This document shows, in pieces, positions 1 to 64,000 of a stretch of 64,000 bases of DNA (the first letter of the stretch is position 1; each line of letters begins with the position of its first letter). The notes under the pieces are model-generated. The model was not told the origin of the DNA and did not search any database. It saw nothing but the letters and a program-made list of their open reading frames with translations. The DNA is from Martinezella tropici (GTDB lineage Bacteria > Pseudomonadota > Alphaproteobacteria > Rhizobiales > Rhizobiaceae). The position numbers and the translations under genes are program-made. Location of the stretch: positions 62,001-126,000 of the forward strand of contig JUHI01000012.1 in assembly GCA_000799755.1 (NCBI GenBank), in the 5' to 3' direction.

Positions 1-757
1 TCTTTGCACCGTTCTCGGCTTTTCTCCGGCGCGCTCGGTCGCGACGGTCGAGCATGTGATGGCCGCGATCTATGCGATCGGTCTCGATAACGTTATCGTC
101 GAGGTTTCCGGCGCCGAAATGCCGATCATGGACGGCAGCTCGTATCCTTTCATTGAAGCGATCGAACAGGCGGGCATCGTCTCGCTCGGCGTCAAGCGTC
201 GCTACATCCGCGTTATCAAGCCGGTGCGCATCGAAGCCGGTGGCTCATGGTGCGAGTTCCGCCCCTATGACGGCACGCGCTTCGAGGTCGAGATCGATTT
301 CGAATGCCCGCTGATCGGCCGCCAGAAGTGGGAAGGCGATCTGACCGCCGCGACCTTCAAGACGGAACTGTCGCGCGCCCGCACCTTCGGCTTCATGCGC
401 GACGTCGAGCCGCTCTGGGCTTCCGGTCATGCGCTGGGTTCGTCGTTGGAAAATTCCGTCGTCATCTCTGACGACAATACTGTTATCAACGTCGAGGGTC
501 TGCGTTATGCCAAGGACGAATTCGTGCGTCACAAGACGCTCGATGCCGTCGGCGATCTGGCTCTGGCCGGCGCGCAGTTCATCGGCTGCTACCGTTCCTA
601 TCGCGGCGGCCATCGCATGAATGCAAATGCCCTGAAGGCATTGCTGAGTGATCCCTCTGCCTATGAGGTCGTCGAAACCTCGGCTCCGCGTCAGCGCGGT
701 CACGGTCGCGAATTCATCGCGGTTAACGCCCCCGAATTCGCTCCCTGGTCGGCGTGA
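1..757 (+). CDS. lpxC: UDP-3-O-acyl-N-acetylglucosamine deacetylase LpxC (5' end outside window)
   Basis: LpxC is the zinc enzyme that removes the acetyl group from UDP-3-O-acyl-GlcNAc, the committed step of lipid A synthesis in the cytoplasm. The reading frame is already open at base 2, so the first roughly 65 residues are missing. It shows TVEHVMAA just inside the window, which carries the first zinc histidine. It also has HKTLDAVGD near bases 530-556, with the other two zinc ligands, and the late catalytic histidine in RGGHRMN. It ends at a TGA at 755-757. Its position before bamD and recN is the usual alphaproteobacterial order after ftsZ. A hairpin terminator follows 29 bases after the stop. 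The family assignment is secure. Confidence 0.96.
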   Translation, partial: LCTVLGFSPARSVATVEHVMAAIYAIGLDNVIVEVSGAEMPIMDGSSYPFIEAIEQAGIVSLGVKRRYIRVIKPVRIEAGGSWCEFRPYDGTRFEVEIDFECPLIGRQKWEGDLTAATFKTELSRARTFGFMRDVEPLWASGHALGSSLENSVVISDDNTVINVEGLRYAKDEFVRHKTLDAVGDLALAGAQFIGCYRSYRGGHRMNANALKALLSDPSAYEVVETSAPRQRGHGREFIAVNAPEFAPWSA

Positions 758-786
758 TCCTTTCGGGACTGGAATGAAAAAAAGCG

Positions 787-816
787 GCCGCTCTGATGAA
801 GGGCGGCTCTTTTTTT
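787..816 (+). terminator. Rho-independent terminator after lpxC
   Basis: GCCGCTC at 787-793 pairs with GGGCGGC at 801-807 (one G-U pair), with a seven-base loop, and is followed by seven T at 810-816. It lies 30 bases after the lpxC stop and suggests that bamD has its own promoter. Confidence 0.8.
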
Positions 817-1069
817 GACGGACGACTCACGGGGTTTGTCTTTGGGCGCCGGCCGGAACCGGGACGAGGCGGACCGATTTGAGAAATCCCTGTCAAAACA
901 GTGATTAAAGGCTGCGGATATGCGGCCTTTGCCACAAAAATGCGTTAATGCATCATCAATGCGTTGCTCTGATGGTGTTTTTGCGGCTAGAAACGCCAGC
1001 GAGAGAACGCCGTCTCCGCAACGACGGCTATGGGACAGTCATCCGATGGGTTTTGCAAGGTCTGAACGC
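817..1069 (+). promoter_or_regulatory. bamD upstream region with possible promoter
   Basis: This stretch between the lpxC terminator and bamD has no convincing gene. A candidate sigma-70 type promoter is TTGAGA at 879-884, a 17-base spacer, and TGATTA at 902-907. That would give a leader of roughly 155 bases. AAGG at 1057-1060 is the likely ribosome site for the ATG at 1070. The promoter call rests only on element match and spacing and is weak. Confidence 0.35.
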
Positions 1070-1915
1070 ATGAATATCACAGCACGGGCTTTGCTCGTAT
1101 CGCTCCTTCTGGCCGGTACCGGTGCGGTGGTGACAGGGTGTAATACGAAAAAGGACATCGACATCACCAAGCTCGGTGTCGATACGGATCCGCCGGAGAT
1201 GCTCTACAATCAGGGCCTCGCCAATATCAAGGCAGGCAACCTGACGGAAGCCGGCAAGAAGTTCGATGCGATCAACCAGCAGCAGCCCTTCTCGGAATGG
1301 GCGCGCAAGGCACTCGTCATGAGCACCTTCGTGAAGTATCGCACAGGTCGCTATGACGAAGCAGTGCAGACCGGCAATGCCTATCTCAAGCAATATCCGG
1401 CCTCGGAAGATGCCGACTATGTGCAGTACCTGGTCGGTTCGTCCTTTGCCAAGCAGATCGTGGACGTGACGCAGGACCAGCGCGCGGCACAGCAGACGAT
1501 CGAGGCGATGACTAAGCTCGTCAACACCTATCCGAAGTCGCAGTATGTCAGCGACGCGCAGGAAAAGATCCGCTTCGCCCGCGACCAGCTCGCCGGCAAG
1601 GAAATGCAGATCGGCCGCTACTATCTGGAACGCAAGGACTACCTTGCTGCGATCTCCCGCTTCCGCGTGGTCGTGGAACAGTATCCGACGACGAACCAGA
1701 TCGAAGAAGCCCTGGCGCGACTCGTCGAAGCCTACTATGCAATGGGTATCGTGCCCGAGGCGCAGACGGCAGCCGCCGTTCTTGGTCACAACTATCCGGA
1801 CAGCCGCTGGTATAAGGATTCCTATCAGCTGCTGCAGAAGGGTGGCGTAGAGCCGAGCGAAAACTCCGGTTCGTGGATTTCCAGGGCGGGCAAGAAACTT
1901 CTTCTTGGGACGTGA
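1070..1915 (+). CDS. bamD: Outer membrane assembly lipoprotein BamD (ComL)
   Basis: BamD is the essential lipoprotein of the BAM complex that inserts beta-barrel proteins into the outer membrane. The 281-residue product starts with a lipoprotein signal peptide whose lipobox VTGC places the acylated cysteine at residue 24. Tetratricopeptide-type repeats fill the rest, for example around the YNQGLANIKAG, YPKSQYVSDAQ and YYLERKDYLAA segments, as in ComL/YfiO proteins. I chose the ATG at 1070, because it has AAGG nine bases upstream and puts the signal peptide at the N terminus. The frame is open further upstream, but that would bury the signal. The next gene, recN, starts 12 bases after the stop, so the two are probably cotranscribed. 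Confidence 0.94.
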   Translation: MNITARALLVSLLLAGTGAVVTGCNTKKDIDITKLGVDTDPPEMLYNQGLANIKAGNLTEAGKKFDAINQQQPFSEWARKALVMSTFVKYRTGRYDEAVQTGNAYLKQYPASEDADYVQYLVGSSFAKQIVDVTQDQRAAQQTIEAMTKLVNTYPKSQYVSDAQEKIRFARDQLAGKEMQIGRYYLERKDYLAAISRFRVVVEQYPTTNQIEEALARLVEAYYAMGIVPEAQTAAAVLGHNYPDSRWYKDSYQLLQKGGVEPSENSGSWISRAGKKLLLGT

Positions 1916-1927
1916 GATTGAGCGCAG

Positions 1928-3601
1928 ATGCTGATCCAGCTTTCGATCCGCGATATCGTTCTGATCGAGCGGCTGGATCTTGCCTTCGAGTCCGGGCTTT
2001 CGGTGTTGACCGGCGAAACGGGTGCGGGCAAATCCATCCTGCTTGACAGTCTGTCGCTGGCCCTTGGCGGGCGCGGCGATGGCGGGCTTGTGCGTCATGG
2101 CGAGGACCGCGGTCAGGTGACTGCGGTTTTCGATGTCGGCACGCAGCATCCGGCTCGCAAGCTCCTGCGCGAAAATGACATCGATGACGACGGCGACCTG
2201 ATTTTCCGACGCGTCCAGTCGGCCGATGGCCGGACCAAGGCCTTCGTCAACGATCAGGCGCTCAGCGTTCAGCTCATGCGTCAGATCGGGCAGCTTCTTG
2301 TCGAGATTCATGGCCAGCATGACGATCGTGCACTTGTCGATACGGACGCGCATCGCATTCTTCTCGATGCATTTGCCGGCCTTGCGGATGAGGCGCAGGA
2401 GGTCGGCAGGCTTCACAAGATCTGGCGCGATACCGATCGTACCCTGAAGAAGCACAGAGAGCAGGTAGAGCGAGCCGCCCGCGAGGCGGACTATCTGCGT
2501 GCGTCCGTCGAGGAGCTGGAAAAGCTCTCGCCGCAAGATGGCGAAGAGGATGAGCTGGCTGAAAAGCGCTCGCGGATGATGAAGGCCGAGCGCATTGCCG
2601 GCGACATTGCCGAAGCTTCGGAATTCTTGAACGGCAACGCATCGCCCGTGCCGCATATCGCCTCGCTGGTGCGTCGTCTCGAGCGCAAGAGCCACGAAGC
2701 ACCAGGCCTTTTGGAAGATACCGTCGCGCTGCTCGATGCGGCTCTTGACCAGCTTTCCAATGCGCAGATGGAAGTCGAGACGGCGCTGCGTAAGACGGAA
2801 TATGACCCAAGGGAGCTGGAACGGGTCGAGGAGCGGCTGTTTGGGCTGCGGGCCGCTTCGCGCAAATATTCCGTGCCGGTCACGGAGCTGCCGGCACTGG
2901 CGCAGCGTATGATCTCGGATCTTGCCGATGTCGATGCCGGTGAAGAGCGGCTGGCGCGGCTTGGTGGAGAGCTTGCCGCCGCCAAGGCGGATTACGATGC
3001 TGCCGCGCGCAGCCTGTCGGAAAAGCGCCGTCATGCCGGCGAGGCCCTTGCTGGCGCCGTAATGGCCGAGCTGCCGGCCCTGAAGCTCGAGCGGGCGCGT
3101 TTCATGGTGGAGATCACCAGCGATCCTGAAGCCGGGACCGCCGATGGCATCGACGTGGTCGAATTCCATGTGCAGACCAATCCGGGCACGCGTCCAGGAC
3201 CGATCACCAAGGTCGCTTCTGGCGGCGAGCTGTCACGTTTCCTGCTGGCGTTGAAGGTGGCGCTTGCCGATCGCGGCTCGGCGCCGACCCTCGTCTTCGA
3301 CGAAATCGACACAGGTGTCGGCGGTGCCGTGGCGGATGCGATTGGCCAGCGGCTGAAGCGCCTGTCCGATCGGGTGCAGGTGCTATCCGTCACGCACGCA
3401 CCACAAGTCGCCGCGCGCGCCGCCACCCATCTCCTGATCTCCAAGGGGCCTGTGGCGGACGGCTCGGAAAAAATTTCCACGCGTGTTGCGACGATGGAGC
3501 CGAAGGATCGCACCGAGGAAATCGCTCGCATGCTTGCCGGCGCTTCGGTGACCGAAGAGGCGAGGGCTGCCGCCAAACGGTTGCTCGCCGGCAACGGCTG
3601 A
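1928..3601 (+). CDS. recN: DNA repair protein RecN
   Basis: RecN is an SMC-like ATPase recruited to double-strand breaks, where it helps recombinational repair. The 557-residue product has a Walker A GETGAGKS at residues 29-36. A long middle segment rich in Glu, Arg and Ala (about 150-370) forms the coiled-coil arm. The ABC signature SGGELSRF begins near residue 431, and Walker B is LVFDEIDTGVGG with D458 and E459. Length and motif order match RecN. It lies 12 bases downstream of bamD, a typical rhizobial pairing. No LexA-type SOS box stands directly in front of it, so it may be read from the bamD promoter. Confidence 0.96.
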   Translation: MLIQLSIRDIVLIERLDLAFESGLSVLTGETGAGKSILLDSLSLALGGRGDGGLVRHGEDRGQVTAVFDVGTQHPARKLLRENDIDDDGDLIFRRVQSADGRTKAFVNDQALSVQLMRQIGQLLVEIHGQHDDRALVDTDAHRILLDAFAGLADEAQEVGRLHKIWRDTDRTLKKHREQVERAAREADYLRASVEELEKLSPQDGEEDELAEKRSRMMKAERIAGDIAEASEFLNGNASPVPHIASLVRRLERKSHEAPGLLEDTVALLDAALDQLSNAQMEVETALRKTEYDPRELERVEERLFGLRAASRKYSVPVTELPALAQRMISDLADVDAGEERLARLGGELAAAKADYDAAARSLSEKRRHAGEALAGAVMAELPALKLERARFMVEITSDPEAGTADGIDVVEFHVQTNPGTRPGPITKVASGGELSRFLLALKVALADRGSAPTLVFDEIDTGVGGAVADAIGQRLKRLSDRVQVLSVTHAPQVAARAATHLLISKGPVADGSEKISTRVATMEPKDRTEEIARMLAGASVTEEARAAAKRLLAGNG

Positions 3602-3747
3602 TCGCCTCCTTTAACCGTCGGAAAGCGGACGGTGGGGATGTGGACCGCAGGATTTCATCACCGGCTTCTCTCCCAGCTTTTTGATGGTCCCTCGTCATAT
3701 ACCCTTCATCGTCCCCGGTTAGGCAGGCCGGAATCCGGAGACTGTCC

Positions 3748-4380
3748 ATGCACTCGACTACGCAACCAAATCGGCCGAAAATCGCGGAAACCGTTATCCA
3801 CGCGACGGCGAATATCAGAGATTCAAGCATCGGCAGATGCTGCGAGATCCTGGCGGACACGTCCTTACATGGCGTCCAACTCGGGGATTTCTCCTATCTG
3901 GGGCAGCGCTGCATCGTCGGCGATGCCGTGATCGGGAAGTTTTGCGCCATTGCAGCGGAGGTCAGGATCGGTGCCCCCAATCACCCGATGGATCGCCCGT
4001 CCATGCACCGCTTCACCTATTGCCCGGAATATTATTCGGCCGAAGCCGTGCGCGACCACGCCTTCTTCGACGAGCGGAAGGCGGATCGTGCGATCGTTGG
4101 CAATGACGTTTGGATCGGCCACGGGGTCATTGTCTTGCCGGGCGTGAAGATCGGCGATGGTGCCGTGCTCGCAGCCGGCGCAGTCGTCACCAAGGACGTC
4201 GAACCCTATACTGTTGTCGGTGGTGTGCCTGCCAAGTTCATTCGCGAGCGGTTCACCCGCGCCGTCGCCGGGAAGCTTGTGTCAATCGCCTGGTGGGATT
4301 GGCCATTCGAGACCATCATGGAGCGGCTCGCCGATTTTCAGTCGAGCGATATCGACGCCTTTTGCGAGCGCTGGTCCTGA
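3748..4380 (+). CDS. Hexapeptide-repeat acyltransferase (phosphonate-associated type)
   Basis: This 210-residue protein is a left-handed beta-helix transferase. Hexapeptide repeats such as [14 protein letters not shown] and [31 protein letters not shown] run from about residue 60 to 165. NHPMDRPS and the [16 protein letters not shown] tail resemble the xenobiotic acetyltransferase group. The FTYCPEYY and IAWWDW segments recall the acyltransferases usually found in phosphonate-use clusters (phn_thr family). No phn gene is visible here, so the substrate is unknown and the gene may be an orphan copy. GGAG lies about eight bases before the ATG. It starts about 145 bases after recN. An O-acetyltransferase for an antibiotic or sugar is the main alternative. 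Confidence 0.75.
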
Positions 4381-4451
4381 TCAGCTTCCTGCAGCTTTGC
4401 GATTGGCATTTGGCCCGGTTATTTTGTGGAGAAGGATGAGGCAGGTCGGCA

Positions 4452-4877
4452 ATGAGCGACGAAAGACAACAGTATAACGCGGCGTGTCACTGCGGTTCAG
4501 TCAGGTTCCGGGTCCGGCTGGCGGACGAGTTCAATACGATCCGCCGCTGTTCGTGCTCCTATTGCCGGATGCGGGGCGCCGTTGTGGTCTCGGCGCAACT
4601 CTCGGATATCGAATTTGTCGAAGGCGAAGGCAATCTGACGCTTTATCAATTCAATACCCGGACGGCGAAGCACTATTTCTGCAAGACCTGCGGCATCTAT
4701 ACCCATCATCAACGCCGCTCGAATCCGAGCCTGTTTGGGGTCAACGTCGCCTGCATCGAGGGCATTAGCCCTTTCGGTTTTCCCGAGATTCAGGTTATGG
4801 ATGGTGTTAACCACCCTTCGGATTCCGGCTCCGGGCCCAGGGTTGCCGGGATATTGCGGTTCGAACCGAAGACTTGA
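4452..4877 (+). CDS. GFA-family zinc protein (glutathione-dependent formaldehyde-activating enzyme-like)
   Basis: The 141-residue product has the cysteine pattern of the GFA/CENP-V family: C12 and C14, then C33, C35 and C38 in RRCSCSYC, then C77 and C80 in CKTCGIYTHH. These would bind two zinc ions. The founding member speeds the addition of glutathione to formaldehyde, but most family members have no proven function, and none can be assigned here. A poor ribosome site (GGCAATG context) precedes the ATG. The gene lies 71 bases after the acyltransferase on the same strand, and the next gene is convergent. Confidence 0.85.
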   Translation: MSDERQQYNAACHCGSVRFRVRLADEFNTIRRCSCSYCRMRGAVVVSAQLSDIEFVEGEGNLTLYQFNTRTAKHYFCKTCGIYTHHQRRSNPSLFGVNVACIEGISPFGFPEIQVMDGVNHPSDSGSGPRVAGILRFEPKT

Positions 4878-4978
4878 GACGATGCCTTGCTGGGCGCGAT
4901 CTTGAGGTTATCAATCTAAGGTTGAGTAAAAGCAAAAGGATGGAGCGCCTTCGCGATTCAAAGAAAAGCGGAAAGGGT

Positions 4979-5719
4979 TCAGAGCTCGCACTTGGGATCA
5001 ATCATATCCTCTGCGGAGCCGCGGGATTTGTGGGCTTCGTTTATTCGCGCCAGAATGTAGAAGCCATGCCGTCCGTCCGGCAACTTTGAGCCGAAGACGC
5101 CAACCACCACGTTTTCCATATTTGAACGAGCGCCGTCGACGCCATCCGCTACGAGCTTCAGCGGATTTAGATCCGAGAGGTCGTTTGCGGCGTCGAGCGT
5201 TGCCCACCAACCGGCTTTGGTCTTCAGGTTTGTGAACCGGCCGCTTTGGATTTCTGCGGCATGGGCCTTCAATAGGGCGTGAAAGCGAGGTGTCTCGCAT
5301 CCCATATGGATATGGAGCCGGTCCTGCGTGCGCCAGCTTGCGGCGTTTATGGCCAGCGCGAAATCCTCGGGCGCGGCCTTCCATCGGTGCAGGCCGATCG
5401 CGGATAGCTCTCTCCACGCCGCATCAAAATAGTTTGGCGCTCCGGCAGCCAGAAGGCGCGGGTCTTCGATCCCTGGCACGTTGGCCAGCGGCGCAAGAAT
5501 GGTGCGCTCCTTGTCGGCCGGCTCACGAAGGACGGCATAGGACGACAAAGGGTCCTGCGCCTGGACTATTTTCAGGCATGGATACGGCGATCCCGTCAGA
5601 TTGGAGTTGAGCTCGCATGCGCCAACGACCAGCCCCAGAGCGGAGCGGCTGGCGAATGAACTCATGATCACGACTGCAATAACGAGTGAAATAGAGAGAA
5701 CGGCAAGACGATGCTTCAT
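4979..5719 (-). CDS. cdh: CDP-diacylglycerol pyrophosphatase
   Basis: Cdh cleaves CDP-diacylglycerol to phosphatidate and CMP and so recycles the central phospholipid precursor. The 246-residue product has an N-terminal membrane anchor at about residues 5-28. The HIHMGC motif at 136-141 is the HIT-like histidine pair of the Cdh family, which in Escherichia coli reads HIHISC. Further family features are PYPCLKI near residue 46, and GVFGSKLPDGRHGFYIL followed by an IDPKCEL tail near the C terminus. It is transcribed toward the GFA gene, with about 100 bases between the two stops. No partner gene is obvious. Confidence rests on the motif and length. Confidence 0.87.
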   Translation of the reverse strand: MKHRLAVLSISLVIAVVIMSSFASRSALGLVVGACELNSNLTGSPYPCLKIVQAQDPLSSYAVLREPADKERTILAPLANVPGIEDPRLLAAGAPNYFDAAWRELSAIGLHRWKAAPEDFALAINAASWRTQDRLHIHMGCETPRFHALLKAHAAEIQSGRFTNLKTKAGWWATLDAANDLSDLNPLKLVADGVDGARSNMENVVVGVFGSKLPDGRHGFYILARINEAHKSRGSAEDMIDPKCEL

Positions 5720-8217
<2,498 letters not shown>

Positions 8218-8221
8218 TGGC

Positions 8222-8253
8222 AGGCGGCGGAACTGCAATCCGCCGCCTCTTGC
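8222..8253 (+). terminator. Shared hairpin terminator between ligA and the convergent GNAT gene
   Basis: AGGCGGCGGA at 8222-8231 pairs perfectly with TCCGCCGCCT at 8239-8248 across a seven-base loop, with a loose T-rich stretch after it. It begins four bases after the ligA stop and lies before the stop of the convergent gene, so it could end both transcripts. Confidence 0.75.
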
Positions 8254-8264
8254 TTCTTTATGGC

Positions 8265-8801
8265 TCAGAATCTCAGCCGCGCCATCGTCAGCGCATCCAC
8301 ATATTCGCCATTGCGAAAACCGAAGGCGCGCAAACATCCTTCGGTTTCGAACCCGAATTTCTCGTAGAGCCCGATCGCCGGCGCATTGTCGGCATAGACG
8401 GTCAGCTCCAGCCGCTTGATCGCTAGCCAGTTGTCGGCGGTATCGACAAGAGCGGCCATAAGGGCGGAGCCGATGCCACAGCCGGTGAAATCGTCGTGCA
8501 CGCCCATGCCGATGTTGCCGCTGTGAATCCGCCGACCGGCAAGGCGCTGCATGCCGGCATTGCCGACGATCTGCCCGTCAAGTACGGCAACGAGCCTGGT
8601 AGCGCTGGGGTCATGCTTATCCAGCCAGCGCTGCGTTTCCTCTATGCTCTGAAAGGGCAGCCGCAGCGTGCCGGCGCGGAAGCCGGGCAGGTTGGCGATC
8701 GCGGCAATCCCTTCGGCATCCGAGGGACGCGTTGCTCGAATCTCGATCGGGCCGACACGTTTGCGTCGTCGCTCGTCTGGTTCTTGCTCTTCGGAATTCA
8801 T
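8265..8801 (-). CDS. GNAT-family N-acetyltransferase
   Basis: The 178-residue product has the GNAT fold. IEIRATRPSDAEGIAAIANLP opens the domain near residue 20. The acetyl-CoA loop is in DDFTGCGIGSALM, and YADNAPAIGLYEKFGFETEG is the typical last motif. The closing FGFRNGEYVDALTMARL resembles YhhY/RimL-like members. The substrate cannot be told from sequence. I chose the ATG at 8801, because AAAGGAGAG stands just upstream on the coding strand; a longer frame exists but has no ribosome site. A nine-base-pair hairpin at 8843-8868 lies in the presumed leader. Confidence 0.85.
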   Translation of the reverse strand: MNSEEQEPDERRRKRVGPIEIRATRPSDAEGIAAIANLPGFRAGTLRLPFQSIEETQRWLDKHDPSATRLVAVLDGQIVGNAGMQRLAGRRIHSGNIGMGVHDDFTGCGIGSALMAALVDTADNWLAIKRLELTVYADNAPAIGLYEKFGFETEGCLRAFGFRNGEYVDALTMARLRF

Positions 8802-8842
8802 GGGCTCTCCTTTGATGTGATGGGAGGAGAGCAAGGAGGTTT

Positions 8843-8868
8843 CAACCCTGCTCGCCTCGGCAGGGTTG
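8843..8868. repeat. Hairpin in the leader of the GNAT gene
   Basis: CAACCCTGC at 8843-8851 and GCAGGGTTG at 8860-8868 form a perfect nine-base inverted repeat with an eight-base loop. It lies 42 bases upstream of the minus-strand GNAT start. No T-tract follows on either strand, so it may be an operator or an RNA leader element rather than a terminator. Confidence 0.5.
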
Positions 8869-9075
8869 AGATGGATCGCGGTCAGCTCAGCGCAACACAG
8901 CTTCCACTCGCCCTGCAAGGGGAGAGATGGTGTGAAGGTGCATCACGATGGTGCGGTTTGCGATCATGGGTGGATGATCCGCTGTGATACGAAGCTTGTC
9001 AATCGCTCGTTGCATAAATCCTTTGATCGGGCGCCCGTCCTCAAGGGCGCGAGATTGTCTTGTGTCACATACTGC

Positions 9076-9105
9076 TTGACATGAAACCATTTGGTTGCCT
9101 ATAAA
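9076..9105 (+). promoter_or_regulatory. Promoter of the ArsR/SRPBCC operon
   Basis: TTGACA at 9076-9081 and TATAAA at 9100-9105 with an 18-base spacer form a near-consensus sigma-70 promoter. Almost the whole spacer and the first base of the -10 element lie inside the left arm of the palindrome at 9084-9129, so a protein bound there would block RNA polymerase. Confidence 0.75.
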
Positions 9106-9129
9106 ATGGAAAAGGCAACCAAATGGTTT
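9084..9129. promoter_or_regulatory. Large inverted-repeat operator in front of the ArsR-type gene
   Basis: AAACCATTTGGTTGCCT at 9084-9100 and its exact reverse complement at 9113-9129 are separated by 12 bases. Each arm also holds an imperfect inner palindrome (AACC, four bases, GGTT), with centres about 32 bases apart, close to three helical turns. It covers the promoter spacer and -10 and ends seven bases before the GTG start. The likely role is autoregulation by the encoded ArsR protein. Confidence 0.7.
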
Positions 9130-9136
9130 CGTATCT

Positions 9137-9460
9137 GTGAATGATGACCTAGTCTTCAAGGCTTTGGCGGATGCCAGCCGGCGGCAGTTGCTCGACAGGC
9201 TTTACGAGCGGAACGGGCAGACCCTGAGCGCACTTTGCGAGGATCTGGATATGAGCCGGCAGGCGGTCGCCAAGCATCTCGCCATTCTGGAGGAGGCCAA
9301 TCTGGTCTCCTCGGAGAAGCATGGGCGCGAGAAACTGCATTTCATCAATGCGGTCCCGATCAACGGCATTGCCGAACGCTGGATCAACAAATTCGAACGC
9401 CGGCATCTGAGTGCGCTTTCGGCCTTGAAGAAGGCGCTGGAAGACGAAGGCGGCGATTGA
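9137..9460 (+). CDS. ArsR-family winged-helix transcriptional regulator
   Basis: This 107-residue protein has an ArsR-type winged helix over about residues 5-85. FKALADASRRQLLDRLYE is helix 1, the recognition region is LDMSRQAVAKHLAILEEANLV, and the wing is SSEKHGREKLHF. There is no CxC metal site, so it belongs to the group paired with SRPBCC proteins rather than the metal sensors. The GTG at 9137 is the only plausible start after the promoter; no ATG lies in frame and no clear Shine-Dalgarno is present. It is followed after 34 bases by the SRPBCC gene, a very common pairing. It probably binds the palindrome that overlaps its promoter. Confidence 0.88.
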   Translation: MNDDLVFKALADASRRQLLDRLYERNGQTLSALCEDLDMSRQAVAKHLAILEEANLVSSEKHGREKLHFINAVPINGIAERWINKFERRHLSALSALKKALEDEGGD

Positions 9461-9494
9461 GCCGGATAACCAAGGCCAAACAGGGAGAAAAGAC

Positions 9495-9938
9495 ATGGCT
9501 GGCAGCAAATTCGTCTACGTCACCTTCATCCGCACGACGCCGGAAAAGCTCTGGGCGGCGCTCATCACGCCCGAGTTCATCAAGCAATATTGGTTCGACA
9601 TGGTCCACGAGACCGACTGGAAAGTCGGTTCTCCCTGGAAGATGCTCTTTCCGGATGGCCGGGTCGCCGATACGGGGGAGATTGCCGAGTTCGACCCGCC
9701 GCGGCGGCTTGCCATCAAATGGCGCAATGAATGGCGCCCGGAGCTGAAGGCCGAAGGCTGGTCATGCTGCGTGATGGAGCTGGAGCCGGCGGATGGCGTC
9801 GTAAAGCTGACCGTTACTCACGCGATCGAGGTGGAAAACTCCAAGCTCATCGAGGCAGTTTCTGGTGGCTGGCCGAAAATATTGTCCAACCTCAAATCGT
9901 TGCTGGAAACCGGAACGGTGGCAATCAGCCAGAAATGA
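9495..9938 (+). CDS. SRPBCC (AHSA1-like) protein
   Basis: The 147-residue product begins with the AHSA1/SRPBCC pattern: FVYVTFIRTTPEKLWAALI, then FIKQYWFDM, then GSPWKMLFPDGRVADTGEI and WPKILSNLKSLLETG. The fold has a deep cavity for small hydrophobic ligands. In operons with ArsR-type regulators its physiological role is mostly unknown. GGGAG lies about nine bases before the ATG. It is the second gene of the operon, so it should be induced when the ArsR repressor releases the large palindrome. Confidence 0.85.
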   Translation: MAGSKFVYVTFIRTTPEKLWAALITPEFIKQYWFDMVHETDWKVGSPWKMLFPDGRVADTGEIAEFDPPRRLAIKWRNEWRPELKAEGWSCCVMELEPADGVVKLTVTHAIEVENSKLIEAVSGGWPKILSNLKSLLETGTVAISQK

Positions 9939-10118
9939 GCTCCGGTCCTCGGTGCGTTTGCCGAGACGGCATGGCCGTGGCGACGGTATCCATACTGTCG
10001 TCATCAGTCGTGAATGTCTCGGCTCGCAGATGAGCTCCTCCATCTTGCATCGTTCATAGGCCATCTTACTTTAGCCGTGCCGCTCTTGCTCCCGGCGGCT
10101 GTTATTGGAGGATGATCG

Positions 10119-10613
10119 ATGCGTTCAGCGAAGTTCCTTGGCGCCATTGCTGCTTCTTTTCTGGCCGTGGCGCCCGTTTCCGCGTCCGCCGAAGTTGTCG
10201 GCAAGGTCGGTGTGGACTGGACGGGCAATGATATTCTGGTCGATGCCGTGCCAGATCCGGAGGTCTCTGGCGTCACCTGCCATGTCACGTATTTCGATCG
10301 CAGCGTCATCGACCGGCTGCGCAAGGGCAACTGGTTCGAAGATCCTTCCAACAATTCCATTGCCTGCCGCCAGACCGGGCCGATCGAGATCGGCGATATC
10401 AATCTGTCCCAGAGTGGCGAGGAAGTGTTTCGCGCCGGCTTGTCGCTGATCTGGAAGAAGCTGGTCGTCACCCGCATCTACGACAAGAAGAACGACACGC
10501 TCGTCTATCTCATCCACTCGCGGCAACTGACGGATGGTTCCGCCAAGATGGCTATTTCGACGATCCCGTTGTTCGGCCAACAGGTCAACTGGAAGAACGG
10601 TAAGCCGAAATGA
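10119..10613 (+). CDS. creA: CreA-family periplasmic protein
   Basis: This 164-residue protein has a signal peptide with a probable cut after SASA (residues 21-24). The mature part carries the CreA signature: VGKVGVDWTGNDI, DPEVSGVTCHVTYFDR, and the end PLFGQQVNWKNGKP. CreA is a conserved proteobacterial protein of unknown function; in Escherichia coli it sits beside the CreBC two-component genes, which are absent here. GGAGG seven bases before the ATG supports the start. It stands alone between the SRPBCC gene and convergent cheW. Confidence 0.87.
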   Translation: MRSAKFLGAIAASFLAVAPVSASAEVVGKVGVDWTGNDILVDAVPDPEVSGVTCHVTYFDRSVIDRLRKGNWFEDPSNNSIACRQTGPIEIGDINLSQSGEEVFRAGLSLIWKKLVVTRIYDKKNDTLVYLIHSRQLTDGSAKMAISTIPLFGQQVNWKNGKPK

Positions 10614-10823
10614 TGGTATCTTGATACCTCTCCCGTAACTCGCAGAAAGATAATACCAAAAAAAGTCATACTCTTGGGTTGTCGAATTCCTTCTGGTTGC
10701 TTTCGGTTTGCACCTTTTTGATGCAATTTCGAAAACGAACAGGGAGGCGACTCTTGCCCCTGTTCACGGCCTGCAAGACCGTGTTTCTGGCTACACCCCT
10801 GCCAAAACCGGTTCCATAAAAGC

Positions 10824-10860
10824 GATCGCCCTGGAGTTCGGCTCCAGGGCGATCTTCTTT
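10824..10860. terminator. Strong bidirectional terminator between creA and cheW
   Basis: GATCGCCCTGGAG at 10824-10836 pairs perfectly with CTCCAGGGCGATC at 10842-10854 across a TTCGG loop. T-rich tracts follow on both strands (TTCTTTT on plus, GCTTTTA on minus). It lies 27 bases beyond the cheW stop and also ends transcripts from the creA side. Confidence 0.88.
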
Positions 10861-10880
10861 TATGGGCTAACTGATTGAAA

Positions 10881-11345
10881 TCAGGCCGCTTGTGCCAGCT
10901 GGTCCGCGATGACCGTATCGAGATTGAGGAAACAGACCATGGTCTTTTCCAGCGCCACGATGCCGCGGCAGAAGGCGCGCTGGGCTTCGGGGATGATTTC
11001 CGGGGCCGGCTGCAGATCTTCGCTTTTGATCGACATCATATCCGACACCTGCTCGACCAGCAGCCCGACCAGCTTGCCGGCGATATCGGTGACGATGATT
11101 GCCGAGCGCTCGGAAGGTTCCGTCATCTTCATGCCGAGGCGGCAGGCCATGTCGATGACCGGGATCACCGCGCCGCGCAGGTTGATGAGGCCGAGAACGT
11201 AAGGCGGTGTGTGCGGCATCGGCGTCACGGGCGCCCAGCCGCGGATTTCGCGGATGGCCATGATGTCGATGCAGAATTCCTGATCGCCGAGGTGAAAGGA
11301 GACGATTTCCAGATAGGCGCCCGATTGCTTGATGGCGTTCGTCAT
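10881..11345 (-). CDS. cheW: Chemotaxis coupling protein CheW
   Basis: CheW links chemoreceptors to the kinase CheA at the inner membrane. The 154-residue protein has the CheW fold with VSFHLGDQEFCIDIMAIREI near the N terminus. PYVLGLINLRGAVIPVIDM is the core motif, and VGLLVEQVSDMM follows in the second subdomain. I chose the ATG at 11345, because GGAAG lies nine bases upstream and the product then has the usual CheW length. The frame stays open to an ATG at 11480, which would add 45 Ala/Pro-rich residues and also has AAGG just before it. No other chemotaxis gene is nearby, so this is an isolated coupling-protein gene. Confidence 0.92.
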   Translation of the reverse strand: MTNAIKQSGAYLEIVSFHLGDQEFCIDIMAIREIRGWAPVTPMPHTPPYVLGLINLRGAVIPVIDMACRLGMKMTEPSERSAIIVTDIAGKLVGLLVEQVSDMMSIKSEDLQPAPEIIPEAQRAFCRGIVALEKTMVCFLNLDTVIADQLAQAA

Positions 11346-11799
11346 GTTCGAGAACTTCCCGTTTGGCATCGCCGCAAGCGACGCTCGCGATTGAAAAGAG
11401 AGATCGGCTGGAGCGGCTTGGGCAGCGGCAGCGTCCGGAGCTTCGGCGAAAGACGTGCCTGGCATTCCGGCGGGCGTCATGCCCTTCTGGGATATAGAGG
11501 TTTGCCGCGCTTTCGGGCGGCGGGCGAAATGGAATTCGACCTTTGCTGCAGATGTTGGCGCGGACTGGTTAGGATTGGTTTAACATGATTGCAGATTTTG
11601 CCCCGGGGAAGCGGAGAGGCGCCGAAAAGCGGGGCGATTTCGGCTCGAAGCCTCCCGAACCCCATGCTGCGACGATTTCGGCTACTTCTGAACATCTTCT
11701 TGAATTGCGTCCTCCACTTCCAGCGGTTACATCGGCTAGGAGGTCGATCGCGTACCGCTTTGTGGGCGCGATCATCCATATTGGTGAGGAATGGCATCC
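11346..11799. other. cheW / SCO divergent intergenic region
   Basis: This 454-base region lies between divergent cheW and the SCO-family gene. Its first 135 bases are an open in-frame extension of cheW with codon use that could be coding. The remainder has several short frames on both strands, none with good ribosome sites. GGTGAGGA at 11783-11790 is the ribosome site for the SCO gene. I see no clear terminator or operator. Confidence 0.45.
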
Positions 11800-12402
11800 A
11801 TGAGAAGCGTGCGGATTGCAATTTGGGTGGTCGTGTTGATCGTGGCCGGAATATTGGGCTGGTTCAGTTTTGGAGGCGGCAAGTCGCCTGAAGTGGCGGC
11901 ATCCGGACCCTATGGCGTGCCCTTTACCCTCGTTTCGCAGAGCGGCCAGCCGATCAGCGATCAGGCATTTCGCGGTAAGCCGTCGGCCGTTTTCTTCGGC
12001 TATACGCATTGCCCCGATGTCTGCCCGACGACGCTGTTCGAGCTGAACGCATGGTTGCAAAAAGTCGATCCCGATGGCACCAAGCTCAATGCCTATTTCG
12101 TGACCGTCGATCCCGAGCGCGATACGCCGGGTATCATGGACCAATATGTCTCCAACGTCTCGAAGCGTATTACGGGCATTTCCGGCGACCCCGCCAAGGT
12201 GATGGATATGGTCAAGGGGTTCCGCGTCTATGCGAAGAAGGTGCCCGTGGATGACAAGCAGCCCAATGGCGACTACACGATGGATCACACCGCTTCCGTT
12301 TTCCTGCTGGATTCTGCCGGCCGGTTTGCCGGAACAATCGCTTATGAAGAGGACCCGGATGTGGCGGTGAAGAAGCTGGAGAATCTGGTCAAGAAGGGAT
12401 AG
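11800..12402 (+). CDS. SCO1/SenC-family copper chaperone
   Basis: SCO proteins are membrane-anchored, thioredoxin-like copper chaperones that help build the CuA site of cytochrome oxidase. This 200-residue product has one N-terminal membrane segment (about residues 5-24). The copper-binding CPDVC has C71 and C75, and the distal histidine is H163 in TMDHTASVFLLD. VDPERDTP is another family landmark. Another ATG lies nine bases upstream, but GGTGAGGA is better placed for the ATG at 11800. The next gene starts six bases after the stop, so they form an operon, though the flavin enzyme has no obvious link to oxidase assembly. Confidence 0.92.
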   Translation: MRSVRIAIWVVVLIVAGILGWFSFGGGKSPEVAASGPYGVPFTLVSQSGQPISDQAFRGKPSAVFFGYTHCPDVCPTTLFELNAWLQKVDPDGTKLNAYFVTVDPERDTPGIMDQYVSNVSKRITGISGDPAKVMDMVKGFRVYAKKVPVDDKQPNGDYTMDHTASVFLLDSAGRFAGTIAYEEDPDVAVKKLENLVKKG

Positions 12403-12408
12403 GCCCGC

Positions 12409-13557
12409 ATGGGCGAGGGGATTGGCGGAGAGGGAAAGTCCAGATCCATTCTGATCGCAGGGGCGGGGCCGGTCGGTCTTGTCGCCGCTCTCGAGCTTGC
12501 CCGCCACGGTTTTGCACCGCGCATCGTGGATGACGGCGCCGGCCCAACGCCCATGGAGGAGAGCCGCGCTCTTGGTGTCAACGCCCGCACGCTGACGCTG
12601 TTGTCTCCTTCCGGCGTTGCCGAGCGCATTGTCGCGGCCGCGCAGCCGATCGAGCAATTTCGTGTCCGATCGACGGAGAAAACCCTCATCCAGCTGGATA
12701 CTCGGCAAGTGCGCGGCCGCTTCAGCGCGCTTCGTGCCTTGGCTCAGGGCAGTACCGAGCGACTGCTGATCGCCGCGCTTTCGGCCTATAACATCGTGCC
12801 GGAATGGCAGACTACGGTTGTCGTTGATGCCATATCTGATTTTCAGAGACCGGAAGTCACGCTGCACCGCGCCGACGGCACATCGGAAAGGGTGCGGCCG
12901 GACATACTGATCGGCGCCGATGGAGCCCATTCGGTCATTCGCAAGGCGCTCGGCGCCGGTTTCCCGGGCGAGGCGCTGGAGGCTTACTTCTATCTTGCCG
13001 ATTTCCGCTATGCAGATCCCGTCGACACCCGTTACGGCGAGGTATCGCTATTCGACCCGGGTATGGTCGCGCGCCTGCCGGTGGCGGCCGACATCATCCG
13101 CTATATCTCGACGCTTGAGGATTTCGAGAACCGCATCGTGCATCCGGCGGCGGTTGCGGAAAAGACTTGGACCTCGCAGTTTCGCATCAACTTTCGTCAT
13201 GTCGAGCCGATGGCCAAGGGGAATGTCTTCCTCGCCGGCGATGCCGCGCATATCCATTCGCCGGCCGGCGCGCGGGGTATGAACCTCGGCATCGAAGATG
13301 CCTGCTGGCTGGCCTGGCTCATTGCGGAAGGCCGCGAACAGGAGTATTCGGCCTTGAGAATTCCCGCCGTGAAGCAGGTATTGAAAGAGACCTACGGCCT
13401 GACGCGACTGGTGACCATGCAAAATCCGCTGGCGACTGCCGCGCGCAATCTGTTTGCGCCGCTATTCCTCCGCTTCGGGCCGGCTCGCCGGGCATTGCTG
13501 CAGAATATCGCCGGCTATGACACGGCAAGACCGCCCTGGATCGACTGGGCCGAATAA
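12409..13557 (+). CDS. FAD-dependent aromatic-type monooxygenase
   Basis: The 382-residue product belongs to the PheA/TfdB/UbiH class of flavin monooxygenases. The Rossmann motif LIAGAGPVGLVAALELARHG sits near residue 16 and ends in a D for the FAD ribose. DILIGADGAHSVIRKALG is the second conserved motif, and GDAAHIHSPAGARGMNLGIED, with D278, binds the pyrophosphate. These enzymes use NAD(P)H and O2 to hydroxylate aromatic or polycyclic substrates; the substrate here is unknown. It starts six bases after the SCO gene. prmA starts 20 bases after its stop, so all three may share one transcript. Confidence 0.88.
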   Translation: MGEGIGGEGKSRSILIAGAGPVGLVAALELARHGFAPRIVDDGAGPTPMEESRALGVNARTLTLLSPSGVAERIVAAAQPIEQFRVRSTEKTLIQLDTRQVRGRFSALRALAQGSTERLLIAALSAYNIVPEWQTTVVVDAISDFQRPEVTLHRADGTSERVRPDILIGADGAHSVIRKALGAGFPGEALEAYFYLADFRYADPVDTRYGEVSLFDPGMVARLPVAADIIRYISTLEDFENRIVHPAAVAEKTWTSQFRINFRHVEPMAKGNVFLAGDAAHIHSPAGARGMNLGIEDACWLAWLIAEGREQEYSALRIPAVKQVLKETYGLTRLVTMQNPLATAARNLFAPLFLRFGPARRALLQNIAGYDTARPPWIDWAE

Positions 13558-13577
13558 GAACGAGAAAGAGCGACGAG

Positions 13578-14456
13578 TTGAGTGAAATCCGCCTCTATGT
13601 GACGACGACCGAGAAGAAGGCCGGGCAGATCCTTGATCTGATGACGCCTGTGTTCGAGGACGAGGAGCTTCCGATCGCGACGACTGAGATCGACGAGAAG
13701 AACGATATCTGGGAAGCTTCGATCTATCTGTATGCGGCTGACGAAGATGAGGTCCGCGATCGTTTCGAGAGGCTTTTAAAGCCCACATTCGCCGAACTTG
13801 CCGTTCAAAAGGAAGTGCTGCCTGACATCGACTGGATCGCCAAGTCGCTTGAAGGGCTGAAGCCGGTGCGCGCCGGCCGCTTCCTCGTTCACGGCTCGCA
13901 CGACCGCGACAAGGTCGGCCCGAGCGATATCGCCATCGAGATCGAAGCCGGGCAGGCCTTCGGCACCGGTCATCACGGGACGACGGCCGGTTGCCTCGAG
14001 ACGATCGAGAAGGTTGTTGCCAGCCGACGGGTGCGCAATGCGCTCGATCTCGGCACCGGTAGCGGTGTACTGGCGATTGCGGTGCGCAAGTTGCGAAATA
14101 TTCCGGTTCTGGCGACCGATATCGATCCGATCGCGGTCCGTGTTGCCCGCGATAACGTCCGCAGCAACGGCATCGCTTCAGGCGTCGCTTTGGAGACGGC
14201 GCCGGGCTTTCATTCGACGGCCTTCTCCCGTCACGGGCCATTCGACCTGATCATCGCCAATATTCTGGCGCGCCCGCTGATCAAGATGGCGCCGCAGCTG
14301 GTTGCACACCTGGCGCCGGGCGGTTCGGTCATTCTTTCGGGTATTCTGGCCGAGCAGCGCTGGAAAGTTCTGGCCGCCTATAATGGCGCGAAGCTGCGGC
14401 ATGTGCGCACCATCTGGCGCAATGGCTGGGTCACCATCCATCTCGACCGTCCTTGA
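13578..14456 (+). CDS. prmA: Ribosomal protein L11 methyltransferase PrmA
   Basis: PrmA methylates several amino groups of ribosomal protein L11 using S-adenosylmethionine. The 292-residue product has an N-terminal substrate-recognition domain. Then come GQAFGTGHHGTT, the SAM-binding DLGTGSGVLAIA starting at D157, TDIDPIAV, and NILARPL, the catalytic-loop motif. The only start that gives the conserved MSEIRLY N terminus is a TTG at 13578, with the purine-rich GAGAAAGAGCGACGAG in front. It is downstream of the flavin monooxygenase by 20 bases. Confidence 0.93.
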   Translation: MSEIRLYVTTTEKKAGQILDLMTPVFEDEELPIATTEIDEKNDIWEASIYLYAADEDEVRDRFERLLKPTFAELAVQKEVLPDIDWIAKSLEGLKPVRAGRFLVHGSHDRDKVGPSDIAIEIEAGQAFGTGHHGTTAGCLETIEKVVASRRVRNALDLGTGSGVLAIAVRKLRNIPVLATDIDPIAVRVARDNVRSNGIASGVALETAPGFHSTAFSRHGPFDLIIANILARPLIKMAPQLVAHLAPGGSVILSGILAEQRWKVLAAYNGAKLRHVRTIWRNGWVTIHLDRP

Positions 14457-14621
14457 AGTCCTTCACCAGGTAGTGCGGGGAGAATGTCGCTTGGCGCAAT
14501 CGAGCAGAGTAAGATTGCGGCAGGAGGGCTTCTCCGAACCAGCGGCACTTGCGTAGCATGCCGTCCTTTGCTCCTAACCCTCTGTCCTGTGGGCGAGGGA
14601 ACTTTGCGCTGTGGCTGAAAA

Positions 14622-14650
14622 CAAAAAAGGCGGTGCCGAAGCACCGCCTT
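14622..14650 (-). terminator. Rho-independent terminator of the small minus-strand gene
   Basis: On the minus strand AAGGCGGTGC and GCACCGCCTT (14627-14636 and 14641-14650) form a perfect ten-base stem with a TTCG tetraloop, followed by a run of six T. A second hairpin, AGATCGGC with GCCGATCT at 14652-14671, stands just before it in the same transcript. Confidence 0.9.
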
Positions 14651-14789
14651 GAGATCGGCTTTCGCCGATCTTGCCCGCGAGCGTGTGTGGAGGAGTGCTC
14701 AAGCGGGCTCTAAGCGTTCTGATCGCGATCCGTGAGGGAGGAGGAGAATCGGACTGCGATGGAGTTAGAACGCGTAGATCGTAAACTTG

Positions 14790-14930
14790 TTAGCGGCGAT
14801 CGCCGCGGCTGGCGCCGATTGCCTTTGCGGTTTCGACTTCGAGCTGACGAAGCGAACCGACGGAGTGGCGTACGGTGCGACGCTCGCCAGCCAGCGCCGG
14901 GCTAACATATGCGGAGCGAGAGATAGGCAT
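14790..14930 (-). CDS. Small 46-residue protein of unknown function
   Basis: A 46-codon frame on the minus strand begins MPISRSAYVSPALAG and ends GASRGDRR. I do not recognise it. AAGGA stands nine bases before the ATG. Codon third positions are mostly C or G, as in neighbouring genes, and a strong terminator ends the same strand 140 bases later, so a transcript unit is well supported. The protein is basic (eight Arg, one Lys, three His), with no membrane segment and no cysteine. The middle helix-forming stretch SLRQLEVETAKAIG suggests a small folded or partner-binding protein. The 140-base untranslated tail with two hairpins could itself act as a small RNA. Confidence 0.7.
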   Translation of the reverse strand: MPISRSAYVSPALAGERRTVRHSVGSLRQLEVETAKAIGASRGDRR

Positions 14931-15273
14931 TGTCTTTAGTCCTTAGTTTGAGCTGGTTCTTCGTGAACCCCGTTTGATGCGCTGGATATAACGATTCGAT
15001 CTTCGGTTTGGCAGGGGGGAGGCTTCATGGGAGCTATGCGTGAAGTGCATATTGCGTGCCGTGAAGATGTCATATTTGGGCGGCGATGCTCATGAAATGG
15101 GCGGATTCGTTAACGGCTGAAGACGGGAAGGGGCGCTCCCGGAGGAGCTGATATCGCAGTCACCACGCATTACATGGCGATGATCGAAAATCACGTCGCA
15201 CTTCGTGCCGTCATGCTCTAACATACTGGCACCATTCGGTTTCACGGATTCTCCACCAGTCTTGGATCAGCTC
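14931..15273. other. Divergent region between the small gene and aminopeptidase P
   Basis: This 343-base region separates two divergent genes. On the minus strand GTTATATCC near 14984-14992 could be a -10 element for the 46-codon gene, and GGTTC/GAACC near 14954-14968 forms a small hairpin in its leader. On the plus strand nothing matches a promoter well. No other gene is visible. Confidence 0.4.
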
Positions 15274-17109
15274 ATGTTTCAGTCTTTCGATGTCACTTCC
15301 ACCCCGCAATTCGGCCGTGAACGCGTGGCTGGCTTGCGGGCGGCCTTCGGCGATCTCGGCATTGACGGCTTCCTCGTGCCGCGTGCCGACGAGTACCAGG
15401 GCGAGTATGTGCCCAAATGCTCGGAGCGTCTCGCGTGGCTGACCGGCTTCACTGGATCAGCGGGTGTTGCGCTTGTGACACACTCCCAGGCCGTGGTGTT
15501 CGTCGATGGCCGTTATGTGACGCAGCTTGCCGAGCAGGTGGATCGTGGCGTCTTCACCGGCGGTGACCTTGTGAACGAGCCGCCGCATGTCTGGCTGCCG
15601 CGCCATGCGAAAGAGGGCTTCCGGCTCGGCATCGATCCCTGGCTGCATACGGGCGCCGAAGTGCGCCGGCTGGAAAAGGCTCTGGCCGAGATCGATGGCA
15701 AGCTCGTCTTTCTTCCGCACAATCCGCTCGACAAGCTATGGACGGACCGGCCGTCTGAACCGCTGGGCAATGTTATCATTCAGGACATCGCTCAGGCGGG
15801 CATTCTGGCCAAGGACAAGCTTGCGGCGATTGCGAACGGCCTCAAGGAGAAGAATCTAAAGGCGGTGCTGATTACCGATCCGTCTTCGGTTGCCTGGATC
15901 TTCAATATCCGCGGCAGCGATGTGCCGCACACGCCGCACCCGCTGGCCCGCGCCATCATCCATGCGGAAGGTGCCGCCGAGCTCTTCCTCGACAAGCGCA
16001 AGACCAAGGTTGAGGCGGAAGCCTATCTCGCGCAGATCTGCAAGCAGCTGCCGCCATCCGAACTCGTCAAGCGGCTGGGAGCAGCTGCCGCAAATGGTGG
16101 GCGCATCCTGGTCGATCCGGATCTTGCCTCCTATGCCTTGACCGACATTATCCGCCAGCAGGGTGGGGAGGTCATCGAGGGGAATGATCCCGCCAAGCTG
16201 GCGCGCGCCTGCAAGAATGCCGCCGAAATCAATGGCTCTGCCGCCGCCCATCTGCAGGATGGCGCCGCCATGGTCGAATTCCTCTATTGGCTGGAGACGA
16301 GCAAGCCGGGAACGGTAACGGAAATCGCTGCGGCGAAGCGGCTGGAGGCATGCCGCGCCCGCGTCGGCGAAAGCATGCAGAATCCGCTGAAGGACATCTC
16401 CTTCGACACGATCTCCGGTGCCGGCGAGCACGCGGCCATCATGCACTATCGCGTGACCACGGAGAGCGACCGGCTGATCCAGGCGGGCGAGCTGTTTCTG
16501 ATCGATTCAGGCGCGCAATATATCAACGGCACGACGGATATCACCCGCACCGTCGGCATCGGCGCCGTCTCCGAAGAACACAAGCGCCTGTTCACGCTCG
16601 TCCTGAAGGGAATGATTGCCATCAGCACGGCACGTTTCCCGAAGGGGACGCGCGGCTGTGATCTCGATCCGTTGGCGCGCATCGCGCTCTGGAAGGCGGG
16701 CGTCGATTTCGCCCATGGTACGGGGCACGGCGTCGGCTCCTATCTCTCCGTCCATGAAGGGCCGCAGCGTATCGCCCGGCTTGCGGTGCAGGAGCTGCTT
16801 CCCGGCATGATCCTTTCCAACGAGCCCGGCTATTATCGTCCGGGTCATTTCGGCATCCGCATCGAGAACCTCATCTATATTCGCGACCCGGAGGAGATCG
16901 AGGGCGGCGATATGCCGATGCTGGGCTTCGAGACTTTGACCTTCTGCCCGATTGATCGCAGCCTGGTCCTCGTGGAATTGCTGACGCATGAGGAGTTGCA
17001 TTGGCTCAACGAATATCATGTGCGGACGCGCGAGGCTCTGATGCCGCTGATCCATGACCGCGACATCCGGGCATGGCTGGAAAATGCCACGCTCGCGCTC
17101 AGCCATTGA
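15274..17109 (+). CDS. Xaa-Pro aminopeptidase (aminopeptidase P, M24B family)
   Basis: Aminopeptidase P removes an N-terminal residue that precedes proline, using two metal ions. The 611-residue product has two creatinase-like N-terminal domains and a C-terminal pita-bread domain. The five metal ligands are visible as D411 and D422 (FLIDSGAQY and TTDITRT), H485 (GTGHGVG), E517 (SNEPGYY) and E531 (IRIENL). I chose the ATG at 15274, which gives an N terminus starting MFQSFDV; a longer open frame lacks a ribosome site. The three-domain length matches the large cytosolic aminopeptidase P. It stands alone, ended by a perfect hairpin shared with azlD. Confidence 0.92.
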   Translation: MFQSFDVTSTPQFGRERVAGLRAAFGDLGIDGFLVPRADEYQGEYVPKCSERLAWLTGFTGSAGVALVTHSQAVVFVDGRYVTQLAEQVDRGVFTGGDLVNEPPHVWLPRHAKEGFRLGIDPWLHTGAEVRRLEKALAEIDGKLVFLPHNPLDKLWTDRPSEPLGNVIIQDIAQAGILAKDKLAAIANGLKEKNLKAVLITDPSSVAWIFNIRGSDVPHTPHPLARAIIHAEGAAELFLDKRKTKVEAEAYLAQICKQLPPSELVKRLGAAAANGGRILVDPDLASYALTDIIRQQGGEVIEGNDPAKLARACKNAAEINGSAAAHLQDGAAMVEFLYWLETSKPGTVTEIAAAKRLEACRARVGESMQNPLKDISFDTISGAGEHAAIMHYRVTTESDRLIQAGELFLIDSGAQYINGTTDITRTVGIGAVSEEHKRLFTLVLKGMIAISTARFPKGTRGCDLDPLARIALWKAGVDFAHGTGHGVGSYLSVHEGPQRIARLAVQELLPGMILSNEPGYYRPGHFGIRIENLIYIRDPEEIEGGDMPMLGFETLTFCPIDRSLVLVELLTHEELHWLNEYHVRTREALMPLIHDRDIRAWLENATLALSH

Positions 17110-17117
17110 GATATGCG

Positions 17118-17154
17118 GACCTCATCCCGTTTCGAAGACGGGATGAGGTCTTTT
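17118..17154. terminator. Hairpin terminator after aminopeptidase P
   Basis: GACCTCATCCCGT at 17118-17130 pairs perfectly with ACGGGATGAGGTC at 17138-17150, followed by TTTT. It lies between two convergent stops (17109 and 17161) and can serve both. Confidence 0.85.
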
Positions 17155-17160
17155 AATGCC

Positions 17161-17472
17161 TCAAGCGCCTATGGAACGGCGCCATGCCATGACGACGATC
17201 CACCCGGCGACCAGCATATAGGTCGAGGGATAGCGCAGGCCGACCAAGAGGGCAGCAAGCATGGCCACCCTGGTATCCCAGCCGCCGATGAAGAAGGCGG
17301 GTGCGACGAGGGTTGTGAGGACTGCGGCGGGCACGGCGTTCAGCGCTGCTTCGACGCGCGGCGGAATGCGGGTCATCTTGACGATGAGAATGTAGCCGCC
17401 GATGCGCGTCAGAAAAGTTACCACGGCGGCGGCTGCAATCAGCATGACCATATGCGGATCGAAATCGAACAT
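17161..17472 (-). CDS. azlD: Branched-chain amino acid exporter small subunit AzlD
   Basis: AzlD-type proteins are the small partners of AzlC in the LIV-E exporter family, which moves branched-chain amino acids or their analogues out of the cell. This 103-residue product has four hydrophobic segments and the family phrase FLTRIGGYILI near residue 20, with LNAVPAAVLTTLVAP in the middle. It starts two bases after the azlC stop, so the pair is translated from one message. Confidence 0.87.
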   Translation of the reverse strand: MFDFDPHMVMLIAAAAVVTFLTRIGGYILIVKMTRIPPRVEAALNAVPAAVLTTLVAPAFFIGGWDTRVAMLAALLVGLRYPSTYMLVAGWIVVMAWRRSIGA

Positions 17473-17474
17473 GG

Positions 17475-18197
17475 TCAGACCTCGTGGTTTTCGTGCGCGA
17501 TATCAGGTTTGCGGTTCGCTTTCACCGGCGGCAATATCGCTGCAAGAGCGACGCCGGCGAGCGCGCCGATGCTGACATGCCAGGGCGAACCGACATAACG
17601 ATACGCGATGGCCGATGCCACGGCGCTGGCCGCCACGACAGGTAGGAAATTATCGCGCGTGCGAAAGCCCATGACGATGCCGAGGAAATAGATCGGCAGG
17701 AGGATATCGAGGCCGATGGCTTTCGGATCGCCGATCAGGCTGCCGAGCAGGCCGCCGATCAGGCTGATCACCACCCAGGGAATATAGACCATTGCGGCAA
17801 AGCCCATATACCAGGCGAAGGTGACGGACCTGCCGCTCTCATGGCGCTTGATCGTTTCGGCAAATTGCGGATCGACCAGCAGGAAGAAGGTAAAGAACTT
17901 CTCCACCACCGAAAAATGCCTGATGTAGCGCGCGATCGCAGCCGAATAGAGTACGTGCCGGAAGTTCACCGCCAGAATCGACAGTACGATGAGCCAAGCC
18001 TGGACGTTGTGGCCGAAGAGATCGAGCCCGACCATCTGGCTGGCGCCGGCATAGACGGTGCCGCTCATCAGGGTGAGTTCGCCGAGCGACATGCCCTGAT
18101 CGCGCGCCAGCGCGCCGAAGAGGGCACCGAAAGGCGCTGCAGCCAGGCCGACGGGAATGCCGCCCTTCAGGCCCTCGAGAAATTCCGCGCGACTCAT
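17475..18197 (-). CDS. azlC: Branched-chain amino acid exporter large subunit AzlC
   Basis: The 240-residue product has the AzlC pattern. GIPVGLAAAPFGALFGALARDQGM lies near the N terminus, followed by TLMSGTVYAGASQM and then NFRHVLYSAAIARY. Several membrane segments follow, including a final one that ends in a polar tail. It forms the exporter with AzlD. I chose the ATG at 18197 with AAGGA upstream. The frame is open for 40 more codons to a TTG, but that part looks non-coding. No amino-acid-responsive regulator lies next to it. Confidence 0.86.
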   Translation of the reverse strand: MSRAEFLEGLKGGIPVGLAAAPFGALFGALARDQGMSLGELTLMSGTVYAGASQMVGLDLFGHNVQAWLIVLSILAVNFRHVLYSAAIARYIRHFSVVEKFFTFFLLVDPQFAETIKRHESGRSVTFAWYMGFAAMVYIPWVVISLIGGLLGSLIGDPKAIGLDILLPIYFLGIVMGFRTRDNFLPVVAASAVASAIAYRYVGSPWHVSIGALAGVALAAILPPVKANRKPDIAHENHEV

Positions 18198-18430
18198 GGT
18201 CCGCTCTGTCCTTCGTGGAAAATCCGGCTTTGTCCCGGATACCTTGTCGAGGCGCGGATCATGCGTGGAAAACAACGATGGTTGCACCCCTTGCGCATTT
18301 GCTGCCGCGCTGTTCAATGGCGGGAGGTGTAAGCCGTGCCCGTGGAACCAGCAATTGAATTTCCTTGATGGGTCAATTGATTTCCTTGATCCAGGTATGG
18401 GAGACGCTTGCGAAATGGGAGGTGGAGAAG

Positions 18431-18682
18431 ATGAAGAAGATTACCTTTGCCAAGGAGGAGAAGGCGGCCATGGTCGCTCGCCTCCAGCGCTATTTCTCCG
18501 AAGAGCTCGACCAGACGCTCGGCACTTTGCCCGCTGAATTCCTGCTCGATTTCTTCACCGCCGAGATCGGACCCTACTACTACAATCAGGGCCTGCGCGA
18601 TGCTCATGCCGCATTGGTGAGCAAAATGGAGGATTTCGGAGAGGCGATCTATCTCTTGGAGAAGGAGCCCACCAAGGACTGA
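18431..18682 (+). CDS. DUF2164-family protein
   Basis: This 83-residue protein fits the DUF2164 family: KITFAKEEKAAMVARLQRYFSEELD, then LPAEFLLDFFTAEIGPYYYNQGLRDAHAAL. The family is small, soluble and of unknown function. GGTGGAG stands just before the ATG at 18431. It is divergent from azlC and convergent with panB, whose stop is eight bases beyond its own. Confidence 0.78.
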   Translation: MKKITFAKEEKAAMVARLQRYFSEELDQTLGTLPAEFLLDFFTAEIGPYYYNQGLRDAHAALVSKMEDFGEAIYLLEKEPTKD

Positions 18683-18689
18683 TGGAGCC

Positions 18690-19511
18690 TCATTTCTTCG
18701 GCTGAAACGTGTGTTCCAGAGCCGGGAAGCTGCGAGCCCTTACCTCTTCGGCATAGGCTTCGGCCGCCTTCGAGACGATGGGTGCCAATTGCGCGAAATG
18801 CTTGACGAAGCGCGGCTTGAAATCGTTGAACAGGCCGAGCATGTCATCGGAAACAAGGATTTGCCCGTCGCAGGCAGCAGATGCGCCGATCCCGATGGTA
18901 GGAATGGCGACGGCGGCGGTGATCTCGCGGGCGAGCGGCTCGATCGTGCCTTCGATCACCATGGCGAAGGCGCCGGCGTCGGAAATCGCCCTGGCGTCGC
19001 GCCGGATCTTGTCGGCTTCCTTCTCTGAGCGACCAAGCGACCGGTAGCCGCCGGTCGTGTTCACCAACTGCGGCATCAGTCCGACATGGCCGAAGACCGG
19101 AATACCGCGGGAGGTGAGGAAGGAAACGGTTTCCGCCATTTCTTCGCCGCCTTCCAGTTTCACGCCGTCGCAGCCTGTTTCCTTCAGGATGCGGACGGCG
19201 TTGCGGAAGGCCTGTTCCTTCGATTCCTGATAGGAGCCGAAGGGGAGATCGACGATGACGCAGGCATGCTTCGCGCCGCGCATGACGGCCTGGCCATGGG
19301 CGATCATCATCTCCATCGTGACGCCGCCGGTCGTCTCCATGCCGTAGAGCACCATGCCGAGGGAATCACCGACCAGAAGCAGGTCGCAATGCGGATCGAG
19401 CAGGCGCGCAATCGGCGTCGTATAGGCCGTCAGGCTGACGATCGGGCGCGTGCCTTTCATCGTCTCGATGGCGGCGGGTGTCGTGCGCTTGGTATGTCCG
19501 ACGGTGCTCAT
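18690..19511 (-). CDS. panB: 3-methyl-2-oxobutanoate hydroxymethyltransferase PanB
   Basis: PanB adds a hydroxymethyl group from methylenetetrahydrofolate to 2-oxoisovalerate, the first step of pantothenate synthesis. The 273-residue product shows [13 protein letters not shown], the metal-binding [26 protein letters not shown] and [11 protein letters not shown], all typical. The ATG at 19511 follows AGGA and lies one base after the panC stop, so the two genes form a tight operon in the order panC-panB. Confidence 0.95.
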
Positions 19512-19512
19512 C

Positions 19513-20388
19513 TCAGGCGGTCCTTTCGCTTGCGGGCGGTCTGCGCCCGATGACCCGGTTGTCGAGAAGCCGGGTGGTGCCGATGCGGACGAACAATGCA
19601 ATGAGGATCGGTTGCCCCTGCAATGTCTTCAACGGCTCGAGTGTGTCGGGATGAAGAACGGCGGCGACCTCAGCGGTTGCCAGCGGTTCCCCTTCCATAA
19701 AGGCATGCAGCGCCGCTTCGAGGGTTGCAGGATCATTTGCGCCGAGATCGTAAAGTCTCTCGGCTTCCGCCAGCGTCTTCGGGACGATAACCGCCGCTGC
19801 GCGCTCCTTCGTCGACAGATAGACGTTGCGTGAGGAAAGCGCCAAGCCATCCGCGTCACGAATGGTCGGCACCGGCACGACGCGAACGGGCTGCGCCAGA
19901 TCCTCGACCATACGGCGGATGATCGCCACCTGCTGGTAGTCCTTTTCGCCGAAATAGGCGCTGTCGGGCTGGACGATGTTGAAGAGCTTGGTGACGACGG
20001 TGGCGACACCGGCGAAATGGCCCGGGCGAACCGCGCCCTCCAGTTCCGCGCCGAGCTTCGGCACATCGACAACGGTTTCCATCGGGCGCGGATACATATC
20101 GGTGACGCTGGGCGCGAAGAGATAATCGACGCCGGCATCGCGTAGCATGGCGCTGTCGCGCTCGAGGTCGCGGGGATACTTGGTCAGGTCTTCATTGGCG
20201 CCGAACTGCAGCGGATTGACGAAGATCGAAGTGACGACGACATCGTTCTCAGCCTTGGCGCGGGAAACCAGCTCCATATGACCGGCATGCAGATAGCCCA
20301 TTGTGGGAACCAGGCCGATTCGTCTTCCGGCCTTGCGATGCTCGCCGAGCCGTTCGCGCAGGGCGGCTATCGTGTTGACGATCTCCAT
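19513..20388 (-). CDS. panC: Pantothenate synthetase PanC
   Basis: PanC joins pantoate and beta-alanine using ATP. The 291-residue product has the nucleotidyltransferase motif in [29 protein letters not shown], the [16 protein letters not shown] segment, and the late [13 protein letters not shown] loop. The ATG at 20388 has GGAGGAG seven bases upstream. panB follows with a single base between stop and start. A panD gene is not in the window. Confidence 0.95.
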
Positions 20389-20601
20389 GGTCGCACTCCT
20401 CCGCAAGCAACGCCACTATTCCGCGCGACTTGCTTCCATCCCTCGAATTGGCGGCGACTTCTAACGTGTGCAGTGCAAAAAAGCAATTCAAGGGCGCTCG
20501 GCTTTGCTGCATGCGCGGAATTCGGCGCTGCTGCGCAATGCAGCCTTTGCGCGTCTACCGGACCTGTTGAGGCTGCGCGATTTCCAGCCATGAATCGCAC
20601 G

Positions 20602-20656
20602 TGTAAAGTATACTTGACATCCATCGTGCGATAGATATATGTAAAGCATACTTTAC
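20602..20656. promoter_or_regulatory. Promoter with two operator copies for the membrane protein/XRE operon
   Basis: Two related palindromes flank the promoter: GTAAAGTATACTTGAC at 20603-20618 (one mismatch between arms) and GTAAAGCATACTTTAC at 20641-20656 (perfect six-base arms). Centres are 38 bases apart. The first supplies the TTGACA -35 (20614-20619), and TATATG at 20636-20641 is a possible -10 touching the second. The second abuts the AGGAGG ribosome site at 20657-20662. The XRE protein of the operon is the likely ligand. Confidence 0.72.
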
Positions 20657-20667
20657 AGGAGGTCGAA

Positions 20668-21048
20668 GTGGCACGATATCGTTATCTGGTGGAACTGGGC
20701 GCCGGTATGGTCGCCTACGGCGTCGTATTGATGATCTCGATCCGGCTCATCAGTCACGGCGCCATCGAAAATCCCGTCTGGAAGACGGTGATATCGCTGG
20801 CGCCGATGCTGCCGGCGCTTTTCGTTGCCGTATCGGTGTTGCGTCAGCTCCGCCGCATCGATGAATTGCAGCGCAAGATTCAGTTGGAGGCATTTTCACT
20901 CGCTTTTGCCGGCACGGCGCTGATTACCTTCAGCTATGGTTTCCTTGAAAATGTCGGCTATCCGAAACTGTCGATGTTCGCCGTCTGGCCATTGATGTCG
21001 GTATTGTGGATTGCCGGCGGCGTCATTAGCCATCGGCGCTATCGATGA
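20668..21048 (+). CDS. Four-helix inner membrane protein of an XRE-paired operon
   Basis: The 126-residue product has about four hydrophobic segments (near residues 8-28, 38-58, 78-95 and 102-120), with the polar word RQLRRIDELQRKIQLEAFSL between the second and third. This is the layout of small membrane proteins that pair with YozG-like XRE regulators. Its function is unknown. Translation begins at a GTG at 20668 with AGGAGG five bases upstream. The stop overlaps the start of the regulator gene by four bases (ATGA). Confidence 0.75.
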   Translation: MARYRYLVELGAGMVAYGVVLMISIRLISHGAIENPVWKTVISLAPMLPALFVAVSVLRQLRRIDELQRKIQLEAFSLAFAGTALITFSYGFLENVGYPKLSMFAVWPLMSVLWIAGGVISHRRYR

Positions 21049-21233
21049 AGAACCGGCTCAAGGTGCTGCGCGTCGCGCGCGGCTGGTCGCAGGGCGATCT
21101 CGCTGCGATGCTCAACGTCTCCCGGCAGACGGTCAATGCGATCGAGAATGAGCGATATGATCCCAGCCTGCCGCTTGCCTTCATCATTGCGAGGGTTTTT
21201 GCCCTGCCGATCGAGCAGATTTTCGAGGAATGA
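21045..21233 (+). CDS. Small XRE-family (YozG-like) transcriptional regulator
   Basis: At 62 residues this is a bare Cro/CI-type helix-turn-helix: NRLKVLRVARGWSQGDLAAMLNVSRQTVNAIENERYDPSLPLAFIIAR, with no ligand domain. It overlaps the membrane protein gene by four bases and is surely cotranslated. The two palindromes in the operon promoter are its likely operators. Because it has no sensor part, the membrane protein may control it; that is inference. Confidence 0.88.
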   Translation: MKNRLKVLRVARGWSQGDLAAMLNVSRQTVNAIENERYDPSLPLAFIIARVFALPIEQIFEE

Positions 21234-21325
21234 AGGGACGTCCGGCTCGCGGATAGGCCGGACACCGGATTGTCCACATCCACTGCCGTAATTGTCCCAG
21301 TGGAGTTAGCGCTTTCCTCAATCTT

Positions 21326-22741
21326 TTGCTGTTAGCTGCCGGCATGGCGAAGATCGTGGCATTGGCTGCATATTTCTATCAGGCGGCGGTGGCCTTCGGG
21401 CTGCTGATCGCTGTTGCGCATCTGCTGGCTCCGGCGGATTATGCGGCCTATTCGCTGTTCATCTCCATCAGCCAGTTCGCGGCGATCTTCTGTTTCGAAT
21501 GGGTCCGTTTTGCCTGCAGCCGGTTCTATCCGGGGCAGGGGCCTGGAAGCGAGGCGCTGGAACGCAAGGCGTTGACCGTCGAATTTGCGGCGTGCTCGGC
21601 GATCTGCCTGATCGCTGCCTCCGCCTCCATCTTCTTTTCGGTCTCCGCGGAGATTGCCGTGCTTGGCGGTCTGGTCGCGATTTTCCAGGGCGGTAGCGAC
21701 CTGCATCTGACCATGCTCCGCTTCCGGCAGGAGTTTCGCGTCTTCTCGCGACTACAGGGCTCGCGTGCCACGATTCTCGCAATCGGCACGCTTGTGGGCG
21801 CTGCCGTCACCCCGAATTTCACATGCACCGTTATCGGCTTGATGGCCGGCTATCTCGCCTATGGCCTGCTTGCCGCATTTCTGACCCGCAACAGTCTGCA
21901 CGAGGCAGCGCCTTTCCAGCCGACGCTGGTGCGCAAGCATTTCGTCTATGGCAGCGTGGCCGCCAGCGCCTCCGTAATCGGCATGCTGACACCGCTGGGA
22001 TTGAAATCCATACTCACAGCCATGCTGGGGGCGGGAGGTGCAGCCGGTGCTCTCCTGGCGCTCGATCTGCTGCAGCGACCTTTCGTGCTGATCGTCTCGG
22101 CCCTGCAGGCCATTCAGTATCCCGATGTCGTCGCGACCTATGATCGCGGCGGGGTGACGCCGGCCTTTGCGAAGCAGCTCGGGCAATATTATTCACTGCT
22201 GACCGGCCTGACGCTGATGACCGCCGCCGGTATTTTCGCGCTGCTGCAACCGGTCGGGCAATTGGTGATCGCAGCCGGCTTGCGCAATGAATTTCTTTCC
22301 GTGGCTCCCTTCGTCATCGGCCTTGCAACCTGCCGGGCGCTGACGGCCAACATGATGCCGACGCCTGCGCATCTGCAGCATCGACTCATGACGATCTTCC
22401 TGCTCGCGGCGCTCGATTGTGTATTGCTGAACGCGGGGACACTGATGGGTGGCTATCTCGGCTCTTTCAGCGATGCCGCCCTCATGGCAGGAGGCATGAT
22501 CGGCGCGATTTGCACCATGGCGATCGGCGTCAGGGTCATGCTGTCCCTCTCATTCGACTTCGTCTGGCCGCCTGTCATCCTATCCGCCATTGGATTGACC
22601 GTTCCGGTGCTGGCGACGGCCGGTTTCGGCTATTCGTTGTGGATATCGGTGGCGGTGGGCGTGGTCGGCGGCGCGCTTTTCTGCCTGCTCGGCCTCTATA
22701 GCTATTTCATCACCATGTTCCGGCCGCAGGCCCGGTCCTGA
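21326..22741 (+). CDS. Polysaccharide flippase-like membrane protein
   Basis: This 471-residue protein has about twelve membrane segments and the layout of the polysaccharide-synthesis transporter family (Wzx-like, MOP superfamily), which flips lipid-linked sugars across the inner membrane. It resembles the family in AVAFGLLIAVAHLLAPADYAAYSLFISISQFAAIF at the start and in the paired-helix pattern throughout. The start is uncertain: no ATG with a ribosome site exists. A TTG at 21326 is used here, an ATG lies at 21344, and codons just upstream (FLNLL) also look like membrane protein. A glycosyltransferase gene converges on it six bases away, which supports a surface-polysaccharide role. Confidence 0.72.
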   Translation: MLLAAGMAKIVALAAYFYQAAVAFGLLIAVAHLLAPADYAAYSLFISISQFAAIFCFEWVRFACSRFYPGQGPGSEALERKALTVEFAACSAICLIAASASIFFSVSAEIAVLGGLVAIFQGGSDLHLTMLRFRQEFRVFSRLQGSRATILAIGTLVGAAVTPNFTCTVIGLMAGYLAYGLLAAFLTRNSLHEAAPFQPTLVRKHFVYGSVAASASVIGMLTPLGLKSILTAMLGAGGAAGALLALDLLQRPFVLIVSALQAIQYPDVVATYDRGGVTPAFAKQLGQYYSLLTGLTLMTAAGIFALLQPVGQLVIAAGLRNEFLSVAPFVIGLATCRALTANMMPTPAHLQHRLMTIFLLAALDCVLLNAGTLMGGYLGSFSDAALMAGGMIGAICTMAIGVRVMLSLSFDFVWPPVILSAIGLTVPVLATAGFGYSLWISVAVGVVGGALFCLLGLYSYFITMFRPQARS

Positions 22742-22747
22742 AATCTC

Positions 22748-23833
22748 TCAAAGATCTTCGAGAATGGACAGCACGCGGTCGGCACTGCCGTCCCAGGAGA
22801 AGCGCGTGACGTTCTCGTGGCCCCGTCGGCGCAGGTCTTGGCGCAGCGCATCATCGGTCGCGATCCTTCGCATCGCGGAAACGAGCTCATCCTGCCGGAA
22901 CGGATCGAAATAGAGCGCGGCGTCGCCCGACGCCTCGCGCACGGCCGGAATATCGGCTGCAAGCACCGGACAGCCCTGCGTCATCGCCTCCAGCGGCGGG
23001 ATGCCGAAACCTTCATAGAGGCTCGGGAAGACGAAGGCCGTGGCGTGACGCTCCAAGGCAGCGATCTCGGCATCGCTGAGGCGGCCGGGGAAAAGCAGCT
23101 TGTCGTTCGACTGCTGGTCATCCGATTTGAAGACGGTCGGCGCGGACCCGCCGACGACCACGAGCTTCTGATCGTCATCCTTCAGCGTCTCGAAGGCGCG
23201 AATGGCGAAGTCGAGGTTCTTGTTCGGCTTCATAGTGCCGACGAGCAGGAAGAAGCCATTCGTCTTCAGGCCGAGCCGCTCGATGACGGCTTCATCTGGT
23301 TCGATGGCTGCGTAGTGATCGACCGCGTTGTAGACGACGTCGATACCGGCTGTAGGCACCCGGAACACGGAAGCAAGCTCGCGCCGCGAAAATTCGGAGA
23401 CGGTGCCGATTTTTGCTGTGCGGGTCAGCACCGTGCCGAGCGCCCCGTGCAGCAGGCGGTAGCTGCGCCTGAAGGATTGCGGATGGCGGAAGATCGTCAC
23501 GTCATGGATGACGACGGCCTGGCGGCGGTGCAGAAGCGGGCCGCTGCCGCCGAAGCCGATGAGCCGGCTGCCGCGCGAATGAGACAGCAGCGACGTCTGC
23601 TCCCAGACATGGCCCGGGCCGGAGCCGAAACTATCGATTTCGATAGCGGAAAGCCTGAGGTCGATCGGTGTGTTGCGCGGAACGGCGAGACGCCAGCGGG
23701 CACCTTTCAATGAGGCGGGCAGGGCACCGGAGGAGATCTTGCGGTCGAGCGCCAGAGTGAGTTCGCGCGCGAAGCGCTGCACACCTGATAAGGGCTGGCC
23801 AAGGAAACGCCCGTTGATGACAATCGACTGCAC
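22748..23833 (-). CDS. Family 4 glycosyltransferase
   Basis: The 361-residue product is a GT-B retaining glycosyltransferase of family 4. SGVQRFARELTLAL is the acceptor-side motif. FFLLVGTMKPNKNLDFAIRAFE opens the nucleotide-sugar domain, and FVFPSLYEGFGIPPLEAM carries the EX7E-type motif. GCPVLAADIPAVREASGDAALYFDP follows. It resembles mannosyltransferases of surface-polysaccharide gene sets. The start is a GTG at 23833. It converges on the flippase-like gene; the two are separated by six bases, and their operators or partners lie outside this pair. Confidence 0.86.
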   Translation of the reverse strand: MQSIVINGRFLGQPLSGVQRFARELTLALDRKISSGALPASLKGARWRLAVPRNTPIDLRLSAIEIDSFGSGPGHVWEQTSLLSHSRGSRLIGFGGSGPLLHRRQAVVIHDVTIFRHPQSFRRSYRLLHGALGTVLTRTAKIGTVSEFSRRELASVFRVPTAGIDVVYNAVDHYAAIEPDEAVIERLGLKTNGFFLLVGTMKPNKNLDFAIRAFETLKDDDQKLVVVGGSAPTVFKSDDQQSNDKLLFPGRLSDAEIAALERHATAFVFPSLYEGFGIPPLEAMTQGCPVLAADIPAVREASGDAALYFDPFRQDELVSAMRRIATDDALRQDLRRRGHENVTRFSWDGSADRVLSILEDL

Positions 23834-23914
23834 GCCAGAGATCCCGATAACTTATTGACGGGACATAGCTTGCACCATTTTGTTTAGGGAAGGTTTACCT
23901 TGGCCCGCGCGATT

Positions 23915-24538
23915 TTAGGCAAGCGCTTCCTTGCTGTCGATGATGGCGACACCATGGGTGCGCATATCGTCGATCGCCGCCAGAACGCCGACCGGATCGA
24001 TGCCGCGACTGGCATCCTCGATGAAGCGGACTGTGACATCGGGCAGCATTTCGACGGCATCAAGCGCCGAGAATTTTACGCAATAGTCCGTGGCCAGTCC
24101 GCAGAGATCGATTTCGGTAACATCCCTGTTGCGCAGATAGGCAGCCAGTCCGGTAAGGGCTGCTTGATCGTTGTCACGAAAGGCGGAATAGCTGTCGACT
24201 GCTGGGTTCTGGCCCTTTTGCTGGATGAAGTCGATTGCGTCCACATGGAGGCCCGGGTGAAATTCGGCGTCTTTGCTGTTCTGGACGCAATGGTCGGGCC
24301 ACATCATTTGCGGCTTGCCAGAAAGCGTACCCATTTCGAACGGTTTCTTGCCGGCATGGGAGGAAGCGAAACTGCCGTGGCCGGCCGGATGCCAGTCCTG
24401 CGACGCGACGATCAGATCGTATTTGCCGCTGTCGATGAGCTGGTTGGCGACGGATACCACCTGATCTCCCTCCGGCACGGGCAGATTTCCGCCGGGGCAG
24501 AAGCCGTTCTGAATGTCGATGAGCAGCAATGCTTTCAT
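23915..24538 (-). CDS. pncA: Nicotinamidase
   Basis: Nicotinamidase turns nicotinamide into nicotinate in the NAD salvage route, and also activates pyrazinamide. The 207-residue product has the catalytic triad D8, K108 and C153 (LLLIDIQNGF, QQKGQN, GLATDYCVKFSALDA). The metal ligands D48, H50 and H83 lie in QDWHPAGHGSF and WPDHCVQ. The ATG at 24538 has AAGGAAGG upstream. It is followed on the same strand by nothing close, and it lies upstream of the glycosyltransferase by about 80 bases. The gluP stop is about 110 bases beyond its start. Confidence 0.94.
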   Translation of the reverse strand: MKALLLIDIQNGFCPGGNLPVPEGDQVVSVANQLIDSGKYDLIVASQDWHPAGHGSFASSHAGKKPFEMGTLSGKPQMMWPDHCVQNSKDAEFHPGLHVDAIDFIQQKGQNPAVDSYSAFRDNDQAALTGLAAYLRNRDVTEIDLCGLATDYCVKFSALDAVEMLPDVTVRFIEDASRGIDPVGVLAAIDDMRTHGVAIIDSKEALA

Positions 24539-24648
24539 GGGGCCTTCCTTCCGTCTTGTTGCGCTGCACGATGCCAAGCAGCGCGGTTCGGATCAAGCCC
24601 TTTGCGCCCCGCCAGTCGATCGGCGAGGCGCAAAGCTTATGTCAGGCC

Positions 24649-25932
24649 TCAAGCAGGCTTGTGGCCCTTGAGCCCGTAGAAGGCGATGTAGAGGTAGCAG
24701 ATGATCGGCATCAGGAAGGCGAGATGGATGCCGATCGTATCGGCAAGGCCGCCCTGAATGACCGGCAGAATCGCGCCACCGACGATGGCAAGGCACAGAA
24801 TGCCCGAGCCCTGGCTCGTATATTTGCCGAGGCCGTGCAGCGCCAGGCTGAAGATCGTCGGGAACATGATGGAGTTGAACAGGCCGATCGCCAGCACCGA
24901 CCACATGGCGACATGACCGGTCGTGAGCACGGTCACCAGCAGAAGAATGATCGCAATAGCGGCATTGAAGGCGAGCGCCTTGCCATCATCGATGTGGCGC
25001 ATGATTGCCGAGCCGACGAAGCGCCCGATCATGGCGCCACCCCAGAAATAGGAGACGTAGTGGGCCGCGTCGGCCTCGGAGAGATGGGCGATATCGGGCT
25101 GGCTCAGGAAGTTGACGAGGAAGCTGCCAACGCTGACTTCGGCGCCGACATAAACGAAAATGCCGACGGCACCGAGCACGAGGTGGCGATATTGCCAGGC
25201 GGAACCGCCGCCGCGCATCGGTTCGACGGTTTCCTCGTCTTCGACTTCAGGAAGCTTGAGGGCTGCGAAGACGGCGGCGAGCACCAGAAAGGCCGCAGCG
25301 AGAAGCAGATAGGGGAACTTGACCGCACCGGCTTCGGCAAGGCGCATGGCGTCGATCTGTTCGGGAGTGGCGTTGGCGGCGGCAACGGTCGCTGCGGACA
25401 GGATCAGCATCGCTCCGAAGTAAGGCGCAATCGTCGTGCCGAGCGAATTGAAGGCCTGCGTCAGGTTCAGGCGGCTGGCGGCGGTATCGGGTGGTCCCAA
25501 TACAGTGACATAGGGATTGGCCGCGACCTGCAGGATCGTGATACCGGTGGCGAGCACGAAAAGAGCGCCTAGGAAAAGGCCATAGACGCGGTAGCTGGCG
25601 GCCGGGATGAATAAGGCACAGCCGATTGCCGCGATCGCCAGGCCGACGACGATGCCCCACTTGTAGGTGATGCGCTTCACCAGCGCTCCGGCTGGCAGCG
25701 ATACGATAAAGTATGCGCCGAAGAAGCAGAGCTGAATAAGCATCGCTTGCGTGTAGTTGAGCTGAAAGACGCTCTTCAGGTGCGGAACGAGAATGTCGTT
25801 CAGGCAGGTGATGAAGCCCCACATGAAAAAGAGTGAGGTGAGTGCGATAAGCGCGAATTGGTAATTGCCCTGGCCATGGTGTGCGGATGCACGGGCGCTG
25901 GTGGGCGCAGAGCTTGTTGCTGAGCCAGCCAC
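24649..25932 (-). CDS. FucP/GluP-family sugar:proton symporter
   Basis: This 427-residue, twelve-helix transporter belongs to the FucP branch of the major facilitator superfamily, which takes up fucose, glucose or galactose with protons. Family marks are [22 protein letters not shown] in helix 1, [13 protein letters not shown] in helix 2, [15 protein letters not shown], and [13 protein letters not shown] chose a GTG at 25932, because GAGGA lies eight bases upstream and the family begins about 25 residues before helix 1. The frame is open for 53 more codons to an ATG at 26091. A palindrome at 26067-26083 lies upstream. No sugar catabolic gene is adjacent. Confidence 0.85.
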
Positions 25933-26066
25933 TTTTTTATCCTCGGTTCTTGTTGCTGCCAGGCTTCGAGATTCGACCCGGGCGAAAGCCCCGAACGGGC
26001 CGAAAGAAAGGATGGCAGCGGCTTGCCGAGATGCCCGCAGGAGGCGCGGAATCCCGAAGCCGCTTA

Positions 26067-26083
26067 AATCGATATAATCGATT
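26067..26083. promoter_or_regulatory. Palindrome upstream of the sugar permease gene
   Basis: AATCGATATAATCGATT is a perfect seven-base inverted repeat around ATA, placed 135 bases before the GTG start of the permease and 120 bases beyond the tetR stop. It is a plausible operator for a sugar-responsive regulator encoded elsewhere, but AT-rich palindromes can also occur by chance. Confidence 0.4.
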
Positions 26084-26202
26084 AGGCTCATATTGGTAGC
26101 TTGCTAGTGATGCGGATTTTGCAATGCTGCAATGCAATCACTTGCAAACATGGAATAGCGGGACACTCTCTCTGACTTTGGATAATGCGCCTGTTGTGAA
26201 TC

Positions 26203-26817
26203 TCAGCCTTGAGTGCCGAGATAGCCGAGCACAGCGCGCTTTACGCGCTGCGCCAGCTGGGCTTTATCCTCATCGCCATGTTCTCCGGCGGCATCGACCA
26301 TTCCCTTGATGATGGCAACCACATCGCGGCTTGCGACATCGATATCGGCCTGCGGCGGCAGGTCCGGTCGCTGGAGCGTTACGCGCGTGAGCTCGAAGAA
26401 ACGCATCTTCACCTGTTCAGTGGCGGTATCGAGCGGCAGGCGCGCTTCTTCGAAATCGAGCAGGCGGGCGAGGGCAGGGCGACGAAGCTGCTGTTCGACG
26501 CAGGGCAGGATGAGCGCCGATAGAGCTTCGCTGGCGGTCGCTTGTTCGGCCGCTCGTTCCGCCTCTTCGACGAGGCGGCTCGTTTCTCGAAAAATCAACG
26601 CTCCGATCAAGGCGTCCTTGCGCGGAAAATATTGATAGAGCGAGCCGACGCTGACGCCGGCCTTCTCCGCGACGGCATTGGTGGAAAAGGCTTCATGGCC
26701 GCGTTCCTCCAAAATACGAGCTGCAGCCTCCACGATCGCTCCGACGGTTGCGAGCGAACGGGCTTGTTTTGGCGCTTTTCTCGGCGCGGGACGGCTCTTC
26801 AGAGGGCTCTCGGACAT
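26203..26817 (-). CDS. TetR-family transcriptional regulator
   Basis: The 204-residue product has the TetR DNA-binding domain at about residues 22-68: ATVGAIVEAAARILEERGHEAFSTNAVAEKAGVSVGSLYQYFPRKDALIGAL. The C-terminal ligand domain has AALVE-type helices that give no hint of the ligand. It is divergent from the short-chain dehydrogenase gene that starts 170 bases away and probably controls it; this follows the usual TetR arrangement and is inference. AGGA stands just before the ATG. Confidence 0.9.
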   Translation of the reverse strand: MSESPLKSRPAPRKAPKQARSLATVGAIVEAAARILEERGHEAFSTNAVAEKAGVSVGSLYQYFPRKDALIGALIFRETSRLVEEAERAAEQATASEALSALILPCVEQQLRRPALARLLDFEEARLPLDTATEQVKMRFFELTRVTLQRPDLPPQADIDVASRDVVAIIKGMVDAAGEHGDEDKAQLAQRVKRAVLGYLGTQG

Positions 26818-26986
26818 GTTCCTGGAATGCGAGTAGTAAAAAGCGAATTATCGCTCATATTACAGGTCAGAGCCCAACGACACAAGCGTTCCAGCGACAT
26901 CCGGGGATTGAGTTCCCCGGCGTGTTCGAGAGCGCCCGCGTGCGCGATGTTTGCCGTTGGGGACGGAAAGGCAAAGGAGAGAATAC

Positions 26987-27724
26987 ATGTCCAGCGAAAT
27001 CAAAACCGCAATCGTCACCGGCGCATCGAAGGGTATCGGGGCTGCCATTGCGAAACAACTGGCCACCGATGGCTTTCAGATCATCGTCAATTACGCATCG
27101 AGTGCCGGAGAGGCTGAGGATGTCGTTGGCGGCATCGAGTTAGCGGGCGGCCGCGCGATTGCCGTCCGTGCGGACGTCGCCGACGCTCTCGCCGTGGCGG
27201 CATTGTTCGATCGTGCCGAAGCCGAATTCGGAAAGGTCGATGTGCTCGTCAACAATGCAGGGATCAGCAAATTCTCGCCCTTGGCTCGGGTAAGCGATGA
27301 GGATTTTCAACAGCAGATCGCCGTCAATCTTACGGGCACCTTCAATGGAATGCGCGAGGGTGCAAGGCGGGTGCGCGACGGCGGCCGCATCATTAACCTG
27401 TCCACCAGCATCATCGGCCATTATTCTCCAGGCAACGGCGTCTATGCGGCGACGAAGGCGGCGGTGGAAGCCATGACGCATACGCTCGCCAAGGAGCTCG
27501 GCCCGCGCAGCGTGACGGTCAATGCGGTGGCACCCGGGCCTATAGCAACGGCGTTGCTTTTTAAGGGGCGCTCTGAGGAACTGATCCAGCGGCTGATCAA
27601 CGACATTCCACTCGGCCGTCTCGGGCTGCCGGAAGAGATCGCTGAGATCGTGTCGTTTCTCGCGAGTGCTCAAAGCGGCTGGATCAACGGCCAGATCATC
27701 CGGGCGAATGGCGGGCGCAATTGA
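26987..27724 (+). CDS. Short-chain dehydrogenase/reductase
   Basis: This 245-residue SDR has the cofactor motif TGASKGIG at residues 11-18, NNAG near residue 90, the catalytic serine in NLSTSI, YAATK (Tyr and Lys), and the closing GWINGQIIRANGGRN. It fits the FabG-like classical group, probably with NADP(H). The substrate is unknown. AAAGGAGAG lies eight bases before the ATG. It stands opposite the tetR gene, which suggests control by that regulator, and it converges on the LysR gene. Confidence 0.9.
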   Translation: MSSEIKTAIVTGASKGIGAAIAKQLATDGFQIIVNYASSAGEAEDVVGGIELAGGRAIAVRADVADALAVAALFDRAEAEFGKVDVLVNNAGISKFSPLARVSDEDFQQQIAVNLTGTFNGMREGARRVRDGGRIINLSTSIIGHYSPGNGVYAATKAAVEAMTHTLAKELGPRSVTVNAVAPGPIATALLFKGRSEELIQRLINDIPLGRLGLPEEIAEIVSFLASAQSGWINGQIIRANGGRN

Positions 27725-27776
27725 GGTTGGCGATGCGTCCTGAAAATCCGAGACAACCTCGGGGCGGTGAAGCGGA

Positions 27777-28706
27777 TTATCCGGTTTGATCGCTGCTTCC
27801 CCGCCCTTCGTCGCCGGCGGGGAAGCGCCTGACATGCTCGATCAGCGCTCGAAGCTTCGGAGCAGTGTTTCGCCGGCTTGGATAATAGAGATAGAAGCCC
27901 GCAAAATAGGGGCTGTATTCTTCCAGAACCGGCAGCAGTTCTCCACGGCCGATAAAGGGGCGAAAGCTCTCCTCCATGCCGAAGGAGATGCCGGCGCCGG
28001 CCACGGCAAGCTTGATCATCAGGCCCATGTCGTTGGTGGTGATGGTCGAAGGCACGGCGACGCTGAATTCCCTGCCCGCGTCAGCGAACTCCCAGCGATA
28101 CGGCGCGGATTTCGGGGAGGGGCGCCAGCCGATGCAGGCGTGGTTCGCAAGCTCCGCCGGGTGCGATGGTGCCCCGAAACGTTCGCGGTAGGACGGGGCG
28201 CAGACGGCCAGCTGCCGCTCGGCGCCGGCGATCGGCACGGCAATCATATCCTGCGCGATGACCTCACCCAGCCGGACGCCCGCATCATAGCCTTCGGCGA
28301 CGATGTCGAATTCATCGTCCGTGACGGTAATATCCAGCTCCACCTCGGAATATTGGTGAACGAAGGCAGCGAGGAGCGGTCCGGCCAGAAAACGTTCGGC
28401 GATTGAGGAGACCGCAAGCCGCAGGCGGCCGCGCGGAAGCTCCGTCAGCGCTTCGGTCTTTTCCAACGCCGTGCGCATTTCCTCGACTGCCGGTGCGACC
28501 CTTTCATAAAGCCGCTCGCCGGCTTCGGTGAGGCTGACGCTGCGTGTTGTGCGCAACACAAGCGCGATCCCGAGGTTTTCTTCCAGGCGACGGATCGTCT
28601 GGCTGACGGCGGAGCGCGTCACTCCGAGCCGTGTCGCCGCAGCCCGGAAGCTTCGCTCTTCCGCAACGAGCGCAAAGACTGCGAGCGCATTTAGATCTGG
28701 CTCCAT
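27777..28706 (-). CDS. LysR-family transcriptional regulator
   Basis: The 309-residue product has the LysR winged helix at its start (LNALAVFALVAEERSFRAAATRLGVTRSAVSQTIRRLEENLG). A periplasmic-binding-like effector domain of the CrgA/PerR group follows, seen in GRLRLAVSSIAERFLAGPLL and DAGVRLGEVIAQDMIAV. The divergent gene is a second short-chain dehydrogenase starting 106 bases away. LysR proteins usually control such a divergent neighbour, so this pair likely forms one regulated unit. Confidence 0.92.
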   Translation of the reverse strand: MEPDLNALAVFALVAEERSFRAAATRLGVTRSAVSQTIRRLEENLGIALVLRTTRSVSLTEAGERLYERVAPAVEEMRTALEKTEALTELPRGRLRLAVSSIAERFLAGPLLAAFVHQYSEVELDITVTDDEFDIVAEGYDAGVRLGEVIAQDMIAVPIAGAERQLAVCAPSYRERFGAPSHPAELANHACIGWRPSPKSAPYRWEFADAGREFSVAVPSTITTNDMGLMIKLAVAGAGISFGMEESFRPFIGRGELLPVLEEYSPYFAGFYLYYPSRRNTAPKLRALIEHVRRFPAGDEGRGSSDQTG

Positions 28707-28812
28707 TGGTTATTTTTTCTTTCCAATCTGGCAAGGAAGTGATGGCTTATCGAAACAATAGCCGATCCGTACAGTCAAGGCCTCACAACATGGACCACGA
28801 AAGGAAGAGGTC

Positions 28813-29538
28813 ATGCCGATGGATAAAGTCATTCTGATCACGGGTGCTTCAAGCGGGATTGGGGAGGGCATTGCCCGCGAACTTGCCGCCGCTGGCGCGA
28901 AAGTGGCGCTGGGGGCAAGGCGCGTAGAGCGCCTGGAGGCGCTGGCCGCCGAATTGAACGCGGCGGGCGGTGCGGTGCTTGCTCATCCCCTCGACGTGAC
29001 GGATCGTCAGAGCTTCGATGCCTTCGTGAATGCCGCCCGCGAAAAGTGGGGCCGCGTCGACGTTATCGTCAACAATGCCGGCGTGATGCCGCTGTCGCTG
29101 ATGGCGTCGCTGAAGGTCGAGGAATGGGACCGGATGGTCGATGTGAACATCAAGGGCGTGCTTTACGGCATTGCCGCGGTTCTGCCCGAGATGATCACGC
29201 GCAATTCCGGCCAGATCATCAACATCGCCTCGATAGGAGCGCTCGCGGTCTCACCGACCGCTGCGGTCTACTGCGCCACCAAATATGCAGTGCGGGCAAT
29301 CTCGGACGGATTGCGCCAGGAGCACAAGACGCTGCGCGTGACCTGCATCCATCCCGGCGTTGTCGAAAGCGAGCTTGCTCATACGATCACCGATCCGGTC
29401 GCCGTGGAAGCCATGAAGACCTATCGCGCCATCGCCTTGAAGCCGGATGCCATCGCCCGCGCCGTGCGCTTCGCCATCGAGCAGCCCGGGGACGTCGACG
29501 TCAACGAGATCGTCGTACGCCCGACGGCCAACACCTAA
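28813..29538 (+). CDS. Short-chain dehydrogenase/reductase (LysR-paired)
   Basis: This 241-residue SDR has TGASSGIG near residues 10-17, NNAGVMP near residue 90, ASIGALAVSPTAAVYCATKYA with the catalytic Ser, Tyr and Lys, and VTCIHPGVVESELAHTIT. It resembles the YdfG-like oxidoreductases often under LysR control. A second ATG six bases inside is possible. AGAGG stands before the first ATG. An Atu4866-domain gene follows almost at once, so the two are cotranscribed. Confidence 0.9.
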   Translation: MPMDKVILITGASSGIGEGIARELAAAGAKVALGARRVERLEALAAELNAAGGAVLAHPLDVTDRQSFDAFVNAAREKWGRVDVIVNNAGVMPLSLMASLKVEEWDRMVDVNIKGVLYGIAAVLPEMITRNSGQIINIASIGALAVSPTAAVYCATKYAVRAISDGLRQEHKTLRVTCIHPGVVESELAHTITDPVAVEAMKTYRAIALKPDAIARAVRFAIEQPGDVDVNEIVVRPTANT

Positions 29539-29550
29539 GCGGTGGTGGAG

Positions 29551-29904
29551 ATGGTCGTGCCAATCCAGAGTTTCGCTCTGGCTCTCGCCGCCTGCGCCAT
29601 ATTCATCGCCACATCAGAGGTCTACGCCACCATGAACAGCAAACTCAATGCATCCGCGACCATCCAGCAGAACCATCCCTATGCCGGCATGTGGGTTACA
29701 GCCGATGGCTATGTGCGCCACAATCTGCTGCCGAACGGCCGCTATGACGAAGCGCGCGGCCGGCGCGAAAGCGCCTATCAGGGACGCTATGAAGTTCGCG
29801 GCAACCATATCGACTACTGGGACGATACCGGCTTCACCGCCGATGGAGATTTCATCGATGACGTACTCCACCACGGCGGCATGATCCTCTATCGCCAGAA
29901 GTAG
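29551..29904 (+). CDS. Atu4866-domain secreted protein
   Basis: This 117-residue product has an N-terminal signal peptide (hydrophobic IQSFALALAACAIFIATSEVYA). The Atu4866 domain follows: YAGMWVTADGYVRHNLLPNGRYDEARG, then YQGRYEVRGNHIDYWDDTGFTADGDF and GMILYRQK. The domain is a small beta-barrel named after an Agrobacterium protein of unknown function, often fused or adjacent to dehydrogenase genes. I chose the ATG at 29551, with GGTGG five bases upstream; a GTG at 29542 is possible. It begins 12 bases after the dehydrogenase stop and is ended by a strong hairpin. Confidence 0.83.
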   Translation: MVVPIQSFALALAACAIFIATSEVYATMNSKLNASATIQQNHPYAGMWVTADGYVRHNLLPNGRYDEARGRRESAYQGRYEVRGNHIDYWDDTGFTADGDFIDDVLHHGGMILYRQK

Positions 29905-29919
29905 CGTTTGCTGAAGGAC

Positions 29920-29960
29920 GCCACCGCGAGACTGGGAATATCTCGCGGTGGCCTTCTTCT
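29920..29960 (+). terminator. Terminator after the dehydrogenase/Atu4866 operon
   Basis: GCCACCGCGAGA at 29920-29931 pairs perfectly with TCTCGCGGTGGC at 29941-29952 across a nine-base loop, followed by CTTCTTCTTGTT. It lies between two convergent genes and may also serve the glutathione transferase. Confidence 0.85.
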
Positions 29961-29978
29961 TGTTATCGGCTGCCGCGC

Positions 29979-30614
29979 TCAATCGAATGCCAATCCTTCC
30001 TCCACGATGGATTTACGCACCGCCGCGCGCTGTCTCATGCGGATGTACCAGACCCTGAGATGATCGAGCTCATCGAAGTGGATGCCTGCCTTGTAGTAGG
30101 ATTTGAGCCATGCCGCCTGGCCCCATCCCGTCAGTGCAAACAGATAGGCATCGGCCACCGAAAAGCTCTCGCCCATCAGAAACGGACGGTCGGCGAGATG
30201 CGCGTCGATCCATTGATACCGCTTTTCGAGCTTCGGCCTTGCCGTCTCGACATAATTTCCCGCCAGCCGCGCATAGAGAAGCGGGATGAAGCCCTTGTGG
30301 ATTTCGGTCGACAGGAAGCCGAGCATCTCCTGCAGCTTGTAGCGCGCCATCGTGCCGGCGGCCGGCGCCAGTCCGGCCTCGGGCTTCAGGTCGGCCAGAT
30401 ACTGGACGATCGCCGGCCCCTCCCTGAGAAGATTGCCGTCGTCAAGCTCGAGAAGGGGGACATAGCCGTGCGGATTGATGTCGTAGAAATCCAGTCCCGT
30501 CTCGGTCTTATGGCTGGTGTGATCGACCTTGATCAGTTCCACGTCAAGACCGAGTTCGTTGATGACGATATGGGGCGAAAGCGAACAGCTCGCGGGCAGA
30601 TAATACAGTTTCAC
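29979..30614 (-). CDS. Glutathione S-transferase (beta-class-like)
   Basis: The 211-residue product has an N-terminal thioredoxin-like domain with KLYYLPASCSLSPHIVINELG (catalytic Ser/Cys region), a cis-proline segment GYVPLLEL, and LREGPAIVQYLAD. The C-terminal helical domain shows FSVADAYLFALTGW. It resembles bacterial beta-class GstA. I chose a GTG at 30614 with GGAGA seven bases upstream; the frame continues upstream but the extra sequence is not GST-like. It is divergent from an HxlR regulator gene whose promoter lies between them, so that regulator probably controls it. Confidence 0.9.
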   Translation of the reverse strand: MKLYYLPASCSLSPHIVINELGLDVELIKVDHTSHKTETGLDFYDINPHGYVPLLELDDGNLLREGPAIVQYLADLKPEAGLAPAAGTMARYKLQEMLGFLSTEIHKGFIPLLYARLAGNYVETARPKLEKRYQWIDAHLADRPFLMGESFSVADAYLFALTGWGQAAWLKSYYKAGIHFDELDHLRVWYIRMRQRAAVRKSIVEEGLAFD

Positions 30615-30714
30615 GAGGGGTCTCCATGGTGTTTTCCAATGCCAGCCTTCCCTTGGAAAGACGGTCACCGAACCATGTAGTCCCATTGGTATGGAATCGT
30701 AAGAACAGAAAAGT

Positions 30715-30742
30715 TTGACATCTAGGTACAAAAATTATACCG
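30715..30742 (+). promoter_or_regulatory. Promoter of the HxlR gene
   Basis: TTGACA at 30715-30720 and TATACC at 30737-30742 with a 16-base spacer form a good sigma-70 promoter, 23 bases before the HxlR start. GAGG at 30753-30756 is the ribosome site. Confidence 0.6.
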
Positions 30743-30764
30743 CGTCAGGCATGAGGTATGGCTG

Positions 30765-31127
30765 ATGAAAAAGACCGTGACTGGATGCTCTGTCGAGGAG
30801 GCGATGCATTTGCTGGGAGGCCGCTGGCGGTTGCTGATCGTGTCCTATCTGGTCGATGGTCCCCAGCGCTTCAACGAATTGCGACGGCTGATGCCGGGTA
30901 TCTCCCAGAGAATGCTGACGCTGGACCTGCGCGCGCTGGAGGAGGCGGGCCTTATCCTGCGCACGGTCTATCCGACGGTTCCCGTGAAGGTTGAATATTC
31001 GCTGACCGAGGATGGGACCCGACTGGAGAAGGTAGTGGCCGTGGTCAAGGAGTTCGGGCTGTGGCTCAAGGACCGGGATGCGCAAGCGGTTGAGGAGCGC
31101 CAGGCTTCACCAGAGTTCGTAGTATAA
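30765..31127 (+). CDS. HxlR-family transcriptional regulator
   Basis: The 120-residue product is a MarR/HxlR-type winged helix: CSVEEAMHLLGGRWRLLIVSYLVDGPQRFNELRRLMPGISQRMLTLDLRALEEAGLI is the complete family core, with the N-terminal cysteine at residue 8 that many members use to sense electrophiles or oxidants. It stands opposite a glutathione transferase gene, a setting that fits a thiol-stress circuit. Its last 21 bases overlap the convergent GIY-YIG gene. Confidence 0.9.
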   Translation: MKKTVTGCSVEEAMHLLGGRWRLLIVSYLVDGPQRFNELRRLMPGISQRMLTLDLRALEEAGLILRTVYPTVPVKVEYSLTEDGTRLEKVVAVVKEFGLWLKDRDAQAVEERQASPEFVV

Positions 31128-31391
31128 GTCCCGCCAATCGGGATTGGCTTTTTCGATCAGCTCGATTTTCCATTGGCGATACCAGCGTTTCAAGGATTTC
31201 TCCCGCTGTATGGCTGAAACGATGTCGGCGTGGTCCTCATACCAGACGAGCCGCGTGCAGCCGTATTTCCACGCGAAGCCGGGTGTCAGGCCCTCGCGAT
31301 GCGCGTAGATGCGGCGCTCGATATCGGCCGTGACGCCGATGTAGAGCGTTCCTCGTTTATGGTTGGTGATGATGTAAGTACATCCACCCAT
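31107..31391 (-). CDS. GIY-YIG nuclease domain protein (YhbQ/UPF0213-like)
   Basis: This 94-residue single-domain protein has YIITNHKRGTLYIGVTADIERRIYAHREG, where YII and YIG are the family signature and the arginine and tyrosine are catalytic residues. WYEDHADIVSAIQREKSLKRWYRQWK follows, with a conserved glutamate in QREKSLK. Stand-alone members are common in alphaproteobacteria and may cut damaged DNA; the true role is unknown. Its 3' end overlaps the HxlR gene by 21 bases on the opposite strand. Confidence 0.88.
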   Translation of the reverse strand: MGGCTYIITNHKRGTLYIGVTADIERRIYAHREGLTPGFAWKYGCTRLVWYEDHADIVSAIQREKSLKRWYRQWKIELIEKANPDWRDLYYELW

Positions 31392-31496
31392 GCGTGTATT
31401 GTGCTAGTTGGGATGGTGGTCGTCAAGAGTTGGAAGTCAGTTGATCGTGAAGCCGAGAGCGTAGCTGGTGCTCAGGTATGCCACCGCAGCATACCT

Positions 31497-31541
31497 CACA
31501 CGCCGTCATCCTCGGGCTTGACCCGAGGATCCAAGCACAGG
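31497..31541 (+). repeat. REP-like palindromic element, copy 1
   Basis: The element begins CACACGCCGTCATCCTCGGG and continues CTTGACCCGAGGATCCAAGC. ATCCTCGGG and CCCGAGGAT form a nine-base hairpin with a CTTGA loop. It matches the reverse complement of 31650-31694 at all but about six positions. The core CGTCATCCTCGGGCTTGACC belongs to a repeat that I know to be widespread in alphaproteobacterial genomes. Confidence 0.8.
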
Positions 31542-31649
31542 CCTCGCTATTTGCCTAGTTGAGATTGCCGTGTCAGACGACTTTGTCGCCACCAAGGACG
31601 CCGCACTCTCGTTCGCGCCTCAAATGGAAAGCATGAATTTGACGGAAAG

Positions 31650-31694
31650 CTTGTGCATGGGTCCTCGGGTCAAGCCCGAGGATGACGGAGTGTA
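31650..31694 (-). repeat. REP-like palindromic element, copy 2 (inverted)
   Basis: Inverted partner of copy 1. Read on the minus strand it begins TACACTCCGTCATCCTCGGG and continues CTTGACCCGAGGACCCATGC. The two copies face each other across 108 bases, so the pair could fold into one long stem in RNA or be a mobile unit of the REP-pair type. Confidence 0.8.
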
Positions 31695-31788
31695 TGAGAG
31701 GCGATGAGCCCTATGGCGTTCCTAGTACCCCGCAGCCCGTATCAGTATGCGACCCTCGGTCCCAAAACCAGATGGCCGACCTTGCCGA

Positions 31789-34254
31789 TCAAACCCGCTC
31801 CACAAACCCGTCCAGCACTCTTTTCTGTCCGGCGCGATCAAACTCAATCGTCAGCTTGTTGCCTTCGATCTCGGACACATTCCCGTTGCCGAACTTGATG
31901 TGGAAGACGCGGTCGCCGACCATGAATTTTGAGGGTTCGGCGGAGGTGGATTTGGCCACCAGCTCGCCATCGATGGTGCGTACCTTCGGGCCGCTTTCGC
32001 CGTAGCCGATGCGTTCGACGGCATGGCCGGAGCGGCTGCCCCAATTGTCGCGCGTCGCATCGTTGCGGTTGGCCTGAGCACGTTTCCAGCCGGGGGTGGA
32101 ATAGGAATTGGCGAAGGGTTCGGCCTTGTCGAAGCGTGACTGGCCGTAGCCGCCGCGGCCGTATCCGCCATAGGACTGTTCGACTTCGGCGACCTGAACA
32201 TGCGTTTCCGGCAGCTCGTCGAGGAAGCGGGAGGGGATTGTCGATTGCCAGAGGCCGTGGATGCGGCGATTGGAGACGAACCAGATGTGGCAGCGGCGCT
32301 TGGCGCGGGTGATGCCGACATAGGCGAGGCGGCGCTCTTCCTCCAGACCGGCGCGGCCGCTTTCGTCCAGCGAGCGCTGATGCGGAAACAAGCCTTCCTC
32401 CCAACCGGGCAGGAACACCGTGTCGAATTCCAGGCCCTTGGCGGAGTGCAGCGTCATGATGGAGACGGCGTCGAGATTCTCGTTCTGCTCGGCGTCCATG
32501 ACCAGCGACACGTGCTCGAGGAAGCCGCGCATGGATTCGAAACTATCCATCGAACGGATGAGTTCCTTGAGGTTTTCCAGGCGTCCCGGCGCTTCCGCCG
32601 ATTTGTCGTTCTTCCACATGTCCGTATAGCCGGACTCTTCAAGGATCTGCTCGGCAAGCTCGGTATGCGGCGTGTTTTCGAGCAGTCCCTGCCAACGGCG
32701 GAAAGACTGCACGACGTCGAACAGCGCCTTGCGCGCCTTCGGCTTCATTTCGTCCGTCTCGATGATATCGGCCGCCGCCGTCAGCATCGGGATGTCGCGG
32801 GCGCGGGCATAGTCATGCAGGGTGCGCACGGTGGTGTCGCCGAGGCCGCGCTTCGGCGTGTTGATGATGCGCTCGAAGGCGAGATCGTCGGCCGGCTGGC
32901 AGACGAGGCGGAAATAGGCCATGGCATCGCGGATTTCGAGGCGCTCGTAGAAGCGAGGGCCGCCGACGACGCGGTAGTTCAGGCCGAGGGTGACGAAGCG
33001 GTCTTCGAATTCGCGCATCTGGAAGGAGGCGCGCACGAGGATCGAAATATCATTGAGATTGTGCTTGTTGCGCTGCAGCTGCTCGATCTCTTCGCCGATC
33101 GCGCGCGCTTCTTCCTCGGAATCCCAGGAGGCGTGTACCTGCACCTTGATATCGTCGGGATCGGAGCGGTCGGTGAACAGCGTCTTGCCGAGCCGGCCCT
33201 CATTATGGGCGATCAAGTGTGCTGCAGCACCGAGAATATGCTCGGTGGAGCGGTAGTTGCGCTCGAGCTTGATGACCTTGGCGCCGGGAAAATCTTTCTC
33301 GAAGCGCAGGATATTGTCCACCTCTGCGCCGCGCCAACCATAGATCGACTGGTCGTCGTCGCCGACGCAGCAGACGTTCTGCGGTTCGCCCTTCTGCCGC
33401 TGCGCCAACAGGCGCAGCCACATGTACTGCGCCGTGTTGGTGTCCTGATACTCGTCGACCAGAATATAGCGGAAGCGCTGATGGTAATCCTTCAGAATAT
33501 CCGGGTTCTGCCGGAACATATTGATCGGATGCAACAGGAGATCGCCGAAGTCACAGGCGTTCAGCGTCTTCAGTCGGTTCTGATAGGCGGTATAGAGTTC
33601 GCGTCCCTTGCCATTGGCGAAGGCGCGGGCGTCGCCTTCCGGAATATCGGCGGGGCTGAGGCCCTTGTTCTTCCAGGTGTCGATCATGCCGGCGAATTGC
33701 TTGGCCGGCCAGCGCTTGTCGTCGAGGCCCTCCGCCTGGATCAGCTGCTTGATTAGGCGGATGACGTCGTCGGTATCGAGAATGGTGAAGCTGGAGGTGA
33801 GGCCGACCAGCTCGGCATGACGGCGCAACAGCTTGACACCGATCGAGTGGAAGGTGCCGAGCCAGGGCATGCCTTCGACCGCACCGCCGACGAGCAGCGC
33901 GATGCGCTCCTTCATCTCGCGTGCTGCCTTGTTGGTGAACGTCACGGCGAGTATTTGGCTGGGGAAGGCGCGGTTGGTGGAGAGGATATGGGCGATGCGG
34001 GTGGTCAGCACGCGCGTCTTGCCGGTGCCGGCGCCCGCAAGCACCAGAACAGGACCGTCGAGCGTTTCCACGGCTTCGGCCTGCTCGGCATTGAGACCGG
34101 AGAGATAGTCCGGCCGGCGGCCGCTATCGCGCGCTGCCATCGCGCGGGCCGCTATGCCGCCGCCACTCCTGCCTGCAGCCGGCTCGGGACGGCGCGGCGC
34201 GATGTGCTCCGGCTCCTCGTCAAAGAAGGGAATATCGTCATGTCCAATGGTCAT
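31789..34254 (-). CDS. uvrD: UvrD/PcrA-type ATP-dependent DNA helicase
   Basis: This superfamily 1 helicase unwinds DNA 3' to 5' in nucleotide-excision and mismatch repair. The 821-residue product has the motifs in order: LNAEQAEAVETLDGPVLVLA then GAGTGKTRVL (I), LAVTFTNKAAREMKER (Ia), VDEYQDTN (II), VGDDDQSIYGWRGA (III), LERNYRST (IV), LHSAKGLEFD (V) and YVGITRAKRR (VI). A C-terminal tail with GDRVFHIKFGNGNVSEIEG is a Tudor-like domain, as in PcrA. I chose the ATG at 34254, three codons inside an open TTG-led frame. It is divergent from the RND pump operon. Confidence 0.94.
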   Translation of the reverse strand: MTIGHDDIPFFDEEPEHIAPRRPEPAAGRSGGGIAARAMAARDSGRRPDYLSGLNAEQAEAVETLDGPVLVLAGAGTGKTRVLTTRIAHILSTNRAFPSQILAVTFTNKAAREMKERIALLVGGAVEGMPWLGTFHSIGVKLLRRHAELVGLTSSFTILDTDDVIRLIKQLIQAEGLDDKRWPAKQFAGMIDTWKNKGLSPADIPEGDARAFANGKGRELYTAYQNRLKTLNACDFGDLLLHPINMFRQNPDILKDYHQRFRYILVDEYQDTNTAQYMWLRLLAQRQKGEPQNVCCVGDDDQSIYGWRGAEVDNILRFEKDFPGAKVIKLERNYRSTEHILGAAAHLIAHNEGRLGKTLFTDRSDPDDIKVQVHASWDSEEEARAIGEEIEQLQRNKHNLNDISILVRASFQMREFEDRFVTLGLNYRVVGGPRFYERLEIRDAMAYFRLVCQPADDLAFERIINTPKRGLGDTTVRTLHDYARARDIPMLTAAADIIETDEMKPKARKALFDVVQSFRRWQGLLENTPHTELAEQILEESGYTDMWKNDKSAEAPGRLENLKELIRSMDSFESMRGFLEHVSLVMDAEQNENLDAVSIMTLHSAKGLEFDTVFLPGWEEGLFPHQRSLDESGRAGLEEERRLAYVGITRAKRRCHIWFVSNRRIHGLWQSTIPSRFLDELPETHVQVAEVEQSYGGYGRGGYGQSRFDKAEPFANSYSTPGWKRAQANRNDATRDNWGSRSGHAVERIGYGESGPKVRTIDGELVAKSTSAEPSKFMVGDRVFHIKFGNGNVSEIEGNKLTIEFDRAGQKRVLDGFVERV

Positions 34255-34616
34255 GCCGCCCAATGTAATGATTCTACCCCGAAAGGCAAAAGAAACGGGC
34301 CGAAACTAGAACAAAAAGTGCACATTCACAGTGCATAATGCGCGTCGAAGGGTCGCTTTTCATGGTGGAGTGGATGTGCGCGACGCGTCGATGAAACGTA
34401 CCGTTGTCCACGCCGAGATTACAACTTTGTCATAATCTGTGGCAAAACTTGTCGCATATGCTCAAAAACACGATATTGCAGCAAATCGGGCACAATCTTG
34501 CTTTATAGAGCCGCCTGATCCGAATTTGGCCCTGGTAAGTGCGCTGGGTGTGTAAGGGCCGTACAGAAAACCAACGACGCGATTTCATCGCCTCTGACAA
34601 CGAGCCGGAGACGTGC
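34255..34616. other. uvrD / RND-pump divergent region
   Basis: This 362-base divergent region must hold promoters for uvrD and for the efflux operon. It is locally AT-richer (34315-34510), but I see no clean -35/-10 pair, no convincing operator palindrome and no adjacent regulator gene. GGAG before 34617 is the ribosome site of the efflux operon. Confidence 0.4.
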
Positions 34617-35783
34617 ATGACCGCCTGGAAGCAGCTTTCCTTGTCTTTTTTCCTGTTGGCAGCCGGCATTGCCGCTGTCGTGGCCTTCGTGCCGAGTGCG
34701 GCGGGCCTGCTGCAGAAGGTAGGTGTCCCCGAGACTGTCGTGGCTTGGATCGCACCGCGCGATGGTGCCGCGGACGGAAAGGCAGAGACGGCGGCTGGCT
34801 CCGCTGGACGACGTGGCCAAAACATACCGCTTGTCGTGACGGAGCCGGTGGTCAGCGGCATCGTCAACGATCGCTTGAGCGCGATCGGTACCGGTGACGC
34901 GATCCGTTCGGTCGTCGTCATGCCGCAGGCAGCCGGGACGATCCGGGAAATTCTCATCAAGTCCGGCGACAGGGTGAAGCAAGGCCAGGTGCTGGCGCGT
35001 CTCGACGACGACGAGCAGATCATCGCGCGTGGACAGGCTGAGGTCGCGCTGAAGAGCGCCGTCGAGAAATCCCAGCTCTACCGCAATATCAAATCCACCG
35101 TCTCGCGCATGGATGTGTTCGATGCCGAGATCGTCGAACAGGGTGCAAAGCTGGCGCTGCAATCGGCGGAGCTGGCGCTGAAGCGACGCGATATCGTTGC
35201 GCCGATTGACGGTATCGTCGGCATCGTGCCCGTGGTCGTCGGCGACAATGTGACGACGGCGACCAGTATCGTCATGCTGGACGACCGCTCGGAAATCCTT
35301 GTCGATTACTGGGTGCCGGAACGCTTTGCCAACACGGTCAAGGTTGACCAGCTGGTGGAAGCCACATCCGTGGCGCTGCCGGGGCGTGCGTTTTCCGGGG
35401 CTGTCGAAGCAGTGGACAACCGTGTCGATGGCGCGAGCCGGACGTTGCGCGTGCGCGCCCGCATCGACAACGCCTCCGATGAATTGCGTGCCGGCATGTC
35501 CTTCAATGTCGGCATGAGGTTTGCCGGCGAGTCCTACCCCTCAGTCGATCCACTCGCGGTGCAATGGGATGGGGCTGGCGCGCATGTCTGGCGTGTCGTC
35601 GACGGCAAGTCCTCGAAGGTGCGGGTCAGCATCGTGCAGCGCAATCCGGATGCCGTTCTTGTCAGGGGCGATCTCCGCAATGGCGATCTCATCGTCATCG
35701 AAGGATTGCAGCGCGTGACCGAAGGGGGCCAGGTTCGCTTTGCCCGCGATGTTGCCGAGGCCAAGGAGGTCATCATCCGATGA
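34617..35783 (+). CDS. RND efflux periplasmic adaptor (membrane fusion protein)
   Basis: The 388-residue product has an N-terminal membrane anchor (about residues 5-25) and the adaptor order. A lipoyl half is at MPQAAGTIREILIKSGDRVKQGQVLARLDDDE, followed by a hairpin helix. The second lipoyl half is in LALKRRDIVAPIDGIVGIVPVVVGDNV, and beta-barrel and proximal domains follow. It links an inner-membrane RND pump to an outer-membrane channel. GGAG stands seven bases before the ATG. The pump gene starts inside its stop codon (ATGA overlap), so the pair is translationally coupled. No outer-membrane factor gene is next to it. Confidence 0.92.
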   Translation: MTAWKQLSLSFFLLAAGIAAVVAFVPSAAGLLQKVGVPETVVAWIAPRDGAADGKAETAAGSAGRRGQNIPLVVTEPVVSGIVNDRLSAIGTGDAIRSVVVMPQAAGTIREILIKSGDRVKQGQVLARLDDDEQIIARGQAEVALKSAVEKSQLYRNIKSTVSRMDVFDAEIVEQGAKLALQSAELALKRRDIVAPIDGIVGIVPVVVGDNVTTATSIVMLDDRSEILVDYWVPERFANTVKVDQLVEATSVALPGRAFSGAVEAVDNRVDGASRTLRVRARIDNASDELRAGMSFNVGMRFAGESYPSVDPLAVQWDGAGAHVWRVVDGKSSKVRVSIVQRNPDAVLVRGDLRNGDLIVIEGLQRVTEGGQVRFARDVAEAKEVIIR

Positions 35784-38700
35784 TGGCCGGTGGCGATGAC
35801 ATGACGGATGCCGGTTCGGCCGCGGCCAAGCAATCCTTTACCGCGCTGTTCGTGCGCCGGCCGATCCTGGCGCTGGTCTTCAATACGCTGATGGTCGTTG
35901 CCGGCCTTGCCGCCTATTTCGGTGTCGAGGTCCGCGAACTGCCTGATGTCGACCGTCCTGTTGTCACGGTCAGAACCGTGTTCGATGGCGCATCGCCGCA
36001 GACGGTCGATCAGGAGTTGACGAAGATCATCGAAGGGGCGGTCGCCCGCGTCAGCGGCCTGAAGTCGGTCTCCTCCAACTCGTCCTTCGGGCAGAGCAGG
36101 GTGACGCTGGAATTTTCCGACGCGACCGATCTTTCGGTCGCCGCCAACGATGTCCGCGATGCCATCGGCCGGATCACCGAACAGTTGCCGGATCAGGCGG
36201 ATGCGCCGCAAATCGTCAAGGCGGATTCGGATTCGCAGCCGATCATGCGCCTTGCCGTCACGTCGAGTACGATGACGATGGACGACCTGACGCAGCTCGT
36301 CGACAAGGAAATCAAGGACCGGCTTGCGGCTGTCGAGGGCGTTGCCGATGTCGAGCTCTATGGCGATCAGGAGAAGGTCTTCCGCATCGATGTCGATCAG
36401 GCCGCCCTTGCCGGACGTGGCCTGACGATCGGCGATCTGACGACGGCGCTTGCGACCGCCGCGCTCGATGTGCCGGCCGGATCGTTGAAGAGCGCGCGCC
36501 AGGATATCGTCGTGCGCGCGACGGCGGCGTTGCAGACGCCGGAGGATTTCTCCCGGTTGATCATCAAAGACCGCGTGCGGCTCTCCGATGTCGCGACCGT
36601 GACGCTCGGGCCTCGCGACGGTACGACCGCGCTCCGTTCGAACGGCGTGCAGGGTGTCGGCCTCGGCGTCATCCGCCAGGCGCAGTCGAACACGCTGAAC
36701 ATTTCCGAAGGCGTGAAGGCCGTCGTTGCCCAGTTGTCGAAATCGCTGCCGGAGGGCACGCGCATCGTCGTTACCAGCGATGACGCCCTGTTCATTGAGG
36801 GCGCGATCCATGAGGTGGTGCTGGCGCTCGTCCTGTCGGCGTTGATCGTCACCGCGGTCATCTATCTTTTCCTGCGCGACTGGCGGGCAACCCTGATCCC
36901 GGTCGTCACCATGCCAGTGGCGCTGATCGGTACGCTGGCCGCTCTCTATATGGTTGGCTTCTCGGTCAATATCCTGACGCTGCTGGCGATCGTGCTTGCA
37001 ACAGGCCTCGTGGTCGACGACGCGATCGTCGTACTGGAGAATATCGTACGGCGCAGGGCGGAGAAGATCGGACCGCGCGCCGCTGCCGTGCTCGGCACCC
37101 GCGAGGTCTTCTTCGCCGTCATCGCCACCACCGCAACGCTTGCCGCTGTGTTCGTTCCGCTCTCCTTCCTGCCGGGGCAGGTAGGTGGCCTGTTCCGTGA
37201 ATTCGGTTTCGTGCTTGCCTTCTCGGTAGGCCTGTCGTCGATCGTGGCGCTGACGCTCTGCCCCATGCTTGCTTCACGGATGCTGACCAAAGAGATGCGC
37301 GAGGAGCATGGGATGCTTGGCCGTTTCGGCGAGCGTTTTGCCGGCGTCTATCGCCGGACGCTCCGGGCCTGTCTTAACGCGCCGTTTGTCGTCATCGTCT
37401 TCTGCGCGGTGTTTGCGGCCGCCGCAGTTCTGGCCTTCATGAACGTCAAGAGCGAGCTGACGCCAAGCGAGGACCGTGCCATGGTCATGCTGCGCCTTAC
37501 CACGCCGCAGGGCGCCGGCCTCGACTACACGAAGGATCAGCTGCAGCGCGTCGAGGAGCGGCTGCAGCCGCTGATGGATAGCGGCGATATAAGAAATATC
37601 TACGCGATATCGGGCCTGAACAGCCAGAAGAACAGCGGCTTCATGGTGCTGACGCTGGCGCCCTGGAGCGAGCGCCATCGCACGCAGCAGGAGATCGTTT
37701 CCGACATCAACCGCGCCATGGCCGGCGTGCCGGCCCTGCGCGGCAATGTCATTCAGGCCAACAGCCTGAAAATCCGTGGTGCCGGCAGTGGCGTGCAGAT
37801 GGCTCTCATCGGCAGCAATCACCAGGCGCTGACCGAGGCGGCGTTGAAGCTGGTGCAGGAGCTTGACAAGACGGGGAAGTTCGACACGCCGCGGCTCAAC
37901 AACGAGCCGACGCAAGCGCAGGTTTCGGTCACCTTCGATCGGGAGCGAGCCTCCGATCTCGGGATCGACATATCCGGGCTTTCGATCGCGCTGCAGTCGC
38001 TGCTCGAAGGGCGTTCCGTGGTCGACGTATTCGTCGCCGGCGAATCCTATCCGGTGCTGCTGACGTCCACGATGCGGCCGATCGACGATCCCACGGATCT
38101 CGAAAACGTCTTCTTGAAGACCGGCGACGGCAAGATCGTGCCGATGTCGGTCATCGCATCATTGAAGGAGAATGCCGTCGCGCCGCAATTGACCCGCGAG
38201 CAACAGCTGGCTTCGGTTGCGATCACCGCCGGCCTCAAGAACGGGATGTCGCTCGGACAGGCCGTCGAGGAAGTCACGCGGATCGCAACACCGCTCCTGC
38301 CGCCCGGCGCGAGATTGATGCCGCTGGCGGAAGCGGCGACGCTGGAAGAAAATTCCAGCGGCATGGCGCTCACGTTCGGCTTTGCCATCGTCATCATCTT
38401 CCTGGTGCTGGCTGCGCAGTTCGAAAGCGTGCTGTCGTCTTTGATCATCATGTCCACGGTGCCGCTGGGCCTTGCCTGCGCTGTCTTTGCGCTCGTCATC
38501 ACCGGTTCAAGCCTCAATATCTACAGCCAGATCGGCCTGGTGCTGCTTGTCGGCGTCATGGCCAAGAACGGCATTCTGATCGTGGAGTTCGCCAACCAGC
38601 TTCGTGACAAGGGCGAGGGCGTTCGTGAAGCGATCGAAAAGGCATGCGCGCTGCGGCTGCGCCCTGTGATGATGACGATGATCGCCACCATTCTTGGCGG

Positions 38701-38935
38701 CGTACCGCTGGTCTTTGCCGAAGGGGCAGGGGCGGAGGCGCGCATCGCGCTCGGCTGGGTCATCGTCGGCGGTCTGGGTTTTGCCACCCTGGTCACGCTT
38801 TACATAACACCGGTCGCCTATCTGTTGATTGCCCGCTTTGCGAAGCCGCAGACGCATGAGGAACAGCGCCTGCATGACGAGATGTCCGATGCGGCGCTGC
38901 GCGCCAAGCTCGTCAATCTCAGGGCCGCCGAATAG
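35780..38935 (+). CDS. RND efflux transporter (HAE1/AcrB-like)
   Basis: This 1051-residue proton-driven pump has the twelve-helix RND layout with two large periplasmic loops. FVRRPILALVFNTLMVVAGLAAY is helix 1, DRPVVTVRTVFDGASPQTVDQELT opens the porter domain. GLVVDDAIVVLENIVRR carries the proton-relay aspartates of helix 4, and GLVLLVGVMAKNGILIVEFANQLRDKG lies in helix 10. It belongs to the HAE1 drug-efflux group or its MexB-like relatives. The ATG at 35780 overlaps the adaptor stop, and AAGGAGG lies ten bases upstream. A short inverted repeat (ACGGGTG/CACCCGT, 38943-38961) follows the stop. Confidence 0.94.
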   Translation: MMAGGDDMTDAGSAAAKQSFTALFVRRPILALVFNTLMVVAGLAAYFGVEVRELPDVDRPVVTVRTVFDGASPQTVDQELTKIIEGAVARVSGLKSVSSNSSFGQSRVTLEFSDATDLSVAANDVRDAIGRITEQLPDQADAPQIVKADSDSQPIMRLAVTSSTMTMDDLTQLVDKEIKDRLAAVEGVADVELYGDQEKVFRIDVDQAALAGRGLTIGDLTTALATAALDVPAGSLKSARQDIVVRATAALQTPEDFSRLIIKDRVRLSDVATVTLGPRDGTTALRSNGVQGVGLGVIRQAQSNTLNISEGVKAVVAQLSKSLPEGTRIVVTSDDALFIEGAIHEVVLALVLSALIVTAVIYLFLRDWRATLIPVVTMPVALIGTLAALYMVGFSVNILTLLAIVLATGLVVDDAIVVLENIVRRRAEKIGPRAAAVLGTREVFFAVIATTATLAAVFVPLSFLPGQVGGLFREFGFVLAFSVGLSSIVALTLCPMLASRMLTKEMREEHGMLGRFGERFAGVYRRTLRACLNAPFVVIVFCAVFAAAAVLAFMNVKSELTPSEDRAMVMLRLTTPQGAGLDYTKDQLQRVEERLQPLMDSGDIRNIYAISGLNSQKNSGFMVLTLAPWSERHRTQQEIVSDINRAMAGVPALRGNVIQANSLKIRGAGSGVQMALIGSNHQALTEAALKLVQELDKTGKFDTPRLNNEPTQAQVSVTFDRERASDLGIDISGLSIALQSLLEGRSVVDVFVAGESYPVLLTSTMRPIDDPTDLENVFLKTGDGKIVPMSVIASLKENAVAPQLTREQQLASVAITAGLKNGMSLGQAVEEVTRIATPLLPPGARLMPLAEAATLEENSSGMALTFGFAIVIIFLVLAAQFESVLSSLIIMSTVPLGLACAVFALVITGSSLNIYSQIGLVLLVGVMAKNGILIVEFANQLRDKGEGVREAIEKACALRLRPVMMTMIATILGGVPLVFAEGAGAEARIALGWVIVGGLGFATLVTLYITPVAYLLIARFAKPQTHEEQRLHDEMSDAALRAKLVNLRAAE

Positions 38936-39182
38936 GATGGGCACGGGTGAGTTGCACCCGTTGCCGTTATTGCGCTGATTTATGGTGAATCAAGCGTATC
39001 CTTTAGCGCTTTTTTAAGCATGTTTGCTAATCATGGCGGCATGTAACCGCCGGAGCGCAGGCGTCGTTTTGCCTCGGTCCCCGTTCGCCGACACGCTCGG
39101 CCCGCGCGCATGAGTGAGCGCGGCAAGGTTCCAATGTTTCCTTGTATTTGTTGCGTATCGTTGCGTTCGGAGTTCATGTGCC

Positions 39183-40196
39183 GTGAGTATTTTTTCGACC
39201 TTCATCAGGGTCAGTCCCTCTGTGAATACAGCGCTGGAAGTGCTGAGGGACACCCAGACCAAATTGACCAACGCAGAGCGGCAGATGTCGTCGGGCCTAC
39301 GGATACAGACGGCCAAGGACAATGCTACCTACTGGAAAATCTCGACGCTGACTCGTACCGACATCGGCGCGATTTCGTCGGTTCAAGATGCGCTCGGTCT
39401 TGCCGCCTCGACCGTCAGTACTGCCTCCACGGGCGTCAGCAGCGCGATCGACGTCGTGACCGAGATCAGAACAAAACTCGTCAGCGCCTACGAAACCAGC
39501 GTCGACAAGACGAAGCTCAACGACGAGATCACGGAACTCAAGCAGCAGTTGCGTAGCGTAGGGGAGTCGGCGACATTCAATGGCGTTAACTGGATCGTGT
39601 TGCGTGACGGCGCCGACCCGACCGATCCGCACGAAGTTCCGGGCTCGCTGATCCGGGGCAGCAACGGGACTGTCTCGATCGGCATGTTGAGCTATGCGGG
39701 CGTGAGTTCGACGAGCGGCCCGATCACCTCGGTCGATGCGCGCTACCTGATCGATGACCAGTCGAGCGGCGCCGGCGGATATGGCGTGTTGACCTCGACG
39801 GCCTTCGCGACGGAGGCGGGGGCTGCCAAGAATTATGTGCTTATCGGCAGCCAGAACGGCAATATGAGCGGCCAGGTGGAAATCGCGCTCGATGCCAACA
39901 CAAGCCGGGGCGCCATCGTCGACATGGTCAACACGGTGACGGGAATGCTGAACCAGCTCAAGACGATCGGGTCCGCCTTCGGCTCTCTCGAATCGCGCAT
40001 CAGCCTTCAGACCGAATTTGCCAAGAATCTCAGCGATTCGCTGACCAGCGGCGTCGGTAAACTTGTGGATACCGATATGGAACAGCAGTCGAGCAAGGTT
40101 CTGGCGCTGCAGGCCCAGCAGCAGCTCGGGCTGCAATCCCTCGCGATCGCCAATGCGAGCTACAACACGGTTCTGCAACTCTTCCAGAATCACTGA
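39183..40196 (+). CDS. Flagellin (orphan gene)
   Basis: This 337-residue flagellin has the conserved N-terminal domain VNTALEVLRDTQTKLTNAERQMSSGLRIQTAKDNATYW and the C-terminal helix ending LALQAQQQLGLQSLAIANASYNTVLQLFQNH, with a variable middle (about residues 140-230). Rhizobial flagellins have this pattern, in which QMSSGLRI and DNATYWKIS are landmarks. The start is a GTG at 39183 with GGAG nine bases upstream. No other flagellar gene is in the window, so this is an isolated copy away from the main flagellar cluster. It could be a minor filament subunit, a surface adhesin or a paralogue used under special conditions. Confidence 0.88.
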   Translation: MSIFSTFIRVSPSVNTALEVLRDTQTKLTNAERQMSSGLRIQTAKDNATYWKISTLTRTDIGAISSVQDALGLAASTVSTASTGVSSAIDVVTEIRTKLVSAYETSVDKTKLNDEITELKQQLRSVGESATFNGVNWIVLRDGADPTDPHEVPGSLIRGSNGTVSIGMLSYAGVSSTSGPITSVDARYLIDDQSSGAGGYGVLTSTAFATEAGAAKNYVLIGSQNGNMSGQVEIALDANTSRGAIVDMVNTVTGMLNQLKTIGSAFGSLESRISLQTEFAKNLSDSLTSGVGKLVDTDMEQQSSKVLALQAQQQLGLQSLAIANASYNTVLQLFQNH

Positions 40197-40391
40197 TTGA
40201 CGGTGGGCGCGGTCGGGGGCGTTGGGCGCGGAAAATGTCGGCCTTTACGCATCTGGATAAGCCGGCTTTGCCAAAAAGCTTCGCCGACAGTCTATGCACA
40301 GGGGACAAAGCTCCGGAGAAGATTTCTCTTCATGATATTGCCGTAATGCTTCATATCTGCTGCGGCCATCGAACCGGAGAGCGACGATTCT

Positions 40392-41060
40392 ATGATCAAG
40401 AAAATTGCCATGCTTGCCCTAGCGGCAGCCTTTTTGAACGCATGCACCACGACTGACCCCTATACGGGTGAGCAAAAGGTATCCAATACCGCGGGCGGTG
40501 CAGCGATCGGTGCCGGTGTCGGCGCCGTTGCCGGTCTTCTGATCGGCCATTCGCCGGCCTCGCGCCGCAATGCCGCGCTGATCGGCGCCGGCGTCGGTGC
40601 GCTTGCGGGTGCTGGCATCGGCAATTATATGGACCAGCAGGAATCCGAGCTGCGTGCGCAGCTGCAGGGTACCGGCGTGTCGGTCACCCGCGTCGGCGAC
40701 CGCATCATCCTGAACATGCCGTCGGCGATCACCTTCGACATCGATCGCGATGCGATCAAGCCTGAATTCTTCGCGACGCTCAATTCTGTGGCGATCGTGC
40801 TGCGCAAGTTCAACCGCACCCTGATCGACGTCAACGGCTACACGGACTCGACGGGTAGCCTGCAGCATAACCAGGATCTGTCCGAACGCCGCGCCGGCTC
40901 GGTTGCTTCTTACCTCGGCAGCCAGGGCATCGACCAGCGCCGCATGTCCGCCATCGGCTTCGGCCCGTCGCAGCCGGTCGCGACCAATGCGAACGAAGCC
41001 GGCCGCGCCCAGAATCGTCGCGTCGAGATCCAGATCGCGCCGATCAAGCAGGACGGCTAA
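40392..41060 (+). CDS. OmpA-family lipoprotein with glycine-zipper
   Basis: The 222-residue product begins with a lipoprotein signal peptide (lipobox LNAC, cysteine at residue 18). A glycine-zipper repeat (GAAIGAGVGAVAGLLIG and AALIGAGVGALAGAGIGNYMD, about residues 36-80) follows. The OmpA C-terminal domain binds peptidoglycan through TFDIDRDAIKPEF, NGYTDSTGS, and LSERRAGSVASYL ending in NRRVEIQI. It resembles YiaD/Pal-like outer-membrane lipoproteins. It probably tethers the outer membrane to the wall. GGAGAG lies about ten bases before the ATG. Confidence 0.92.
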   Translation: MIKKIAMLALAAAFLNACTTTDPYTGEQKVSNTAGGAAIGAGVGAVAGLLIGHSPASRRNAALIGAGVGALAGAGIGNYMDQQESELRAQLQGTGVSVTRVGDRIILNMPSAITFDIDRDAIKPEFFATLNSVAIVLRKFNRTLIDVNGYTDSTGSLQHNQDLSERRAGSVASYLGSQGIDQRRMSAIGFGPSQPVATNANEAGRAQNRRVEIQIAPIKQDG

Positions 41061-41118
41061 GCCCTTTCAGCAGAGACGGCCGGGTCGCATGATCCGGCCG
41101 CTTTCCCTCCTCGACCGA

Positions 41119-41526
41119 TCACGTATGCATTTTCGCGCCCTTGGTGATCTTGTCGACGATTTTCTTGTCCGCGCGTAACGCGATGCCGACGACTTTGGCG
41201 TCTTCGGGCGCGAATTCGGAGAAGACGGCGCGATTGGCTACATCGTGGCCGGTCGAAAACATTTCCTCGATGAAGACGGAAGAGGTGACACCGCGCTCCA
41301 GCGAGCGACGGTGGATGGCGGCGATGTTTTCATTATCGGCCGAGAGCACGATAATCGGCTGGATCGATAGAGCATTGTAGACGTTACCTGTCCGATCGCG
41401 ATAGGGTTCGCCGATGATATCGGGATGTTGCCCGGCTATGCCTGTGGACAGGAACGCAGTTACATTCAGTTTCTGCCAGGATTGAAGGTCGCTTCGCAGA
41501 ACGATCGCGATTTTGGTATCGAACAT
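41119..41526 (-). CDS. DUF2000-family protein
   Basis: This 135-residue protein begins KIAIVLRSDLQSWQKLNVTAFLSTGIAGQHPDIIGEPYRD, the DUF2000 signature. LERGVTSSVFIEEMFSTGHDVANRAVFSEFAPED and KVVGIALRADKKIVDKITKGAKMH complete it. The fold is related to peptidyl-tRNA hydrolase 2 but no activity is known. It is head to head with an AraC gene whose first possible start lies two bases from its own, which suggests that the AraC protein controls it. Confidence 0.82.
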   Translation of the reverse strand: MFDTKIAIVLRSDLQSWQKLNVTAFLSTGIAGQHPDIIGEPYRDRTGNVYNALSIQPIIVLSADNENIAAIHRRSLERGVTSSVFIEEMFSTGHDVANRAVFSEFAPEDAKVVGIALRADKKIVDKITKGAKMHT

Positions 41527-41528
41527 CG

Positions 41529-42437
41529 ATGGTCACTTTCATGCAGTCTGGAAATGAGACGTTACGCGACGATGTAGCCGGACAGATCTTCGAGGGTCTT
41601 GAACGTTTGTGCGTGACGCCGGAGACCAACCGCATCCTGTCCGCGCCGGCCTATCCGGGCATCGAGCGCATCCAGGCACAGTTTCGGGGAGATGCCTTCG
41701 AGCTGCATCGGCACGATACCTATGCGCTCGGCGTCACCATGCGGGGCGTACAGACGTTTCGTTATCGCGGCGAGCAGCGCTATAGCCTGCCGGGACGGGT
41801 GATCATTCTTCATCCCGATGAGCTGCACGACGGCGGAGCTGCGACGGAGGATGGGCTTGTCTACCGGATGCTCTATCTGGAACCTTCGGTGCTGTTTCAG
41901 TGCCTGGAGGCTGCGCGTATCGGTCTGCCTTTCGTCGACGATCCGGTGGTGGACGATGGCCGGCTTGCCGGTCTGTTGCTGGCAGCGCTCGGCGAACTCG
42001 ATCGCGAGCTGGACGAGCTTTTCGTCGATGATTTCGTTTCCCGTCTGGCCGATGGGCTTGTGGAGCACGCCCGTTTGCCGCTGCGGCCGTTGGGTAGCAT
42101 CGCCTGGGGGCAGGCGAAGGCTGCCCGTGATTACCTCGAAGCGCATGTCATGCGCGGCGTGCGCTCACAGGAACTGGAGCGCATTACCGGGCTCGACCGC
42201 TTTGCGCTTGCCCGGCATTTTCGCGCCGCCTTTGCCACCAGTCCGCATCGCTTCCTGCTGATGCGGCGGCTGCAGCAGGCAAAGGCGATGATCGGCGGTG
42301 GCGAGTCGATTGCCGACGTGGCGGCCGCCACCGGATTTGCCGACCAGAGCCATTTGACCCGGCATTTCAAGAAAGCCTTCGGTATTCCGCCGGGCGCTTG
42401 GAGCAACATGCTGCGCGGCTCGGAAGCGGGCCGCTGA
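41529..42437 (+). CDS. AraC-family transcriptional regulator
   Basis: The 302-residue protein has an N-terminal cupin domain (FELHRHDTYALGVTMRGVQTFRYRGEQRYSLPGRVIILHPDELHDG) and a C-terminal pair of helix-turn-helix motifs. These are YLEAHVMRGVRSQELERITGLDRFALARHFRAAF and ESIADVAAATGFADQSHLTRHFKKAFGIPPGAW. The start is uncertain: ATG at 41529 or ATG at 41541; neither has a ribosome site. The divergent DUF2000 gene is only two bases away (CAT-CG-ATG), so promoters must lie inside the facing coding sequences. Confidence 0.9.
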   Translation: MVTFMQSGNETLRDDVAGQIFEGLERLCVTPETNRILSAPAYPGIERIQAQFRGDAFELHRHDTYALGVTMRGVQTFRYRGEQRYSLPGRVIILHPDELHDGGAATEDGLVYRMLYLEPSVLFQCLEAARIGLPFVDDPVVDDGRLAGLLLAALGELDRELDELFVDDFVSRLADGLVEHARLPLRPLGSIAWGQAKAARDYLEAHVMRGVRSQELERITGLDRFALARHFRAAFATSPHRFLLMRRLQQAKAMIGGGESIADVAAATGFADQSHLTRHFKKAFGIPPGAWSNMLRGSEAGR

Positions 42438-42601
42438 GGCTTGAAGGCAGACGGTACGGCTTGCCGAACGTATCGTGTCTGCCGTTGCCCCGGGTGGGGT
42501 CGGTTTCGGCCTTTTCTTGACTGGACAGCGCCGCGCCGATGTCCCATAGAACCGACAAAAGGGTTAACGCCCTTCGATGATCGCGATGGGAGATTCGGGC
42601 C

Positions 42602-44014
42602 ATGGTTCTGGCTGATGCGAAGGCGGGAACACGCAACGAGGCGGGGATTTCGGCCGTTCTCGGTATTCTGAAGCAGGCTTTCGGCGAGCGCTTCCAGACC
42701 GGTGAAAGCTTTCGTGCCCAGCACGCCCATACGACGACCTATATTCCGCCGCAGCTTCCCGACGGTGTGGTCTTTGTCGAAACGAGTGCGGATGTTCAAA
42801 CTGTAGTCAAGGCTTGCGCCGAACACCGGGTTCCCGTCATTCCCTTCGGTACCGGGTCTTCGCTCGAGGGGCAGGTGAACGCGCCGCAAGGCGGCATTTC
42901 CATCGATTTCAGCCGCATGAACCGCGTGCTCGAAGTTAACGCCGAGGACTTGGATTGCACGGTCGAGCCGGGCGTGACGCGCGAGCAGCTCAACACCTAT
43001 CTTCGTGACACCGGTCTGTTCTTTCCGATCGATCCGGGCGCCAACGCTTCTATCGGCGGCATGGCATCGACGCGCGCCTCAGGCACGAACGCGGTGCGCT
43101 ACGGCACGATGAAGGACAATGTGCTGTCCGTGACTGTTGTCACCGCCAATGGCGAGGAAATCCGCACCGCACGGCGCGCCAGGAAATCGTCTGCCGGCTA
43201 CGATCTGACGCGGCTCTTCGTCGGCGCGGAGGGTACGCTCGGCGTGCTGACCTCGATCACGCTGCGCCTGCAGGGCATTCCGCAGAAGATCGCTGGCGGC
43301 GCTTGCGCCTTTCCGGATATCAAATCGGCCTGCGATGCCGTCATTATGACGATCCAGATGGGCGTTCCCGTTGCGCGCATCGAGCTGTTGGATGCCGTGC
43401 AGATGCGGGCCTGCAATCGCTATTCCGGCCTGACCTATGACGAGAAGCCGACGCTTTTCCTCGAATTTCATGGGACGGAGGAGACTGTCGCCCTGCAGTC
43501 GGCGCAGTTTGCCGAGATCGCGGCCGAATGCGGTGGCGGCGAGTTCCTATGGACCAGCAATGCGGAAGAGCGCAACAAGCTCTGGAAGGCCCGCCACGAT
43601 GCCTATTGGGCTTGCCGTGCGCTGGCTCCGGAACTGTCGAGCCTCTCGACGGATGTCTGCGTGCCGATCTCGCGTCTGGCGGAATGTGTCGCGGAGACCC
43701 AGGCCGATATCGCGGCGCATGGCCTTTTGGCGCCGATCGTCGGCCACGCCGGCGACGGCAATTTTCACGTGCTCGTCCTGTTCGATGACAAGACCCCGGA
43801 AGGCATCGCCGTCGTCGAGGATTTCGTTGCACGCCTCAATGAGCGCGCGCTCGCCATGGACGGTACTTGCACGGGCGAACACGGGATCGGGCAGGGCAAG
43901 ATGGCGTTTCTGGAGCAGGAACTCGGCGATGCCGTCTATCTGATGCGTCAGATCAAGGAGTCGCTTGATCCGGACGCCATCTTCAATCCCGGGAAAATAT
44001 TCCGCGGGCACTGA
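42602..44014 (+). CDS. FAD-linked D-lactate dehydrogenase (GlcD/DLD-like)
   Basis: The 470-residue product is a flavoprotein of the FAD/FMN-containing dehydrogenase family that oxidises D-lactate or glycolate and passes electrons to cytochrome c or quinone. VPVIPFGTGSSLEGQVNAPQGGISIDFSRMN is the FAD-binding segment. SIGGMASTRASGTNAVRYGTMKDNV and GAEGTLGVLTSITLRL follow, and the C-terminal part ends with FHVLVLFD and CTGEHGIGQGKM. GGGAG lies before the ATG at 42602. A perfect 11-base inverted repeat (43993-44003 and 44020-44030) spans the stop and may end the transcript. Confidence 0.9.
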   Translation: MVLADAKAGTRNEAGISAVLGILKQAFGERFQTGESFRAQHAHTTTYIPPQLPDGVVFVETSADVQTVVKACAEHRVPVIPFGTGSSLEGQVNAPQGGISIDFSRMNRVLEVNAEDLDCTVEPGVTREQLNTYLRDTGLFFPIDPGANASIGGMASTRASGTNAVRYGTMKDNVLSVTVVTANGEEIRTARRARKSSAGYDLTRLFVGAEGTLGVLTSITLRLQGIPQKIAGGACAFPDIKSACDAVIMTIQMGVPVARIELLDAVQMRACNRYSGLTYDEKPTLFLEFHGTEETVALQSAQFAEIAAECGGGEFLWTSNAEERNKLWKARHDAYWACRALAPELSSLSTDVCVPISRLAECVAETQADIAAHGLLAPIVGHAGDGNFHVLVLFDDKTPEGIAVVEDFVARLNERALAMDGTCTGEHGIGQGKMAFLEQELGDAVYLMRQIKESLDPDAIFNPGKIFRGH

Positions 44015-44030
44015 AAGATGGAATATTTTC
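43993..44030 (+). terminator. Inverted repeat spanning the dehydrogenase stop codon
   Basis: GAAAATATTCC at 43993-44003 pairs with GGAATATTTTC at 44020-44030 across 16 bases that contain the TGA at 44012-44014. The stem is AU-rich and ends in TTTTC. It may act as a terminator, or as an mRNA 3' end protection hairpin. Confidence 0.45.
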
Positions 44031-44263
44031 ATGATCTTGGCTTGCTACGTGCGCGAATGGCGCTAGGCTGCAGCCGCTCCTTTCCGGTTTTTGTGCTGAG
44101 AAGCCACATGGATGCGCTAGTTGGGTGGCATACCTCTTAAAAAGGGCTGCTGTGACAGGCAGGGATCGGGTAGAACTGTGCATATTCTAGGTTATGTCGT
44201 GTATGCGCTCTGACAAGCGGCGGCTTGGCATAGGTTGGGAATGAAGATTGGAGACGATACGCG

Positions 44264-47200
44264 TTGTTAGGTAGGGTCCTGGTTTTTCTGGGTGGGTTGC
44301 TCGTGGTGGTGCTGTTCGTGGCGCTGCTCGCTCCGCTCTTCATAGACTGGACCGATTTTCGCAAGAATTTCGAGGATCAGGCGAGCCGCATCATCGGCAA
44401 AAAGGTGACGGTTCACGGCACCGTCGATGCCCGCCTCCTGCCGTTCCCTTCGGTGACGCTGCACGATGTCCGCGTCGGTCAGGAAGCCGACGGCACGCCG
44501 CTGGTGCAGATTGCCGAATTCTCCATGGATGCGGAACTTGCGCCTTTCCTTTCCGGCGAAGCGCTGATCTTCGACATGCGGGTGTCTCAGCCGAAGGTTC
44601 GTCTGCGGCTGCTGAAAGACGGAACGCTCGACTGGATGCGCGGCAGCCAGCCGGAAATTCCCGCCAAGTCCGTGGTGCTCGAAAGCGTTCACGTCGAAGA
44701 CGGCGATATCCTCTTCATCGACGAGCAGACGGGCAGGACCCGGCATGTGACTGGCTTGAACGCCCAGATGTCGGCAAGATCGCTCGCCGGCCCATGGCGC
44801 ATCGAGGGCGATGCGGCGCTCGACAACGAGCATGGCAACTTCACGATTTCCAGCAGCCAGCCCGATGACAACGGCGTCTTGCGCGTCCGCACGCGGCTGA
44901 TGCCGGATCGGCATCCCCTGAATGTCGACCTCGACGGCGAGTTGAAGCTCGTCAACAGCAAGCCCGACTACATGGGTTCCTTCACCGCCGGGGTCAACGA
45001 CAAACAGGCGCGCGATGCCGCCGATCAGAAGGCGCAGCCACGCATCAAGGGCCGTTTCGAACTGACGAATGATCGCATTCGCATTCCCGAATACCGCCTT
45101 GAAGTCGGCGCCGATGATGACCCCTATGTCGTGACCGGCGAGGCGACGCTCGATACCGGCTCCAAGCCGGAATTCCTGCTGACCGCCGATGGACAGCAGA
45201 TCGACGTCAACCGCCTCGGCAACAACAAGGGCACCAACGGCAAGACAAACCGGAATCCGGCGATCTCAGCGCGTCAGCGGCTGAACAGCCTGATTGCAAT
45301 CGCTGCCGAAATCCCCGTGCCGCAGGTCCCGGGCAAGGCCACCTTCCGGCTGCCGGCGATTGTTGCGGGAGATACGACGATCCGCGACGTGCAGCTCGAT
45401 CTCGAGCCGGCGGGAACGGGATGGAAGATCGATCATGCGGTCGGCACGCTGCCGGGGCGCACGCAGGCCGAGGCGCGCGGCAATCTGATGCTGCAGGGCG
45501 AGCCGAACTTCATCGGCAATCTTGTCGTCGCATCCAACCAGCCCTCCGGACTGGCATCCTGGCTGGTCGGCTCCGTCGATCCCGCGATCCGCCAGTTGCG
45601 TCAGGCCGGCTTCTCTGCCGATGTCAGTCTGCGGCATGAGGAACAGCGCTTCGACAATCTGGAGATCGCAATCGGTCCGGCGATCCTCAAGGGTAGGCTC
45701 GATCGCCAGAGCGGCACGGATAAGGCGCCGCCGAAACTTGCCGTCGACCTCAACGGCGATACGCTCGATCTCGATGCCCTCAGAGCGCTGACTGGGCTCT
45801 TTACGGGCCAGGACACCGGCGAATCTCTTTTCGATCACCGGATTAGCGCGCATCTGCAGGCCGGAAAATTCATGGCTTTCGGTGTGCCGGCCGATAATGT
45901 CGACACGTCCTTCTCGGTTGCCGACGGGGCTCTGACGCTCGACAAGCTGTCCGTGCGGAATGTCGCCGGCGCCGAAATCACCGCGACCGGCCGCGCCGAC
46001 GGCTCGCCTTCCGATTACAAGGGATCGGGCGAAATTACCTTCAAGGCCGCCGATCCCGGCCCGTTCTTCGAAATGCTGCGCCAGCATCTGCCGCACCACC
46101 CCGTCATGGATCGGCTGGTGCGCAATGCCGCCTGGTACGGAAACACGGCTCTTCGCGGTGCCGTGACGCTCGGCGGCGATCAGGACAATGCGCTGACGGT
46201 CACGCTCGCCGGCGTTTCCAACGGCAGCCGTGTCAATTTCGATTACCGCATGTCCGATCTCTCGGCGTTCACGGGCAAGGGCACCACGACGCTGGAAGGA
46301 ACGCTGGAAAACTCGGTGACGTCGATCCTCTTTGGTCAGGCCGGCCTTGACCCCCTGCCTGTTGAAGCCGACGCCAATGGCCGCCTGACGCTGAAGGTAT
46401 CGGCAAATGGCACCGATCCGGCCGACGCCGCGCTGACCTTTGCGACCGACAAGACGTCGTTTACCGCGAACGGCAAGGTCGATGTGCGGCCCGCGACCTT
46501 CCTCAACGGCACCATAGCGCTATCGCTCGAAAGCGCCGACATCGATCCTTATTTCGTCATGAACGGCATCGGTATTCCGCAGATGGGCACTGGCTTGCCG
46601 GTCAAACTCCAGGCGAATGCCGCGTTGGACCCGGACAGAATCGTATTTTCGGGCATGAAGGGGCTGTTTGCCGACAACAATATGTCCGGCACGCTGACCA
46701 TTGACCGCAAGGCGCCGGGCCTCAAGGCGTCGGGCGAATTGGCTGTCGACAAGATGGATTTCGATTGGCTGGCGGAAGGCATTTACGGGCCGATGAGAGA
46801 TCCGAAAACAGGTGCTCTCAACAGGGACAAGCTCGGCCTGCCTGCGTTCAGCGGGATGGATATCGGCGTCAAGCTTTCCGCGAAGCAGGTGTGGCCGGGC
46901 ATATTCGGCCCTATTTCGAACTTCACCGCCAATGCCGCCTATAAGGGCGAGGAACTGCGGCTGAACGATCTGGCGGGTGGCTGGAACGGCGGCACGCTGA
47001 ACGGCAGCCTGATGCTCGCCAATTCCGATGGCACCGGCCTGATGCAGACGAAGCTCAATCTCGTCAATGGCGATCTTGCGGCTGTCGCATGGCAGCGGGA
47101 TGGAGCGCCGCTTGCCACCGGTCGCTTCGGCCTTGCGATGAATGCCGAAGCAAGCGGCAAGAGCATTGCCGACCTTGCCGCCAATGCCAGCGGCTCGGGT

Positions 47201-48001
47201 GAAATCAAGCTCGGCGAGACGCATGTGCGCGGCCTCAATCTGTCGATCCTGCCGCCGCTGCTTTCTGCGACAGATCAGATCCAGGGGGATATCACCGTCG
47301 CCAAGGTGTTGCCGATCATGCAAACGCTGCTCAACAACGGCGAAGCGGTCCTGCCGGCAACGAGTATCCCCTTCAACATTTCTACGGGCGTGGCGCGGGC
47401 TACCAATATTACCGCTGGCAACGATCTGGCGAAGCTTTCCGGCAATGCCGAAATCAGCCTGCCGGACGAGCGTATGCGCGGATCTCTTGGCATCGATTTC
47501 AACGCCGGCACCGAAGCGCAGAGCGGGGCCGAGCCGGCGTTACGCCTTGATTTTGCCGGATCGCTGGCAGCGCCTGGCCGGACGATGGACGTCACGGACG
47601 TCACCAGTTTCCTGTCGGTTCGCGCATTCGAGCGCGAGCGGCGGCGTGTCGAGCGCCTGCAGGCCAATGTGCTTGAAAAGCAACGGCTGCGGCGCGAGGT
47701 GGCGCTCTATAAATATGTGGCGGGCGTGCGCGAGGCGCAGCGTCAGCGCGATGCCGCCATCGAGCAGCAACGGCGTGCGGAAGAGCAACGCCTGCGCGAT
47801 CTAGCTCGGCAGGCGGCCGAACAAAAGCAGGCAGAAGAAGACGCACGCGCCAAGCAGGCAGCAGAGGAGGCGGCCAAAGCCAAGGCGGCGGCGGACGCAC
47901 GCGCCAAGGTGGAGGCGCAACGTCCGCCGCCGCCCAACAACCCGGCCCCGCAAACGACGTCGCCTTTGAACTTCAATGAACTGCCGGGAGTCGCCCAATA
48001 A
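44264..48001 (+). CDS. AsmA-family protein with charged C-terminal tail
   Basis: AsmA-like proteins are long, membrane-anchored bridge proteins that help carry phospholipid across the periplasm to the outer membrane. The 1245-residue product starts with one membrane helix (LVFLGGLLVVVLFVALLAPLFI) followed by the AsmA N-terminal motif WTDFRKNFEDQASRIIGKKVTVHGTVDARLLPFPSVTLHDVRVG, and has AsmA-like repeats to about residue 1100. The last 140 residues are unusual: a Gln/Arg/Glu/Ala coiled coil, then a proline-rich end. The start is a TTG at 44264 with GGAG ten bases upstream. A hairpin terminator begins at the base after the stop. Confidence 0.9.
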   Translation: MLGRVLVFLGGLLVVVLFVALLAPLFIDWTDFRKNFEDQASRIIGKKVTVHGTVDARLLPFPSVTLHDVRVGQEADGTPLVQIAEFSMDAELAPFLSGEALIFDMRVSQPKVRLRLLKDGTLDWMRGSQPEIPAKSVVLESVHVEDGDILFIDEQTGRTRHVTGLNAQMSARSLAGPWRIEGDAALDNEHGNFTISSSQPDDNGVLRVRTRLMPDRHPLNVDLDGELKLVNSKPDYMGSFTAGVNDKQARDAADQKAQPRIKGRFELTNDRIRIPEYRLEVGADDDPYVVTGEATLDTGSKPEFLLTADGQQIDVNRLGNNKGTNGKTNRNPAISARQRLNSLIAIAAEIPVPQVPGKATFRLPAIVAGDTTIRDVQLDLEPAGTGWKIDHAVGTLPGRTQAEARGNLMLQGEPNFIGNLVVASNQPSGLASWLVGSVDPAIRQLRQAGFSADVSLRHEEQRFDNLEIAIGPAILKGRLDRQSGTDKAPPKLAVDLNGDTLDLDALRALTGLFTGQDTGESLFDHRISAHLQAGKFMAFGVPADNVDTSFSVADGALTLDKLSVRNVAGAEITATGRADGSPSDYKGSGEITFKAADPGPFFEMLRQHLPHHPVMDRLVRNAAWYGNTALRGAVTLGGDQDNALTVTLAGVSNGSRVNFDYRMSDLSAFTGKGTTTLEGTLENSVTSILFGQAGLDPLPVEADANGRLTLKVSANGTDPADAALTFATDKTSFTANGKVDVRPATFLNGTIALSLESADIDPYFVMNGIGIPQMGTGLPVKLQANAALDPDRIVFSGMKGLFADNNMSGTLTIDRKAPGLKASGELAVDKMDFDWLAEGIYGPMRDPKTGALNRDKLGLPAFSGMDIGVKLSAKQVWPGIFGPISNFTANAAYKGEELRLNDLAGGWNGGTLNGSLMLANSDGTGLMQTKLNLVNGDLAAVAWQRDGAPLATGRFGLAMNAEASGKSIADLAANASGSGEIKLGETHVRGLNLSILPPLLSATDQIQGDITVAKVLPIMQTLLNNGEAVLPATSIPFNISTGVARATNITAGNDLAKLSGNAEISLPDERMRGSLGIDFNAGTEAQSGAEPALRLDFAGSLAAPGRTMDVTDVTSFLSVRAFERERRRVERLQANVLEKQRLRREVALYKYVAGVREAQRQRDAAIEQQRRAEEQRLRDLARQAAEQKQAEEDARAKQAAEEAAKAKAAADARAKVEAQRPPPPNNPAPQTTSPLNFNELPGVAQ

Positions 48002-48045
48002 AGCGGTTCAGCTTTCACGGAATCTCTGAACCGCTCTATCTCTTT
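48002..48045 (+). terminator. Terminator after the AsmA gene
   Basis: AGCGGTTCAG at 48002-48011 pairs perfectly with CTGAACCGCT at 48026-48035 across 14 bases, followed by the T-rich CTATCTCTTTGTT. It begins one base after the stop. Confidence 0.7.
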
Positions 48046-48051
48046 GTTATC

Positions 48052-48096
48052 TAGCAATTCCGGGAAACCCGCTGTGCGCTTTTCCCGAAATTGCTT
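48052..48096. repeat. Palindromic dispersed intergenic motif
   Basis: GCAATTCCGGGAAA and TTTCCCGAAATTGC face each other across ACCCGCTGTGCGCT with one mismatch in 14 pairs. A degraded relative lies before ligA (about 5995-6040). It sits between the AsmA terminator and the convergent minus-strand genes, where it could also end transcripts. Confidence 0.7.
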
Positions 48097-48173
48097 TAGG
48101 CCAGGCGGCCGCGACCCGACCGGGATCGGGTAAAAGCAGCTCATCAGATCGTGGTGAACTCACACGCAATTGC

Positions 48174-48386
48174 TCAGTTGCGATCCTTCAGCCATTTGAG
48201 GACATAGAGGCGGAGCGCAGAGGAGAGATTGCTGCCGGCCTCGCGCCCGTCGTCGATCTCGGAGATCAGGGCTGCGAGCGAGGTGCCACGCGCATTGGCG
48301 ATAGCCTTCAGTTCTGTCCAGAAGGCATCCTCAAGGGAAAAGCTCGTGCGATGGCCATGCAGCGTCGCGGAATGTTTACGGATCAT
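48174..48386 (-). CDS. Ribbon-helix-helix domain protein
   Basis: This 70-residue protein (KHSATLHGHRTSFSLEDAFWTELKAIANARGTSLAALISEIDDGRE) has the RHH_4-type ribbon-helix-helix of alphaproteobacteria, a DNA-binding fold that works as a dimer. Its target is not known. I chose the ATG at 48386. It is the last gene of the minus-strand run sspB - DUF4169 - RHH, 100 bases after the DUF4169 stop. Confidence 0.82.
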   Translation of the reverse strand: MIRKHSATLHGHRTSFSLEDAFWTELKAIANARGTSLAALISEIDDGREAGSNLSSALRLYVLKWLKDRN

Positions 48387-48491
48387 CGGCGGATCGATCA
48401 AAAATCGGAAATGGTGGGATATTTCTGAAAGTGATTCAAAATGCGGAAGTAAGCAACTGATTTCTGAAGTTTTTTGTCTTGAAGGCCGAAA

Positions 48492-48686
48492 CTAGTCTTC
48501 GGTCTTCGTGGTTTCAATTCGGCCGGCTTCGTGCGCCTTTGCCGACTTTTCGTTGAGCGTCGTCGTCAGGTTCTTCTCGGCCTTGGTTCGCCCGAAGGTG
48601 ATGCGATTCTGCTCCGCCTGTTTTTCCTTGTCCGACCGGGCCTGTTTCTTGCGAAACTGGCGCAGATTGACGATTTCGGCGCTCAT
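48492..48686 (-). CDS. DUF4169-family small protein
   Basis: The 64-residue product reads MSAEIVNLRQFRKKQAR and continues with a highly charged helical stretch (KEKQAEQNRITFGRTKAEK). This is the DUF4169 pattern. It is rich in Lys and Glu and of unknown function. In alphaproteobacteria it often accompanies sspB, as here. A terminator hairpin stands between the sspB stop and its start, so it may be expressed mostly from its own promoter or by read-through. Confidence 0.8.
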   Translation of the reverse strand: MSAEIVNLRQFRKKQARSDKEKQAEQNRITFGRTKAEKNLTTTLNEKSAKAHEAGRIETTKTED

Positions 48687-48710
48687 CGATCTCTTCCCGT
48701 TGCCGATATG

Positions 48711-48735
48711 AAAAAGGGGAAGCGGATGCTTCCCC
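48711..48735 (-). terminator. Terminator after sspB
   Basis: On the minus strand GGGGAAGC and GCTTCCCC (48728-48735 and 48716-48723) form a perfect eight-base stem with an ATCC loop, followed by CTTTTTC. It lies between the sspB stop and the DUF4169 start, so it should partly uncouple them. Confidence 0.75.
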
Positions 48736-48743
48736 CGATATTC

Positions 48744-49256
48744 CTATTGTTTTTTGCGGAATGCGTCGAGGGAGACGACAGATCCCGGCTTCTTTTCCTC
48801 GCCTTCCTTGGCGGCAGCGGCAGGTGCTTCCTCGCCTTCGGCTGGCACCGGATAGGCGGTGATTTCGCTCACGGCGGTCTCTTCTTCGTCATCCGCCAGC
48901 GGTACGTCGAATTCCAGCTCGAAATTGACGGAGGGGTCATAGAAACCGCGGATGGCGTTGAAGGGGACTACCAGCTTTTCCGGAACGTCGGAGAAGGAGA
49001 GGCCGATCTCGAACAGGCTCTCGGTGATCTTCAGATCCCAGAACTGATGCTGTATGACGATGGTCATCTGCTCCGGATACTTCGCCTTCAGGTGCTGCGA
49101 GATGCGCACGCCGGGAGCGCCGGTCAGAAAGGTGATGAAAAAATGATGATCACCAGGCAGGCGGCCCGTGGCGCCGACCTCGGTCAACACCTTGCGGATC
49201 ACTCCACGCAGGGCGTCCTGAGCCAAAATGTCGTAGCGGATATGATCCTGCCCCAT
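48744..49256 (-). CDS. sspB: ClpXP adaptor SspB (alphaproteobacterial type)
   Basis: SspB binds the ssrA tag on stalled proteins and tethers them to ClpX for destruction by ClpXP. The 170-residue product has the SspB fold: MGQDHIRYDILAQDALRGVIRKVLTEV, LPGDHHFFITFLTGAPGVRISQHLKAKYPEQMTIVIQHQFWDLKI, and SDVPEKLVVPFNAIRGFYDPSVNFELEF. An acidic, Ala-rich linker follows, ending in a short ClpX-binding tail (SVVSLDAFRKK), as in Caulobacter-type SspB. I chose the ATG at 49256, preceded by AGGA; another lies 24 bases upstream without a ribosome site. The tmRNA gene that makes its substrate tag lies just upstream on the same strand. Confidence 0.93.
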   Translation of the reverse strand: MGQDHIRYDILAQDALRGVIRKVLTEVGATGRLPGDHHFFITFLTGAPGVRISQHLKAKYPEQMTIVIQHQFWDLKITESLFEIGLSFSDVPEKLVVPFNAIRGFYDPSVNFELEFDVPLADDEEETAVSEITAYPVPAEGEEAPAAAAKEGEEKKPGSVVSLDAFRKKQ

Positions 49257-49371
49257 GCTTTCCTGTCTTTCGTTGGCCATGTTTTTATAAGGCTTATGCC
49301 ACGCTGAACGCTGCCAGAAAAGCCCCATGGCGAGTCACTGCTGGTCGTCCATAATATAGCACTGGAGGAGA

Positions 49372-49706
49372 AGGTGAAGGCTTCTGTTGCCAGGTGCCTT
49401 CGAACCCCGCCTAAGAGTGCGACCCCTTAGGACTTTATTTGAAGTGTCACACCGCGATTAAGCAGCGAGACGAGCTTCCGCATAGTTGTCGTTTGCAACT
49501 ACAATTTTAGCCCGATAACGGTGGTACAATGCCGAGCGAAAAGTCGATCTTTACACCCTTGTCGATCCTGTTTCGCCCCCATCAAAAGCCGGTCTGTCGC
49601 CAGCTTGGCCGGCCGGTTTTTGGTGGAGGCGCCGGGTACCGCCCCCGGGTCCAATAGGTTTATTACACCGCTCATTTATCGCCATAGCCGGCCCGAAGAC
49701 CGGCAT
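49372..49706 (-). ncRNA. ssrA: Transfer-messenger RNA, circularly permuted two-piece form
   Basis: tmRNA rescues ribosomes stalled on broken messages and adds a degradation tag. Read on the minus strand, the acceptor half comes first and ends in CGCCTCC-ACCA at 49621. A 40-base internal segment (49581-49620) follows, which would be cut out. The coding half then starts GGGGGCGAAACAGGATCGAC at 49580. GGGGGCG and CGCCTCC pair as the acceptor stem. The tag frame begins at the resume codon GCA (49496) and reads ANDNYAEARLAA to a TAA at 49458-49460. A pseudoknot-like region with CCTAAG/CTTAGG and AAGGC/GCCTT follows. Exact outer ends are estimates. This permuted form is a mark of alphaproteobacteria. 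It fills most of the gap between sspB and thyA. Confidence 0.93.
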
Positions 49707-49943
49707 GGGTGATATAGTGTTTTCCGCGAGCGAAGGGAAGGGCAATTGTCACAAATGCTTCGCCGAAACGTCGGTTTGCCATGCATGACCTGACAGATTT
49801 GCCTGAATAACTTTCGGCGCGGTTGGTTTCGCGCCTGCTTGCCATTAGAGTCGCGCAAAAGGAATCGGCCGGGTATCCGGCGGCGGCTGACCGTCTGCGG
49901 CATCCGTATTGTCCGTGAAATTCAAGCGATGTCGGAGCGGAAG

Positions 49944-50864
49944 ATGGCTCGTCACCCGGAGTATCAATATCTCGACCTGATGGCGCACCTGCTTGAGCAC
50001 GGTGATCGCCGCATCGATCGTACAGGCGTCGGCACCTTGAGCGGCCTCGGCGCGATGATGCGCTTTGACCTTTCCAAGGGGCAGATCCCGATCTTCACGA
50101 CGAAGCGCGTCTACTGGAAGCTTGCCGTCAAGGAAATGCTCTGGTTTCTGACCGGCGACACCAACATCCGCAACCTGCTGAAGGAAAATGTGCGGATCTG
50201 GACCGATTGGCCGCTCGCGAAATATCGCAAGGCGACGGGTGAGGATATCGATCAGCTTGCCTTCGAGAAGCGGGTTCTCGAGGATGAGGCCTTCGCTCTC
50301 AAATGGGGCGATCTTGGACCGGTCTACGGCAAGCAGTGGCGGCAATGGCGCGATGCCGAGGGTCGGGTGCATGACCAGCTCGCTGCTGTCATCAAGGACC
50401 TCAAGACCAATCCGAGCAGCCGCCGGATGATTTTTCACGCCTGGAATGTTGGCGAGCTTGCCGACATGGCGCTGCATCCCTGCCATATGGTCTATCAGTT
50501 CCATGTATCGAACATCTCGGCCGAGGGCGGTAAGCGACCGCGGCTCAGCCTGATGGTCTTCCAGCGCTCCTGCGATCTTTTCCTTGGTAATCCCTTCAAC
50601 ATCTGCCAGCAGGCGGCCTTGCTAGCCATGGTTGCGCAGCAGGTCGATATGGATCTGGGAGAGGTGGTCTGGTCGGGCGGCGACGTCCATCTCTATCTCA
50701 ACCATCTGGATGCGATCCGAGAGCAGCTCAGCCGCGATCCGAAGCCGTTCCCGACCTTGCGCCTGCTGCGCCGGCCCGACAGCATCGATGACTATCGCAT
50801 CGAGGATTTCGAGATTCTGGGTTATGAGCCGCATGCCGCGATCGCGGCCGAAGTCGCTGTTTAG
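49944..50864 (+). CDS. thyA: Thymidylate synthase ThyA
   Basis: ThyA turns dUMP into dTMP with methylenetetrahydrofolate, producing dihydrofolate. The 306-residue product has RIDRTGVGTLSGLGAMMRFDL, IFTTKRVYWKLAVKEMLWFL, the nucleophile C180 in ALHPCHMVYQFHV, QRSCDLFLGNPFNI and the dUMP-binding GDVHLYLNH. A middle insert of about 45 residues makes it longer than the Escherichia coli enzyme, as in Lactobacillus casei. I chose the ATG at 49944 (GGAG six bases upstream); an ATG at 49929 lacks a ribosome site. Its stop overlaps the convergent YdcZ-type gene by four bases. dfrA, which recycles its product, lies 2.9 kb downstream. Confidence 0.96.
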   Translation: MARHPEYQYLDLMAHLLEHGDRRIDRTGVGTLSGLGAMMRFDLSKGQIPIFTTKRVYWKLAVKEMLWFLTGDTNIRNLLKENVRIWTDWPLAKYRKATGEDIDQLAFEKRVLEDEAFALKWGDLGPVYGKQWRQWRDAEGRVHDQLAAVIKDLKTNPSSRRMIFHAWNVGELADMALHPCHMVYQFHVSNISAEGGKRPRLSLMVFQRSCDLFLGNPFNICQQAALLAMVAQQVDMDLGEVVWSGGDVHLYLNHLDAIREQLSRDPKPFPTLRLLRRPDSIDDYRIEDFEILGYEPHAAIAAEVAV

Positions 50865-51304
50865 GCGTTTCGGCCGGCGACAAGCACGGCTCCGCTGACG
50901 AGCAGCAGTGCTCCGACAAGCTGAGATAGGCTGAAGCCTGCCATCGTCTTTCCGGAGATGGCGGCATCGAACGCCAAGCCGGCCAGCAATTGGCTGGCGA
51001 CGAGGACTGCGATGGTGGGAGCCGCGCCGAGACGCTGATATCCCATTATGCCTGCAAAGACGAAGAACGAGCCGAGCAGGCCCGGCAGCACCGCCCACGG
51101 CCTGATGGCGCCGGCGACTTCGGCAAGGCCGGCGAGGCCGTTGCGGGAAATCAGGATCAAAAGCAGCGCGGTCAACCCGACAGACGAGTTGATGACGAGC
51201 GTGACGATGACGGTCGACACCGATTGAGTGATCCGCACCATCAGCACGTTCTGCAGAACCAACGATATGCCGGCGAGAATGAGTGTTGCTACCGTCATCG
51301 GCAT
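50861..51304 (-). CDS. DMT-superfamily transporter (YdcZ/DUF606 type)
   Basis: This 147-residue membrane protein has five hydrophobic segments and the YdcZ/DUF606 layout (LAGISLVLQNVLMVRITQSVS, then VINSSVGLTALLLILI, WAVLPGLLGSFFVFAGIMGYQRLGAAPTIAVLVASQLL). It is a half-size relative of the drug/metabolite transporters and probably works as a dimer. The substrate is unknown. It lies 12 bases after the GNAT gene stop, in one operon. Its stop codon overlaps the thyA stop by four bases on the other strand. Confidence 0.83.
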   Translation of the reverse strand: MPMTVATLILAGISLVLQNVLMVRITQSVSTVIVTLVINSSVGLTALLLILISRNGLAGLAEVAGAIRPWAVLPGLLGSFFVFAGIMGYQRLGAAPTIAVLVASQLLAGLAFDAAISGKTMAGFSLSQLVGALLLVSGAVLVAGRNA

Positions 51305-51316
51305 GATGTTCGTGCC

Positions 51317-51844
51317 TTAGGGGGTGGGCTTGCTGTCGGGATCGGTGCGCTGATCGAGAAGCAGTTGCAGGAAGGCCAGATCGAGCCACCGCCCGAATTT
51401 GGTGCCGACTTGCGGGAGGAGGCCGACCTGCTCGAAGCCGAGCTTCTCATGCAGGCGGATCGAGGCTTCATTGCCAGCTTCGATGCCCGCGACCATCGCG
51501 TGTTTGCCGATCGCCCTGGCGCGCTCGATGAGCTCTATCATCAGCGCCTTGCCTATGCCGCCGCGATATTGATCGTTGCGGACATAGACCGAGTGCTCGA
51601 CCGTGTGACGATAGCCGTCGAAGGCCCGCCAGTCGCCGAACGAGGCATAGCCGATGACGTCGCCATGATCGTTGGTCGCCACCAGGACGGGATAGCCGAG
51701 CTTATGCCGGTCCTGCAGCCATTGCCGGCGATTGGCGATGTCGACCTGCGTTTCGTTCCAGATCGCGGCAGTGTTGGCGACCGCGTCATTGTAGATCGCG
51801 GTTATCCCCGCGAGATCCTCGTCTCTCGCATCGCGAATTTGCAT
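51317..51844 (-). CDS. GNAT acetyltransferase (phosphinothricin acetyltransferase-like)
   Basis: The 175-residue product has the PAT/Bar group pattern: IRDARDEDLAGITAIYNDAVANTAAIWNETQVDIANRRQWL, GYASFGDWRAFDGYRHTVEHSVYVRNDQYRGGIGKALM (acetyl-CoA loop), and IEAGNEASIRLHEKLGFEQVGLLPQVGTKFGRWLDL. Members acetylate phosphinothricin, methionine sulfoximine or other amino compounds. The neighbouring transporter and XRE-cupin regulator suggest a small detoxification or export unit. CGGAG precedes the ATG. A related operator box lies just upstream (51864-51879). Confidence 0.88.
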   Translation of the reverse strand: MQIRDARDEDLAGITAIYNDAVANTAAIWNETQVDIANRRQWLQDRHKLGYPVLVATNDHGDVIGYASFGDWRAFDGYRHTVEHSVYVRNDQYRGGIGKALMIELIERARAIGKHAMVAGIEAGNEASIRLHEKLGFEQVGLLPQVGTKFGRWLDLAFLQLLLDQRTDPDSKPTP

Positions 51845-52146
51845 TGGCTGGCTCCGTAGGGCTATCCACTAAATTGGATGGATATGTGTTTTGCTGCTGT
51901 ATTCTGTCATACACCGATTTCCACGTCTGTCCACTATATTATTACGAAAATTCGAGAAGAAAAAAATGCCGCCAGTGGCTTGCATCTCGGTGGCTGCAGC
52001 GAAATATGCAGAATTTTCAATAGGTAGCTTATGTTTCTGAATAAGGCTGCGCCTCTCTTTCGCACTGTTGAGGCTTGTGTAGGACGATCTTTCGGAGATG
52101 CGCGGCATCGATTGTCAAACCCGCTGAAGTCCACTATAGTAAACGC
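51845..52146. promoter_or_regulatory. Divergent control region with three related boxes
   Basis: Between the divergent GNAT operon and the XRE-cupin gene lie three sites that share TCCACTA: ATCCACTAAATTGGAT at 51864-51879 (perfect ATCCA/TGGAT arms), GTCCACTATATTATTAC at 51929-51945, and GTCCACTATAGTAAAC at 52129-52144 (palindromic core ACTATAGT). The last two begin 200 bases apart and the third abuts the regulator start. They are likely operators of the XRE-cupin protein; no gene is seen in the region. Confidence 0.6.
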
Positions 52147-52713
52147 ATGTCTCAACTTGATGATATCGACAGGCGCATCGGCGCACGCATCCGCATCGAG
52201 CGGGAGAGCCGAGGCTGGTCGCTGACGGAGCTCGCAGAGCGCTCGACCGTTTCACGCGCGATGATCCACAAGATCGAGCGCGGCGAAAGCAGCCCGACGG
52301 CAACACTGCTCGGCAAGCTTTCCGGCGCCTTCAGCCTGAGCATGTCGACCTTGATGGCGCGTGCGGAGATGCAGCAGGGTCGTTTTCTCCGGAGGCAAGA
52401 GCAACCGATCTGGGTCGATCCGCAGACGGGCTACGAGCGGCGGCATGTCTCTCCGAAGTCGGATCTGCCGCTCGATCTCGTCCGCATCGAATTGCCCGCG
52501 GGGACGGAAGTCCCGATGCCTGCATCGGCCTACGCCTTCATGCGGCAGCTTATCTGGGTGCTGGAGGGGCGGCTGACCTTTCTTGAAGGAGATGCCAGGC
52601 ACTCGATGTCGGCAGGCGACTGCCTCGAACTTGGGCCGCCGACAGATTGCGTCTTCAAGAATGAAAGCAAGGAGCCCTGCATCTATGCCGTCCTCGTGCT
52701 TCGCAACGCTTGA
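52147..52713 (+). CDS. XRE-family regulator with C-terminal cupin domain
   Basis: This 188-residue protein has an N-terminal helix-turn-helix (RIGARIRIERESRGWSLTELAERSTVSRAMIHKIERGESSPTATLLGKLSGAF) and a C-terminal cupin (about residues 105-180, with PAGTEVPMPASAYAFMRQLIWVLEGRLTFLEGDARHSMSAGDCLELGPPTDCVFKNES). Such proteins control detoxification or amino acid genes and sense a small ligand with the cupin. It is divergent from the GNAT/transporter operon, with operator-like boxes in between and one right before its ATG. AACGC precedes the ATG and no clear ribosome site is present. Confidence 0.9.
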   Translation: MSQLDDIDRRIGARIRIERESRGWSLTELAERSTVSRAMIHKIERGESSPTATLLGKLSGAFSLSMSTLMARAEMQQGRFLRRQEQPIWVDPQTGYERRHVSPKSDLPLDLVRIELPAGTEVPMPASAYAFMRQLIWVLEGRLTFLEGDARHSMSAGDCLELGPPTDCVFKNESKEPCIYAVLVLRNA

Positions 52714-52814
52714 CGAGCGGCGCTAAACTTAACGTTACCGCGTGGCATTGCGCTCGTCCGGCTGCCCGATAGGCGATATGGTGCCGTCTTCCTGTGCTGA
52801 GAAGGAGATTGGCC

Positions 52815-53651
52815 GTGGAGATCGCAGTCATCGGAGCCGGTGCGATGGGGGGCGCCATCGCGAGGCGTTTGGTCGAAAACGGGGCGAGGGTGGTTACCTA
52901 TCTGGAGGGGCGTTCGGCTTCCACAATCGAGCGGGCGAAGGCCGCCGGCATGGAGCCCGTCGGAATGGACGTGGTTGCGGCGTCGCGTCTTGTTCTTTCT
53001 ATCGTTCCGCCGGCCGAGGCAGTGGCCGTGGCCAAGCAAGTCGCAGCAGAGCTACGTCGGAGTGGCGGCAAAACGACGTTTATGGATTGCAACGCAATTT
53101 CGCCGAAGACCATGGAAGAGGTCGCGGCGATCTTCGGCGGCGACTGCGGCACGGTTCTTGACGGCTCCATTATCGGCGGTCCGCCGAAACCCGGCCAGAA
53201 GGGGCCTCAGCTTTATATAAGCGGAGACGCCGCGAACGACAGCGGTGTGCTTGGCGACCTTGGCCTTCAGGTCCGACGCATGGATGGGCCGATCGGCGCG
53301 GCCTCGGCATTGAAGATGTGTTATGCCGGCATCAATAAAGGCGTAACCGGTCTCGGCACCGCCATGCTGCTTGCCGCGATCCGTTCAGGCGCGGATGGGG
53401 CGCTGAAGCGCGAGCTTCAGGAAAGCCTGCCGAATCTCGATGCGAAATTCGTGCATGGCATTCCCGACATGTATCCGAAGGCCTATCGCTGGGTTGCGGA
53501 GATGGAGGAGATTTCGGAGTTTCTCGGCGAGGACGATCCCGCTGCCTTGATTTTCAAGGGCATGGCCGGGCTCTATCGAAAGATGGCCAGGGATCGGCAA
53601 GAGGGGGGTGTGCTGGCCGCCGAGCTCGACAAGCTCAATAGCGGCGCCTGA
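52815..53651 (+). CDS. 6-phosphogluconate/3-hydroxyisobutyrate dehydrogenase-like oxidoreductase (DUF1932)
   Basis: This 278-residue protein has an N-terminal NAD(P)-binding domain (MEIAVIGAGAMGGAIARRLVENGARV). A C-terminal helical DUF1932 part follows (LKMCYAGINKGVTGLGTAMLLAAIRSGADGALKRELQESLPN). Such proteins belong to the beta-hydroxyacid dehydrogenase superfamily; the substrate is unknown. A GTG at 52815, with AAGGAG seven bases upstream, is the best start. It lies 100 bases after the XRE-cupin gene on the same strand and may belong to the same unit. Confidence 0.83.
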   Translation: MEIAVIGAGAMGGAIARRLVENGARVVTYLEGRSASTIERAKAAGMEPVGMDVVAASRLVLSIVPPAEAVAVAKQVAAELRRSGGKTTFMDCNAISPKTMEEVAAIFGGDCGTVLDGSIIGGPPKPGQKGPQLYISGDAANDSGVLGDLGLQVRRMDGPIGAASALKMCYAGINKGVTGLGTAMLLAAIRSGADGALKRELQESLPNLDAKFVHGIPDMYPKAYRWVAEMEEISEFLGEDDPAALIFKGMAGLYRKMARDRQEGGVLAAELDKLNSGA

Positions 53652-53762
53652 TCCCAAGATCCATTGCGGCGCGTCCCATCCCATCTCCCGTTGCTGCGAT
53701 CATGATATAAAATCATCAGGCCGACTCGCATTGACGTTGGCGACCTGGACCGAGGGAGACGC

Positions 53763-54281
53763 ATGACACAGCCGATCAAGACCATCGTCGTTGCCGTATC
53801 GCGCAACGGCATCATCGGGCGCGAAGGCGACATGCCCTGGCGGTTGTCATCCGATCTGAAGCGTTTCAAGGCGATGACGCTTGGCAAGCCTGTGATCATG
53901 GGACGCAAGACGTTCCAATCGATCGGCAAGCCGTTGCCTGGCCGGTCCAATGTCGTCATCACCCGTGACGCCGGGTTCTCTGCGGAGGGCGTAACGGTGG
54001 CGCATTCGCTCGACGAGGCTATAGATGCTGCGACGCGGCTCGCCGAGGAAAGCCATGCCGAGGAAATCTGCATCCTCGGCGGCGGCGAAATCTATCGACA
54101 GGCGATTGGTCTGTCCGACCGCTTGCTGATAACCCACGTGGAGGCCGATGTGGAAGGTGATACCGCCTTTCCGGCGATCGATCCCGGGATCTGGCAGGCT
54201 GACGGCGAGCTTGCCGTGCCGGCAGGAGAAAAGGATACATATCCGACGCGGTTCGTCACCTATTTCAGGCGAAAAGCATAA
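53763..54281 (+). CDS. folA: Dihydrofolate reductase
   Basis: DHFR reduces dihydrofolate to tetrahydrofolate with NADPH. This 172-residue chromosomal-type enzyme shows IVVAVSRNGIIGREGDMPWRLSSDLKRFKAMTLGKPVIMGRKTFQSIGKPLPGRSNVVITRD, with the catalytic Asp in the SSDLKRF helix, and CILGGGEIYRQAIGLSDRLLITHVEADVEGDTAFP. GGGAG lies before the ATG at 53763. It regenerates the cofactor spent by ThyA. The usual rhizobial order thyA-folA-hflKC is interrupted here by four other genes. Confidence 0.95.
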   Translation: MTQPIKTIVVAVSRNGIIGREGDMPWRLSSDLKRFKAMTLGKPVIMGRKTFQSIGKPLPGRSNVVITRDAGFSAEGVTVAHSLDEAIDAATRLAEESHAEEICILGGGEIYRQAIGLSDRLLITHVEADVEGDTAFPAIDPGIWQADGELAVPAGEKDTYPTRFVTYFRRKA

Positions 54282-54386
54282 AAGCCACCCGCAAAAATCA
54301 AATATTTTCCAATGAATCCGACGAACTTCCTGAAGTCGCGTTGAAAGCAGGTGCTTCGATACCTATAACGGGAAACAATCGCCGCC

Positions 54387-54405
54387 ACCCACGTATTCCG
54401 TGGGT
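54387..54405 (+). terminator. Weak hairpin between folA and hflK
   Basis: ACCCACG at 54387-54393 pairs with CGTGGGT at 54399-54405 across TATTC, followed by TTGG only. It lies 40 bases before the hflK start and could be an attenuating or leader structure rather than a terminator. Confidence 0.35.
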
Positions 54406-54444
54406 TTGGTGCGATATCGGGAGTCAACAAACAAAGAGGTTTTG

Positions 54445-55572
54445 ATGCCTTGGAGCAATCAGAATGGCGGCGGCGGTGGCCCATGGGGCGGCGGCGGCGG
54501 CGGTGGAAATAATCAGGGACCTTGGGGCCAAGGACCGAACCGGCCGCGCGGTGGCGGCAACGGAGGGCCTCCGGATCTTGAGGATATCATTCGCCGCGGC
54601 CAGGACCGATTGAAGGGCTTCGTACCCGGCGGATTCAATGCAGGCGTCGTCCTCATCATCGTCGCGGTGATCGCCGTTTTCTGGCTGATCCAGTGCATCT
54701 ACACCGTGCAGCCAGACGAACGAGGCGTGGAACTGCGCTTCGGCAAGCCGCGCGAGGAAGTCTCGATGCCCGGCCTGCACTTCCATCTCTGGCCGATGGA
54801 TCGCGTCGAATTCGTCAAAGTCACCGAGCAGCAGCGCAATATCGGCGGCCGCTCGACGGCCGGTTCGACGGCCGGCCTGATGCTGACGGGCGACCAGAAC
54901 ATCGTCAACGTGCAGTTCTCGATCCTCTATACCGTGACCAATCCGCAATCCTATCTGTTCAATCTCGAGACCCCCGACGAGACTTTGCAGCAGGTTGCCG
55001 AAAGCGCGATGCGCGAGGTCGTCGGTCGCCGTCCGGCTCAGGACATCTATCGCGACAAGCGTCAGGAAATCGCGACCGAGGTGAGAAACATCATCCAGGA
55101 CACGATTGATCGCTATGCCACCGGCATTTCCATCAATGCCGTGCCGATCGAGGATGTTTCGCCGCCGCGCGAAGTGGCCGATGCGTTCGACGAAGTGCAG
55201 CGCGCCGAGCAGAACGAAGACCAGCAGGTGGAAGAGGCCAATCAATACGCCAACCAGCAGCTCGGTCAGGCCCGTGGTCGCGCCGCACAGATCCGCGAAG
55301 AAGCGGCTGCCTACAAGGACCGCGTCGTCAAGGAAGCGCAGGGTGAGGCACAGCGCTTCATCTCGATCTACGACGAATACGTCAAGGCACCGGAAGTGAC
55401 CCGCAAGCGTCTCTTCCTCGAAACCATGGAGTCCGTCATCGGCAATTCCAACAGCATCATCATCGACGACCAGCAGGGCGTCGTGCCTTACCTGCCGCTG
55501 AACGAAATCGGCAAGCAATCCACGACACAGCCGGGCAGACCCGGTGCTGCAACTCAGCCGGAGGCCAAATAA
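54445..55572 (+). CDS. hflK: FtsH modulator HflK
   Basis: HflK and HflC form a large ring around the FtsH protease in the inner membrane and modulate it. The 375-residue product starts with a Gly/Asn/Pro-rich cytoplasmic tail (about residues 1-45), then a membrane helix at about 66-86, and an SPFH/band-7 domain with VQPDERGVELRFGKP, GLHFHLWPMDRVEFVKVTEQQRNI and TGDQNIVNVQFSILYTV. A long coiled coil follows. GAGG stands six bases before the ATG. The hflC start overlaps the stop by one base (TAATG). Confidence 0.94.
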   Translation: MPWSNQNGGGGGPWGGGGGGGNNQGPWGQGPNRPRGGGNGGPPDLEDIIRRGQDRLKGFVPGGFNAGVVLIIVAVIAVFWLIQCIYTVQPDERGVELRFGKPREEVSMPGLHFHLWPMDRVEFVKVTEQQRNIGGRSTAGSTAGLMLTGDQNIVNVQFSILYTVTNPQSYLFNLETPDETLQQVAESAMREVVGRRPAQDIYRDKRQEIATEVRNIIQDTIDRYATGISINAVPIEDVSPPREVADAFDEVQRAEQNEDQQVEEANQYANQQLGQARGRAAQIREEAAAYKDRVVKEAQGEAQRFISIYDEYVKAPEVTRKRLFLETMESVIGNSNSIIIDDQQGVVPYLPLNEIGKQSTTQPGRPGAATQPEAK

Positions 55573-56510
55573 TGACGTCCAGCCGTTTGCCAGCCATTCT
55601 CATCGCGCTTGCGGTGCTGCTGCTGCTCATCTACTCGTCGGTGTTCGTGGTCAATGCCAAGGAGCAGGCGATCGTCCTGCGCTTCGGCCAGATCCGCGCA
55701 GTCAAGACTGAGCCGGGCCTCTACTTCAAGCTGCCCTTCGCCTTCATGGATGCCGACCGCGTTCAGTACATTCAGCGGCAGGAACTTCGCTTCGATCTGG
55801 ACAATATCCGCGTCCAGGTTTCCGGCGGCAAGTTCTATGAGGTCGACGCCTTTGTCGTCTACAAGATCACGGATGCGCGCAGGTTCCGCGAGACGGTATC
55901 GGGAGATCGCGACGCCGCGGAATCGCGCCTGAGAACCCGCCTCGATGCTGCTCTTCGTCGTGTTTACGGTCTGCGCAACTTCGAAGCCGCGCTTTCCAAT
56001 GAACGCGCTTCGATGATGACCGAAGTGCGTGACGATCTGCATCGCGATGCCGAAACACTCGGTCTCAACATCGAGGACGTCCGCATCCGCCGCACCGATC
56101 TGACGCAGGAAGTCTCGCAGCAGACCTACGACCGCATGAAGGCCGAGCGTCTGGCGGAAGCCGAATTGATCCGCGCTCGCGGTAACGAAGAGGGCCAGCG
56201 CCGCCGGGCGGTCGCAGACCGTCAGGTCGTCGAAATCGTTGCTGACGCGCAGAAGGATTCGGAAGTACTGCGCGGTGAAGGCGAAGCCGAGCGAAACGGC
56301 ATCTTCGCCGATGCCTCTTCCCGCGACCCGAACTTCTACGAGTTCTATCGCTCGATGGCCGCCTATAACAGGGCGTTGGCAACGGGCGGGAAGACGCTCG
56401 TGCTGCCGCCGAACAAGTCGGACTTCTTCAAGTATTTCGACAGTCCTGCGGGTAAGGCGGCTGCTTCGGGCGCTCCGGCGCTCGCCAATCCGACGCCACC
56501 TGCGAACTGA
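55572..56510 (+). CDS. hflC: FtsH modulator HflC
   Basis: The 312-residue product is the partner of HflK: one N-terminal membrane helix (residues 7-27), then the band-7 domain (AKEQAIVLRFGQIRAVKTEPGLYFKLPF), RRTDLTQEVSQQTYDRMKAERLAEAELIRARGNEEGQRRRA, and a tail ending RDPNFYEFYRSMAAYNRALATGGKTLVLPPNKSDFFKYF. Its start overlaps hflK by one base, so the pair is translationally coupled. degP follows about 195 bases later, after a terminator. Confidence 0.94.
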   Translation: MTSSRLPAILIALAVLLLLIYSSVFVVNAKEQAIVLRFGQIRAVKTEPGLYFKLPFAFMDADRVQYIQRQELRFDLDNIRVQVSGGKFYEVDAFVVYKITDARRFRETVSGDRDAAESRLRTRLDAALRRVYGLRNFEAALSNERASMMTEVRDDLHRDAETLGLNIEDVRIRRTDLTQEVSQQTYDRMKAERLAEAELIRARGNEEGQRRRAVADRQVVEIVADAQKDSEVLRGEGEAERNGIFADASSRDPNFYEFYRSMAAYNRALATGGKTLVLPPNKSDFFKYFDSPAGKAAASGAPALANPTPPAN

Positions 56511-56532
56511 GGCGTCGATCTTAGTCACAGGG

Positions 56533-56562
56533 AAGGGCTGCCTCCGGGCAGCCCTTTTCTTT
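56533..56562 (+). terminator. Terminator after hflC
   Basis: AAGGGCTGCC at 56533-56542 pairs perfectly with GGCAGCCCTT at 56547-56556 across TCCG, followed by TTCTTT. It sits 22 bases after the hflC stop, so degP likely has its own promoter. Confidence 0.88.
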
Positions 56563-56704
56563 ATGGCGGATTGCATCACTTTCGACCTGCAAGCATCGGC
56601 AGCGCGGAGCTCCGGGGATTTCGCAAAAAGGTGATTTCACGCTTCATCATTCCGCCTTATGTTGATGCTTATACAAGTTTTCCCTTTTTCGATGAGGATG
56701 CCTG

Positions 56705-58417
56705 ATGGCTTCGACCAATCGCCTGCTTTTCAGCCGTTCGTTTGCCTTGCTTGCGAGCATCGCGCTGATTGCCGGCCCCGTTGTGGGCGTTACCGAACAG
56801 GCCTATGCGCAGACGCAAAACAGCGGCGCGGCCGCGGGCGCCCAAGCGCCGGCAACGACAAACACTCAGACGCCGCCGGCAGCATCCCCCACGATCACGA
56901 CGAACCCGGCCATGAATGCCGGGCCGGCATCCGTTGCCGATCTCGCGTCCGGATTGCTCGACGCGGTCGTCAACATTTCCACATCGCAGAAGGTCAAGGA
57001 CGAGGGCAACGGCCCCGCCACGCCGAAGGTGCCGGACAACTCGCCCTATCAGGACGAATTCAACGATTTCTTCAACAACAAGAAAGACGACGACAGCAAT
57101 CGCAAGGTGAGCTCGCTCGGCTCCGGCTTCGTCATCGACCCCACCGGCTACATCGTCACCAACAATCACGTCATCGAAGGCGCCGACGATATCGAGGTGA
57201 TCTTTCCGAATGGCACCAAGCTGAAGGCCAAGCTGATCGGAACGGATACGAAGACCGATCTTTCCGTCCTCAAGGTCGAGCCGAAGCGTCCGCTGACGGC
57301 GGTCAAATTCGGCGATTCCTCGAAGATGCGGATCGGCGACTGGGTGATGGCGATCGGCAATCCCTTCGGTCTCGGCGGCTCTGTGACCATCGGTATCGTC
57401 TCGGCGCGGGGCCGCAATATCAATGCCGGCCCCTATGACAATTTCATCCAGACGGATGCGGCGATCAACAAGGGTAATTCCGGCGGGCCACTCTTCAACA
57501 TGAAGGGCGAGGTGATCGGCATCAATACGGCCATCATCTCTCCGAGTGGCGGTTCGATCGGTATCGGCTTTGCCGTGCCGTCGGAACTGGCGGAAGGTGT
57601 CGTCAATCAGCTCCGTGACTTCGGCGAGACGCGTCGCGGCTGGCTCGGCGTGCGCATTCAGCCTGTCACGGACGATGTCGCCAACAGCCTTGGCCTTTCG
57701 GAGGCCAAGGGCGCACTGGTGGCTGGTGTCATCAAGGGCGGTCCGGTCGACAACGGCTCGATCAAGGCGGGCGACGTCATCCTGAAATTCGACGGCAAGG
57801 ATGTCGACGAGATGCGCGATCTGCCGCGCGTTGTCGCCGAAAGTCCTGTCGGCAAGGCGGTGGATGTCGTCATCTATCGCGACGGCAAGCAGCAGACCGT
57901 GAAGGTGACGCTCGGCCGGTTGGAAGACAGCGATCAGGCGGCGGCGGCAAGTGCTGACAAGGGTAAGAAACCACAGCTTGCACCCGGCGACAATGGCAAC
58001 AGCGATGGCGTCATCAATCCCGATCAGGGAGACGACGGTGACGACGACGGCATGGATGGTCAGGATCAGGGCGGCGACCCGCAGCAATCGCCGCAGGCTC
58101 AGTCGCCGGCGCCGGCGACCTCGAATATTCTCGGCATGAAGCTCTCGACGTTGACGGCGGAAACCCGCAAGAGCTTCGGTATTGCCGACAGCGTCGATGG
58201 CGTCGTCATTACTGAGGTGACGCCCGGTTCGGCCGCCGCTGAAAAGGGGTTGAAGCCCGGCGACGTCGTCGTTGAGGTCGCGCAGGAATTCGTCCAGACT
58301 CCCAGCGCCGCGTCGGACAAGGTCGCTTCGCTGAAGCGTGAGGGACGGCGCAATGCACAGATGATGATCGCATCTCCGAATGGTGACTTGCGCTTCATCG
58401 CCGTCGCGCTGGAGTAG
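56705..58417 (+). CDS. degP: Periplasmic serine protease/chaperone DegP (HtrA)
   Basis: DegP degrades or refolds misfolded proteins in the periplasm. The 570-residue product has a signal peptide (a hydrophobic LALLASIALIAG-like stretch ending near QAYA), then a trypsin-like domain with H155 (VTNNHVIEG), D185 (KTDLSVLKV) and S259 (NKGNSGGPLF). Two PDZ domains follow, around residues 300-400 and 480-565. A polar, Asp/Gln-rich linker between them (about 405-465) is longer than usual. It is near hflKC, so protein quality-control genes cluster here. The start at 56705 is the first ATG, with no clear ribosome site. Confidence 0.94.
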   Translation: MASTNRLLFSRSFALLASIALIAGPVVGVTEQAYAQTQNSGAAAGAQAPATTNTQTPPAASPTITTNPAMNAGPASVADLASGLLDAVVNISTSQKVKDEGNGPATPKVPDNSPYQDEFNDFFNNKKDDDSNRKVSSLGSGFVIDPTGYIVTNNHVIEGADDIEVIFPNGTKLKAKLIGTDTKTDLSVLKVEPKRPLTAVKFGDSSKMRIGDWVMAIGNPFGLGGSVTIGIVSARGRNINAGPYDNFIQTDAAINKGNSGGPLFNMKGEVIGINTAIISPSGGSIGIGFAVPSELAEGVVNQLRDFGETRRGWLGVRIQPVTDDVANSLGLSEAKGALVAGVIKGGPVDNGSIKAGDVILKFDGKDVDEMRDLPRVVAESPVGKAVDVVIYRDGKQQTVKVTLGRLEDSDQAAAASADKGKKPQLAPGDNGNSDGVINPDQGDDGDDDGMDGQDQGGDPQQSPQAQSPAPATSNILGMKLSTLTAETRKSFGIADSVDGVVITEVTPGSAAAEKGLKPGDVVVEVAQEFVQTPSAASDKVASLKREGRRNAQMMIASPNGDLRFIAVALE

Positions 58418-58420
58418 CGC

Positions 58421-58999
58421 TCAGCTCTCGATGTGTCTTGCCTGCTGCGCCCGCCATTCGGCGGCGCGCAGCCGATAGACCACATGTCGCTTCAGATGCG
58501 GATGCGTCTCGGGAATTTGCGGATGATCGAAATCACTGAACGGATGGGGCTGCATTCCGATCTTGCGCATGACTGAGAGCACGCGCCTGTTGTCATGCAC
58601 GGCGATCGAAAGGATCTCCTTCAGGCTCAAGACTGTGAACGCCTGACGTATCAGGGCTGCGCCGGCTTCCGTTGCGTAGCCGTTTCCCCAATGGCGTGCC
58701 GAGAGCCGCCAGCCGATCTCCACGGCATCGCGAGGCAAGTGAGGTTCGAGCTGCACTCTGGACAGCCCCGAGAAGCCGATCGCCTCGCCGCTATGCTTCA
58801 AAACCGCGACCAGAAAATCGAAGCCGGGTTCGGGCGTGATTTTCCCGATCATGGAGAAGATGGCGTCGGCATCTTTGCGGCTGCGGCTGAAGGGAAAGAA
58901 CTCAAGAACGGCGGGATCGGAACTCAGCTCGTAGAATAGCTCGCGATCCTCTTCCCGACATGGCCGCAGGATCAGCCGGGATGTTTCGATCGTCGTCAT
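58421..58999 (-). CDS. GNAT acetyltransferase (RimJ/RimL-like), copy A
   Basis: This 192-residue protein is a RimL-type GNAT: TSRLILRPCREEDRELFYELSSDPAVLEFFPFSRSRKDADAIF, then ARHWGNGYATEAGAALIRQAF and LSVMRKIGMQPHPFSDFDHPQIPETHPHLKRHVVYRL. The substrate is unknown. It is the second gene of a pair: the neighbour's TGA overlaps its ATG by four bases (ATGA). The two proteins share many positions, for example FDHP--P-THP-L-RHV-YRL near the end, so they arose by tandem duplication. Confidence 0.87.
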   Translation of the reverse strand: MTTIETSRLILRPCREEDRELFYELSSDPAVLEFFPFSRSRKDADAIFSMIGKITPEPGFDFLVAVLKHSGEAIGFSGLSRVQLEPHLPRDAVEIGWRLSARHWGNGYATEAGAALIRQAFTVLSLKEILSIAVHDNRRVLSVMRKIGMQPHPFSDFDHPQIPETHPHLKRHVVYRLRAAEWRAQQARHIES

Positions 59000-59559
59000 T
59001 GCCGGGCGCGCCACTCGGCTGCGGTGAGGCGATAGAGAACATGGCGCTGCAGGTCGGGGTGGGTGTCGGGAACGTTGGGGTGATCGAAATCGCCACCCTC
59101 GACGCGGTGCATGCCGATCCGCTCCATCACCGCGGTCGATCTGACATTGTTGTACACGGCGAAGGAAACGATCTGGTCCAGGCCGAGTTTGCCGAAGCCG
59201 TAAGCGAGAAGCGTGCGCGCGGCCTCGCTGACCAGCCCCTTGCCCCAGTGCCGCGCCACCAGCCGCCAACCGATCTCGACAGTTCCGATCGCGACGAAGG
59301 GTTCCAGATGATCCGTTCGTACCAGCCCGCAATAGCCGATCGCCTCGCCGCTTTCCTTCAGTTCCAGCACATAGAGGCCGATGCCGGTCTCCGTGATCAT
59401 CGACTGCACACGATCGAAGAAAGCGTCCGCTTCGGCGCGATTGCGGCGAAATGGAAAGAACTCCATGACGGCTTCGTCGGAATTGATCTCGTAAGCCAGG
59501 TCGCGATCCGTTTCGCGCCAGTTGCGGATGATGAGGCGGTCGGTTTCGGTGATGATCAT
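58996..59559 (-). CDS. GNAT acetyltransferase (RimJ/RimL-like), copy B
   Basis: This 187-residue paralogue reads TDRLIIRNWRETDRDLAYEINSDEAVMEFFPFRRNRAEADAFFDRV, then ARHWGKGLVSEAARTLLAYGFGKLGL and MERIGMHRVEGGDFDHPNVPDTHPDLQRHVLYRLTAAEWRARQ. Same family and layout as the next gene, with the acetyl-CoA loop in HWGKGLVSEA. It is the first gene of the pair on the minus strand and follows serB after 32 bases, so the three may share one transcript. Confidence 0.87.
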   Translation of the reverse strand: MIITETDRLIIRNWRETDRDLAYEINSDEAVMEFFPFRRNRAEADAFFDRVQSMITETGIGLYVLELKESGEAIGYCGLVRTDHLEPFVAIGTVEIGWRLVARHWGKGLVSEAARTLLAYGFGKLGLDQIVSFAVYNNVRSTAVMERIGMHRVEGGDFDHPNVPDTHPDLQRHVLYRLTAAEWRARQ

Positions 59560-59591
59560 CTGTGGCCTCCGGTATCGGCGCTTTGCGCCGC

Positions 59592-60482
59592 CTACGGTTT
59601 GACGAAGTCCGTCTTGCGATAGCCCTGGATGTAGAGCAGGGCCGTGAGATCGCCGTGGTCGATGCGCATCTTCGCCTGCGCGGAGACAGTCGGCTTGGCG
59701 TGGAGCGCGACGCCGGCGCCGGCGAGCTTCAGCATGCCGAGATCGTTGGCGCCGTCGCCGACGGCCATGGCGTCATCGGTGGAAATACCGAGCGTTTCGG
59801 CGATATCGATGAGCGCATCCACCTTGGCCTGCATACCGAGGATCGGCTCCTCGACGAGGCCGGTCAGTATGTTGTTCTCTTCCAGCAGGATGTTGGCCCG
59901 GTTCTCGTCGAAGCCGAGGGTCGCACCGATGCGGCTGGTGAATACGGTGAAACCGCCGGAGACGAGGGCGGTATAATAGCCTTTAGCCTTCATGGTCGCG
60001 ATCAGTTCGGGGCCGCCCGGCGTCAGCGTAATGTGCTTGGCGATGACATCGTCGACAACGGAGAGCGGCAACCCCTTCAAGAGAGCCACGCGCTCGCGCA
60101 GGGCCGGCTCGAAGGCAATCTCGCCGTTCATGGCGCGGGCGGTGATGTCGGCGACCTTCTCCTTGAGGCCGACTTCGGCGGCGAGTTCGTCGATGCATTC
60201 CTGGCCGATCATGGTGGAGTCCATATCGGCAATCAGCAGCTTTTTGCGGCGGGTTTCCGTTTCCTGGACGATGAGATCGATCGGCGCGCTGCCGATTGCC
60301 GCCAGAATATCGGCTTCCGCGGCCCGCAGATCCGTATCGTCGCGCAGCGCGATATCGCAGGCAACGCCGTCGGCCAGCCAGTAGAGCCCGGACGCCTTGA
60401 CGGTATCTGCCGCCTTTTCTGCGATGGCCGGAACAAGAACGGGGTTTGACGGATTGGCAATAAGCGTGGCAACGAAGGCCAT
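59592..60482 (-). CDS. serB: Phosphoserine phosphatase SerB
   Basis: SerB removes phosphate from O-phosphoserine, the last step of serine synthesis. The 296-residue product has an N-terminal ACT-like part and a HAD phosphatase core: IADMDSTMIG with the nucleophile D86 and D88, LVSGGFTVFT (serine/threonine loop), and the metal-binding AVGDGANDLGMLKLAG. The ATG is at 60482. The facing miaA start codon overlaps it (CATG). Downstream on the same strand are the two GNAT genes. Confidence 0.94.
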   Translation of the reverse strand: MAFVATLIANPSNPVLVPAIAEKAADTVKASGLYWLADGVACDIALRDDTDLRAAEADILAAIGSAPIDLIVQETETRRKKLLIADMDSTMIGQECIDELAAEVGLKEKVADITARAMNGEIAFEPALRERVALLKGLPLSVVDDVIAKHITLTPGGPELIATMKAKGYYTALVSGGFTVFTSRIGATLGFDENRANILLEENNILTGLVEEPILGMQAKVDALIDIAETLGISTDDAMAVGDGANDLGMLKLAGAGVALHAKPTVSAQAKMRIDHGDLTALLYIQGYRKTDFVKP

Positions 60483-60495
60483 GAGCAGAAACCCT

Positions 60496-61377
60496 ATGAG
60501 CAATATCGACGCGATCCTGATAACCGGGCCGACCGCCAGCGGCAAGTCCGCGCTGGCAGTAGAATTGGCCCGTTTGCATGATGGCGTCGTCATCAATGCC
60601 GACAGTATGCAGGTCTATGACACCCTGCGCGTGCTGACCGCACGGCCCGACGAGGCCGATATGGGCGGCGTTCCGCATCATCTTTACGGTCATGTGCCGG
60701 CAGGCCAGGTCTATTCCACCGGTATCTGGCTGCGCGAGGCCAGCACCCTGGTCGAAAGTCTGCGCGGCGAGGGCAGAATGCCTGTCTTCGTTGGCGGTAC
60801 GGGCCTCTATTTCAAGGCGTTGACCGGCGGCCTTTCCGACATGCCGGAGATTCCGCCAGATATCCGCGATCGGCTTCGCGGTCGATTGCTGGCGGAGGGA
60901 GCGGAAGCGCTACATGGCGAGCTTATGGAGCGTGACAATGCCGTTGCCGAAACGCTGAAGTCTCAGGATGGACAGCGTATCGTTCGAGCCCTGGAGGTGA
61001 TCGAAGCGACAGGCCAATCCATAGCCTCCTTTCAGGGGAAGACCGGGCCTGTTGTCATCGATCCCGATCGTGCGCGAAAGATCGTGGTTCTGCCCGAGCG
61101 CACCGTGCTGCACGAACGTATCAACAGCCGTTTCGAGACGATGCTGGCAATGGGCGCCGAAGATGAAGTGCGGGCTCTGCTGGCGCTGGATCTGCCCTCG
61201 GAAATGCCTGTGATGAAAGCGATCGGTGTCGCGCAGATCGCCGCGATGCTGACGGGGGAGATGACGCGCGCCGAGGTTATCGAAACCGGTTCGGCGGCGA
61301 CGCGGCAATATGCCAAGCGGCAGATGACCTGGTTCCGCAATCAGATGGATGAGAGCTGGGAGCGTTTGAGCCCGTAG
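60496..61377 (+). CDS. miaA: tRNA dimethylallyltransferase MiaA
   Basis: MiaA attaches a dimethylallyl group to adenosine 37 of tRNAs that read codons starting with U. The 293-residue product has the P-loop GPTASGKS at residues 11-18, INADSMQVYDTLRVLTARPDEADMGGVPHHLYG, and VFVGGTGLYFKALTGGLSDMP. The C-terminal part is typical, with AIGVAQIAAMLTGEMTRAEVIETGSAATRQYAKRQMTWFRNQ. The start is uncertain: ATG at 60496 (used here) or ATG at 60481, whose first two bases lie inside the divergent serB start. AAGG stands four bases before 60481. Confidence 0.94.
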   Translation: MSNIDAILITGPTASGKSALAVELARLHDGVVINADSMQVYDTLRVLTARPDEADMGGVPHHLYGHVPAGQVYSTGIWLREASTLVESLRGEGRMPVFVGGTGLYFKALTGGLSDMPEIPPDIRDRLRGRLLAEGAEALHGELMERDNAVAETLKSQDGQRIVRALEVIEATGQSIASFQGKTGPVVIDPDRARKIVVLPERTVLHERINSRFETMLAMGAEDEVRALLALDLPSEMPVMKAIGVAQIAAMLTGEMTRAEVIETGSAATRQYAKRQMTWFRNQMDESWERLSP

Positions 61378-61386
61378 GTTCGGGCA

Positions 61387-63465
61387 TCACTCCTTGTCGT
61401 AGAGACTGCTCAGGGGCTTTTTCAGAATGCTGTCTCGCAAGGACAGGCCGGATTCCCGCCGCAGGGTGGGAGCTGGTTCTCGCGTCGGCATCGGGCGTGC
61501 GCCTCCATCGTCGCTACGGAATTCGCGGCGCAATTCCGCAAGCCTGCCGTCGATCGATGTTGGCGGAACCGCTGTAGGTTGCGGCGTGGCGGTGCGCGGC
61601 AGCATGTCGGGACGATAGGGCTCTATCGATGGCGTATCCGATCCCGCTTGGGGCTGGATCGGCACTTCGTCGAGGTCATCGCCGATGTCGGTCATGGGCA
61701 CGGTATTATAATTCGACTGCAGAGCGCTGATATCAGGAGCCGAAATCGACCGCATGCGGCCGATGATCGTGCGCAGATCGACCGTGTCCGGCGAGTCGTC
61801 GCTGACTTTTGCCGCGCTACCGCTGGCTTTCGGCAGCAAATGCCGTTCAACCTGAGAAAAGCGCATGCGCATCGGGACAGCGATGGCCTCGCCGAAGGCG
61901 ATGGCTTCGCCGTTACCGATCGATGACAGGAAGCTCGTTGTCGAGATCGAGGAGTTCGGGATGGCCGAACGGATGATTTCCTGGTCGCGATCATTGGCGA
62001 GACGCATGGCAAAGAGCGTCGAGCACTGCGAGAGGATGGTCTGATCGAGTTCGCCGGGCCGCTGCGTGATGATGCCGAGGGATACGCCGTATTTGCGGCC
62101 TTCCTTGGCGATACGGGCGATGGCCTGCCGCGTCGGGAAGAAGCCGAGAGTCGGGTCGGCGGGAATATAACGGTGCGCTTCCTCGCAGACGACGAGCATA
62201 TGGATCGCACCGTCGCTCCAGAGCGCCAGTTCGAAGGCCATTCGGCAAAGCACAGAGGCGACGGAATTGATGACTTCCGAGGGAATGCCGGCGAGCTGGA
62301 AGGTGCAGATCGGCTTGCCATCGCCCGGAATGCGGAAGATCTTGGCGATGGTCTCCATGATCGTGTCGGTGATCGTATTGTTGGAGAACATGAAGTGATA
62401 ACGGGGATCGTTGATCGCCGAGGTGATGCGCATCTTCAGCGAACGCAGATGCGGCTTCTCCTGTCGGCCTTCGAGGCGGCCGATGCGCTCGTCGATCAGG
62501 GCAAGCAGATCGGCCATGCGGTACGGGACCGGCGTATCAGCCGTAACGGAGGATTTTTCCGTTTGACGGCGCATGAAGGTTGAATCGGTGCCGCGGAAGG
62601 CGCGTCTCGCTTCGGGAATGAGATCGCGCAACGCATCGAGCTCTTCCGGCACCGCGGGGCGGCCGCGAAAGACGACTTCGCTGAATTCGTCCAGTCGCAT
62701 CAACCAGAAAGGCAGATCGAGCGTATCGGTGTCGATGACGACGGCGTGCTTCGGAAAGGCAGCCGCGAACTCGTTGTGTGGATCGAGGATCAGCACGCGC
62801 AATTTCGGATCAGCGCTGATCGCCTTGTGCAGCAGCAGCGAGACGGCGGTCGACTTGCCGACGCCTGTCGAGCCGACGACGGCGAAATGCTTCGACAACA
62901 TCGAGGGAATATGAATAGCGGCGTCGATGCTTTCGTCCTGCGTCAGCTTGCCGATGACGCAGCTGCTGCCTTTGCCGGCATCGAAGATGCGCATGAGGTC
63001 GGCCGCGCGGATGCGATGCGCGATGGCGCCGAGATAGGGATAGGCCGATATGCCGCTCGAAAACTCCTCGCGGCCATCCGGCTCGACGCGAACTTCGCCC
63101 AGCAATTCGACTTCGATGCGAAAGAGATTGTCCTGGCCTTCGCCCCAGCCGACGCTTTGGGTGTTCATCGCATAGACGAGGGCGGCCACGCGGTTCGATC
63201 CGACGCTGATGGAAATCAGCCTGCCGACCGACCAGAGCTCGGTCAGATCCGTGCCGCCGGCTTCCGCGACGGCGGCGATCGTCGCTCGCGAGCCGTTGCA
63301 CGCGACGACGCGGCCGAGGAAGCGATTTCCCGGCTTCAGTCTGTCGCGACGATCAAAATCTCCAGCTTTGCCGGACGTCTGCAGATCATTATTCAGCAAA
63401 CAGCTACCCCAACCATTAGAGGTCGGAGCATAGAGATGCTGGCTTAACAAAACCCTGTCTGGCAC
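61387..63465 (-). CDS. HerA-type ATPase with C-terminal tail
   Basis: This 692-residue protein belongs to the HerA/FtsK AAA+ group (DUF87). It has an N-terminal HAS-barrel (about residues 45-150), Walker A GSTGVGKST at 198-206 (K204), Walker B and arginine-finger regions VVCEEAHRYIPADPTLGFFPTRQAIARIAKEGRKYGVSLGIITQRPGELDQ (about 410-470), and a proline-rich disordered tail from about 590. HerA-like ATPases are hexameric DNA translocases that often pair with NurA; no nurA is adjacent. The start is uncertain: GTG at 63465 or TTG at 63399, the latter with GGGGT about six bases upstream. It is convergent with miaA and divergent from the ilv leader. Confidence 0.86.
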   Translation of the reverse strand: MPDRVLLSQHLYAPTSNGWGSCLLNNDLQTSGKAGDFDRRDRLKPGNRFLGRVVACNGSRATIAAVAEAGGTDLTELWSVGRLISISVGSNRVAALVYAMNTQSVGWGEGQDNLFRIEVELLGEVRVEPDGREEFSSGISAYPYLGAIAHRIRAADLMRIFDAGKGSSCVIGKLTQDESIDAAIHIPSMLSKHFAVVGSTGVGKSTAVSLLLHKAISADPKLRVLILDPHNEFAAAFPKHAVVIDTDTLDLPFWLMRLDEFSEVVFRGRPAVPEELDALRDLIPEARRAFRGTDSTFMRRQTEKSSVTADTPVPYRMADLLALIDERIGRLEGRQEKPHLRSLKMRITSAINDPRYHFMFSNNTITDTIMETIAKIFRIPGDGKPICTFQLAGIPSEVINSVASVLCRMAFELALWSDGAIHMLVVCEEAHRYIPADPTLGFFPTRQAIARIAKEGRKYGVSLGIITQRPGELDQTILSQCSTLFAMRLANDRDQEIIRSAIPNSSISTTSFLSSIGNGEAIAFGEAIAVPMRMRFSQVERHLLPKASGSAAKVSDDSPDTVDLRTIIGRMRSISAPDISALQSNYNTVPMTDIGDDLDEVPIQPQAGSDTPSIEPYRPDMLPRTATPQPTAVPPTSIDGRLAELRREFRSDDGGARPMPTREPAPTLRRESGLSLRDSILKKPLSSLYDKE

Positions 63466-63518
63466 CCATGCTTTTTATAGGGTTATAGTAGGGTCGCGAT
63501 TTTTTATTGCTTCACGCG

Positions 63519-63547
63519 TTGACGCTTCGAAATTTTCTGTCTATCAC
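63519..63547 (+). promoter_or_regulatory. Promoter of the ilv operon leader
   Basis: TTGACG at 63519-63524 and TATCAC at 63542-63547, with a 17-base spacer, form a reasonable sigma-70 promoter. A transcription start at 63553-63556 would place the leader-peptide ATG at or within about three bases of the RNA 5' end. Confidence 0.6.
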
Positions 63548-63555
63548 TTCGCCCC

Positions 63556-63612
63556 ATGAAAAACTCGATCGTTCTTATCGTGGTGGGAAGGCGCATGGGC
63601 AGGATGGTGTAA
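63556..63612 (+). CDS. Leader peptide of the acetolactate synthase operon
   Basis: The 18-residue frame reads MKNSIVLIVVGRRMGRMV. Residues 5-10 are Ile, Val, Leu, Ile, Val, Val: the end products of the downstream pathway, in consecutive codons (63568-63585). It is followed by stacked hairpins and a terminator before ilvI/ilvB. This is the hallmark of transcription attenuation: a stalled ribosome, when charged Ile/Val/Leu tRNA is scarce, prevents the terminator. No Shine-Dalgarno precedes the ATG, and the promoter suggests a leaderless transcript. A leaderless trp leader is, as I recall, known in Sinorhizobium. Confidence 0.82.
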   Translation: MKNSIVLIVVGRRMGRMV

Positions 63613-63638
63613 CCATCCGGCGATAGCCACCCATGCGC
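63591..63638 (+). promoter_or_regulatory. Pause hairpin of the ilv attenuator
   Basis: GCGCATGGG at 63591-63599 pairs with CCCATGCGC at 63630-63638, enclosing a second stem GGATGG (63602-63607) with CCATCC (63613-63618). The left arm lies inside the leader peptide, so a ribosome on its last codons would open it. This fits the 1:2 helix of a classic attenuator. I could not place a convincing antiterminator helix by eye. Confidence 0.65.
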
Positions 63639-63646
63639 TAGATGAC

Positions 63647-63670
63647 AGGCTCCCTAAGGGGCCTTTTTTT
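63647..63670 (+). terminator. Attenuator terminator before ilvI/ilvB
   Basis: AGGCTCC at 63647-63653 pairs with GGGGCCT at 63658-63664 (one G-U pair) across CTAA, followed by seven T at 63664-63670. It lies 35 bases after the leader peptide stop and 59 bases before the structural gene. Confidence 0.85.
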
Positions 63671-63728
63671 ATGCCCGAAATCGAGATTTCATCTTTCCAA
63701 ACCTCCAGCAGACAAGCGGAACAAACGT

Positions 63729-64000
63729 ATGACCGGCACAGATAATCAGGCGAGCGGCAATCGAATGACAGGCGCGGAGATCGTGTTGCAGGCGCTCAGG
63801 GACAATGGCGTCGAACACATCTTCGGTTATCCGGGCGGCGCTGTGCTTCCGATCTATGACGAGATCTTCCAGCAGGAGGATATCCAGCACATTCTCGTCC
63901 GCCACGAGCAGGGCGCCGGCCACGCGGCCGAAGGCTATGCCCGCTCCACCGGCAAGGTCGGCGTCATGCTGGTTACCTCCGGTCCGGGCGCGACCAATGC
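63729..64000 (+). CDS. ilvB: Acetolactate synthase large subunit (3' end outside window)
   Basis: Acetolactate synthase makes acetolactate or acetohydroxybutyrate in valine, leucine and isoleucine synthesis, using thiamine diphosphate and FAD. The 90 visible residues read [34 protein letters not shown], then [37 protein letters not shown], with the ThDP-activating glutamate at E60. The gene runs off the window. It is called ilvI in many rhizobial annotations; I use ilvB as the family name. It lies just behind the leader peptide and attenuator, so its expression should follow the supply of branched-chain amino acids. Confidence 0.93.

Follow-up and report, generated by a model that had tools for sequence, protein, structure and literature searches.

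Within the window (the whole 64,000-nucleotide stretch of DNA that was analysed), a promoter and two plus-strand genes encode an ArsR-family regulator and an SRPBCC/AHSA1 partner. A divergent GNAT acetyltransferase gene lies upstream of this operon (8265-8801, minus strand), and 9002-8974 on the same strand is promoter-like. The features of the operon are listed below, with conservation given for the 54 double-operator loci defined further on.

9076-9081, plus strand: -35 hexamer TTGACA, read directly; exact in 54 of 54 loci
9083-9098, no strand assigned: putative operator O1, GAAACC-ATTT-GGTTGC, in the -35/-10 spacer at about -29 to -14; 11 of 12 core matches
9100-9105, plus strand: -10 hexamer TATAAA, read directly; 4-5 of 6 matches to TATAAT across the 54 loci
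about 9112, plus strand: predicted transcription start, seven bases past the -10 hexamer
9115-9130, no strand assigned: putative operator O2, GCAACC-AAAT-GGTTTC, in the 5' leader at about +4 to +19; 11 of 12 core matches
9137-9460, plus strand: ArsR-family regulator of 107 amino acids (PF12840, PF01022, NF033788), with a GTG start and no Shine-Dalgarno sequence
9257-9295, plus strand: recognition helix RQAVAKHLAILEE, codons 41-53, with A43 and K46; helical in the AlphaFold2 model (mean pLDDT 74.6, pTM 0.56)
9495-9938, plus strand: SRPBCC/AHSA1 (COG3832-type) partner of 147 amino acids; PF08327 at 84.7 bits (cut-off 22.1), E = 8e-24

The regulator belongs to the ArsR/SmtB family by a winged-helix domain that scores above the curated cut-offs of three profiles (PF01022, 32.7 bits against 22; PF12840, 39.8 against 27; NF033788, 62 against 55), and the AlphaFold2 model has the winged-helix layout. 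Its GTG at 9137 aligns with the ATG or GTG starts of its relatives. By reading, the protein carries a single cysteine, C34; metal-binding motifs are reported to be absent from the COG3832-linked ArsR subfamily (PMC2701414). With an AHSA1/SRPBCC gene directly downstream of arsR, the operon has the layout of the ArsR-COG3832 (Aha1 family) two-gene module described in 2009; it differs in its operator pair, operators not being described for the module in the accessible part of that report (PMC2701414).

A perfect inverted repeat runs across the promoter, comprising GAAACCATTTGGTTGCCT at 9083-9100 and its exact reverse complement at 9113-9130, separated by a 12-base loop. The perfect palindrome that the earlier note placed at this ArsR/SRPBCC promoter is thus real, as is its 12-base loop, but the arms measure 18 nt rather than the 17 given there. 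It is the sole perfect inverted repeat with arms of at least 17 nt (loops of 3-40) within the window, arms of at least 14 nt were found in none of 20 first-order Markov sequences of window length, and the repeat is not expected by chance. Another repeat near 47897 sits in a GC-rich repetitive stretch and was dropped. The two promoter hexamers, separated by an 18-bp spacer, flank the first 16 bases of the left arm, and the predicted transcription start is the last base of the loop, adjoining the right arm. This promoter is absent from the output of the promoter scan, whose rule demands a T at the sixth -10 position, and the call therefore rests on direct reading and conservation.

Each arm is itself an imperfect dyad, with centres at 9090.5 and 9122.5, 32 bp or about 3.05 turns apart at 10.5 bp per turn. 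Both follow an 8-N4-8 plan around the core GCAACC-N4-GGTTGC, so that two dimer-sized dyads stand at one promoter, and the repeat is best read as two ordinary putative ArsR operators rather than one long palindrome. Because each operator is near-palindromic, the pair reads as one large inverted repeat, and it is the presence of two operators that accounts for its size; the description of the site as much larger than usual ArsR operators is not supported, since each arm has the 8-N4-8 size footprinted for Rv2034 (PMC3338718). The outer O1 half-site GAAACC is found only at the window's locus among the 54, relatives having GCAACC or a close form, and this C-to-A change happens to match the GGTTTC of O2, which lengthened the perfect arms. 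Across the 8.05-Mb genome (74 contigs), GGCAACCAAATGGTT occurs with 0 or 1 mismatch only in the two arms, and with two mismatches at 14 further sites. The core GCAACC-N4-GGTTGC with up to 2 mismatches tells little at this scale (516 sites, against 247 for a reversed control); two of the 31 one-mismatch sites listed are the arms, and the one examined among the other 29, on contig C10, falls inside a 287-codon open frame.

Conservation was assessed in loci gathered by ArsR protein searches, which gave 47 named loci and, counting paralogues, hits in 75 of 100 relatives at a threshold of 1e-10; at 1e-30, 63 of 148 same-genus genomes had a match, and 19 further stretches were added to the set. The closest named matches of the window's ArsR, at 94% identity, are from Rhizobium lusitanum, Rhizobium sp. 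P40RR-XXII, R. multihospitium and R. tropici. The pattern loci L001-L010, and L057 with no match at 1e-6, were left out of the comparison. In the series L011-L124, 113 of 114 loci matched, and these collapsed to 85 distinct loci when identical sequences from -80 to +250 were merged. A wider search of the phylum, with matches in 43 of 398 genomes, added 28 loci, giving 113 examined loci in all. A locus was called double when each of two sites had at least 9 of 12 core matches, the score being a criterion and not a result; two loci of the 113-locus set (L025 and L035) count as double at this 9-match threshold. A downstream SRPBCC match is present at 80 of the 85 distinct loci, those lacking one being L036, L050 (whose contig runs out 331 bases after the ArsR start), L054, L055 and L086, and at 26 of the 28 added loci.

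Both sites are kept in 54 of the 85 distinct loci, which bears out the expectation that related ArsR-SRPBCC promoters would retain them and that two dimer-sized sites, here predicted from their dyads, lie across the promoter. A further 9 distinct loci have one GCAACC-N4-GGTTGC site, 11 have one operator of a second type, GCAGGT-N4-ACCTGC, 6 have two of this second type, with an extra copy 25 bp upstream, and 5 have neither type. The GCAGGT-type doubles are L084, L085, L119, L120, L121 and L123, with L145 carrying its extra upstream copy at 29 bp, and these upstream copies suggest more than one origin of operator pairs within the family. A locus from another family of the same class (L142) has a GCAACC-type pair 30 bp apart, lacking a TTGACA before the first site.

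The distance between O1 and O2 in the 54 loci is 33 bp in 24, 34 bp in 17 and 32 bp in 10, with 27, 35 and 36 bp once each. The idea that the two sites lie on the same face about three turns apart agrees with a spacing of 32-36 bp in 53 loci, but this 4-bp range amounts to some 137 degrees of twist, and at a single locus the distance is 27 bp, a variation that counts against the two-operator model itself. The length of the perfect arms is far less stable: the longest perfect repeat reaches at least 16 nt in 17 of the 54 loci and is 9 nt or less in 15. The conserved feature, as judged from these alignments, is the two predicted operators and not the long perfect arms; the notion of one oversized operator is abandoned.

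The recognition helix of the local ArsR varies with the operator type. Across the 113 loci, the helix is RQ...KH in 77 of 77 GCAACC-type loci (55 double and 22 single) and RQ...QH in 19 of 19 readable GCAGGT-type loci, one more (L124) having an unreadable frame. This correspondence links the sites to the local ArsR, though largely by way of a single evolutionary switch, the GCAGGT group being one clade and the match therefore close to a single contrast. Counting against the model, seven of the 113 loci have one of these helices and neither operator type, comprising five with RQ...QH (L038, L137, L143, L146 and L147) and two with RQ...KH (L149 and L150). ArsR proteins that are less closely related go with different dyads, such as the GTNAC-type sites that accompany RFGVMKH helices (L151-L155). 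These five loci have frames of 249-250 amino acids and an SRPBCC match each, and upstream of the start lies what looks like another operator pair, formed by two adjacent GTNAC-N6-GTNAC-like dyads at a distance of 16 bp.

The predicted leader of the window's operon is about 25 nt long (start at about 9112, GTG at 9137), consists mostly of O2 and lacks a Shine-Dalgarno sequence. The sequence agrees with the missing ribosome site pointed out previously, and in 53 of the 54 double-operator loci at most 2 consecutive bases of AAGGAGGT are found between -18 and -4. Translation close to leaderless had also been proposed here, a description that by prediction suits the single-operator relatives instead: the predicted transcript of the window's operon does not begin at the start codon, whereas each of the 22 single-GCAACC loci has its first usable in-frame start codon between -4 and +4 nt relative to the predicted start of transcription. 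This estimate uses whichever in-frame ATG, GTG or TTG comes first from 30 nt past the -35 hexamer onward; it cannot go below -6 and leans to short leaders. Mapped leaderless starts in Sinorhizobium meliloti all begin with AUG (PMC3616915).

In the 22 single-operator loci the site lies between the -35 and -10 hexamers. The operator stands 27-30 nt from the start codon in 8 of the first 9 of these loci (45 nt in L046), and O2 stands 22-26 nt from it in the 54 double-operator loci, so O2 is close to the place of the single operator. A TAT at the -10 offset is found for O1 in 53 of the 54 loci and for O2 in 41, and the position of a -35 hexamer before O2 holds only 2-4 of 6 matches in the 54 loci. 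These sequences fit an origin of O2 as a tandem copy of the promoter-operator unit; the TAT of O2 could equally be the outer part of the operator, or O2 could be an inverted copy. In a first tree, excluding L124 for its unreadable frame, one change accounts for the double-operator group, weakly supported at 42/74 (41% of bootstrap trees). In a second tree, with the double-operator loci thinned to 22 rows and L054, L055, L086, L087, L124 and L151-L155 omitted, it needs two changes, and L142 joins on a long branch. Two single-operator loci (L036 and L037) group with the double-operator clade in both trees.

The best explanation, to which we give a probability of roughly 0.85, is that the repeat consists of two separate operators of the ArsR protein encoded at 9137-9460, providing two-site autorepression of the arsR-SRPBCC operon. 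An ArsR dimer bound to O1, within the -35/-10 spacer, would keep RNA polymerase off the promoter, a second dimer bound to O2 would impose a further block, at initiation or during early elongation, and both operators together would autorepress the operon until a signal releases ArsR, this signal being probably sensed with or through the SRPBCC protein. A working role is less sure for O2 than for O1. Within the Rhizobium lineage, a second operator copy may have been added to a promoter that had one operator and a leaderless mRNA, the downstream copy becoming the leader. A broader proposal is more tentative: operator copying might have converted a leaderless autorepressor promoter into a two-tier switch, in which O2 serves as a Shine-Dalgarno-free leader and promoter occlusion is joined by a block just after the start, with pairs of differing spacings gained more than once in the family and a change from A43/K46 to S43/Q46 recoding the half-site from AACC to AGGT.

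The reading that only O1 works, with O2 a decaying promoter-operator copy kept by recent descent or leader constraints, is unlikely, though several observations suit it. A decayed copy would be expected to lack a -35 hexamer and to retain a -10-like TAT at the offset seen for O1, as in 41 of the 54 loci, and single-operator relatives manage with one site. The outer half-site of O2 is moreover off consensus in all 54 loci (GGTTCC in 40, GGTTTC in 14), and O2 may therefore be weak or partly vestigial. Against this, the inner half-site GCAACC and the outer GGTT of O2 are nearly invariant while ArsR identity falls to about 70%, and the TAT has the alternative explanation given above. Still less probable is that the likeness of the arms stems from template switching or gene conversion between inverted copies; this would explain the perfect arms here and in L012, where both arms have matching unusual changes. 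O1 and the reverse complement of O2 agree at 14.07/16 within loci and at 13.81 when shuffled over all loci (p 0.0002), but the excess fades as shuffling is confined to closer clades, with p at 0.011 and 0.013 for 85% and 88% identity and at 0.26 and 0.24 for 90% and 93%, so that shared descent may explain the likeness. Such conversion would in any case concern the origin of the sites and not their function.

The operon is very unlikely to be a toxin-antitoxin module with the usual paired antitoxin operators. ArsR-COG3832 was named as a candidate pair in 2009, but the same authors held antibiotic resistance to be its most plausible role (PMC2701414), and a COG3832 protein of Stenotrophomonas was non-toxic in E. 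coli and in its own host (PMC7650669). The least credible alternative is that the long inverted repeat is itself functional, as a DNA cruciform or an RNA hairpin, the dyads within the arms being secondary. Folded as single-stranded DNA, 9078-9136 forms the whole 18-bp stem (-20.4 kcal/mol, z -9.3), but the pairing of the arms is not kept among the relatives, and since the -10 hexamer sits between the arms, the predicted mRNA holds the right arm only, 9112-9200 folding no better than shuffled sequences (z 0.30). Rfam gave no match within 8800-9500, and a hairpin or cruciform function was rejected.

Both the ArsR-COG3832 operon and paired operators at ArsR/SmtB promoters are already known, and the proposed two-operator autorepression is a modest variant of an ordinary self-regulating switch, kept in related Rhizobium, which does not overturn the established view of ArsR regulation. 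A precedent is Rv2034-Rv2035, in which Rv2034 represses itself, its footprint covering an 8-N4-8 palindrome between -30 and +3 of its promoter, and the next gene encodes a polyketide_cyc2 (SRPBCC-type) protein (PMC3338718). The two systems share an 8-N4-8 operator over the promoter and an SRPBCC-type neighbour; Rv2034 has one palindrome, with half-site CCGTAAGT, and demonstrated autorepression, whereas two GCAACC-type operators are predicted here (PMC3338718). In the promoters of SmtB/ArsR metal sensors, ArsR-type dimers similarly bind one or two inverted repeats that overlap the transcription start or lie close to it, but these repeats are of the 12-2-12 form, as opposed to the 8-N4-8 sites and SRPBCC partner described here (PMC8790569). 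A partial literature search on ArsR-SRPBCC/COG3832 pairs and on the 12-mer AACCAAATGGTT returned no report of this operator pair. The sites provide a specific, testable predicted operator for a common, little-studied ArsR-COG3832 pair, together with a natural series that sets one-operator, predicted leaderless promoters beside two-operator ones with a leader, and in which helix and operator change in step.

Two ArsR paralogues in the same genome (L126 and L127, on contigs C22 and C2; 45-46% identity) have a different dyad, ATGTTAT...ATAACAT, ending at the start codon, and no SRPBCC match was found near either in the stretches examined. At three other loci ArsR and AHSA1/SRPBCC are fused in one chain (L052:1192-1953, L056:1186-1953 and L087:1492-2268), suggesting that the two domains act together; the fusions come from two Lachnospiraceae metagenome-assembled genomes and one same-order genome, and L052 and L056 have a single GCAACC-type operator.
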